Shown here piece by piece: positions 1-33,177 of a stretch of DNA of 33,177 nt. The stretch is from a virus. The stretch lies in IMG/VR virus record IMGVR_UViG_3300014913_000044, positions 1 to 33,177 of that record; one strand, given 5' to 3'. The position numbers and the translations under genes are program-made. A model generated the notes under the pieces. It was given only the letters and a program-made list of their open reading frames with translations, had not been told where the DNA came from and made no database searches. Numbering within the stretch: position 1 is the stretch's first letter; the number at the start of each line of letters is the position of its first letter.

Positions 1-1
1 A

Positions 2-133
2 GGTTCTAAGGCGAAAGGTGTCGGAACTGCTGTAGGTTCTAAGGCGAAAGGTGTCGGAACTGCTGTAGGTTCTAAGGCGAAAGGTGTCGGAACTGCTGTA
101 GGTTCTAAGGCGAAAGGTATCGGAACTGCTGTA
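2..133 (+). repeat. Four tandem 33-bp in-frame repeats
   Basis: Four head-to-tail copies of a 33-bp unit lie at 2-34, 35-67, 68-100 and 101-133. The first three are identical; the fourth differs only at base 119 (G to A, Val to Ile). The unit is in frame with the gene ending at 322 and encodes the 11-residue peptide GSKAKGVGTAV. The array touches the window edge and probably continues upstream. Identity at silent positions points to recent expansion or active homogenisation. There are no spacers, so it is not a CRISPR array. Confidence 0.97.
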
Positions 134-322
134 AGGCGCGAGGCCAAGGATGTGGCTTTCGACGTCAAGGAGCTTCCAGATTCTGTTCGCACGTACATGA
201 AAACTAATCCCAATGCTAAACGGAATTTAGCATTAGCGGCCGGAGGCACTGCATTAGGTGCTGGGGCGCTAGGAGCGGGTGGGTATGCCTTTTCGCGCCG
301 TGGGAAAAAGGAAGAGAAGTAG
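2..322 (+). CDS. C-terminal part of a repeat-containing protein with a Gly/Ala-rich hydrophobic end
   Basis: The reading frame is open from the window edge to TAG at 320-322; the true start lies upstream. The visible 106 residues are four 11-residue repeats (GSKAKGVGTAV type, basic and small-residue rich), a charged linker (RREAKDVAFDVKELPDSV), and a Gly/Ala-rich hydrophobic stretch at about visible residues 76-97, followed by a basic tail (RRGKKEEK). The last part looks like a membrane-spanning or membrane-inserting helix with positive charges after it. Similar Gly-rich helices recur in other proteins of this window. I do not recognise the family. Its position ahead of structural genes suggests a virion or ejected protein, which is inference. 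Confidence 0.8.
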   Translation, partial: GSKAKGVGTAVGSKAKGVGTAVGSKAKGVGTAVGSKAKGIGTAVRREAKDVAFDVKELPDSVRTYMKTNPNAKRNLALAAGGTALGAGALGAGGYAFSRRGKKEEK

Positions 323-363
323 GCGGCCCGATTGAGGCCCTAACCGACTAGGAGATAAACACC

Positions 364-1335
364 ATGGGACTGTTCAAACGCGCACACGTCAGGGGCATCA
401 ACCATGAGCTCGTGCGTCAGGGCTTGATCGGCTGGCCTACCGAGAAGATCGCTGAGGAGGCCGCTGACATGGTGGCTGACGAGCTCCCCGAAGAGGAGAT
501 GCCTGAGGTAAGCGGAGAAGAAGGACTCTCCGCAGAGGAGGCTGCGGGAGTCATCGACAAGCTCGTTGATGTCGCTGAGGAGATCGCCGAGAAGACCAGT
601 CACGTGGTCGACGAGGAGTTCCCGAAGTTGGCGGCGTCAGTGAGTTATGAGGATGCTGCCTCGGCGCATGCTCGTTCCTTGGTGATCAAAGTAGCATCTG
701 AAGCAGGCACAGATGTCACAGGTGACGGACGCTTCCAGGAAGACATGATGGAAGGTGGCATGGGCCCCATCGACGCTCAGAAGGACCCCTCCTCGGAAAA
801 GGTGGGGCCACAGGGCACAACGGGCCTAGACACGTCGCCGGGCGAAGTCGGTGCGCAAGAGCCGCAGACTCCGCCTCCAGGAGCCAGTGCCCCTACTTCC
901 GGTGAGGTTGCCAAACTGTCGTTTCAGCTCGCAGATGTGCTGAAAAAGCTCTCGAGTACCGACCCAGGTTCGGGTAACACAGGCGCTCCTGGTCATGCCG
1001 AGCCCCCTGACAACCAGACCATGTCTGGTGTCGCTCCCGCGCAGGGGAAGACGACTCAGCCCAAGGGTCCCCTCATGGGTGAGCAGAAGCCTCAACCCCG
1101 CGCCGACTCTGTCGCCACGAGCGGCGAAGTTTCCAAGCTGTCTTCTTTGGTGAAGGAAGTCATCGAGAAGATGGGCGGCGAGATGCCTGAAGCTCTCAAG
1201 GAGAAGGCCGAGGAGAAGAAGGAAGAGTCGAAAAACAAGGACGAAGAGAAGAAGGAAGAGTCCAGTGAAGACGAGAAGAAAGCCGAACTCGTCAACGCGC
1301 TCAACACCCTCTCCGAGTTCGTCTCCGGTCAGTAA
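364..1335 (+). CDS. Acidic, charged protein of unknown function (late gene)
   Basis: The 323-residue protein starts at ATG 364 behind a ggag site (tag-ggagataaacacc region, about 10 nt away). It is acidic and low in complexity: Glu/Ala-rich helices near residues 35-85, a Pro/Gly/Gln-rich middle, and a Lys/Glu-rich segment near residues 278-312 that should form a single charged helix. Two similar short blocks occur in the middle and late parts (SGEVAKLSFQLADVLKKL and SGEVSKLSSLVKEVIEKM), suggesting an internal duplication or docking motif. The charge pattern recalls phage core or scaffold proteins, but a better placed scaffold candidate lies next to the capsid gene. Function unknown. Confidence 0.85.
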   Translation: MGLFKRAHVRGINHELVRQGLIGWPTEKIAEEAADMVADELPEEEMPEVSGEEGLSAEEAAGVIDKLVDVAEEIAEKTSHVVDEEFPKLAASVSYEDAASAHARSLVIKVASEAGTDVTGDGRFQEDMMEGGMGPIDAQKDPSSEKVGPQGTTGLDTSPGEVGAQEPQTPPPGASAPTSGEVAKLSFQLADVLKKLSSTDPGSGNTGAPGHAEPPDNQTMSGVAPAQGKTTQPKGPLMGEQKPQPRADSVATSGEVSKLSSLVKEVIEKMGGEMPEALKEKAEEKKEESKNKDEEKKEESSEDEKKAELVNALNTLSEFVSGQ

Positions 1336-1362
1336 GTCCTTTCCTCTCTCTAATTTCGACAG

Positions 1363-1368
1363 TATAAT
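1363..1368 (+). promoter_or_regulatory. Candidate late promoter -10 box (TATAAT)
   Basis: A perfect TATAAT lies in the 68-bp gap before the gene at 1404, about 35 nt from its ATG. No convincing -35 hexamer is seen 16-18 bp upstream (the sequence there is TTTCCT). The same box occurs in other intergenic gaps of this cluster, which is the main support. Confidence 0.45.
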
Positions 1369-1403
1369 TCTTCACGACGACCCTTACCCAGGGAGGAATA
1401 CGT

Positions 1404-4007
1404 ATGCCTATGTCAATGTCGCCACAGGTTCAAAAAGGGATGACGGGGCCGCCGCCATCTGAGCAAGCAGAACAGATGTTCAAGGAGCGCTTTTCGCAAA
1501 TGGCGTACAGCGTTCTTTTCTCGAAGTTCCCTGACCTGGCTCAGAGCGTCGTAACCTTCAAGATCCTAGAGGCTGATGGGGAAGCGGGTAACGGTGTGGG
1601 TACATTTGTTGTGCTTCACAACCAGATGCCCATCTACATTCCCGTTGTGATGGTTGATGGACAGCTCAAACCTATCGAGATGTTCTATTACAAGACCCTC
1701 AACATCTTCCTTCCGCTCGATAATTCGTGGCTCGAGGAGATTACGAAAATGTCCCTCGATGAAATGGGGGAGCCACAGAACGCGCCACAGACGGTGCCGA
1801 AGGATGTGAGCGTGCGCAACCTCGTGCTGCCGCCCTACACTACTGGGCGTTACGGGTATGCGAGTGCGGGAGACGTCCCGGCTGGAGCTTTGGATCACGG
1901 TATCAACGCGATGATCAAGGCCGCGCAGGACCACACTCTCGACATCCATCCCGAGTTTTTAAACGTGCTCAAGAAAGGCAACAAGATCCTCCTCGACGGA
2001 GTGAAAACCGCGCTTGAAAAAAACCCGCCCTTGATGCAGAAAATCGCCAAAGTTTACGGTGTAAACGCTTTGAAGGGCGCATTCGTTGATGGCTACAGAA
2101 AAGCCAAAGAGATGGAAAAAACGGCAGGGGCGCCCTCGCGCGTGCGCGTAGTCACGAAAAGCGCCTCTCCCTCTGAGCTTCGGGAGATTTTTGGGGACCA
2201 CGCCAAGAAGGCTTTCGAGACCATCATGAAGCAAGGCTACGATGTAGCAGATGACCGAAAGGGTAGCGAGCTTAACCGCACCATCAAGATCGAGGGTGAG
2301 CGCTTCTTGGAAGAGCCTGACGCCAACGGTGGTTGGTATCGCCTCTATTTTGTAGACGGTAATCCGGATATTTACTATGTGGTTCCGTGGCCCGTGAGCC
2401 GCTACGGCGATACCCGTATCCGCTCCTACTATGGACCGCAGAAGCACCGGGTTCCTACTAAGTTCCTGGCGATCAGCAAGGACATGAAGACCGCGTTCGT
2501 GTGCGAAGGTTTGATGGGCGAGCCCATCAACCTGGACAAGGACGTGCAGAACAGCAAGCTCCACAAGTTGATGGAAGCCGGGACGGGTAACTCGCGCCCG
2601 TCGTCCAACTCCTACGGCTTCTTTTTGGTTCCAGACCCTCGAAATCCGCAGGCGACCGAGCCAATCCGCATCAAGTACGTCATCAATGAAGGCGGCAAAG
2701 AGAAGTACGTGCAAGAGTATGGCGATGCCAAATATATCATCGATGACGATCCGTCCCGGAAGTACATTGAAACAGCCGCAAAAGGCTGCATTGTTTTTCT
2801 TCCGAAAAATACTACGTGGGTTAACCTCATGTCCGACGTTACGGACAAGAATTCCCCCAACAACTACGATACGGAAGCAAGCCACCGTATGAAGCGTAAC
2901 TCTGTCATCCGAGATCCTAAGCTAGTTACTCGCTGGCTGGATGGGAAGATGCAGGAGGGGGGCGCGAAGGTCGCCATGGTGCGGAGTGATGGTTCTGGGT
3001 TCTGGCGAGTTGAAGACGACTCCAAGTCGTACGGGTTCGTCGAGGCGCTCGAGAAAGTGGCCACGGTCTACCACATTCCAGTTTCGGAAGCTGAGGGGAT
3101 CCTGAAGGAGGCGCAGGACACCGGGCGTGCCAACATCCGCATTGTGAAAGGCGGAGACGCTATCGGAGAATTCCTCACTGGGCTTTACAAGAAAGCCCAG
3201 TCCCCCATGGATATGCAGCAGACTGCTGAGATGCCTGCAGGGGGAATGCCGCCGATGGGCGGTGCCCCTCCTATGGATCCGTCCATGATGGGTCAGCAGA
3301 TGGCGCCCCAGCAGCCGTCGCTGAACCCGACAGACCTGGCGATTACGGAGGCCGTACAGCAGTTGCAGCAGCAGAACGAAATGAATATGCAACAGATGCA
3401 AGCGCAGGCTGAACAGGCAAACCAGGCCATACAACAGCAGGCGCAGAGCACTGAACAGTTGGTGGGACTGCTGCAGGGCATCCAACAGCGCTCGGCTGAG
3501 ATCGGACAAGCTGCTGGGGGGATGGTTCCGCCAGAAGCGACTGGAGCTCCTGCCGCAGCTGCTGAGATGTTGGCACCCCGGCCTCCTATGGAGGAGCCTC
3601 CCCCCATGGCGATGATGGACGCGGGACAGAATTCCGACCCGGCCATGATCGCGGAACAGATCAATCCTAAAATGGTTGACCAGGCTGAGGGGCTCCAGGA
3701 CGAGGGGGTATTTGACACGGCGGCCATCTCGATGCTCGCGTCGGCTCCCGTGCTGCAGGACGTCGTCGCTACGTACGTCCCAAATATGGAGAAGTGTCTG
3801 GATAACATCGGACGCGTTCTCTTGACTTTGTGGATGACAGAAGGCGACACCAAAGAAGCCATCGGAGACGAGGCGTTCGTCATTCTGGAAGACAAGCTCC
3901 GCACAGTGTTCAAGTCCCTCGGAGAAGTAATCATCACGCTGAGTCAGAATGCTGTGAGTGAAGTCCCTGATGCGCAAGCGCAGCAAGGACAAGCAACGAG
4001 TATGTAA
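1404..4007 (+). CDS. Large probable virion protein (867 aa), function unknown
   Basis: It starts at ATG 1404 after gggagg (1391-1396, 7 nt away) and ends at TAA 4005-4007, directly abutting the next ATG. Residues 1 to about 600 look globular, with mixed alpha/beta sequence and many aromatic residues. From about residue 610 it becomes Met/Pro/Gln-rich (GGMPPMGGAPPMDPSMM, then Gln-rich helices with coiled-coil character), and a final helical domain follows. The tripeptides EKTA, EKVA and YKKA occur at domain borders, as in neighbouring proteins. The size and position in the head gene cluster suggest a structural component. A portal was considered, but I cannot see portal-like features. No family recognised. 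Confidence 0.88.
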   Translation: MPMSMSPQVQKGMTGPPPSEQAEQMFKERFSQMAYSVLFSKFPDLAQSVVTFKILEADGEAGNGVGTFVVLHNQMPIYIPVVMVDGQLKPIEMFYYKTLNIFLPLDNSWLEEITKMSLDEMGEPQNAPQTVPKDVSVRNLVLPPYTTGRYGYASAGDVPAGALDHGINAMIKAAQDHTLDIHPEFLNVLKKGNKILLDGVKTALEKNPPLMQKIAKVYGVNALKGAFVDGYRKAKEMEKTAGAPSRVRVVTKSASPSELREIFGDHAKKAFETIMKQGYDVADDRKGSELNRTIKIEGERFLEEPDANGGWYRLYFVDGNPDIYYVVPWPVSRYGDTRIRSYYGPQKHRVPTKFLAISKDMKTAFVCEGLMGEPINLDKDVQNSKLHKLMEAGTGNSRPSSNSYGFFLVPDPRNPQATEPIRIKYVINEGGKEKYVQEYGDAKYIIDDDPSRKYIETAAKGCIVFLPKNTTWVNLMSDVTDKNSPNNYDTEASHRMKRNSVIRDPKLVTRWLDGKMQEGGAKVAMVRSDGSGFWRVEDDSKSYGFVEALEKVATVYHIPVSEAEGILKEAQDTGRANIRIVKGGDAIGEFLTGLYKKAQSPMDMQQTAEMPAGGMPPMGGAPPMDPSMMGQQMAPQQPSLNPTDLAITEAVQQLQQQNEMNMQQMQAQAEQANQAIQQQAQSTEQLVGLLQGIQQRSAEIGQAAGGMVPPEATGAPAAAAEMLAPRPPMEEPPPMAMMDAGQNSDPAMIAEQINPKMVDQAEGLQDEGVFDTAAISMLASAPVLQDVVATYVPNMEKCLDNIGRVLLTLWMTEGDTKEAIGDEAFVILEDKLRTVFKSLGEVIITLSQNAVSEVPDAQAQQGQATSM

Positions 4008-4718
4008 ATGAAGCCACGCTCTATAGAGCCTGAATGGAGATGGAGGACTTTGTTGAAGATGATCGAAAAAGGTCATCGCCCCAAAGATCCGTACGTCGCG
4101 CAGGTTTATGATGTGGTTATCGGCAATACCCAGGACGAGGAAATCGTGTACGCGTTGGACCTAGTGCGTGTTCCGGAACACAAAGAGACGCTCCAAGCGT
4201 TTTTTCTGGGGGGTGCTTCTGACCAGGATGTCTGTGACGCATTGGACATCACTGTTACTGTAGTCGAACACGTACACAAACTTGTGATGGACGAAAATCA
4301 GTTTCGGAACAAACTTGAAAGGTTCACGTACGCCAAAGATTTGGTCGAAGCTGAAGATGTTCTTACAGAACGCGGAGCGGACTATATTCGCATGTCTATG
4401 CTCCACGGACCCGACATCCTGGCACAGCATTTCCATCTTGGTAACGAAGAAATCAAGGTTGACGTTAAAAAACTGGTGGGGCACTTTATCGAAACCGCGT
4501 ATTATTTAAGTGCAAATGCGCGAGGTAACTCAATTACGTCGGAAACGGTAAAACAGTCACGACTATGGATGCTCGACATACTCAAATATGCAGAGGCACA
4601 TAGTGAGTTACAGAGCATGGGCAATGCGACAAGTGACGCGCTCTTGGCTATTGAAGAGCGTAAAGCGACTGTGAGTGTTGAGGAGTTGGGGCTGAACCCC
4701 GACGATATCTATCATTAG
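4008..4718 (+). CDS. Unknown protein with a helix-turn-helix-like segment
   Basis: The 236-residue protein begins at the ATG that immediately follows the stop of the preceding gene, so the two are probably translationally coupled. Residues about 63-92 (LQAFFLGGASDQDVCDALDI and following) have the spacing of a helix-turn-helix: a helix, a Gly-containing turn, and a second helix with alternating Val/His. The rest is mostly alpha-helical and acidic. HTH proteins next to capsid genes can be small terminase subunits, but no large terminase is visible nearby and the match is only to the general fold. Function is best left open. Confidence 0.85.
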   Translation: MKPRSIEPEWRWRTLLKMIEKGHRPKDPYVAQVYDVVIGNTQDEEIVYALDLVRVPEHKETLQAFFLGGASDQDVCDALDITVTVVEHVHKLVMDENQFRNKLERFTYAKDLVEAEDVLTERGADYIRMSMLHGPDILAQHFHLGNEEIKVDVKKLVGHFIETAYYLSANARGNSITSETVKQSRLWMLDILKYAEAHSELQSMGNATSDALLAIEERKATVSVEELGLNPDDIYH

Positions 4719-4728
4719 CGAGGGTGCT

Positions 4729-5541
4729 ATGCTGACCAAATCTGATTTCGAGAAGGCTGCTGGAAAGATCGCTGATCAGTTCGTAGCGCCGAATTGCGAA
4801 CAGTCCATCAACGACCTTTCCAAGAAAATAGCGGCGGATAACAATCTGAATCCTGATCAGATTCGCACAATGGTGCGCCTCGCCAACCTCAACGTGTTTG
4901 GAAAAATGTTCCAGGCGAAGACGGGTTCCGACCGGGGTGTGAAATTCGAAGTTGGTGACCCTGAAGTAGTGATCGATGCGCTTTACGACGATGCGCGATC
5001 TCTGAAGGTCGGAGCCGAGAAGGTCGCATACGACCGCACCTCAGACTACTACAAAGACCTGTACGTTATCGAGCAAGTGAAAGAGGCCGAAGCGACTCCC
5101 ACACTTGAGCCTGAGAAGCCTCGTTACTCGAAGCCTGAATTGGCAATGCAACTCAAGCGTGCGTCCGACCGTTTCCGTATGGAGGGTAAGCAAGCAGCTC
5201 AACGCTGGCAGCTAAACATGGAAACTGCAGTGTCGATGTACAAGAAGACCCACGGTTTGAAAGTTGCGGAGGCGTTTGAAGGCTTTGAGAAAAACCTCCT
5301 CTCTGCGAATGCTGACGTAGCCCCTGAAGTGCAGGCTCTTCGCTCTATGGTTTTGGGGGACAAGGTTGCGAGCTACGCAGGTGGCGCCATCGAGGAGATT
5401 CAGAACCGTCACGTGGCGCACCTCGATCCGAATACTAAAGAGATCTTTGACTACGTTAAAGTAGCGACTGCCGCACGGAGAAGCTACGAAGAGTGTTTGA
5501 GCTGCCAAGAAAAGATCGCGGAAAGTTTGGGAGTGATGTAA
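4729..5541 (+). CDS. Helical late protein with repeated K-x-A motifs, unknown function
   Basis: The 270-residue protein starts at ATG 4729, preceded by gagggt. It is almost entirely alpha-helical and rich in Lys, Glu and Ala. The Lys-hydrophobic-Ala tripeptide appears repeatedly (GKIA, EKVA, LKVA, DKVA, VKVA, EKIA), and a Cys-x2-Cys pair lies near the C terminus (ECLSCQEK). There is no signal peptide or membrane segment. It sits between the HTH-like protein and a membrane-anchored protein, all in one direction with very short spacing. The family is not recognised. A structural, internal-head or chaperone role would fit the location. Confidence 0.85.
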   Translation: MLTKSDFEKAAGKIADQFVAPNCEQSINDLSKKIAADNNLNPDQIRTMVRLANLNVFGKMFQAKTGSDRGVKFEVGDPEVVIDALYDDARSLKVGAEKVAYDRTSDYYKDLYVIEQVKEAEATPTLEPEKPRYSKPELAMQLKRASDRFRMEGKQAAQRWQLNMETAVSMYKKTHGLKVAEAFEGFEKNLLSANADVAPEVQALRSMVLGDKVASYAGGAIEEIQNRHVAHLDPNTKEIFDYVKVATAARRSYEECLSCQEKIAESLGVM

Positions 5542-6246
5542 GTGCCGAAGTTATTACCAGGTAAAACTGGGAAGGCGGGGCTCCTCAAGCGTCTCGTAGG
5601 GTGGGCTAAAGCCAACCCCAAGAAAGCAACCGGAGCAACCGTTGGAGGTACTGCTGCTTTGGGGGCTGCTGCTGCGATACCAGGTGCCGCACGGGAAGGG
5701 CGCAAATTGGAGGCTGAGATCATGCAAGAGTACACCGGAGCTCCTGGTGGTAAGTTCACCTATGCGGAGCTGGAAGAGTTCAGCCAGCGCAAGAAGTATC
5801 TAGGCGAGAAGATCGCGATGTGCAAGTTGGCGTACGGCCCTCCTTCCGACAATCCTTTTTTGGAAAAGGCCGAAGGGGGTTTCGCTTCCGGCCTGGGTGG
5901 AGGAGTGGCAAAAGCTGGACTGGAGGCGCTGGGCAAGATGATTCGCGGTACTGCCACGTCACTGAAAGAGCGCATGGTTCTCGACAAGAAGCGCGAGGCC
6001 ATCGTGGATCACGTGATGCAACACGACCCAATCGTTTCGATTCAAGAGCGTGCTCAGCCCGGGTCAACGATCCAGGCGTACTCTACGATGGTGAAATTCG
6101 CTCCCACTCTTAGCACCGACCCGAACGTGGTTACTTCATTCCTCCGCGAGGCATCTCAATCGGAGGGAGGAATCAATCCTTTGACGGTGCAGCAGTTGGC
6201 AAAAACGGAAGAATCGATTAACAAGGCTCTAGGGAGGATGAGATGA
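5542..6246 (+). CDS. Protein with N-terminal Gly/Ala-rich hydrophobic helix, unknown function
   Basis: The 234-residue protein uses a GTG start at 5542 that abuts the TAA of the preceding gene; gggag about 8 nt upstream supports it. Basic residues 1-27 lead into a hydrophobic Gly/Ala segment at about 28-50 (ATGATVGGTAALGAAAAI), then a charged soluble region. The short segment EKIAMCKLAYGPPSDNPFLE sits mid-protein, followed by another Gly-rich stretch (FASGLGGGVAKAGLEALGKM). The layout suggests insertion into or association with a membrane, as for several proteins in this cluster. The stop overlaps the next start (ATGA). No family recognised. Confidence 0.85.
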   Translation: MPKLLPGKTGKAGLLKRLVGWAKANPKKATGATVGGTAALGAAAAIPGAAREGRKLEAEIMQEYTGAPGGKFTYAELEEFSQRKKYLGEKIAMCKLAYGPPSDNPFLEKAEGGFASGLGGGVAKAGLEALGKMIRGTATSLKERMVLDKKREAIVDHVMQHDPIVSIQERAQPGSTIQAYSTMVKFAPTLSTDPNVVTSFLREASQSEGGINPLTVQQLAKTEESINKALGRMR

Positions 6247-6461
6247 CGGAATTCGAACTACTGGATAAGTTGCTTCCCGAGAACCTGAAGATCGCGATGG
6301 AGACAGGACGCGCGGACAAGATCTCCCAGGTTCAGACTGGAATGATGAGCTTCGAATTTCGGGATATCGCGGAGCATCTCGGTACCAAGATTGCCGAACG
6401 TCACCACAGCAACCGCGTCATCACTCGGGGTCTCCTTGCCCTTCAGGAACTGAAAGGCTGA
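6243..6461 (+). CDS. Small unknown protein (72 aa), coupled by ATGA overlap
   Basis: ATG 6243 overlaps the TGA of the preceding gene by four bases and has gggaggatgag just upstream, so coupling is likely. The product is a 72-residue mixed-charge, mainly helical protein (MTEFELLDKLLPENLKIAME at its start) with no membrane segment or known motif. Its place between two structural-cluster genes with tight spacing (4 nt to the next start) supports it as a real gene. Function unknown. Confidence 0.8.
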   Translation: MTEFELLDKLLPENLKIAMETGRADKISQVQTGMMSFEFRDIAEHLGTKIAERHHSNRVITRGLLALQELKG

Positions 6462-6465
6462 TCCC

Positions 6466-6837
6466 ATGCGAAAGTTCGCCCAAGACGTATCTCGCCTGGC
6501 TCACGACATCGGGAAGATGGACGTGCTTGCGGTGAAGGTGGCGTCGGAGAACGGGAGCGCGGAAGCGCAGCGTACCTGTGCCCAGGTAGCCGACGGGCTT
6601 TACGACGTAATGCTCGAGAAGGCCGCTAGCGACTGTGAAGGGGATGTCTGTGTGCTCGTGGAGAAGATGGCCGAGGCGTTGGAGATGCCCGCGATCACTC
6701 TGGAGTTCAAGGCAAAGTTGGCGGCGGCCGCTGCAGTAGACGCGGCGCTCTCTGGAAAGCCCCTCACGAAGAAGACTGCCAGCGCCAAGCTCTTCGGTCG
6801 CGAGTTCATCGCTGAGCTCTTGCGGGAAGTGATCTAG
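6466..6837 (+). CDS. Small helical protein (123 aa), unknown function
   Basis: ATG 6466 follows the previous stop by four bases, and the TAG at 6835-6837 shares its last base with the GTG of the protease gene. The protein is helical and Ala-rich, with several Lys-hydrophobic-Ala tripeptides (RKFA, VKVA, EKMA, KKTA) and three Cys residues in the middle. The direct overlap with the capsid protease suggests it is made together with it, perhaps as a core or adaptor component; this is inference. No family recognised. Confidence 0.85.
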   Translation: MRKFAQDVSRLAHDIGKMDVLAVKVASENGSAEAQRTCAQVADGLYDVMLEKAASDCEGDVCVLVEKMAEALEMPAITLEFKAKLAAAAAVDAALSGKPLTKKTASAKLFGREFIAELLREVI

Positions 6838-9800
6838 TGTTATCAAAGGTCCTACACCTCGACCCGTACTTCCCTACCGGGGAGTTGACCGTCCAGCCCG
6901 TCGTGCTGTGGGCTAATGGGCGCCCCTGTGTGGAGGACGTTACCAAGTACGCGAGTGTAGGTGATGAGTACTTCCGGACAATTCAGCCGATCCCCGGCCA
7001 TTCCATCGTTTACGTCCTCGCCGTCAGCGGCTGGGAGACGTACGGTGAGAACCGAAACGGAGATGGTTTCCCCGAATACCCCTTCAAAGAAGATGCTACC
7101 CCTCCTTGGATTGCTGCGGATGATGTTCTTCCCCTCCACTACAAAACTTTTGAGCAATACGGCTACAACTATCGGCACCACTGCTTTCCTGCTGGATCTC
7201 TAGTACTTCTTGCCAACCGTAAGCGTGTGGCAATAGAGGATGTTCAAAAAAATGACCTAGTAGAGACACTTTCGGGCCCTAGAAAAGTTACGAAAATCAT
7301 GCGGCGCCCCTACGCCGGAGAAGGCGTACAGCTTTCCTTACGGGGTAATTACCAACCGCTTACGGGGACCGCAGACCATCCAGTTCTTGTGTACCAAAGA
7401 GAACAAGTCCACTGTCCGCATGGGTACTGTTATCTTACTCTTGAAGGGCGAGGGTGTAGTACGAAAGCCTGTCAAGAAAAACGGGGCAGTATCGGAGAGC
7501 CTGTGTGGGTTCCTCTCAGTGCTGTTCTTCCGGGAGATTATCTAGTTTTTCCTAAACCAAAGCATGGGAATACTGTTGTGGACCCTGGGTTCGCGCGCCT
7601 AGTAGGGTGGGTGGCTTCGGAGGGTCACTTAGGAAAGAGAGGAAGTATACAGTTCACATTCTCTTCTAAAAATACCCTGGACATTCCTGCGGTGAAAAAG
7701 TGTCTCGAGGAAAATAATTTACATGTGGGCTTACACTCCCGCTCGGACGGTTTAACGATGGCGTCTTCCTGTTCGTCTCGAGTGCACGCGGCTCTTTCTG
7801 ATTACGTCCAAGGAGTTTTTTCGGAGAAGTCCCTGACAGAGAAAATTTTGGAGTGGGATTCTGAATCACTACTCCAAATGCTTGGTACATATATCGACGG
7901 AGACGGACACGTATGTCCTACAGGTAAGAATGCAGGGCAGCTTCGTATTAGGTCTTCTTCTCCGCAGATGTTGAATATTCTTTCAGATATAATCAAGTCC
8001 TTAGGGATCCCAGCAACAGTTCAGTGGGATATACCGGCTGGGGAGATGATCAGCCCTACTAACGGAAAACAGTATTCCTACTCGGGCTCAGGAGTAGTCG
8101 CCGTCGCAGCGGCATATTCTCCGCAAATTACTAAATACAGCCGTAAAAAGTGTGTATGGGAAACAAGAACGCCACAAACCCTCGCTGTGGGGGACACTTT
8201 TTTAGTTCGAGTGACTGACCGCGAGGATATTGTCCTAGAGGAAGAAGTTTTTAACCTCGAGGTCGAAGAGTTACATCATTACGTAGTTAACGATGTGGTA
8301 GTGCACAACTGTAACAAGGATCCTAAGAAGGCCGTCGGCAAGGTCATGAAGGCGTTCTGGAACCCGACCATGCATCGGGTGGAACTCCTGGTTGACCTGG
8401 ACAACACGAAAGCTCCCGACCTAGCTGAACGCATCGAGGCTGGGGAGTTCCCGCCGGTGAGCATGGGAACACGGGTGAAGTACGACGTCTGCAGCGAATG
8501 CGGAAATCGAGCACCGACGCGTGCCCAGTACTGCGATCACCTGAAGTTCCAGATGAAGCAGACGCTTCCGAGTGGCCGGACGGTGTGTGCTCTCAACCCG
8601 AAACCTAAGTTCTTCGATATCTCGTGGGTCTTCAAGCCCGCAGACCCGATGGCGTATATGATGAAGAAAGTCGCGGAAGCTCCCTACGAAATCTCAGGTG
8701 CGAGCGCCGGGGAGTACATCGACAAGATGGCGGAGCGAAAGCTCGCAGCCCGGAAATTAGCCGTCATCGACAAGATTGTGCAGGGCTACCCCGTCGATGC
8801 CAAGACCGAGGGCTTTGACGAAGCGGATATACACAACATCCAGGGGATGCGAGACATTGTTTTGTCGTCAGCCCAATCCACTCCGGAGCTTCCGGACGAT
8901 GTCCTACGGAGACTGTCAGCACACCCTATCAATAAGGTAATGTCTACGCTGTTCGCCGGTGGCATGTCCCTCTCTACTCCAGAGGTAGTGAAGATCGTCA
9001 TTTACAAGTCTTACCCGAAGGCTACAGTCGGTGATGATGTCCTTGATAAGTGTGTCGTGATGCAACGACCCATCATGGACTTCCTGGGTGATTGCCCACA
9101 GGTGATGGACCAGATCGAGAAAACCGGGGCTTTCGATATTTCTCCCGAAAACATCGACGTGAAGATCGCTCAAGAAGTCGACGACTACTTTGAGAAGCGC
9201 TCTGGCATCGGGCAGTATCTGAAGCGACGCCTGGTTCCTGCGCAGTGGAGAGAGACTCCCGAACCCCGAACCTCTCCGCTCACTGTCACAGATCCGGCTA
9301 CGGGAACAGTATACGGAACGACCCGGGGAGCGGCCCTGGAAGCCCACGACGAGATCGCAAAGCGAAACCTCATGAAGGTTTTGGGAGGGGGTGCGCTACT
9401 TGCAGGGGGTTACAAGGTTTTGGGGAGCGGATTAGAACGCCTTGGCCATGGAAAGTTGAAACCTTTATTGGCGCTCTCTTTGGGGACGCTTGGTGCAACG
9501 CAATGGCCCAAAATGGGGCCTCACTACATGACTGACCAGGGAGTCCCGATCCCCACCCTCACAGAAATGGTTCCCAAGCAAGCTGGGTTGCGAGAAACCG
9601 TCGGTAGGAAGGCTTCTTCTTTAGCTCTTCCAATGTTGGGGACTTTGGCAGCTATGTCTGCTTTGGGACTCGATTATCAGTCGCGGTTACGGAGGGGGGA
9701 GCCCGTAGGCCATCCTGCGTTGCCACTTTCTCGGCGCATTCTTGACAGGATGGGGAGATTCTCCTATGAGCACCCACTCATTACTGCTGCCGCGGGCACA

Positions 9801-10064
9801 GCCGCTCTGAAAGGTTTAGGCCGTGTCCCCGCAGTGCAAAAGGGCATGGGGTATGCCGGACGTGCGGGTCAGTTCGTGAAAGAGAAGGGACGCAAGGCGG
9901 CGGATAAGCTCAAGGACGCCATGCGTGGCCTGGCTGAAGACCAAGTAAAAATGTCGGAGCTTCTGGAACCTGATCTTCCTACTCCGGCCGGGACTGTGGA
10001 GCTACCTGAAGTCGACATGGACAAGATTGCGACAAAGGTTGGCCTACTCATATGGGAGGGGTGA
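6837..10064 (+). CDS. Prohead (capsid maturation) protease with intein and membrane-like C-terminal extension
   Basis: GTG 6837 overlaps the preceding stop by one base. Removing the intein (residues 116-491) gives a 699-residue protein. The joined extein reads YNYRHH+CNKDPKKAVGKV, then MHRVELLVDLD, then GEFPPVSMGTRVKYDVCSEC, and a C-x2-C-x10-C-x-H zinc-like knuckle (C552, C555, C566, H568). This is the pattern of phage prohead serine proteases: His near 114/115 and Ser542 (166 after splicing) as catalytic candidates. Such enzymes cleave scaffold and capsid proteins inside the prohead. After about residue 800 the protein departs from the protease pattern and carries Gly-rich hydrophobic segments (VLGGGALLAGGYKVLG; LPMLGTLAAMSALGL; LITAAAGTAALKGLG) and basic stretches. 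This is an unusual extension that might itself be cut off. It lies upstream of scaffold and capsid genes, the usual order. Confidence 0.85.
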   Translation: MLSKVLHLDPYFPTGELTVQPVVLWANGRPCVEDVTKYASVGDEYFRTIQPIPGHSIVYVLAVSGWETYGENRNGDGFPEYPFKEDATPPWIAADDVLPLHYKTFEQYGYNYRHHCFPAGSLVLLANRKRVAIEDVQKNDLVETLSGPRKVTKIMRRPYAGEGVQLSLRGNYQPLTGTADHPVLVYQREQVHCPHGYCYLTLEGRGCSTKACQEKRGSIGEPVWVPLSAVLPGDYLVFPKPKHGNTVVDPGFARLVGWVASEGHLGKRGSIQFTFSSKNTLDIPAVKKCLEENNLHVGLHSRSDGLTMASSCSSRVHAALSDYVQGVFSEKSLTEKILEWDSESLLQMLGTYIDGDGHVCPTGKNAGQLRIRSSSPQMLNILSDIIKSLGIPATVQWDIPAGEMISPTNGKQYSYSGSGVVAVAAAYSPQITKYSRKKCVWETRTPQTLAVGDTFLVRVTDREDIVLEEEVFNLEVEELHHYVVNDVVVHNCNKDPKKAVGKVMKAFWNPTMHRVELLVDLDNTKAPDLAERIEAGEFPPVSMGTRVKYDVCSECGNRAPTRAQYCDHLKFQMKQTLPSGRTVCALNPKPKFFDISWVFKPADPMAYMMKKVAEAPYEISGASAGEYIDKMAERKLAARKLAVIDKIVQGYPVDAKTEGFDEADIHNIQGMRDIVLSSAQSTPELPDDVLRRLSAHPINKVMSTLFAGGMSLSTPEVVKIVIYKSYPKATVGDDVLDKCVVMQRPIMDFLGDCPQVMDQIEKTGAFDISPENIDVKIAQEVDDYFEKRSGIGQYLKRRLVPAQWRETPEPRTSPLTVTDPATGTVYGTTRGAALEAHDEIAKRNLMKVLGGGALLAGGYKVLGSGLERLGHGKLKPLLALSLGTLGATQWPKMGPHYMTDQGVPIPTLTEMVPKQAGLRETVGRKASSLALPMLGTLAAMSALGLDYQSRLRRGEPVGHPALPLSRRILDRMGRFSYEHPLITAAAGTAALKGLGRVPAVQKGMGYAGRAGQFVKEKGRKAADKLKDAMRGLAEDQVKMSELLEPDLPTPAGTVELPEVDMDKIATKVGLLIWEG
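7182..8309 (+). mobile_element. Intein with LAGLIDADG homing endonuclease, inserted in the prohead protease
   Basis: The in-frame insertion encodes 376 residues. It begins with Cys (CFPAGSLVLL, block A), has the block B motif GTADHPV (Thr63, His66), two LAGLIDADG-type motifs (LVGWVASEGHL with Glu147; LGTYIDGDGHV with Asp241), and ends VFNLEVEELHHYVVNDVVVH-N with Asn376 followed by Cys as +1 residue. All residues needed for splicing are present, so it should be active. A four-Cys cluster (C78, C83, C92, C97) between block B and the endonuclease looks like an added zinc finger. The coding sequence looks more A+T-rich than the exteins, consistent with recent transfer. Confidence 0.95.
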
Positions 10065-10073
10065 AAACCGCTC

Positions 10074-10109
10074 TTGTAAAACTTCGTTGTGCACCCTATC
10101 ATTGGGTGC
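10074..10109 (+). promoter_or_regulatory. Candidate promoter with overlapping hairpin before the scaffold gene
   Basis: TTGTAA (10074-10079) and TATCAT (10097-10102) are separated by 17 bp. The -10 box forms the loop of a perfect 6-bp hairpin, GCACCC (10091-10096) with GGGTGC (10104-10109). It lies in the 67-bp gap before the gene at 10132. The hairpin could equally be an RNA element after the protease gene. Confidence 0.4.
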
Positions 10110-10131
10110 GTAACTTGAAGCGAGGTACAAA

Positions 10132-10758
10132 ATGGAGTTGCAACAGCTGATCGAGCAATTCAATGAAGGTTCTGGCAGTGAGAAGACCGCGGGTGAAGAG
10201 ACTCCTGCGGGGGGTGCTGAAGGAGCCAACACGGAAGACCTGAAGGGGGCTCTCGGGGATGTGCTCGAGTCGGGGCAACAAAAAGAAGCTGCCGCTGCTC
10301 AAGGAAACCCCGTGGAGGACCTGATGAAGATGGCTGAGGAGCTGAGCGGTCTTGATAAAGAGGCCGAAGAAGCTTCCATCCGGAATCTCGGGGTTGCTTT
10401 CGCGGATAGCGCTCATCGCAGGTGGGCTGAGCTGAATGAGAAGGTGGCGAACGTGTTGGAGCAGTCTCCACTCGCGGACGCTGTCAAGATCGCTGCGCAG
10501 CAAGGCCACGCAGACGCTACTGCCGCCCTGGAAGAACAGCAGAAAGAAGCGTCAGACGCGGAGACGCTCCAAGAAATCGTCAAGCTTGCGGAGTTCGGCA
10601 ACCAAGAAGCACAAGCCTTCTTGCAGAAGCTGGCTGCTGAGGAGTACGACCGGGGCAAGGAAGCCGCTTTGGAAGAGGTGCACAACACTGCCGCTCAGGA
10701 GTTCCTCAAGGGGGCCGCTGAGGTGCAGGTGTTGGTGAACCTAGCGAACCAGCAGTAA
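10132..10758 (+). CDS. Scaffolding or prohead core protein candidate
   Basis: The 208-residue protein starts at ATG 10132 after gcgagg. It is strongly acidic, almost wholly helical and rich in Glu, Ala and Gln, with no aromatic core: a disordered Gly/Glu/Thr N-terminal third, then amphipathic helices with coiled-coil character. Lys-hydrophobic-Ala tripeptides recur (EKTA, MKMA, EKVA, VKIA, VKLA, QKLA). The composition, size and position between the prohead protease and the capsid gene are those of phage scaffold proteins, which are typically degraded by that protease. There is no sequence-family match by eye, so the call rests on context and composition. Confidence 0.65.
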   Translation: MELQQLIEQFNEGSGSEKTAGEETPAGGAEGANTEDLKGALGDVLESGQQKEAAAAQGNPVEDLMKMAEELSGLDKEAEEASIRNLGVAFADSAHRRWAELNEKVANVLEQSPLADAVKIAAQQGHADATAALEEQQKEASDAETLQEIVKLAEFGNQEAQAFLQKLAAEEYDRGKEAALEEVHNTAAQEFLKGAAEVQVLVNLANQQ

Positions 10759-10762
10759 GGTC

Positions 10763-10861
10763 ATGTACGGACACGACACCATTAAGCTGTACGCTGAGCT
10801 TTACAAGATGGCCTATGAGGCCATGGCGCAGCGGTACGGTGTCGAAGGAGAGGCGACATGA
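10763..10861 (+). CDS. Very small protein (32 aa) coupled to the next gene
   Basis: This short frame begins at ATG 10763, five bases after the preceding stop, with taagg as a weak ribosome site that overlaps that stop. It encodes an aromatic- and charge-rich helix (begins MYGHDTIKLYAELYKMAYEA). Its TGA overlaps the ATG at 10858 (ATGA), continuing the coupling seen through the following three genes. The overlap on one side, the tight spacing on the other and the YKMA tripeptide like its neighbours support it as real. Function unknown. Confidence 0.65.
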   Translation: MYGHDTIKLYAELYKMAYEAMAQRYGVEGEAT

Positions 10862-11088
10862 AGCGTCTACCAAACGTCCGTGAGGTGATGACCTCTGTTC
10901 GTGCTTCCGTTGCGCAGGTACGTTCGGAAAAAGTTGCCGCAGAAGCTCCTGGAGCGAACCTATCCGTTGACGTCGCCCAGGACTTGATGAAAGTGGCTTC
11001 TGAAATTAGGGATGGGAGTTTTGCTCCGGTGACCTATAATGAAGTCATGAAGTTCGCATCGCTGGTGAAAGAGGCTGTGCAAAAATGA
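10858..11088 (+). CDS. Small helical protein (76 aa), unknown function
   Basis: ATG 10858 overlaps the previous stop (ATGA), with gaaggagagg directly upstream as ribosome site; its own TGA overlaps the next ATG. The protein is a basic and amphipathic helix followed by a second helical part, with SEKVA, MKVA and MKFA tripeptides. It is one of four consecutive tiny late genes between scaffold and decoration candidates. There are no cysteines or membrane segments. Function unknown; a minor head or core component is possible. Confidence 0.78.
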   Translation: MKRLPNVREVMTSVRASVAQVRSEKVAAEAPGANLSVDVAQDLMKVASEIRDGSFAPVTYNEVMKFASLVKEAVQK

Positions 11089-11243
11089 CCTCTGCTGAAC
11101 AACTCAGGAAGCTAGCACAAGAGTTGCGGGACGCTTCCAAGAAGATGGACGAGGAACGCACGCAGAAGTGCGCGCAGATCCTTGTTGCAGCTCAAGGGTT
11201 GAACGAGCTCCGGCGACGCAGAACAGGAGATACAGGCAAATGA
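11085..11243 (+). CDS. Very small charged helical protein (52 aa)
   Basis: The frame runs from ATG 11085 (overlapping the stop of the previous gene, ATGA) to TGA 11241-11243, which overlaps the next start at 11240. It encodes a strongly charged helix (starts MTSAEQLRKLAQELRDASKK) ending in a run of arginines. The two-sided ATGA overlaps are good evidence for a translated gene despite its size. It carries the RKLA tripeptide common in this cluster. Function unknown. Confidence 0.72.
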   Translation: MTSAEQLRKLAQELRDASKKMDEERTQKCAQILVAAQGLNELRRRRTGDTGK

Positions 11244-11593
11244 TGATCGATTCTGACACACTGCCTAAGATCGCCACGGTCCTCGAAAAGCTCGCCGAGT
11301 ACATCGAGAACGTTGAAGCTTCAAAGGTCGCCGAGGTCATCAATAAGAAGACCGCTGCGGCTAAGGCTTTGGCGGATAAGTTGAGCACGGCGACGGGTGA
11401 GGACATCGACGAGAACGTCGTGCAAAAGCTCGCTGAGCTCGACCCCGAAGTGGCCGCCATGATCGGAAAGTTCGCTGGTGATGCTACCAGCGTAGATTCC
11501 ATGGGTGGTCCAGAAGAAGGTAGAACCGAAAAGACGGCGTCCGCAGGAGATTCAGCTGACGCTCGTTTCATTGGCTGGGTCACTGGACCTTAA
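11240..11593 (+). CDS. Small acidic helical protein (117 aa), unknown function
   Basis: The start is taken at ATG 11240, which overlaps the previous stop and has aggag at 11225-11229; the longer frame from 11168 would bury the upstream gene and read an Arg/Cys-rich non-native N terminus. The protein is acidic and helical with at least six Lys-hydrophobic-Ala tripeptides (PKIA, EKLA, SKVA, KKTA, QKLA, EKTA), the densest in the window. The C-terminal 35 residues are disordered and end in FIGWVTGP. It sits immediately before the decoration-like gene. A second core or scaffold component would fit; this is inference. Confidence 0.8.
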   Translation: MMIDSDTLPKIATVLEKLAEYIENVEASKVAEVINKKTAAAKALADKLSTATGEDIDENVVQKLAELDPEVAAMIGKFAGDATSVDSMGGPEEGRTEKTASAGDSADARFIGWVTGP

Positions 11594-11605
11594 ACGGAGG
11601 ATGCG

Positions 11606-12103
11606 ATGAGCAATCTGAATTCACTATTCGACATTGTGACCCGGGACCCGCACCCCAATGCGCTTGCGAGTCTCATGGTCATTTTGGACGTCGCTGGCGC
11701 TCCCGGTCCGGCCCCTTCGGGGACGCCGGTCGCTGGGACCATCGGCCCCGGTACCATCGTGATGATGGACGCTGCCGGTGAAGCTGTTCTCGGGGACAGC
11801 GGTGCCTGGGCGGCCGCCACTCCGATCATGTACATGGTCGCGGTGGATGGCGACATGGACTATGACGGTGCTTTTCTGCATCGGATCACTACTCTCGAGG
11901 GTGGTCTGCAGATGAAGACCGAACAGTTCGTGGCAGGCGTGTACGTTCCCGGTCAGCCGCTGACGGTTGGCACAGGTCCGACCGCGGGTCAGCTCCTGGG
12001 TCTCACCCTCGCCGGTGAGCCCCTGGTGGCATTCGTGGGTCCAAACGGAGTCAACGCCGACGGCACGCTCGATGTGATCATGCCGCAAAGCAACGGCCGC
12101 TAA
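11606..12103 (+). CDS. Capsid decoration (head stabilisation) protein candidate
   Basis: The 165-residue protein begins at ATG 11606 after cggagg and ends 10 bases before the capsid gene. It is rich in Gly, Ala, Pro, Val and Thr, predicted as mostly beta strands and loops, with no charged helices. Segments such as PVAGTIGPGTIVMMDAAGEA and FVAGVYVPGQPLTVGTGPTA look like a small beta-barrel. Small beta-rich proteins encoded directly upstream of the major capsid gene are often decoration proteins (lambda gpD is the classic case of that order). There is no direct family recognition, so the role is inferred from composition and position. Confidence 0.65.
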   Translation: MSNLNSLFDIVTRDPHPNALASLMVILDVAGAPGPAPSGTPVAGTIGPGTIVMMDAAGEAVLGDSGAWAAATPIMYMVAVDGDMDYDGAFLHRITTLEGGLQMKTEQFVAGVYVPGQPLTVGTGPTAGQLLGLTLAGEPLVAFVGPNGVNADGTLDVIMPQSNGR

Positions 12104-12113
12104 GGAGGGCGTC

Positions 12114-13025
12114 ATGGATTATAACGTTGAAACGCCGGAAGTGACTGCCCAGCTCGTGAATTCCAGCTTCGTGCGGAAGATCGACGAAGGGCGTGTCAAG
12201 GAAGCCGCTGAGGAGAGCACCGCGTTCATCCGTGAGAAGCTCCGTCAGGAAGCGGCCGTCCGTGAGATCCTCGCCCCGGAGGGTATTTCCGAGGAAGAGA
12301 TCGACCGTGACGAGGACACGGATCAGCCGAAGAAGATCATCGACAAGGAGCCGGACTCGTATGCTACGTTCGTTCAGTTCCAAGGTGTCGGTCCCCGGAC
12401 TTGGTTCAAGGGTCCGCGGTATGCGATCTATTTCGGGAAGATCGAATCTCAGCGCTTCACCAAGGTGAAGTGGGAGCTGATGACGTACACCAGCGACATC
12501 CGCAAGATCCTGTCGGACAACTCGGTCAAGGACATGGCCGACGAGGAAGACAGCAAGTGGAACGAGCTGGTCACCGACATCATCAACGCTAACCCGCTCG
12601 AGCAGCGGACCGCTGGTGCGTTCCAGTCGTCAACGTTCAAGCAGGCTATGCAGAAGATGCTCGGTCGTCGGCGCCCCATTGGCAAGATGCTGATGACGAA
12701 GCTGCGCTACATGGACGCGCTGGATCTTCCAGCGGTGACGGTCGGTGATGATATCGCCAGCCGCCACTTCGACCAGGGCATTGAAGCCACAGAGAGGCTG
12801 TGGGGCATCCCGGTGGTGACCACCATCAAGAGCGACATTTACGACCCAGACAAGGCGTGGATCTTCGCTCCGCAGAAGCCCAACAACTTCCTGGGGAACT
12901 TCTACCTGTTGCAGGATGCTACCCTGTTCATCAAGCAGGAAGCGGACGTCATCATGTTCTGGAGCTACGAGGCTCTGGGCATCGGCGTTGGTAACCGGCT
13001 GTCCATGCAAGAAATCCAGTTCTAA
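12114..13025 (+). CDS. Major capsid protein (HK97-fold) candidate
   Basis: The 303-residue protein starts at ATG 12114 behind a strong aaggagg site. A charged, helical N-terminal part (residues 1-75, a possible delta domain) precedes the core. The core has GVGPRTWFKGPRYAIYFGKI, then GRRRPIGKMLMTKLRYMDAL, and a C-terminal block (NNFLGNFYLLQDATLFIKQE, ending SYEALGIGVGNRLSMQEIQF) that resembles the closing domain of large-phage capsid proteins. Codon use looks more G+C-rich and restricted than most neighbours, as expected for the most abundant virion protein. The order protease, scaffold, decoration, capsid supports it. A processing site after residue 75 is possible but not assigned. Confidence 0.75.
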   Translation: MDYNVETPEVTAQLVNSSFVRKIDEGRVKEAAEESTAFIREKLRQEAAVREILAPEGISEEEIDRDEDTDQPKKIIDKEPDSYATFVQFQGVGPRTWFKGPRYAIYFGKIESQRFTKVKWELMTYTSDIRKILSDNSVKDMADEEDSKWNELVTDIINANPLEQRTAGAFQSSTFKQAMQKMLGRRRPIGKMLMTKLRYMDALDLPAVTVGDDIASRHFDQGIEATERLWGIPVVTTIKSDIYDPDKAWIFAPQKPNNFLGNFYLLQDATLFIKQEADVIMFWSYEALGIGVGNRLSMQEIQF

Positions 13026-13068
13026 TCGAACTGGATTGCTAGGTAGCGCACTGGGGCTTTCCTGCCCC
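13013..13068 (+). terminator. Twin hairpins at the 3' end of the capsid gene
   Basis: A perfect 10-bp stem (13013-13022 with 13028-13037, loop 5 nt) spans the last capsid codons and the TAA stop. A second hairpin GGGGC-TTTCCT-GCCCC follows at 13053-13068. Neither is followed by a T-run, so this may be a partial terminator or an mRNA-stabilising 3' end rather than a full stop. Confidence 0.6.
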
Positions 13069-13085
13069 TCCTGGAGGAGTCAGAC

Positions 13086-13595
13086 ATGAAATACATGAAG
13101 TTGACGAACGTGTCTCCAGCGCGCAAGGCTTATTCAGGTCTGCGTGACGGATCGGGAAGGCCTCTAGTGCTAGACCCCGGTGACATGAAGCCCGTCCATC
13201 CGGGCGTCATGAAACACCGTACCATCGAGGCGGACATCAGGGCAGGAGTCCTTTCGGTTCAGATGCCGGGGGAGGAGGCGCCCAAGCCCGCGCCAACTCC
13301 TGCGCCTGCTGACTCTCCACCGGCCGATCCTCCCGCGGATACTCCTCCCGCAGATACTCCTCCGGCGGACAATGACGACGTTGATAAAGATGACGGGAGC
13401 GAGGATGATAACGCGGAGCTCCGCGAGCTCTTCCTCAGCGCTCCTGGTATCACTGAGAAGAATGTCAACGCCGTCCTAGACGCCTACACAAACCTCCAAG
13501 AACTGGCCGACGCCAGCGAGGAAGACCTCGTTGCTGCTGGTGTGACCAAGTCTTTCGCAGGGCGTGTTGTAGAGTGGGCCATCGAGAACCTCTAG
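13086..13595 (+). CDS. Post-capsid protein with C-terminal helix-hairpin-helix domain
   Basis: The 169-residue protein starts at ATG 13086 after ctggagg. It has three parts: a compact N-terminal domain (residues 1-60), a Pro-rich repeated linker with PPAD units (about 65-95) leading into an Asp-rich stretch, and a C-terminal helix-hairpin-helix-type domain (115-165: LFLSAPGITEKNVNAVLDAY, then LQELADASEEDLVAAGVT). HhH domains usually bind DNA without sequence preference. A DNA-binding domain on a flexible tether, encoded right after the capsid gene, would suit a head-interior or head-completion role, but this is inference. Confidence 0.75.
   Translation: MKYMKLTNVSPARKAYSGLRDGSGRPLVLDPGDMKPVHPGVMKHRTIEADIRAGVLSVQMPGEEAPKPAPTPAPADSPPADPPADTPPADTPPADNDDVDKDDGSEDDNAELRELFLSAPGITEKNVNAVLDAYTNLQELADASEEDLVAAGVTKSFAGRVVEWAIENL
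13317..13370 (+). repeat. Imperfect 15-bp repeats encoding PPAD linker units
   Basis: Inside the gene at 13086 the codons for Thr/Asp-Pro-Pro-Ala-Asp are repeated four times in 12-15 bp units with silent-site differences. They form a flexible Pro-rich linker. The variation at third positions shows the array is older than the one at the window start. Confidence 0.8.
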
Positions 13596-13612
13596 GCTAC
13601 CTCAAATCCTTG

Positions 13613-13641
13613 TTGTGACTACCCGACTGTCGTCGTATCCT
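13613..13641 (+). promoter_or_regulatory. Candidate promoter for a leaderless transcript
   Basis: TTGTGA (13613-13618) and TATCCT (13636-13641) are separated by 17 bp. The expected transcription start, about 7 nt downstream, falls on the A of ATG 13648, which has no ribosome site. This would give a leaderless mRNA. The spacing and TTGT start match the candidates at 10074 and 24197. Confidence 0.4.
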
Positions 13642-13647
13642 TTCTAT

Positions 13648-13926
13648 ATGACGACGAAAGTCGACCATAACTATCCGTCTCCTGGAGACTTGGTAATTGT
13701 AGACGCTGATACGTCTAATCCGATTCAGTACGCCATCATTCGGGTCTACAATGCAGCTTCCTACCCCCCCAGCTCATTAATTCGAGAAACCTGGGTCGGA
13801 GAGACCCAAACCGACGTCAACGGTGAATGGCTCGACCCCATTTTTTTGGATGACGGCCTGAATTGGGTAGTTCAAGTAAGTAAGAGACTCACGTACAGCA
13901 CTCAGATTGTGGAGATCTCCACATGA
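13648..13926 (+). CDS. Small beta-sandwich protein, first of a tandem paralogue pair
   Basis: The start at ATG 13648 (92 residues) is preferred to the GTG at 13615. The protein then begins MTTKVDHNYPSPGDLVIVD, which aligns with the next product from its first residue (MTVHVNHDYPHEGDLQVVS). Later blocks also match (ETQTDVNGEWLDPIFLDDGL with ETVTDADGNWVDTIDLEDAR). The pattern of strands, a T-D-x-x-G-x-W turn and a closing VEIST/REIMT resembles prealbumin-like or Ig-like domains used in virion surface proteins. Its TGA overlaps the next start. Probably a head or neck accessory protein; the exact role is unknown. Confidence 0.75.
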   Translation: MTTKVDHNYPSPGDLVIVDADTSNPIQYAIIRVYNAASYPPSSLIRETWVGETQTDVNGEWLDPIFLDDGLNWVVQVSKRLTYSTQIVEIST

Positions 13927-14192
13927 CTGTACACGTGAATCACGACTATCCCCACGAAGGGGATTTACAGGTTGTTTCTGAAAACGGAGAACCTTTGGAA
14001 GGAGTGACTATACGAATTTTTGAGCTCGAGAAATTCCTGGCGGGGGAGACTAGCAGTTGGGTGGCAGAGACTGTTACCGACGCAGATGGTAATTGGGTTG
14101 ATACCATCGATTTGGAAGACGCTAGGTCTTGGGCAGTACACTTTCAGAAGCTCGACATTGTCGGTCCTGAACATCGAGAAATAATGACATGA
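13923..14192 (+). CDS. Small beta-sandwich protein, second of the tandem pair
   Basis: ATG 13923 overlaps the preceding TGA (ATGA). The 89-residue product is a diverged copy of its upstream neighbour: the same opening (V-H/N-H-D-Y-P...GDL), central I-R-I/V, E-T-x-T-D-x-x-G-x-W turn, and end. Identity by eye is about a third, so the duplication is old. Fixed tandem copies suggest two related surface-exposed or heterodimeric components. No enzymatic residues are visible. Confidence 0.78.
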   Translation: MTVHVNHDYPHEGDLQVVSENGEPLEGVTIRIFELEKFLAGETSSWVAETVTDADGNWVDTIDLEDARSWAVHFQKLDIVGPEHREIMT

Positions 14193-14208
14193 TTCCCGAG
14201 GTAATACG

Positions 14209-14841
14209 ATGGGCGACCCTATGGACAGTCGGCCTCCAAAAACGCCGCGCAGCACATTTAGTAGTAGTCCCAATGGTGGAGTATCCCTGAAATGGATCGA
14301 AAGAGAGCTCAGTCGTCTGGACAGCGGAAAAGTAGACAAAGCACACTACAAGCCCGAACTGTCGAATTTAAAAGAGAAGCTTAGTACTTTTGAGAAACAA
14401 ATTTCAGAAGTAAAGCGAGAAATTGAAGATGACCTCCAAAGGCTCCAGACCCTCCTTGGCGATGACGTCGCGGATGCGCAGGCCGCGGCTATCAGCGCGG
14501 AATCCAAGGCGGGGCAACAAGAAGAAAGGGTCGAACTCGTGGAAAAAACCGTGAATTTTTGGGGAACCTGGTTTTTACGTGGTCTCGTAGGTATGATTCT
14601 TCTTTTGATTACGGCTGGTGGAGGCTGGGTTTATTCTCATGTTAGGCTAGAAGAAACAGCTAAGAATTCTAGCAAGGCCGTTGAAAACCTACGTGTCGAA
14701 GTTGTTCAAGTGAAGCGTGCGCAACAAGAACAGCGGGATACCCTGACTCGAATGGAATCTCGGACCTTCGATGAAGAGGAAGAAGTGGAAAAGGCGTTGC
14801 GGCGAGTCCTTACTGACGTATTGGACAAGAAAAAAGAATAG
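14209..14841 (+). CDS. Coiled-coil / transmembrane / coiled-coil protein
   Basis: The 210-residue protein starts at ATG 14209 after cgaggtaat. Residues about 45-115 form a charged heptad-like coiled coil. Residues about 121-144 are a clear membrane span (FLRGLVGMILLLITAGGGWV), and residues 145-210 form a second charged helix ending in DKKKE. This bitopic layout resembles phage membrane accessory proteins (spanin- or superinfection-type) more than virion parts, though it sits amid neck genes. There is no signal peptidase or lipobox motif. Function unknown. Confidence 0.8.
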   Translation: MGDPMDSRPPKTPRSTFSSSPNGGVSLKWIERELSRLDSGKVDKAHYKPELSNLKEKLSTFEKQISEVKREIEDDLQRLQTLLGDDVADAQAAAISAESKAGQQEERVELVEKTVNFWGTWFLRGLVGMILLLITAGGGWVYSHVRLEETAKNSSKAVENLRVEVVQVKRAQQEQRDTLTRMESRTFDEEEEVEKALRRVLTDVLDKKKE

Positions 14842-14849
14842 CTTTGAGC

Positions 14850-14855
14850 TATAAT
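14850..14855 (+). promoter_or_regulatory. Candidate late promoter -10 box (TATAAT)
   Basis: A perfect TATAAT lies in the 38-bp gap before the gene at 14880, which has an aggagga site at 14867-14873. TTGGAC occurs 23 bp upstream, too far for a normal -35. Support comes mainly from recurrence of the same box in other gaps. Confidence 0.4.
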
Positions 14856-14879
14856 TGAGGCGCTCAAGGAGGACATGAT

Positions 14880-15680
14880 ATGACAGCCATCCCGCTAAGA
14901 ACCATTGATTCGAAAACCATTGTAGGAAATAACTTGGTGGGTGTGCGCCAGCGGGTGATTCGGACGGGCCAGTTCAATGGTGTTGCGCCGGTAGTGACGG
15001 GTCCTCCGCAAATTGATCCTCTCGATGGCGCGATGTTCGCTTCGGACTTGTACATGTATGCTGACGTCCAACCCGAATGTCTGGTGGGGAATCTTGCTGA
15101 CGTTAATGGACAAGTGTTGTTTAAGGCAATAGACCAAACGGTAGACGCCAAGCTTGTCACCATTTCTTTAGTTCCGGGTACTGCATTGAGTGTAGATATC
15201 GTAGGTAGACTAATTGTGATCACATTTGTCAATGGTGTTACGACGTATGCTGCTCTCCTTGTTGCTTTGGCTGCTCACCCAGACTTGCCGACCTACTTTG
15301 ACATGGCGCTTCCTGGGACTGGAGCGTCTAATGTGATCGCACAGGATGCCCTCACCTTTGTGGAGCCCCCTCTCGTACAGGCCGTGCAAAACGACGGGGG
15401 AATTTTCATGTTTACCCCCGGCCCCAGGGCAATTTCCTTGCATTCTATTTCGCTGGTATGTGGTGCCGGATCCATAGTCGATGCCTTTATCCGAGATAAG
15501 GGTGGCGCCAACCCCCGGCAAATTCTCACGGGTGTAGCAGGAGCCGCGAACGATCATACTGTAGATATTCCACTTTTGTCGTCTGAGGAAATCATGATAC
15601 AGGAAACAGTATCCGGTGTGCCGGGAGTTGGAATTGATAAGTATGTGACACTTTACCTCGTAAAAGACCAGGTACTCTAG
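14880..15680 (+). CDS. Beta-rich probable virion protein (266 aa)
   Basis: ATG 14880 lies 6 nt after aggagga. The protein is rich in Val, Ile, Ala, Gly and Thr, with alternating hydrophobic strands and almost no long helices, typical of virion beta-barrel or appendage proteins. The C-terminal half (residues about 165-266: GGIFMFTPGPRAISLHSISL and onward) looks like a jelly-roll-type domain. It ends with TAG abutting the start of the connector candidate. I do not recognise the family; a head fibre, decoration or neck appendage are possible. Confidence 0.8.
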   Translation: MTAIPLRTIDSKTIVGNNLVGVRQRVIRTGQFNGVAPVVTGPPQIDPLDGAMFASDLYMYADVQPECLVGNLADVNGQVLFKAIDQTVDAKLVTISLVPGTALSVDIVGRLIVITFVNGVTTYAALLVALAAHPDLPTYFDMALPGTGASNVIAQDALTFVEPPLVQAVQNDGGIFMFTPGPRAISLHSISLVCGAGSIVDAFIRDKGGANPRQILTGVAGAANDHTVDIPLLSSEEIMIQETVSGVPGVGIDKYVTLYLVKDQVL

Positions 15681-16184
15681 ATGGCGGTCACCCTCAACCA
15701 GAACGCGGCTCCCCTCACTATGGATGTCATTCGGATGTTCTTGAGGGATCAGCCCGACAAGAATCCGCTTCTGGAAGACGTGGAGTGGGATGAGAAGGAG
15801 ATCAACAACGCTATTGATCTGGCAGTTTCCAAGTATAACGTGATGACACCTATCACAAATACCTTTCCGGAGCAGATGAATGCTTGGATGCTTTTGACAG
15901 GTGTCTGTTGTATCCTGTTCCGGTCGGAAGGTGCGAGGCAATTGCGAAATCAAGTTCAAGCACAAGACGGTGGAATTGCTCCGGTTGGCTTGGACGAAAA
16001 AGAGTCCCTCTACATGCGCTGGGCTGATTGGTTCTGTGCCGAGTTTGAGAAAATTGCTCGAGCGGTCAAGACTCAAGCCAACATGGAAGGTGGTTGGGGC
16101 GGCTTGACTAGTGGCGGAGGTGGCGCATACGGTGGGATGTCTTCCGGCTACCGTTGGGTTGGTCGCTGGTATCGAAAAATCTAA
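15681..16184 (+). CDS. Head-tail adaptor (neck) protein candidate
   Basis: The 167-residue protein begins directly after the previous TAG. The pattern is VIRMFLRDQPDKNPLLEDVE, then IDLAVSKYN, a hydrophobic helix (MNAWMLLTGVCCILFRSE), ARQLRNQVQAQDGGIAPVGL, EFEKIARAVKTQANME, and an aromatic end SGYRWVGRWYRKI. I associate this helical architecture with small adaptor proteins of large myoviruses that join portal and tail. The location between capsid and sheath genes agrees. The assignment is from remembered family appearance, not a search. Confidence 0.6.
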   Translation: MAVTLNQNAAPLTMDVIRMFLRDQPDKNPLLEDVEWDEKEINNAIDLAVSKYNVMTPITNTFPEQMNAWMLLTGVCCILFRSEGARQLRNQVQAQDGGIAPVGLDEKESLYMRWADWFCAEFEKIARAVKTQANMEGGWGGLTSGGGGAYGGMSSGYRWVGRWYRKI

Positions 16185-16195
16185 AGGAGACGCAG

Positions 16196-16555
16196 ATGGA
16201 TCCAACTCTACGACAAAAAGTGGCCCAGTTTTTGACAAACGAGGGCGTTTTCGAAAAGAGCGCGGCTAGAATGCCTCCGGTGGGGGACGTTCTACGCGGT
16301 GCGGGGTTCAAGTTGAAGGCACTCGCACGAGCGCATCGCGGGAAGTTGGGTCTCATCGGCGGAGCCGGAGCCGTTGGCGGCTTGGCAACTTCGATGGGTA
16401 AGGGTGAGCAGAAGGCGCAACAAGACGCAGCCGAGCTCAACCAACTGATTGAGGCGTACCCGGAGCTGTTGTATGAGACTCCGCATACCCCCTATCAGTC
16501 AGAAGGGGAACCCGCATACTATCAAACAGGGATGGGGGGTTACCCTCAGTACTAA
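16196..16555 (+). CDS. Small protein with Gly-rich hydrophobic helix (119 aa)
   Basis: The start is ATG 16196, seven bases after aaaggaga; the longer frame from 16154 lies inside the preceding gene. A helical N terminus with QKVA and EKSA tripeptides leads to a basic region and a Gly/Ala hydrophobic segment at about 51-68 (LGLIGGAGAVGGLATSMG). An acidic helix follows, then a Tyr/Pro/Gly-rich tail ending YPQY. It shares this plan with the proteins at 5542, 29884 and 30518. Possibly a minor virion or ejected protein; no family recognised. Confidence 0.8.
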   Translation: MDPTLRQKVAQFLTNEGVFEKSAARMPPVGDVLRGAGFKLKALARAHRGKLGLIGGAGAVGGLATSMGKGEQKAQQDAAELNQLIEAYPELLYETPHTPYQSEGEPAYYQTGMGGYPQY

Positions 16556-16558
16556 GTG

Positions 16559-17446
16559 ATGAAGGGTACACCTTACTCACAGACTTATGCTAAGCAAAAA
16601 ACTCCTCCGCTACCGACCAAGTTCAGTGTTGAGGTAACTCGTACGGTTGCGTCCTTTCCTCGTCGAGTTTTTATACAGTGGGCTCTCCGGAAACCTCCCG
16701 CAGGGGATGGCTTTTTATTTGACGTGTACCGTTCTGGCTCTCCTGAGGGAGAGTGGGAAGAGTTGGTCACTGACCTGGCCGACGTGTACCTTTACGTAGA
16801 TGAGCATTTCGATGAGCCCATTGTGGCAGGTGGTGAGCGTCGCGACCTCAATCTGTTCTCTTTGCACCGCACGATCTACTACAAGGTCGTGTGTAGATTT
16901 GGTTCTCAAACGGCTGAGACGGTGGCGCAACTCGAAGCAGGACTTGACCGCCGACGAAAAGGAATCCATCGAAAGCTTGTCCGTGATGCCGCCAAAGCAT
17001 TGAAGCTGGTAGTGGGAACGGAAGTCGCTATTTTAAAGAAACGCCGGTGGGGGGCTAAATGTGAACACTGTGTTTCGAAGGGTACTGCTCAAGTAGTTCG
17101 AGCACACTGCAAATACTGCTGGGGAACCGGGTTCTTGGGGGGCTATTGGGAACCTGTTTACGGATATGCTCAACGTCAACGCTCGCCTATCCAGACGCAA
17201 GTAGCCCCTGAAGGTCATCTGGACCTAAATCGAGTGCAGGTCATCATGCTTAACTTTCCGCAAGTAGAACCAGGTGACGTCTTAGCATTCATGCGTGACG
17301 ACAAGCGTTACAAAGTTGAAATAGTTAACCCAACACAAATTCACTCTGTGGATGTACATCAAGAACTTCAAGTGTCTGAGCTTGCGCGGTCCGCAGTAGA
17401 GTACGGCCCCGAGATCGACTCTTGGCACGACCCAAAATGGTATTGA
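16559..17446 (+). CDS. Neck/baseplate-type protein with FnIII-like domain and zinc ribbon
   Basis: The start is ATG 16559 (GTG 16556 is an alternative); it begins just after the upstream TAA. Residues about 25-125 resemble a fibronectin type III domain (VFIQWALRKPPAGDGFLFDV, YRSGSPEGEWEEL, TIYYKVVCRFG). A C-x2-C-x12-C-x2-C zinc ribbon follows (C168, C171, C184, C187; the second half reads CKYCWGTGFLGGYW). The C-terminal third is beta-rich and aromatic. Proteins with this CxxC-GTGF-GGY signature occur in structural modules of large contractile phages. The exact position in the virion is not clear. Confidence 0.7.
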   Translation: MKGTPYSQTYAKQKTPPLPTKFSVEVTRTVASFPRRVFIQWALRKPPAGDGFLFDVYRSGSPEGEWEELVTDLADVYLYVDEHFDEPIVAGGERRDLNLFSLHRTIYYKVVCRFGSQTAETVAQLEAGLDRRRKGIHRKLVRDAAKALKLVVGTEVAILKKRRWGAKCEHCVSKGTAQVVRAHCKYCWGTGFLGGYWEPVYGYAQRQRSPIQTQVAPEGHLDLNRVQVIMLNFPQVEPGDVLAFMRDDKRYKVEIVNPTQIHSVDVHQELQVSELARSAVEYGPEIDSWHDPKWY

Positions 17447-17447
17447 T

Positions 17448-18176
17448 ATGGGTGGAATAGTACGCACAGAACCCCCCAACCTCCCACGCCTGGAGGGAGA
17501 ACACCAAGACATCATGCCGGGGACACCCTTAGCGGTGGTCGGCTGTTGGCTTGCTGCGTTACGTTATCGTTTTAACGATAACCCTGGTGAGCCCCTCCCG
17601 TGGGTGTGGGATCCGGATTTGCGCCCGGACGATGACGAAGATGGACAACCTCGAAGCGAAGAGGGGGTCCCGCGAAAGCTGTTAATTGAGGCAGCATTCA
17701 ACATTGAAAAAGAGATTCGAAACTACCGTCCGGCTATTTACGTTGATCGAGGCGCTATCGTACCCATGAAGCACCACGTAGATAACTTTGTGGGAAAGCA
17801 TATCCCGACAGGGCTCAAAGCGCATCACGCGATGGCTAACATGCCCATGTCTTTTTTAGTTGAGTCAGAATCCGCCGGAGAGTGCTGTCTTATTGCAGAC
17901 ACCGCTTGGTTTTTTGTCCTTGCTACGCGGGACCTTTTTAGAAAGGATTTTGGGTTCCACGAAATTTCTAACCCTGTGATGGGCCCAACACAATCACAGA
18001 CAGCCCACGATAAAACAGTGTGGCAGACAACAGTAGAGTTCAACGTCCAGTTTGATCTACGCTGGACTACGCGTCCAATTGCTCCGTTCCTGCGGGAAAT
18101 CAATCTCCGATTGCGGGATGCTGCTAACCCGCAGCTGGTCTATCATGAAATTGCACTACGCGATTCGGGTACTTGA
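17448..18176 (+). CDS. Tail terminator / head-tail joining candidate
   Basis: The 242-residue protein begins two bases after the preceding TGA. Key segments are RKLLIEAAFNIEKEIRNYRP, AIYVDRGAIVPMKHHVDNFV, and a beta-rich centre with a WFFVLATRDLFRKDFGFHEI helix. The end has VWQTTVEFNVQFDLRWTTRP followed by IAPFLREINLRLR. The alternation of strands with two helices fits the tail-terminator fold, and the gene stands immediately before the sheath as expected for a tail-completion protein. The assignment is by pattern and position only. Confidence 0.55.
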   Translation: MGGIVRTEPPNLPRLEGEHQDIMPGTPLAVVGCWLAALRYRFNDNPGEPLPWVWDPDLRPDDDEDGQPRSEEGVPRKLLIEAAFNIEKEIRNYRPAIYVDRGAIVPMKHHVDNFVGKHIPTGLKAHHAMANMPMSFLVESESAGECCLIADTAWFFVLATRDLFRKDFGFHEISNPVMGPTQSQTAHDKTVWQTTVEFNVQFDLRWTTRPIAPFLREINLRLRDAANPQLVYHEIALRDSGT

Positions 18177-18179
18177 CCG

Positions 18180-18185
18180 TATAAT
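18180..18185 (+). promoter_or_regulatory. Candidate promoter -10 box before the sheath gene (TATAAT)
   Basis: A perfect TATAAT follows the stop of the preceding gene and lies 42 nt before the sheath ATG, which has a strong gtggaggag site. No -35 is seen at 17 bp (a TTGCAC is 23 bp upstream). An independent promoter for the abundant sheath transcript is plausible. Confidence 0.45.
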
Positions 18186-18227
18186 TGGGCGAGCAGATAA
18201 GACGCGACAAGACGTGGAGGAGACCCC

Positions 18228-21113
18228 ATGGCTATGCAACGACCTAACGTGATTGTCTTCCAAGAGTACGAGAGCATCACGGTAGCCCCCGACATCCCTG
18301 ACCTAAATGTCATCGTTGTCGGCTACGCCTATCAGATTCTGGACTACTTGGATGATAAATCTGACTGTAAAGCTGACACAGGTTACGGTGTCGAAGACGG
18401 GGCTATCCCCGTTGCTGGATCTGACAACTACACCGATCCTACAGCAGTGATATTGTCCAACCCGCCCAATATCGAGTCTGGTGCCCTTGTTTCGGAGGAC
18501 AGTGTAAGCGTTTTCTTCGACGATTTGCGCGCCGTCGTGTCCGAGTGGGACGGTGTGGCTGCCACGCACGGGCGCTACACGCAGAACGACAACCTGTTTT
18601 GGGCTAACGACACCGACGGGTTAAACGCTGCGACATTCCCTGCAACCAACGGTCAGCATTTCGGCTCTGAAGGAGTCGAAGCAGGCGATATCCTGCTGGT
18701 ACAGCAAAACGCCGGTGGGTCTGCGGACTACAAGCTGACAGTTCGGGAGTTGTGTTACACCTTCTACGATGACAGTGTGACTCCGCTCACCTTCATTACT
18801 AACGGTGTCTCTCCTGGCGACATCATGACGGTGTGGAATGATTCGGCTCCCACCGTTCGCGACGGTACGTACATCGTGAAGCGTGTACTCACCGAAACTT
18901 CTCTTGAAGTCGAAGAGGTGATCCCCGGAGCCGGAAACATCACGGTTGCTGGTCCCAACTGTTTCATTCGGATTCAGTCTCCGGCAGGGGTTGTTCGCGT
19001 TGAAAACACCACCCCAGCTGACGGCGCACTCTACGACACCTGTAACGCTCGAATGAATTCGGACTTCGGTGCCGACTACGTGGGTCCGCCTCCTGGAGCG
19101 TCTACCGAGAAGTGGCGAATCGAGCGTGAACTTGTCGACGTCGACCTGGACGCCACCGATTTCTCAGTGAGCGGAAACGAGATCACCATCAATGGAGCGT
19201 TGACTGTCGACGTAAGCGCTACACTGTTGGGATGTCCCGTGACGTACTCTGAAATCTACGTGGAATACATGGCGCAGAGGACGGATCTCCAAACGGTTAA
19301 CACACTGACCTCTACTGCCGAGATGGAAACTACGCTTGGCAAGCTCGACGCACGGAATCCGTTATACGTTGGTGCATACATCGCCGCGCTGAACACCACG
19401 ACTCCAGTGAAGGTCTACGGCCTTGGAGATTTCGCTTCGGAGGAGCTGGCGTACCTCGACTTCATCGATAAGATCAGTGCGGAGCGTGACATCTACGCCA
19501 TTGTGCCACTGACCTACAACACCACGGTCCTGGCGTCCCTGAAGTCCATGGCTGAAAACCTGGCCGATCCGAACTATGTCCTGACCCATGGGATTAAGCA
19601 GAAGTTCCGCGCTATTTTGGGAGCGGTCAAGCTGGAGACTCAGAAGGTTATCCAGGACGTGACCGGCGGGGCGTCCACCTTGCAGAAAGCAGGGACTGCG
19701 CCGGTGGTCCCCACCAACGACGATTACCGCACCATGAAGATCTCAGGTGCGGCAATGCCGGATCTCACAGCCGCGAAAGTCCTTCCGGGAGACCGAGTGC
19801 AGTTGCAACTCTGGGATGGTGCGGCGTTGCAGGCATTTGAGTTTACGATTTCGCACTATAACGGAGTTGTGACACTCAAAGAGGAACTCGAAGTCGACCT
19901 CAATACCGCCCAGCCTGTGACCCAGCAAGGTCTCCCGGTCTGGGGTGCGGGTCCGGGTACGTGGGATAACTGGCTTCCTGCGGGCTACACCTACGCGCAC
20001 GCCACGGAAACCTTTGCCATCGTAGACCCTGACGGTATTCCAAAGGTGTCGTTCATCCCGGGCGTCGGTAATCTAACGCTTGAAGCAGCTAACCTCGATG
20101 ATTACTACCTGGTTCTTCAAGTGCCGGGAGCGACGTTCATTACGGACGGTGTCATCCCTGGAGATACCCTTCAGATGCCGCTGGATTGCGAGTCTGACCC
20201 GGGTGATTGGGATGACCTGACCAACCTGCAGGAGTGGGAGGTCAACGCCATCCTGAGTCAAGAACGGATAGAAGTTCGAAATGAGGGAACCAACAGCTCA
20301 ACGGTGGCGAACGAGCTCCCGCACCTGAAGAAGCGCTCTCTAGTGCCGCCACTTACCGGTGTTTTGGAAGACGTCACCAATGGCGACATTTTCTTCCGCA
20401 TCATGAGGGACATGGACAAAACCGAGCAGGTCACGTCCATGGTTGCGGTAGCTACGAGCTTCACGAGCAAGCGTCTCGTCCTGGCGTATCCGGATTCGGT
20501 GGACATTTCTGGGCTGGTGGACGGCAGCAAGCCCCGGTACGGCTCGAATACTCCAGCGGAAGCCGACCCGCAGCCGGGTTACTACCTGGCATGTGCTATC
20601 GGTGGACAGACTGCCGGGCAGCCGTCGCAACAAGGCTTTACGAACCTGGGGATCTCCGGGATCTCGAAGCTCTACAACTCGAGCACGTACTTCAACGAAC
20701 AGCAGCTCACCGATCTGTCCAACGGCGGCGTGTACGTCTTCATCCAGGACAACCCGGCGTCACTACCGTACAGTGTGCACGAAGTCACAACGGACACGAC
20801 AGCGCTGGAAACCGGTGAGTACATGGTGGTGAAGAATTTCGACTTCATCGCCTGGACGTTCCTCGATACCCTCTTCCCGTTCCTGGGGATCTGGAATGTT
20901 ACCCCGGAAACCATCGAGTTCATTCGGCAGGCTATACGGACGACTATCGAGGCTCTCCGAGCCCGGTATGTTTCGAAGATCGGACCGCCTTTGGTTGACG
21001 CGGTCATTGATGGTGTGGAAGAATCAGACTTGAGCACGGATCGGATCGAGGCGTACGTGAGCGTCGATCTTCCGATGGTCCTTAACACGATTGGACTGCA
21101 CCTGGTGGCGTAA
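18228..21113 (+). CDS. Tail sheath protein
   Basis: The 961-residue protein starts at ATG 18228 with gtggaggag upstream. The C-terminal domain is the clearest sheath signature: FPFLGIWNVTPETIEFIRQA, IRTTIEALRARYVSKIGPPL, and the ending YVSVDLPMVLNTIGLHLVA. This is the conserved fold that mediates sheath polymerisation and contraction. The N-terminal 350 residues and a central insertion (about 500-760) are beta-rich extra domains, making it much longer than T4 gp18 (659 residues). Codon use looks restricted, as for the capsid gene. It defines the phage as contractile-tailed. The next gene abuts its stop. Confidence 0.88.
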   Translation: MAMQRPNVIVFQEYESITVAPDIPDLNVIVVGYAYQILDYLDDKSDCKADTGYGVEDGAIPVAGSDNYTDPTAVILSNPPNIESGALVSEDSVSVFFDDLRAVVSEWDGVAATHGRYTQNDNLFWANDTDGLNAATFPATNGQHFGSEGVEAGDILLVQQNAGGSADYKLTVRELCYTFYDDSVTPLTFITNGVSPGDIMTVWNDSAPTVRDGTYIVKRVLTETSLEVEEVIPGAGNITVAGPNCFIRIQSPAGVVRVENTTPADGALYDTCNARMNSDFGADYVGPPPGASTEKWRIERELVDVDLDATDFSVSGNEITINGALTVDVSATLLGCPVTYSEIYVEYMAQRTDLQTVNTLTSTAEMETTLGKLDARNPLYVGAYIAALNTTTPVKVYGLGDFASEELAYLDFIDKISAERDIYAIVPLTYNTTVLASLKSMAENLADPNYVLTHGIKQKFRAILGAVKLETQKVIQDVTGGASTLQKAGTAPVVPTNDDYRTMKISGAAMPDLTAAKVLPGDRVQLQLWDGAALQAFEFTISHYNGVVTLKEELEVDLNTAQPVTQQGLPVWGAGPGTWDNWLPAGYTYAHATETFAIVDPDGIPKVSFIPGVGNLTLEAANLDDYYLVLQVPGATFITDGVIPGDTLQMPLDCESDPGDWDDLTNLQEWEVNAILSQERIEVRNEGTNSSTVANELPHLKKRSLVPPLTGVLEDVTNGDIFFRIMRDMDKTEQVTSMVAVATSFTSKRLVLAYPDSVDISGLVDGSKPRYGSNTPAEADPQPGYYLACAIGGQTAGQPSQQGFTNLGISGISKLYNSSTYFNEQQLTDLSNGGVYVFIQDNPASLPYSVHEVTTDTTALETGEYMVVKNFDFIAWTFLDTLFPFLGIWNVTPETIEFIRQAIRTTIEALRARYVSKIGPPLVDAVIDGVEESDLSTDRIEAYVSVDLPMVLNTIGLHLVA

Positions 21114-21830
21114 ATGGAGAAGGTCAGCGAAGACGTCATCGTCAAAACTGCACACCTGATAGGTGTGACACAGGCGATGTTAGACAAAGGCTACACTAAA
21201 GATGGAGTGAAGTTGGCGTACGTCCAGTCTGGCGTGTTCCCGGAAGACATTGCTGACTATTTCGTAAAGGCCGCAGCCGAGACAAATCTGACCAAGGAAG
21301 CCATAGCGCCCGCTGTTGTTGCAGGAATTGCTGCTATCGGATCCAAAGTAGGTCCGTGGCTTCTTCGGGGTGCTAAAGCGATTGGTCGTTGGGCAGGTAA
21401 GTCCAAGGGTACCCTTATGAATAAGGGAACTCAGATGGAAGGTCTCAAAGGTAAAGCTACGCAGTTAGCAGGGAAAGCTGTCGGCGGAGCAGGGGCCGGA
21501 GCCGGTAAAGTCGTGAAAGGTCTGGGTAAAAAGACTGTTCAGGGAACGACCGCGGTTCGGCAAGCAGGCCAAGCGTGGCAGGGAGCACAAGGTGCAGGAG
21601 CTAAAGCCAAGCTTCTCGGATCTGGAGCCGTTAACGCCGGTAAGGGTCTTGTGTTCGGGAGCGGAAAAGGGGTTGGAGGGGGCATCGGACGCGCAGGATT
21701 CTATGGTAGTATGGGAGCAGGGGCCTTGACTATGGCTCGAGGCAGAGGCGGCACACAAGCAAGTCCGCAGATGCAGCGGATGCAACAGATGCAGCAGATG
21801 TACCCGCAACAGCGGATGTACGGAGGATAG
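21114..21830 (+). CDS. Gly/Lys/Ala-rich protein between sheath and tube genes
   Basis: The 238-residue protein begins at the ATG that abuts the sheath stop. The first 65 residues are a helical domain (with VKTA, VKLA, VKAA tripeptides). A hydrophobic stretch follows (AIAPAVVAGIAAIGSKVGPW), then about 110 residues of basic, Gly-rich repeats (AGKAVGGAGAGAGKVVKGLG and similar), and a Met/Gln-rich tail ending MYPQQRMYGG. Sheath and tube genes are usually adjacent, so the insertion is notable. The composition resembles the repeat protein at the window start. It may be a tail-lumen, ejected or DNA-contacting protein; unknown. Confidence 0.82.
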   Translation: MEKVSEDVIVKTAHLIGVTQAMLDKGYTKDGVKLAYVQSGVFPEDIADYFVKAAAETNLTKEAIAPAVVAGIAAIGSKVGPWLLRGAKAIGRWAGKSKGTLMNKGTQMEGLKGKATQLAGKAVGGAGAGAGKVVKGLGKKTVQGTTAVRQAGQAWQGAQGAGAKAKLLGSGAVNAGKGLVFGSGKGVGGGIGRAGFYGSMGAGALTMARGRGGTQASPQMQRMQQMQQMYPQQRMYGG

Positions 21831-21831
21831 C

Positions 21832-22605
21832 ATGCCAAGTAATGTACCACTGGGAATCACGAAGGGCATTGGGAACTGGTTTTCCCAGCAGCACTCCGTT
21901 GAACGCGTCACGGACAACGCGGCGTATACCTCAGCCCACCCAGACGATACCCTGGTGTTGGCGGGTCCTCCGCGTAAATTGAGCGTACAGGAGCAGGCCT
22001 CCTCCGGATGGCAGAGCCTTCTGGCTATCGGCATGATGCAGACGTTTCAGATTACGTCGCAGAAGCCGACTCAACCGCTGATGGCGTTGGGGTCCGGACG
22101 CACGTTCTACGTGAGTGGCAAGAGCCAGACCACGTGGCGGATTGGCCGACTGTTCGCCAACGGTCGCAACTTGCTGCGGGCGCTGTACCATAACGCGGTC
22201 GCCGGAGGCGTAGAAGTTCAGAAGCTGGACGATCCTGCCTCCGAGAATCAGTTCGACAACATGTTTACGAACCTGGACTCCGAGCTGTATTACGTACCGT
22301 TTGGCCTCGGAGCCATCTTCAAGGACAAAGTTCACGACCTGATCGGTGGTTTCTACGCTGAGTTGGCCATGATCAATAGCTACACTGTGGGCTTCACCGC
22401 AGGGCAGAATATGGTCATGGAAGACGTTGGTGGAATGTGCGACCGGCTACTGCCGTTCCGGCCCACGTCTGTGGCGCAAATGTCGAATGTTCCACGCTCG
22501 ACTATCGACCAGGTCATCGGCTTCGTTCACAGCAATGAAGACACTCTCACCAAGAATACGGGCATTACCGATACTCAGCTGGATAAAGCTGACGCGTACC
22601 CGTAA
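21832..22605 (+). CDS. Tail tube protein candidate
   Basis: The 257-residue protein starts at ATG 21832 after cggagg, soon after the sheath region. It has LGSGRTFYVSGKSQTTWRIG and FANGRNLLRALYHNAVAGG segments, then LDSELYYVPFGLGAIFKDKV and FYAELAMINSYTVGFTAGQN. This is a mixed beta-barrel/helix pattern with a long loop, compatible with the tube fold shared by contractile tails. Position after the sheath and before the spike/hub is the normal order. No sequence-level identity was confirmed, so it stays a strong candidate. Confidence 0.72.
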   Translation: MPSNVPLGITKGIGNWFSQQHSVERVTDNAAYTSAHPDDTLVLAGPPRKLSVQEQASSGWQSLLAIGMMQTFQITSQKPTQPLMALGSGRTFYVSGKSQTTWRIGRLFANGRNLLRALYHNAVAGGVEVQKLDDPASENQFDNMFTNLDSELYYVPFGLGAIFKDKVHDLIGGFYAELAMINSYTVGFTAGQNMVMEDVGGMCDRLLPFRPTSVAQMSNVPRSTIDQVIGFVHSNEDTLTKNTGITDTQLDKADAYP

Positions 22606-22617
22606 TCCTGCTATAGT
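22589..22617 (+). promoter_or_regulatory. Candidate promoter for a leaderless spike transcript
   Basis: CTGACG (22589-22594; 4 of 6 match to TTGACA) and TATAGT (22612-22617) are 17 bp apart. Only nine bases separate the -10 box from the ATG at 22627, and there is no ribosome site, so the mRNA would be leaderless or nearly so. Confidence 0.45.
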
Positions 22618-22626
22618 TTTCGTGTT

Positions 22627-24189
22627 ATGCCACCACGGAAATTTAAACACCTCGATTCATCTGAAGAAGTCCGACGCACCGCCCTGGGCGAACAGCCCAT
22701 GCGGAATAACCTCTACGGTCCCGGCGGTAAGATGCTCGCCGAGATCCAAAAGTACGACCCCAAATCCGACACGTACCTCTTGGTCAGCAGGGGACTCGGT
22801 GGCGTTCCGGGACAAGCGGGGGGGCGGAGACTCGCTGGAGTTCCTCGCCGCGTAGAAGATCCGGGAACCATTGCACCACTCGAGAATGGTACAGTAGTTG
22901 TTGTCGATACCTCTCTGGGGTTTCCGTATATCGACGGTGTCCTGAACATCAACGCTTCGAGCGAAAAACGTGAACGTGCTCCGCGGCCCCCGTCGCTCGC
23001 CGGTGCTGAAGGGTCTACTGTCACTGAAGCGATGGTCACGGACGGAATGCCGGGGTATTACAAAAACGTCCAGACTCCGGATGACGTAGTTCCTGGAGAC
23101 TTTGTTCGTATGTCCCCTGACGGAAATTACCTCGCTATTTTACGAGGTAAAGAGAGTCGCCTGTACGGGAGTGAGAAAGCCCAAATTTCCGTTATCGGGT
23201 TGAACGACCTGATTCGTGTGATTTGCGAGGACTACGAACACTTCAATGGTTTTGGGACTTTTAAGATTTCCAATGCTGAAGGACGCGGGAATATTGAAGT
23301 GCGAGGAGGCGCAGACCAGCTCAACGAAACCGGAGGTGATGAGGAGCAGTGGACCTTCCATCTCGATATCGGAGACCAGGGAGAATTCTTCGATATGCGC
23401 ATCACCACTCTTGACGGCAAGACTCTGTCACAGTTCAAGCTCACGCCTGACGGCCAAATAAGATTGATGGCGGTGAAGGGCATCGAACTCGTCAACGCTG
23501 ACGGAGCCCCCCGAAGTGAAGAAATAGGGGGCGACCACTATCGGCGAGTGATGGGCAGTACGAAAGATACAATCTCTGGAGCGGCAACTACGACCATCGA
23601 AGGTGAACGCACTACGAATACGTCAGAGAGTGACAAGAAGGTTATAGGAAACGACCAGGTCAAAACCATCAATCGAAACAAAGTTACACAAGTCGGAGGT
23701 AACTTACAGGAGACAATTACAGGCGGAGATCCTCTCACCGCAAAGCCTACAAATGTTGCAGTAGACCGACAGGTTTTGAATGGAAGCTACTTCTTGGAAC
23801 TGGGTAATCCTACCGCCGGGGCTAACCCCTCCGCCATGGCGGGGTACAACGTTTTTGTAAATAATGGTGAGATAACTTTTGGAGAGAACCCTCGAGCCCT
23901 CGCACCAGTTACGATGGCTAATGTAAATTTGAACACATCACAACCGAACTCCGTAGCTTTAGGAGGCACTGTGGGTCCTGGAGCAACCATGGCGGTACAG
24001 CACGCAATGTTGTTTGAACCCTTCTCTTCGATGATGGCTACGTTGATCTCGTTATTAGACTCCCATACACACGCAACAGCGTGGGGTCCTTCAAGTCCCG
24101 CTATGGCGCCTCAGCCCGGAGGTTTTTCATCAGCGTTGTCGTCAACTCTCCCCAATATCTCAAGTATTCGGGTCCTTATTGGGGCATAA
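22627..24189 (+). CDS. Baseplate spike/hub protein (gpV / gp5-like)
   Basis: The 520-residue protein begins at ATG 22627 without a Shine-Dalgarno site. An N-terminal OB-like part (KYDPKSDTYLLVSRGLGG) is followed by a variable middle. A repetitive beta-helix stretch comes next (residues about 300-370: DTISGAATTTIEGERTTNTS and then VIGNDQVKTINRNKVTQVGG), typical of trimeric central spikes. Near the C terminus comes LISLLDSHTHATAWGPSSPA. The HxH pair recalls the metal-binding tip seen in P2 gpV-type spikes. The role would be membrane puncture at the baseplate centre. No lysozyme domain is visible, unlike T4 gp5. Confidence 0.75.
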   Translation: MPPRKFKHLDSSEEVRRTALGEQPMRNNLYGPGGKMLAEIQKYDPKSDTYLLVSRGLGGVPGQAGGRRLAGVPRRVEDPGTIAPLENGTVVVVDTSLGFPYIDGVLNINASSEKRERAPRPPSLAGAEGSTVTEAMVTDGMPGYYKNVQTPDDVVPGDFVRMSPDGNYLAILRGKESRLYGSEKAQISVIGLNDLIRVICEDYEHFNGFGTFKISNAEGRGNIEVRGGADQLNETGGDEEQWTFHLDIGDQGEFFDMRITTLDGKTLSQFKLTPDGQIRLMAVKGIELVNADGAPRSEEIGGDHYRRVMGSTKDTISGAATTTIEGERTTNTSESDKKVIGNDQVKTINRNKVTQVGGNLQETITGGDPLTAKPTNVAVDRQVLNGSYFLELGNPTAGANPSAMAGYNVFVNNGEITFGENPRALAPVTMANVNLNTSQPNSVALGGTVGPGATMAVQHAMLFEPFSSMMATLISLLDSHTHATAWGPSSPAMAPQPGGFSSALSSTLPNISSIRVLIGA

Positions 24190-24196
24190 TCGCGGC

Positions 24197-24225
24197 TTGT
24201 ATAAGGCGCACGGACATCCTATACT
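24197..24225 (+). promoter_or_regulatory. Candidate promoter (TTGTAT-N17-TATACT)
   Basis: TTGTAT (24197-24202) and TATACT (24220-24225) are separated by exactly 17 bp in the 88-bp gap before the gene at 24278, leaving a leader of about 45 nt with an aacggagg ribosome site. It shares the TTGT-type -35 and 17-bp spacing with the boxes at 10074 and 13613. Confidence 0.55.
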
Positions 24226-24277
24226 TGGTTCAGCAAATTTGAGAGAGCGAGGCTCCCTACAACGGAGGGTTTGAGAA

Positions 24278-25207
24278 ATGCCTAAACTAATCGCTGCAGC
24301 CTTGATCAATGACGTAACTATCCAAGATCCGTTCCCGACGGATGACAAGCTCGTCATTTCGCTTCCGCACAGAGCAGCGGGTGCTCCCCCCACGTTCGTC
24401 GAGACGGACGTGACACGTGGGCAACTCGAACGCTTGCGGGATCAGATGGTGGGGTTGGAATCTCAAGGATTGATCCGATGGAGCGTCGAAGCATCGGATG
24501 AAGATGAGCGCGCTGACGAGTTCGGGTATGAGGGCCTCCCCATGCTCAGCTGGATTGACGCAGCTGCCAACCCGCTCTCTGTGGGTGGTGGTGTCGCGGG
24601 TGGGACCATCACAGGAATCAACCTCCTAGGTGGTCAGGTCAAAGATCACGTCACTTTTGGGGACGTTGCGGACCCCAACAACTGGCTACGTCTCGACTTG
24701 CGCGTCACAGATATCGAGCTCAGTGGTGACTCGAATACGGGTGGCTTTTTCAATTTCAGCATTGTCGATGCCGGTCTTGGTAACCCGATTGCGGTGAACA
24801 CCTATACCCCCGCTGTCGGTACCGGGCCGTACGACCCGACTTTCGTTCCGGCTGAAATCATCATGGAAGTCGACTTTGCGAACGTGGCCCATACCTGGGC
24901 TGCTCTGGGTGCGGTGATCAACGGTGCTGCAGGTCCTGGTCCCGCCGATATCTGTCAGGCAGTGTGGGATGTCGGTACTGACCCGATTACCCAGGCGTAC
25001 GCAGCTGAGCGCTCCTCGGGGCTGCTCAACGGAGCCGGTTCCAGTCTGACTATCGGAGGCGCACCCGCGACCATCGATCTGATCGAGGATACCCGCGTGA
25101 TTTACTCCATCGCGGCTCCCATCGTCGGTGCAGCCGGTGACTTCGCCCAGATTGATCTCCGGACGAACAACAAGCTGGCTCAGATCAGCGCCATCCTCGC
25201 GGCCTAA
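24278..25207 (+). CDS. Beta-rich probable virion protein (309 aa), last of the plus-strand block
   Basis: ATG 24278 is preceded by cggaggg. Residues 1-90 are mixed helix and strand, with an acidic ASDEDERADEFG loop. From about residue 95 it is Gly/Ala/Asp-rich with alternating strands (GTITGINLLGGQVKDHVTFG, WLRLDLRVTDIELSGDSNTG, VIYSIAAPIVGAAGDFAQID), as in decoration proteins, fibres or spike accessories. Codon use is G+C-rich, suggesting high expression. It has its own candidate promoter and a strong hairpin after the stop, so it could be a monocistronic, abundant virion protein. Family not recognised. Confidence 0.8.
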   Translation: MPKLIAAALINDVTIQDPFPTDDKLVISLPHRAAGAPPTFVETDVTRGQLERLRDQMVGLESQGLIRWSVEASDEDERADEFGYEGLPMLSWIDAAANPLSVGGGVAGGTITGINLLGGQVKDHVTFGDVADPNNWLRLDLRVTDIELSGDSNTGGFFNFSIVDAGLGNPIAVNTYTPAVGTGPYDPTFVPAEIIMEVDFANVAHTWAALGAVINGAAGPGPADICQAVWDVGTDPITQAYAAERSSGLLNGAGSSLTIGGAPATIDLIEDTRVIYSIAAPIVGAAGDFAQIDLRTNNKLAQISAILAA

Positions 25208-25215
25208 AACCAAAA

Positions 25216-25249
25216 AAAGAGGCGCAACGGTTTTTCGTTACGCCTCTTT
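25216..25249. terminator. Convergent bidirectional terminator
   Basis: A 14-bp stem with one mismatch (25216-25229 with 25236-25249, loop GTTTTT) lies between the convergent genes ending at 25207 and 25253. On the minus strand it is followed by a seven-T run, making a classic intrinsic terminator; on the plus strand the T-run is short. Confidence 0.85.
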
Positions 25250-25252
25250 GGT

Positions 25253-25609
25253 TCATTCATCTTCAGCACGGATCGCTTCCTGCTCGAACGGATTATTATC
25301 CGTATCGCCAGTGAACAACCATGCCTTTACCGTTTCGTAGTAGTACCCAGGTAGGAAACGTACCAGTCCACCACGGTCGCGAATCTGGTCGCAGTGTTTT
25401 AGCTCATGGCGCAAGTTTCGGGGAGTGAAATCCTCCATCGAACGAAACATGATGATCTCACCAAGAGCGAAGGATGTTTTCTGCGCGTGTCTTCTATCCC
25501 AGGTCGCAGTGTCTTTGTAACAGTAGAGCTCCACGCCTCTTTCCGTGCGAATGTAATGCCCTCGAACTTGGGCCCACAAACGTAGAGCATCGATTAACCA
25601 ATCTCCCAT
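25253..25609 (-). CDS. Putative zinc metallopeptidase (HELKH)
   Basis: The 118-residue protein reads from ATG at 25609 (minus) with gaggagg upstream. It contains H68-E-L-K-H72, the HExxH zincin motif, with Gln75 just after and a C-terminal NNPFEQEA (residues 105-112) whose Glu could be the third zinc ligand. The arrangement HELxH..Q...NPFExEA is seen in small bacterial metallopeptidase-like families. There is no signal peptide or membrane span. It might act on cell wall, virion or host proteins; the substrate is unknown. It is the last gene of a minus-strand island and ends at a terminator. Confidence 0.7.
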   Translation of the reverse strand: MGDWLIDALRLWAQVRGHYIRTERGVELYCYKDTATWDRRHAQKTSFALGEIIMFRSMEDFTPRNLRHELKHCDQIRDRGGLVRFLPGYYYETVKAWLFTGDTDNNPFEQEAIRAEDE

Positions 25610-25618
25610 GCAACCTCC

Positions 25619-26245
25619 TCATGGGAGAATCCCTCGAGACCGACATTCTTCGTAAAATTGATCGAGCTTTGCGTACGCTTCTTCCACGCCCACCCCTAGC
25701 TCATCTTCGGGGTAAGTATACCGTATGGTAGGAGCGACTTCTTCGAGATCTTTTATCCAGCGTATTCTCTTGGTGCGTCTCTTGATATTGACACGACGAA
25801 TGAGTAGGACTGCGTCTTCAATCTCTTTGTCGTCCAACTTTTTGAGTGGTACGACCTTGCCAGCGGCGTTCATCCACATGTCGAAGTCCTCTATCCATCT
25901 CCAGTTTTTCGCGACTCTTGTGCTATCTAGTTTCTCTTGTTTCTCTGTTGATCGGGGTTTCACAGCTTTTCCAAGCTCACAATAGTAAAGCTCACTGAGC
26001 GTGAGTGCTACTCGCTGCTTTTCCCCCTTAACTATCATCTTTACTCGAACGTCTTTGGGCTTTACGCCGTTCTCTAGTTGGTGCTTGACTACACGCACAT
26101 CTAAGGCGTGTTTTTCACACCCCGGAATGTGGATGCGACTACCGTCCTTGAGTGTGGCTACGAGTTCCACACAGCAATCTTTTTGGCACCCTTGTATAGT
26201 GCACCCTGTGTGGTCAGACCGGTGCTTATGTAGATAATGTCCCAT
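25619..26245 (-). CDS. Cys/His-rich protein of unknown function
   Basis: The start is placed at the ATG at 26245 (208 residues), which has gaggaa 5 nt upstream; a longer frame from 26284 would run into the terminator stem. The N-terminal 60 residues hold a probable zinc site (HRSDHTGCTIQGCQKDCC and later GCEKHA). The C-terminal half (WIEDFDMWMNAAGKVVPLKK, LDDKEIEDAVLLIRR, then EEAYAKLDQFYEECRSRGIL) resembles a small domain common in phage proteins of unknown role. It ends 9 bases before the metallopeptidase start on the same strand, so the two are probably co-transcribed. Confidence 0.8.
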   Translation of the reverse strand: MGHYLHKHRSDHTGCTIQGCQKDCCVELVATLKDGSRIHIPGCEKHALDVRVVKHQLENGVKPKDVRVKMIVKGEKQRVALTLSELYYCELGKAVKPRSTEKQEKLDSTRVAKNWRWIEDFDMWMNAAGKVVPLKKLDDKEIEDAVLLIRRVNIKRRTKRIRWIKDLEEVAPTIRYTYPEDELGVGVEEAYAKLDQFYEECRSRGILP

Positions 26246-26260
26246 AAAGTTCCTCACACC

Positions 26261-26292
26261 AAAAAAGACGCGAGGGGGGAGCACCCCTCGCG
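26261..26292 (-). terminator. Intrinsic terminator on the minus strand
   Basis: The perfect 9-bp GC-rich stem CGCGAGGGG (26269-26277) with CCCCTCGCG (26284-26292), loop 6 nt, is followed on the minus strand by six Ts (26261-26266 on the plus strand are As). It would end transcripts of the small gene at 26305-26439, leaving the two downstream genes to read-through or another promoter. Confidence 0.85.
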
Positions 26293-26304
26293 CCTCGACG
26301 GCGG

Positions 26305-26439
26305 CTACTTGTCGTCGCCCTGGTTGTCGTCCGCATTCTCCTTGCGCTTCTTGCGGATGACGGAAACGACGGCCTCACCGCCGCGGAGGACCGCGTAGGT
26401 GGCGACGGGCACTATCAAACCTTTGAAGAACGCTCTCAT
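26305..26439 (-). CDS. Very small membrane-like protein (44 aa)
   Basis: The minus-strand frame starts at ATG 26439, preceded by aaaggaag, and ends at 26305 just before the terminator. The product is MRAFFKGLIVPVATYAVLRG followed by GEAVVSVIRKKRKEN and an acidic tail. It has a hydrophobic N-terminal helix, a basic cluster and an acidic end, so it is likely membrane-associated. The good ribosome site, adjacent terminator and G+C-rich third positions support it as a real gene. A holin-type or accessory lysis role is possible but not shown. Confidence 0.7.
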   Translation of the reverse strand: MRAFFKGLIVPVATYAVLRGGEAVVSVIRKKRKENADDNQGDDK

Positions 26440-26497
26440 TTTTTCTTCCTTTCGTAGTTCTACCCCTCAGAAGTCTGGAGGGCTGTTTCTGAGTACA

Positions 26498-26734
26498 CTA
26501 ACTTGTACCGTTTTCACCATCGGTTTTTGAAGGATCTGGGGACTCTTTTTCGAACTTTTCAGACTCTGAAGACTCTGGTTCCTCTTTCGACTCTTGGTTT
26601 TTTCTCTGTTTTCTCTCGGATAACCAATCCGCAGTTTTCTCGACGATTTGCTCACCGAGAACTGCCAGGACGGCTACCCCCACCTCAATCAGGATCATTT
26701 TCCAGGGTGGGCCACCTCTACCTTTCTTCGCCAT
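26498..26734 (-). CDS. Small single-span membrane protein (78 aa)
   Basis: The frame starts at ATG 26734 (minus) with aaaggag upstream. A basic N terminus (MAKKGRGGPPWK) precedes one membrane span at about residues 13-30 (MILIEVGVAVLAVLGEQI). A long hydrophilic Glu/Ser/Lys tail follows, with SESEKFEKES-like repeats. It is the first gene of the minus-strand island and shares its layout (short span, charged tail) with the gene downstream. The pair could be a holin/antiholin-like set, but no endolysin is recognisable nearby. Confidence 0.75.
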   Translation of the reverse strand: MAKKGRGGPPWKMILIEVGVAVLAVLGEQIVEKTADWLSERKQRKNQESKEEPESSESEKFEKESPDPSKTDGENGTS

Positions 26735-26768
26735 TGTCTCTTACTCCTTTCTTTGCTATCGTTTTTTA

Positions 26769-27005
26769 ATGACGTGGCACCAACAAACAGAGTCGTCGGA
26801 ACTCGAAAAATTGGGTAAGATTACTGTGCGGCTCATCCGTGTAATGACGTACGAGAAGCTGGCTCGGGCACAAGCTCAGCTTAGAGCCCACGGGGTGCAA
26901 ACTGAATTTCTCGATACGTTTAGGAAACACGCGGCTGCCGACCTGAAGAATCTGAGAAACCATGAGTCTGAATCTGGAGAGCGGAAAACGCGCAGCGACA
27001 GCTAA
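26769..27005 (+). CDS. Small basic helical protein (78 aa), divergent from the minus-strand island
   Basis: The frame opens at ATG 26769, only 34 bases from the divergent gene, and overlaps the next gene by 44 bases in another frame. There is no ribosome site at this ATG; an internal ATG near 26844 is an alternative. The protein is a charged helix (YEKLARAQAQLRAHGVQTEF) with no motif. The long overlap and weak start make this a moderate call. Confidence 0.5.
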   Translation: MTWHQQTESSELEKLGKITVRLIRVMTYEKLARAQAQLRAHGVQTEFLDTFRKHAAADLKNLRNHESESGERKTRSDS

Positions 27006-27720
27006 GGCCGCGAAGAATAGCGGGCTTTACGCTACTGCTCGTCGTCGATATGGCGGGAACATTACCGCAATGAAAGGTGATGCTCCGCTTGGGTTGCTCA
27101 TTGGGCACGTCTTGCGAGTTAACCCCGCACTCGAAGACGCACCCGCAATCAAAAGAGATCGGCGCAGAGGTTTTATGAAAGCTTCCATCAACGAAGCCCG
27201 TACAGTAGACATCCGTGATGTACAACTGGATGAACCCGCTACCTGCGCGTTCGTTTACGGTCGTGAAATCAACCGATCAGCATCAAGTCTTTATACCACG
27301 TATCCTAGTCTCTTTACGCGTGCTGACCGGAACCTGTGGAAGTGTGCGTACCTCTTCGTAGTTCTCGGAGCTCCTATTTTCAACTTTATCTGGCAAAAAG
27401 CTAATCCAATTATTAAAACAACCAAGGAACCTGTTTTTGTCAGGAGCGGTCGTGGTGGAAGGGGTAACTGGAAGATTGAGGAGGAAGTAGAGAAGAGCTC
27501 CATCAACACTGCCTATGATGATATCCTTTACGCCGTAAATTCGATGACGGCCGCTCCTCCTGGGTGGCGGCTCACGGAATTTCGTAAGCTCGTGCTTGTA
27601 GATTGTGAATACGTTTTTGAACTGTGGCGGCTGTACGGACCCGAAAAGATGGTCGGGTTTGGAACATTGCCGGTTCTCGGCTACGATCAGATGCGCACCA
27701 TCATGAATCGGGTGAAGTAG
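26962..27720 (+). CDS. Unknown probable virion protein (252 aa)
   Basis: ATG 26962 has only a weak site (ctgag). The protein begins with a basic, Ala/Lys-rich helix (SGKRAATAKAAKNSGLYATA) and continues as a mixed alpha/beta protein with many aromatic residues, including AYLFVVLGAPIFNFIWQKAN and LVDCEYVFELWRLYGPEKMV. Its TAG abuts the ATG of the next gene, so the two are likely a unit. The family is not recognised; the genomic position after spike genes suggests a baseplate-related role. Confidence 0.78.
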   Translation: MSLNLESGKRAATAKAAKNSGLYATARRRYGGNITAMKGDAPLGLLIGHVLRVNPALEDAPAIKRDRRRGFMKASINEARTVDIRDVQLDEPATCAFVYGREINRSASSLYTTYPSLFTRADRNLWKCAYLFVVLGAPIFNFIWQKANPIIKTTKEPVFVRSGRGGRGNWKIEEEVEKSSINTAYDDILYAVNSMTAAPPGWRLTEFRKLVLVDCEYVFELWRLYGPEKMVGFGTLPVLGYDQMRTIMNRVK

Positions 27721-29499
27721 ATGGGTTGGCAAAAATGGGAACTCGACTTACCCGACCTGTCTCCCGGGGCGGACCTCGCAAAAATCATTGATAAGCTCCG
27801 AGAGTTCCTGGAAGTCATTGTCGGAATACTCGAAACCATTCTTAATTTCATCACCGCATTCACTGATCCGCTTGCCTCCGCCATTAAGTCGCTCATCGAT
27901 AAAATCAAAGAAACCATCGAAGGGTTCTTGGAAGACGTGGGCGTCTACGTGTTACACGTGCCTATCCGCAAACGCCTGATGACCAACTTCCTCAACTTGG
28001 GGGATATCACTCCTGACTGGGCCGGGAACCTTGGCATTTTTGGAGAGGGTGTTGCAGACACTGATAGCCCCGGGAACTCTGGGCAGATTCTCCCGCCTTG
28101 GCAGGATGATAACCTGAACGACTTTTTGGTCCAGGCCAACCGTTACAACGGCGGGAATTACGGATTCTTTAAAACAGTCATCGAATCTCTCTGGGATCAA
28201 GGAGACATCAACCGTCCGCAATTCTTCGATGAGGATGATTACGTAGGTGGCGTCGTGATGTTGATGGGGACGGACTTTGATCCCCTTGGTTTTTTGGATG
28301 ATATTTGGAAACTATTCGGTATCTTCGATTTGGGAATTGACGGTGTTCCCAAGGCCCCTCGTCCTAAAGGATTGAAGGGTCGCGCAATCACGCCTATCGT
28401 AAAAACTTCTACGAATGCTACTGGGGGGAAGTTCAGTGCGTTCCTTGAATGGGAACCTGTCGAGGTTCCTATAACCCAGCTTACGGACCTGGGTGGTGTC
28501 ATTCTTTTCCCGGAGCGCTACGCCGTTCTACGGTCGAAGAACAACGTCAATGCTTTGGCTGCCAATTCGGTTCCGGATTTGATGGGTACGCGAACGCTTT
28601 CGAGCGGTGCTACGTTCGGACCTACCGAGGTCATCTATGAGGGTTCTTATGACCCCATGGACGTGACGTTTATCGACGAGGATATCGCTGCAGAACCTGA
28701 TGATTCTTTCTACTACACTATTGCGTGGAAGTTGAAGGGTTACAACGCAGACGAAGCTGTGACTGATGATGGGGGTACGCCATACGACTATTGGTACACT
28801 TCAAACGTTGTGCGCATTGTACCGTATCCGACACGTCCAGGTAGTACTCCCCCTGATTGGATTCGAACACCTTCCATTGCTTCGATCTTCCCACAGTTCG
28901 CCTATTTCTTGAGGATGATTGTAGCAGAGCTGGAAAAACTCGCAGGAAAGCTTGTGGGGGCTCTCGATTTCATCACCGACTATGTTGAGTTTTTAAAGTC
29001 AGAGATCGCACGGTATGAGGCACTGGTAAATCGCATCCTCGATGCTATAGAGGCTATTCAAGCCAAGTTCGACCTCCCAACTTCGGGTGTTTATTACCGC
29101 CTTTTCAAGGGTCAAGGGGGTAATACTTTCTTCATCCAAGATCTCGCTCTTTCTCTGAGATCCAGTTACGCGTCTTCACCTCCGTTCCACAAGGGTGACG
29201 AGTACGTCACAGGTGTTATCCTGATGACCGGAGGACCCGAGGTTCTTGTAGAGACTTTGATGACGCTCATGGGGTGGCTCTTTGGAGGAAGTGCTAGCGG
29301 ACTTACCCCTGTCCTCGAAGGTCTCGATACTGCGGTAATGGCGATTGAAGACCAATGCTTCGCCGAGGACATGTCCATCACAGCTTGTTCTGCAGAAACC
29401 GAGCTACCACTGGACCTCTGTGATCCTGGTGTAACCCCTGCGCCTACTGCTACATTTGGTCCGGACATGGGCATCGTGCCCGAGACCACGGAGGACTGA
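27721..29499 (+). CDS. Probable baseplate/tail protein with FnIII-like domain (592 aa)
   Basis: It starts directly after the preceding stop. Residues about 15-80 are long amphipathic helices (LEVIVGILETILNFITAFTD, IKETIEGFLEDVGVYVLHVP). Residues about 235-375 resemble a fibronectin type III domain (GKFSAFLEWEPVEV, YAVLRSKNNVNALAANSV, SFYYTIAWKLKGYNADEAVT). A second pair of long helices (about 400-450) follows, then a repeat of the motif seen near residues 155-190 (FF...DxYVxGVxLMxG). The repeat FDEDDYVGGVVMLMGTD versus HKGDEYVTGVILMTGGP suggests an internal duplication around the FnIII domain. No family recognised; structural by context. Confidence 0.8.
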   Translation: MGWQKWELDLPDLSPGADLAKIIDKLREFLEVIVGILETILNFITAFTDPLASAIKSLIDKIKETIEGFLEDVGVYVLHVPIRKRLMTNFLNLGDITPDWAGNLGIFGEGVADTDSPGNSGQILPPWQDDNLNDFLVQANRYNGGNYGFFKTVIESLWDQGDINRPQFFDEDDYVGGVVMLMGTDFDPLGFLDDIWKLFGIFDLGIDGVPKAPRPKGLKGRAITPIVKTSTNATGGKFSAFLEWEPVEVPITQLTDLGGVILFPERYAVLRSKNNVNALAANSVPDLMGTRTLSSGATFGPTEVIYEGSYDPMDVTFIDEDIAAEPDDSFYYTIAWKLKGYNADEAVTDDGGTPYDYWYTSNVVRIVPYPTRPGSTPPDWIRTPSIASIFPQFAYFLRMIVAELEKLAGKLVGALDFITDYVEFLKSEIARYEALVNRILDAIEAIQAKFDLPTSGVYYRLFKGQGGNTFFIQDLALSLRSSYASSPPFHKGDEYVTGVILMTGGPEVLVETLMTLMGWLFGGSASGLTPVLEGLDTAVMAIEDQCFAEDMSITACSAETELPLDLCDPGVTPAPTATFGPDMGIVPETTED

Positions 29500-29500
29500 T

Positions 29501-29767
29501 ATGCCGATGTATGATTATCGTTGTCCTGATTGTGAGTGCGAAACTGAAGAAATTGTGTCCGACATCGCCACAGTCGTTTCATGTCCGGAGTGTGGAGCAC
29601 GCATGGTCCGATTTTGGAAGTCTGCGCCTCCGACTCTCAGCGCAATCATCCCGTCTTACCCTGGCTGTAAAGGGCAGAAAGCTGGGTATGTCCATTCGCA
29701 CGGCCCCAAACGTCCGGCTACTAAAATCCAATCTGGATACGGAGGAGCACAGAGTCCTAAAAGCTAA
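29501..29767 (+). CDS. FmdB-type zinc-ribbon protein
   Basis: The start ATG 29501 lies 6 nt after cggagg; an in-frame upstream extension belongs to the preceding gene. The product (88 residues) begins MPMYDYRCPDCECETEE and has two CxxC knuckles (C8/C11 and C28/C31: CPDC, CPEC). This is the FmdB-type zinc ribbon found in many short bacterial and phage proteins. The C-terminal part is basic and disordered. Such ribbons bind nucleic acid or proteins; the role here is unknown. A hairpin follows the stop. Confidence 0.85.
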   Translation: MPMYDYRCPDCECETEEIVSDIATVVSCPECGARMVRFWKSAPPTLSAIIPSYPGCKGQKAGYVHSHGPKRPATKIQSGYGGAQSPKS

Positions 29768-29769
29768 AA

Positions 29770-29791
29770 AGGAGGGCACGAACGCCCTCCT
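29770..29791 (+). terminator. Hairpin after the zinc-ribbon gene
   Basis: AGGAGGGC (29770-29777) pairs with GCCCTCCT (29784-29791) across a 6-nt loop, starting three bases after the TAA. There is no T-run after it, so it may be a weak or factor-dependent terminator or an mRNA 3' end. The next gene has its own -10 box. Confidence 0.6.
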
Positions 29792-29868
29792 AGGTGGGAT
29801 CCACCAGTTTCCAAAGCCAGAGGGTCCCAGTTCTTTTACCAAGGATTTCTATCCTGTGAGAAATGCCC

Positions 29869-29874
29869 TATAAT
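29869..29874 (+). promoter_or_regulatory. Candidate -10 box for a near-leaderless gene (TATAAT)
   Basis: A perfect TATAAT is separated by nine bases from ATG 29884. The expected transcript start would be 2-3 bases before that ATG. No good -35 is visible. The geometry equals that at the spike gene (22612 to 22627). Confidence 0.45.
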
Positions 29875-29883
29875 ACTATTGTC

Positions 29884-30516
29884 ATGAGAAACGGACTTCT
29901 CAAGTACGCTGGTGGTGTGTGGTTTCGGCCGCCTGGAGTTCCCTTTACATTTGCAGGATCTCCCGACTACCAAGAGCGCCTTACGGGTATGACCAAGTGG
30001 GCTCCGCGTGGGATGGTGGAAAATGTAGCCGAGGGGCTCCAAGAAGGTCGTACTGTAGAAGAGCTGGCGCAAGAGGAGCGTAGCAAAGGACTTCTCAAGA
30101 GCCTTGGTGTCGGAGCTTTGGCGGGTGGCACTGCTGGAGGAGTGGCGGGACGCGTTGTGGGAGGAGAAGCCGTCGCGGCTCCTTTCAAGGAACTCCTGTC
30201 TAAAGGCGTCTCGCGAAACACTCTTAAGGGTTTGTGGAAAATTCCAGGCTCAGCGAAACTACTCCCGTTGCTCGGGATCGGAGGTGGGTTGCTCGCCGGT
30301 GGTGCGCTCTGGGGGGCTGGTAGAGGCCGACGAGAGAGTCAGGCACGCCAGGTATCCCGAGGGCTTCTCGCTGAACGCGTATTACAGAGAAACGCACTAA
30401 AAGAGGCCCTAAAAACAGAACAGCCGTACAACCAGCCGCTTCTCAGAGGAGTTCCGCTCACAAGTGCGTCAGCAGACACTCCGTATGCTGTGAACTTGCC
30501 CTACTCGGGGATGTAA
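29884..30516 (+). CDS. Protein with two Gly-rich hydrophobic helices (210 aa)
   Basis: The start is set at ATG 29884 because the in-frame ATG 29863 lies upstream of the -10 box; the choice is uncertain. The protein has a soluble N terminus (LKYAGGVWFRPPGVPFTFAG). Two Gly/Ala/Leu segments sit at about 73-93 (LGVGALAGGTAGGVAGRVVG) and 126-146 (LLPLLGIGGGLLAGGALWGA), separated by basic residues. A basic, Gln/Pro-rich tail follows. The GxxxG-like spacing suggests packed membrane helices. Its context with the next gene points to a pair of membrane-active virion or ejection proteins. No family recognised. Confidence 0.78.
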   Translation: MRNGLLKYAGGVWFRPPGVPFTFAGSPDYQERLTGMTKWAPRGMVENVAEGLQEGRTVEELAQEERSKGLLKSLGVGALAGGTAGGVAGRVVGGEAVAAPFKELLSKGVSRNTLKGLWKIPGSAKLLPLLGIGGGLLAGGALWGAGRGRRESQARQVSRGLLAERVLQRNALKEALKTEQPYNQPLLRGVPLTSASADTPYAVNLPYSGM

Positions 30517-30517
30517 A

Positions 30518-31477
30518 ATGTATCGAGAGTTGGAAAAAATAGCCTTCATTCCCAACCCCGGGAAAGACGCCATCTATGAGAGACTCCTGCAGCGTGAAAA
30601 AGAGCTGGCACAGGTGCGAGGGGTCAAGGATTTCACGCCTGGAATGCGGATGTCTGGACGAGCTCCCGGCCCACATCCCGCCATGGAGAAGGCGATCCTG
30701 AAGGGTACAGGTCCTGGGGTAGGCCAAAAGGTAAAACACCATACGATAGGACGCCTTCGTCGATTGTGGACACAGCCTGGAAAGTACAAGTGGCTACGTC
30801 AAGGAGGTCTCCTGGGAGGAGCGGTTGGTTTGGGACTTCTAGGAAAAGCATGGATTGACTCCGCGAAAAACGAGAAGCTCCTGAAAGAGCAGCAAGCCCA
30901 GGATGTCTTGCGCAAGTACAGTGCAAAGTTCGATTACGCGCCAAACGCGCCCGTTACGCCGAAGCCTGCCAAATTCCCAAAGATGCCCGCCCCGATGAGT
31001 ACGAACGCGGGAAAGCCCGACATTCCGGGTACCAAGAAACAAAAAGTAGAGCAGGACTTTTCAGGAGAGTCCGCGGAGATCAAAGTGGCAACGACCAATG
31101 ACGTACTCGCCAAGCTCGCGTTCATGGACGAGGGTGCGATGCCGTGGATCGCTGGACTCGCGGGGGGCGCCGGAGGGTACTACGCGGGTAAGAAAATCAT
31201 TGACCCCATCCTTGGGCTCGGTCAAGAAAACCTGCGGCGTAAGATCCACATCGCGGAGAAGATCATTGAAGGATTGGAGAAGGGTAAGAAGGTTGCGCCG
31301 TTCGCGGGTGCTACCGTAGGTGCGATCCTCCTCGCTGCCATCGCAGCTAAGAAGGCCAAACAGAAGCAACGCGAAACCATGGAGCAAGTCGAGGCTATGG
31401 GAGGACCCGCGCGAGAGGGATTCAGTCCCTACGACCGACGTGCTCTCTCCGACCCATTGGCGGCCTATTATGGGTGA
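30518..31477 (+). CDS. Protein with three Gly-rich hydrophobic segments (319 aa)
   Basis: ATG 30518 begins two bases after the preceding TAA, with cgggg in the upstream gene's end. It opens MYRELEKIAFIPNPGKDAIY. Hydrophobic segments lie at about 96-109 (GGLLGGAVGLGLLG), 210-226 (WIAGLAGGAGGYYAG) and 259-277 (VAPFAGATVGAILLAAIAA). They are separated by basic helices and a Pro/Lys-rich linker (140-175). Tripeptides EKIA, IKVA and AKLA occur at segment borders. The plan matches the upstream protein and suggests membrane insertion or channel formation during infection, which is inference. Confidence 0.82.
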   Translation: MYRELEKIAFIPNPGKDAIYERLLQREKELAQVRGVKDFTPGMRMSGRAPGPHPAMEKAILKGTGPGVGQKVKHHTIGRLRRLWTQPGKYKWLRQGGLLGGAVGLGLLGKAWIDSAKNEKLLKEQQAQDVLRKYSAKFDYAPNAPVTPKPAKFPKMPAPMSTNAGKPDIPGTKKQKVEQDFSGESAEIKVATTNDVLAKLAFMDEGAMPWIAGLAGGAGGYYAGKKIIDPILGLGQENLRRKIHIAEKIIEGLEKGKKVAPFAGATVGAILLAAIAAKKAKQKQRETMEQVEAMGGPAREGFSPYDRRALSDPLAAYYG

Positions 31478-31610
31478 GCCCACCATCTACCGTCGACCGA
31501 CGGTTAACCTTCCTGCGAAGCCTCCCAAGAAGAGAGACCTAGAAAAGTGGCGCTGTCATCGTACGCGCAAGGGTAAACCCGTTACTGACCCTCTCCCTCA
31601 CAAGAATTGA
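31470..31610 (+). CDS. Very small basic protein (46 aa)
   Basis: ATG 31470 overlaps the end of the preceding gene by eight bases. The protein is strongly basic and Pro-rich (starts MGEPTIYRRPTVNLPAKPPK, ends PVTDPLPHKN), without hydrophobic segments. It is the last coding sequence before the RNA region. The overlap suggests coupling, but no strong ribosome site is seen, so the call is moderate. Function unknown. Confidence 0.55.
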   Translation: MGEPTIYRRPTVNLPAKPPKKRDLEKWRCHRTRKGKPVTDPLPHKN

Positions 31611-31650
31611 AAAGCTCTCCATTACCTGGTAAAAGAAACTGATCTGACGG

Positions 31651-31709
31651 ACCTAACCCTGCTACCCAGGCAGTCAGGGCTGTAGGTTGAGTACACGGGG
31701 CTCACCTAC
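31651..31709 (+). promoter_or_regulatory. Two mutually exclusive hairpins upstream of tRNA-Met
   Basis: GTAGGTTGAG (31682-31691) can pair with CTCACCTAC (31701-31709, one bulge). Its TAGGT part can instead pair with ACCTA (31651-31655), nested outside CCCTG (31657-31661) with CAGGG (31675-31679). The two folds compete for the same bases, an attenuator-like layout. It could be a terminator, processing element or switch; no T-run follows. Confidence 0.4.
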
Positions 31710-31714
31710 GATAT

Positions 31715-31786
31715 TGCGGGATGACGCAGTGGTAGCGTGCTAGGTTCATACCCTAGAAGTCGGGGGTTCGACTCCCCCTCCCGCTA
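31715..31786 (+). tRNA. tRNA-Met (CAU)
   Basis: A complete cloverleaf is present: acceptor 31715-31721 with 31779-31785, U8 G9, D stem ACGC/GCGT, anticodon stem CTAGG/CCTAG around TTCATAC, variable AAGTC, and T stem GGGGG/CCCCC around TTCGACT. The anticodon CAU is at 31747-31749. The first acceptor pair is U-U, reminiscent of the unpaired 1:72 of initiator tRNAs. However, the anticodon stem lacks the three G-C pairs of initiators, so elongator Met (or lysidine-modified Ile) is more likely. CCA is not encoded. Confidence 0.9.
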
Positions 31787-31803
31787 CTATGAATCCGTGT
31801 TCG

Positions 31804-31860
31804 AGTCCGGACCTTGAGGGAGTCGGGGGGCTCATAATCCTCGGATAACCCTCTCGGACT
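31804..31860 (+). other. Structured non-coding stretch between tRNA-Met and tmRNA
   Basis: AGTCCG (31804-31809) pairs with CGGACT (31855-31860), enclosing GAGGG/CCCTC and a small GGGGG/TCCTC hairpin whose loop reads CTCATAA. It is a stable 57-nt fold but lacks T and D arms, so it is not a tRNA. It may be a degraded tRNA or an RNA processing element. The rest of 31787-31933 shows only short hairpins. Confidence 0.45.
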
Positions 31861-31910
31861 GACGGCAAGAGCACGCACCCCTGGTAGGGACCAACAGATT
31901 GGAGGACACT

Positions 31911-31922
31911 ATGGCAACTTAG
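31911..31922 (+). CDS. Possible minigene M-A-T-stop with strong ribosome site
   Basis: ggagg at 31901-31905 is followed after 5 nt by ATG-GCA-ACT-TAG, 11 bases before the tmRNA 5' end. Such three-codon frames can cause peptidyl-tRNA drop-off in phages (lambda bar minigenes). It may equally be chance or part of the tmRNA promoter. Whether it is transcribed separately is unknown. Confidence 0.3.
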   Translation: MAT

Positions 31923-31933
31923 ATTCTTTTCAT

Positions 31934-32319
31934 GGGGCCGAAACGGTTTCGACGTGTGCAATGGAAGCGTACTGTGCGTGTCCCGCCTTGTGTGTTCGGC
32001 GGGTTAGAACGGACACTCAACTCGAACTGCCGACAACGTAGTTCCCTTCCCGACCCCGATGGCGACCCCGGTCGCCCGGGCTGCCTAAACGGCACGGGCG
32101 TGCCCTGAGTAAGGAGCTCGAGTAGCTCAGGGGGCGTGATTACACGAGCAAACCCAGGCTGAGTTCTGCGTGATGACGCCGGGTAAACGAAAGCGCAGTA
32201 AGGCCGTGATGACTTGTCTCTCGGAAGTCACTGTCTGAAACGAAAAGAGAGACCACACACGTGAAGATCAGTACGTAACTCGTAAACGGACCCGGGTTCG
32301 ACTCCCGGCGGCTCCACCA
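31934..32319 (+). ncRNA. ssrA: Transfer-messenger RNA (tmRNA), one-piece
   Basis: The 5' end GGGGCCGAAACGG then TTTCGACG matches the tmRNA consensus, and GGGGCCG (31934-31940) pairs with CGGCTCC (32309-32315). The T arm is CCGGG-TTCGACT-CCCGG, followed by A and an encoded CCA (32317-32319). The tag reading frame begins at GCC 32029 and ends at TAA 32086-32088: ADNVVPFPTPMATPVARAA. The region around it is rich in paired GC blocks, as for tmRNA pseudoknots. tmRNA with SmpB frees stalled ribosomes and tags the nascent protein for proteolysis. The tag ends in R-A-A rather than the common L-A-A; its A-x-N-x-V-P-F start recalls cyanobacterial tags. The gene is phage-borne by context. Confidence 0.93.
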
Positions 32320-32356
32320 CACAGTCGGCAGCTGTGTTGCACCAGGGAGGGGTGCA
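32319..32356 (+). terminator. Tandem hairpins after the tmRNA
   Basis: ACACAG/CTGTGT (32319-32324 with 32332-32337) starts at the last base of the tmRNA CCA, and TGCACC/GGTGCA (32338-32343 with 32351-32356) follows with no gap. They could protect or process the tmRNA 3' end. No T-run follows, so termination is uncertain. Confidence 0.5.
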
Positions 32357-32391
32357 GTGTATAAGTACTCCCTCATTGACAAACTAAAAAG

Positions 32392-32455
32392 GAGAAGGTC
32401 CGGATGGTCGATGTCTTTGGTTTGATTACTTTCCAAAGTCCCGGATAGCCTTCTC
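32392..32455 (+). promoter_or_regulatory. Long hairpin enclosing a 14-codon frame with its own ribosome site
   Basis: GAGAAGG (32392-32398) pairs with CCTTCTC (32449-32455), TCCGG with CCGGA inside, and CTTTGG (32415-32420) with CCAAAG (32433-32438). The fold contains ATG 32404 to TAG 32446-32448, encoding MVDVFGLITFQSPG, with aggag (32390-32394) partly inside the stem. This looks like a leader-peptide or terminator structure between tmRNA and tRNA-Glu. TATAAG at 32360-32365 upstream could be a -10 box. Function uncertain. Confidence 0.45.
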
Positions 32456-32463
32456 ATTATCTT

Positions 32464-32539
32464 GGCCCCGTCGACTAACGGTTAGGTCACTGGCCTTTCA
32501 CGCCAGCAGTGGTGGGTTCGAATCCCCCTGGGGTCACCA
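32464..32539 (+). tRNA. tRNA-Glu (UUC)
   Basis: A complete cloverleaf: acceptor GGCCCCG with TGGGGTC, D stem GACT/GGTC, anticodon stem CTGGC/GCCAG around CTTTCAC, and T loop TTCGAAT with stem GTGGG/CCCCC (one mismatch). The anticodon UUC is at 32497-32499. The discriminator A and CCA (32537-32539) are encoded, unlike the tRNA-Met upstream. Confidence 0.93.
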
Positions 32540-32541
32540 AA

Positions 32542-32691
32542 GTTGCGGGACTCTGTTATACGAAGGGCTTGGCGCCGTCCTTTCGTAGGTAGGAGACATT
32601 AACGGGCCCCATACCAGAGGTAGCACGCGCCCTGCGAAGACGTGTAGATGCCGAGAGGGAGACCTGACTGAGGACCCTCTCGTCCCGCAAC
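32542..32691 (+). ncRNA. Unassigned structured RNA closed by a perfect 10-bp stem
   Basis: GTTGCGGGAC (32542-32551) is perfectly complementary to GTCCCGCAAC (32682-32691), enclosing 130 nt. Inside are TACGAAGG with CCTTTCGTA (32559-32566 with 32579-32587, one bulge), GGTA with TACC (588-591, 612-615 in the 32xxx range), a possible GCACG/CGTGT stem, and GAGAGGG with CCCTCTC (32653-32659 with 32675-32681). The last stem stacks directly on the closing stem. This is a multibranched fold starting two bases after tRNA-Glu. There is no open reading frame of note and no match to RNase P, 6S or group I intron cores that I can see. Confidence 0.6.
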
Positions 32692-32749
32692 GCTCTTTGA
32701 AAATTTAATACATACGGAGGTAAAAGAGAAAGATTTCCCTGGAACACAA

Positions 32750-32769
32750 GATCGCCTTTCGTGGTGATC
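32750..32769 (+). promoter_or_regulatory. Leader hairpin before the last gene
   Basis: GATCGCC pairs with GGTGATC (one G-U) around TTTCGT, ending 11 bases before the aggagg ribosome site (32781-32786) of the gene at 32794. Between 32692 and 32749 there is an A+T-rich stretch with a lone cggagg and no gene. Confidence 0.45.
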
Positions 32770-32793
32770 TATAACTACGAAGGAGGACTCTCC

Positions 32794-33177
32794 ATGACTG
32801 AAGCTAAGAACCCCAAAATTCCGTTGGCCAGGCTGCTCCTGCGCCGCAAGGAACTCAACGCCCTGTTCCAGGCGCGCTTCGATGCGCAGCTCCTCGAGCT
32901 CACCAAGGACGACCTCCGGCGCCGCAAGGTGAACGAGGAGACCGATCAGGTGGAGGGCGTGATCTCGCTCGTCGACAAGGCCGGGCTCGAGAAGGAGGCC
33001 GACTACTACGCGCACCAGCGCAGGCTCGCCGACAGCGTCGTCCAGCAGGCCAACTGGGCGACCGACGTCGAGGTCCCGGCCCACGTCATGACCGACGACG
33101 ACGTGACGGAGACCAACGACAAGGCGAAGGCCAAGCTCGCGGAGCTCCTCGTCCGGCGCAAGGACCTCGAGCAGCGC
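32794..33177 (+). CDS. N-terminal part of a GC-rich coiled-coil protein with internal repeat
   Basis: ATG 32794 follows aggagg by 7 nt, and the frame is open to the window edge (128 residues). The protein is highly charged and helical. PLARLLLRRKELNALF at residues 11-26 is echoed by KLAELLVRRKDLEQR at the end of the visible part, suggesting a repeat of about 100 residues. The sequence is clearly more G+C-rich, especially at third codon positions, than most other genes here, as if under stronger codon selection or from another source. A DIP1984-like coiled-coil protein was considered, but the match is weak. Function unknown. Confidence 0.8.
   Translation, partial: MTEAKNPKIPLARLLLRRKELNALFQARFDAQLLELTKDDLRRRKVNEETDQVEGVISLVDKAGLEKEADYYAHQRRLADSVVQQANWATDVEVPAHVMTDDDVTETNDKAKAKLAELLVRRKDLEQR

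Follow-up and report, generated by a model that had tools for sequence, protein, structure and literature searches.

Previous studies have reported that insertion after invariant residues is a general theme among inteins (PMC5050341), and genes that hold inteins at several sites are known for both terminase (PMC5050341) and MCM (PMC10643990). For the prohead proteases of phages, the catalytic set reported in T4 gp21 and SPN3US gp245 is His-Ser-Asp (PMC5694885). In the literature searched, from which subscription journals and preprints were largely absent, we found no description of a capsid-maturation serine protease as an intein host gene, and none of an intein in any prohead, maturation or capsid protease: the matches concerned other genes, and in the main text of the terminase study (PMC5050341) the word 'protease' occurs in a reference only. 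Here, we analysed a window of 33,177 nucleotides (the whole stretch of DNA under study, positions 1 to 33,177 of IMG/VR virus record IMGVR_UViG_3300014913_000044) in which such a gene is interrupted, and compared it with related genes from other viral contigs.

The interrupted protease gene

The original prediction had placed a complete intein inside a prohead protease gene of the window, and its coordinates proved exact to the base (Table 1). Cys1, the TxxH motif, the terminal His-Asn and Cys+1, which it had named as the splicing residues, were all found; with block F, the full set of class 1 intein residues is present (Cys1, TADH, block F, VVHN and Cys+1). Pfam profiles recognised LAGLIDADG_3 (PF14528, E 2.5e-6) above its cut-off, the splicing domain (PF14890, Intein_splicing, E 6.8e-8) slightly below its curated cut-off, and also a Hint-like N-terminus in the window ORF. 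The two LAGLIDADG motifs with their acidic residues are those of a homing endonuclease. Judged from its sequence, the segment is a complete class 1 LAGLIDADG intein and most likely a mobile one. Its GC3 (0.436) is lower than in its exteins (0.66 and 0.63) and lower than in all 18 other window genes tested (0.48-0.80). The predicted spliced product has 699 aa.

The Cys/His-containing insert in the splicing domain of the window intein includes further His and Cys residues besides Cys78 and Cys97 and is possibly metal-binding. Equivalents occur in the inteins of L127, L194, L196, L197, L201, L205 and L206, and Cys-rich inserts of a similar kind are present in inteins at two other sites of the protease family, 175 and 189 (L087).

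Table 1. Features of the interrupted protease gene and its neighbourhood (window positions; residue numbers of the protease follow its intein-free homologue L002)
Feature	Position	Strand	Evidence or remark
Prohead (capsid maturation) protease precursor with intein, complete ORF, 1,075 aa	6837..10064	+	PHROG 18299 'head maturation protease', E 5.8e-9
N-extein, 115 aa, C-terminal end ...YNYRHH	6837..7181	+	Alignment with intein-free homologues
Residue -1, invariant catalytic-type His (H114)	7179..7181	+	Identical in 105/105 distinct intein-free relatives
Predicted intein, 376 aa, Cys1 to His375-Asn376	7182..8309	+	Cys1 codon TGC, 7182-7184; Asn376 codon AAC, 8307-8309
Intein block B TxxH (TADH, intein residues 63-66)	7368..7379	+	
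Cys/His-containing insert in splicing domain, Cys78...Cys97	7407..7472	+	Both Cys invariant in site-115 clade
LAGLIDADG motif 1, LVGWVASEG	7599..7625	+	Acidic residue (E or D) in 8/8 clade members
LAGLIDADG motif 2, LGTYIDGDG	7881..7907	+	D in 8/8 clade members; PF14528
Block G VVHN, C-terminal splice junction	8298..8309	+	
C-extein, 584 aa, first residue Cys+1 (= Cys115)	8310..10061	+	Val there in nearest relatives
Ser165 (VSMG), candidate catalytic Ser	8460..8462	+	105/105 relatives; fold match to T4 gp21
Zinc-ribbon-like C175xxC178...C189xH191	8490..8540	+	Relatives have inteins at residues 175 and 189
Asp217 (FFDIS), candidate third catalytic residue	8616..8618	+	Asp in 104/105 relatives, Glu in one
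Likely major capsid protein (MCP), same head module	12114..13025	+	39% identity to annotated MCP of Salmonella phage Arash

As had been predicted, the extein belongs to the prohead proteases; it has the T4 gp21/herpesvirus-assemblin fold, and profile matches, fold, the order of His, Ser and Asp and the head-module context agree on this. PHROG 18299 matched all 61 aligned relatives (best 3.4e-16), and Pfam Peptidase_S78 matched 5 of them (best 0.0019). An annotated head maturation protease of an Erwinia phage aligned over 152 columns (E 3.8e-13) and has the His, Ser and acidic positions in common with the window family, in the same order. In Salmonella phage Arash, the protease homologue gp222 lies upstream of the MCP gene, which is the gene order of the window. 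The invariant His114, Ser165 and Asp217 fit the His-Ser-Asp set of gp21 and gp245, and H114 is probably catalytic.

For the fold, a structure model of the intein-free homologue L028 was built from 61 sequences (mean pLDDT 83), replacing a poor earlier model from 14 sequences (pLDDT 56). The top solved structures in a VIA comparison with this model were 1vzv (varicella-zoster protease) and 5jbl (T4 gp21, over 129 residues), each with Z 9.9 and rmsd 2.9; other herpesvirus proteases followed at 6.5-8.8, and unrelated MCE-domain chains reached about 7, so that in this model the margin of the gp21/assemblin fold over unrelated chains appears real but modest. The Foldseek E value for 5jbl alone was weak (0.15), and named prohead proteases among the BFVD viral predictions matched the L028 model with E about 1e-8. 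A sequence profile searched against solved structures gave chance matches only. With the T4 gp21 sequence alone, hhalign gave no significant match, so that the evidence for a link to gp21 is the fold together with the PHROG and Erwinia phage matches.

Gly/Ala-rich, membrane-like segments are common to structural-module ORFs at window positions 5542, 16154, 21114, 29863 and 30518, and stretches of this kind recur in the C-terminal part of the protease. The ORF at the left edge (window 1-140) begins with tandem repeats of the unit GSKAKGVGTAV.

With the C-extein as query, 23 relatives were retrieved from viral contigs. The nearest, L002-L005, read YNYRHHVNKDPKKAVGKV uninterrupted, and other intein-free relatives have A, Q, K or S instead of V at residue 115. 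Intein-free homologues, up to 91% identical over the core, lack exactly the 1,128 bases of the intein, and because they read RHH/VNKDPKKAVG continuously, both intein boundaries are fixed exactly. The best extein score was obtained when the flanks were joined before Cys115, with the intein between H114 and residue 115. The insertion point that had been proposed from the window (RHH / CNKDPKKAVG, beside a catalytic-type His) is thereby confirmed; the His that precedes H114 is not invariant among the 105 distinct intein-free relatives.

Residue 115 is Val in 52 of these relatives and Cys in two, and it is Cys in every intein carrier. Either local co-conversion introduced the required +1 Cys together with the intein, or the Cys had arisen before the intein came. 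A long co-conversion tract from a distant donor was rejected, as codon identity to L002 does not dip near the insertion. The two empty alleles that already have Cys115 (L107 and L143, RHHCNKDPKK) may be targets open to invasion, or may have lost an intein precisely.

Inteins across the protease family

Around the active centre of this protease family, five sites together carry at least 44 distinct inteins, of which at least 42 are complete; these counts come from scans based on Cys+1 patterns and are lower bounds, not prevalence. Each site is named after the residue that follows the intein: 70, 115, 168, 175 and 189. Site 168, three residues after the catalytic Ser, is the main one, with at least 28 distinct complete inteins in the junction-pattern scan, and site 115, that of the window, has at least eight complete inteins and a partial one (L199). 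Inteins at site 189, the third zinc-ribbon Cys, were found in L087, L201, L216, L243 and L247; those at site 175, the first zinc-ribbon Cys, were seen as contig halves (L054/L125 and L057/L128), and site 70 is occupied in L194. At least three genes have two inteins: L194 (70 and 115), L201 (115 and 189) and L216 (168 and 189). On the basis of these predicted elements, this protease family is an intein hotspot.

Full-length inteins of sites 168 and 189 are about 22-27% identical to the window intein. Mapped on the intein tree, the sites require 5 changes, the minimum being 4; on the extein tree, occupation of site 168 requires 17. Empty alleles always have the +1 Cys at sites 175 and 189, whereas they have it in 78/105 cases at site 168 and rarely at site 115. 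Among the carriers of site-168 inteins (L114, L115, L148, L153, L173, L177, L185 and L209-L242) are contigs that had been assigned to MAGs of Planctomycetota and Alphaproteobacteria. Sites 115 and 168 were never seen occupied together in one gene; neighbouring inteins may exclude each other, the numbers being small.

The window intein had no match as a query against cultured phages, nor as a single-protein query against viral contigs. An alignment of five intein sequences retrieved 7 viral contigs, all with an intein at site 115, and the junction pattern HNCNKDP was matched in 6 contigs, every one a protease relative with an intein at that site. The eight complete site-115 inteins (window plus seven) form one clade with support 100/100. 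Seventy residues are invariant across it, and Cys1, the block B His, both LAGLIDADG acidic positions and the His-Asn pair are kept in all eight.

On the extein tree, the eight carriers of this clade correspond to eight changes. The nearest relative of the window protease (L002, 91% over the core) is empty, as is the nearest relative (L046, 92%) of the carrier L127. Site-115 inteins are 41-57% identical and their exteins 30-72%, with little correlation between the two (Spearman 0.31, p 0.10): the window and L127 share 72% in the exteins and 49% in the inteins, and the window and L201 share 37% and 57%, respectively. An AU test did not reject the window and L127 inteins as sisters (p 0.10), so that the case for horizontal transfer within the subfamily rests on the distribution and the identities. 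Taken together, the spread of the site-115 intein is best read as horizontal movement.

PF14890 matched in all seven carrier records searched, in five of them in more than one ORF, and in none of five intein-free relatives. The carrier phages are intein-rich in general, because several carry inteins in other genes. Further Intein_splicing matches lie in very long ORFs (about 1000-2900 aa) in the records behind L194, L127, L196, L205 and L201.

Probable homing and its alternatives

We consider it very probable that the window insert is a mobile class 1 LAGLIDADG intein, a selfish homing element in a conserved prohead protease gene. Empty close sisters, endonuclease residues kept in 8/8 clade members, an odd base composition, the need for eight separate changes in the extein phylogeny and the uncoupled identities of inteins and exteins all lead to this picture. 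After translation the intein would excise, with a thioester at Cys1, transfer to Cys+1 and cyclisation of Asn376, and thereby rejoin RHH to CNKDPKKAVG; the resulting protease would be intact and would have Cys instead of Val beside the catalytic His. In the DNA, the conserved RHH/xNKDP codons of intein-free alleles would be the target of the endonuclease, and repair of the cut would copy the intein in. The analysis establishes the anatomy of the element, its exact site, the protease family, the fidelity of one clade to its site and the scattered distribution, and from these we infer splicing, DNA cutting and an inactive precursor. The intein may persist because its target codes for an active site that is unable to diverge, and because imprecise loss would destroy an essential enzyme.

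Another explanation is that the inteins are not regulators and that slow splicing simply costs nothing in a protease that is idle at first anyway, which would account for the five sites. The crowding of inteins around the active centre, the genes with two of them and the heavy occupation of site 168 are in line with it. However, the scan was built around these sites, and its counts are no gauge of enrichment over other genes; the carrier phages also have inteins in other genes, with none in the five intein-free relatives; and terminase and MCM genes are likewise many-sited without such an argument (PMC5050341, PMC10643990). We regard this explanation as unlikely. Slightly less likely still is a wider proposal, in which prohead proteases are a favoured intein home because the enzyme must idle until the prohead is closed, and splicing serves as a free, sometimes adopted, activation delay. 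If that were true, its footprint would be that the His, Ser and zinc-ribbon sites were colonised again and again, each time independently.

It had also been suggested that splicing could act as a timing switch, slow or conditional splicing holding the protease off until the prohead is formed, with the phage depending on it. An inactive precursor is plausible, because the insert separates the His from the Ser and Asp; conditionally splicing inteins are known in other hosts (PMC6195587, PMC5790916), and the invariant Cys78 and Cys97 of the intein clade might sense redox state or metal. On the other hand, a needed control element should be retained in close relatives, and the sister phages with 91% identical protease cores do without the intein, as do 105 distinct empty homologues. 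A switch needs neither five different positions nor conserved endonuclease residues, the spread looks horizontal, and the mycobacteriophage TerL inteins, where tested, spliced fast (PMC5050341). The empty sisters in particular weaken a control role, which is not needed to explain the observations, and dependence on such a switch seems to us highly improbable. Homing into conserved motifs fits the invasion of five sites better, and the caveat of the original prediction, that inteins habitually sit at conserved active sites, is in our judgement the better explanation.

Least credible of all is a decayed insert that neither splices nor moves, in a protease that is dead or replaced: the PF14890 score below cut-off would suit it, but all catalytic positions are intact, the frame is open, 70 residues are invariant across the clade and the flanking protease residues are intact.

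Carriers, empty sisters, genes with two inteins and empty alleles that already have Cys115 make up a natural comparison set, which could test whether inteins exploit conserved codons only or also enzymes that tolerate delayed activation. In addition, this essential protease gene may be overlooked or broken up by annotation pipelines in many phages.

Comparison with known systems

A close parallel is offered by the TerL inteins of mycobacteriophages (PMC5050341), which are also mobile, occupy several sites adjoining invariant residues in one virion-assembly gene, have an endonuclease domain and spread horizontally; their host protein is an ATPase/nuclease, whereas here it is a capsid-maturation protease. 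The haloarchaeal MCM inteins, at four neighbouring sites (PMC10643990), are similarly a cluster of different intein alleles within a single gene, although that gene encodes an archaeal helicase and not a phage protease. With regard to the host protein, the window family has the fold of T4 gp21, phiKZ gp175 and herpesvirus assemblin, and shares with T4 gp21 the conserved order of His, Ser and acidic residue. Unlike these proteases, its members have an additional zinc-ribbon-like segment inserted between Ser and Asp and about 450 aa of C-terminal sequence, and many of them carry inteins. As in the conditional inteins of Mycobacterium smegmatis DnaB and Pyrococcus horikoshii RadA (PMC6195587, PMC5790916), splicing could gate the host protein; conditional splicing is known for those two inteins, and the analysis of the window intein gave no evidence of it.
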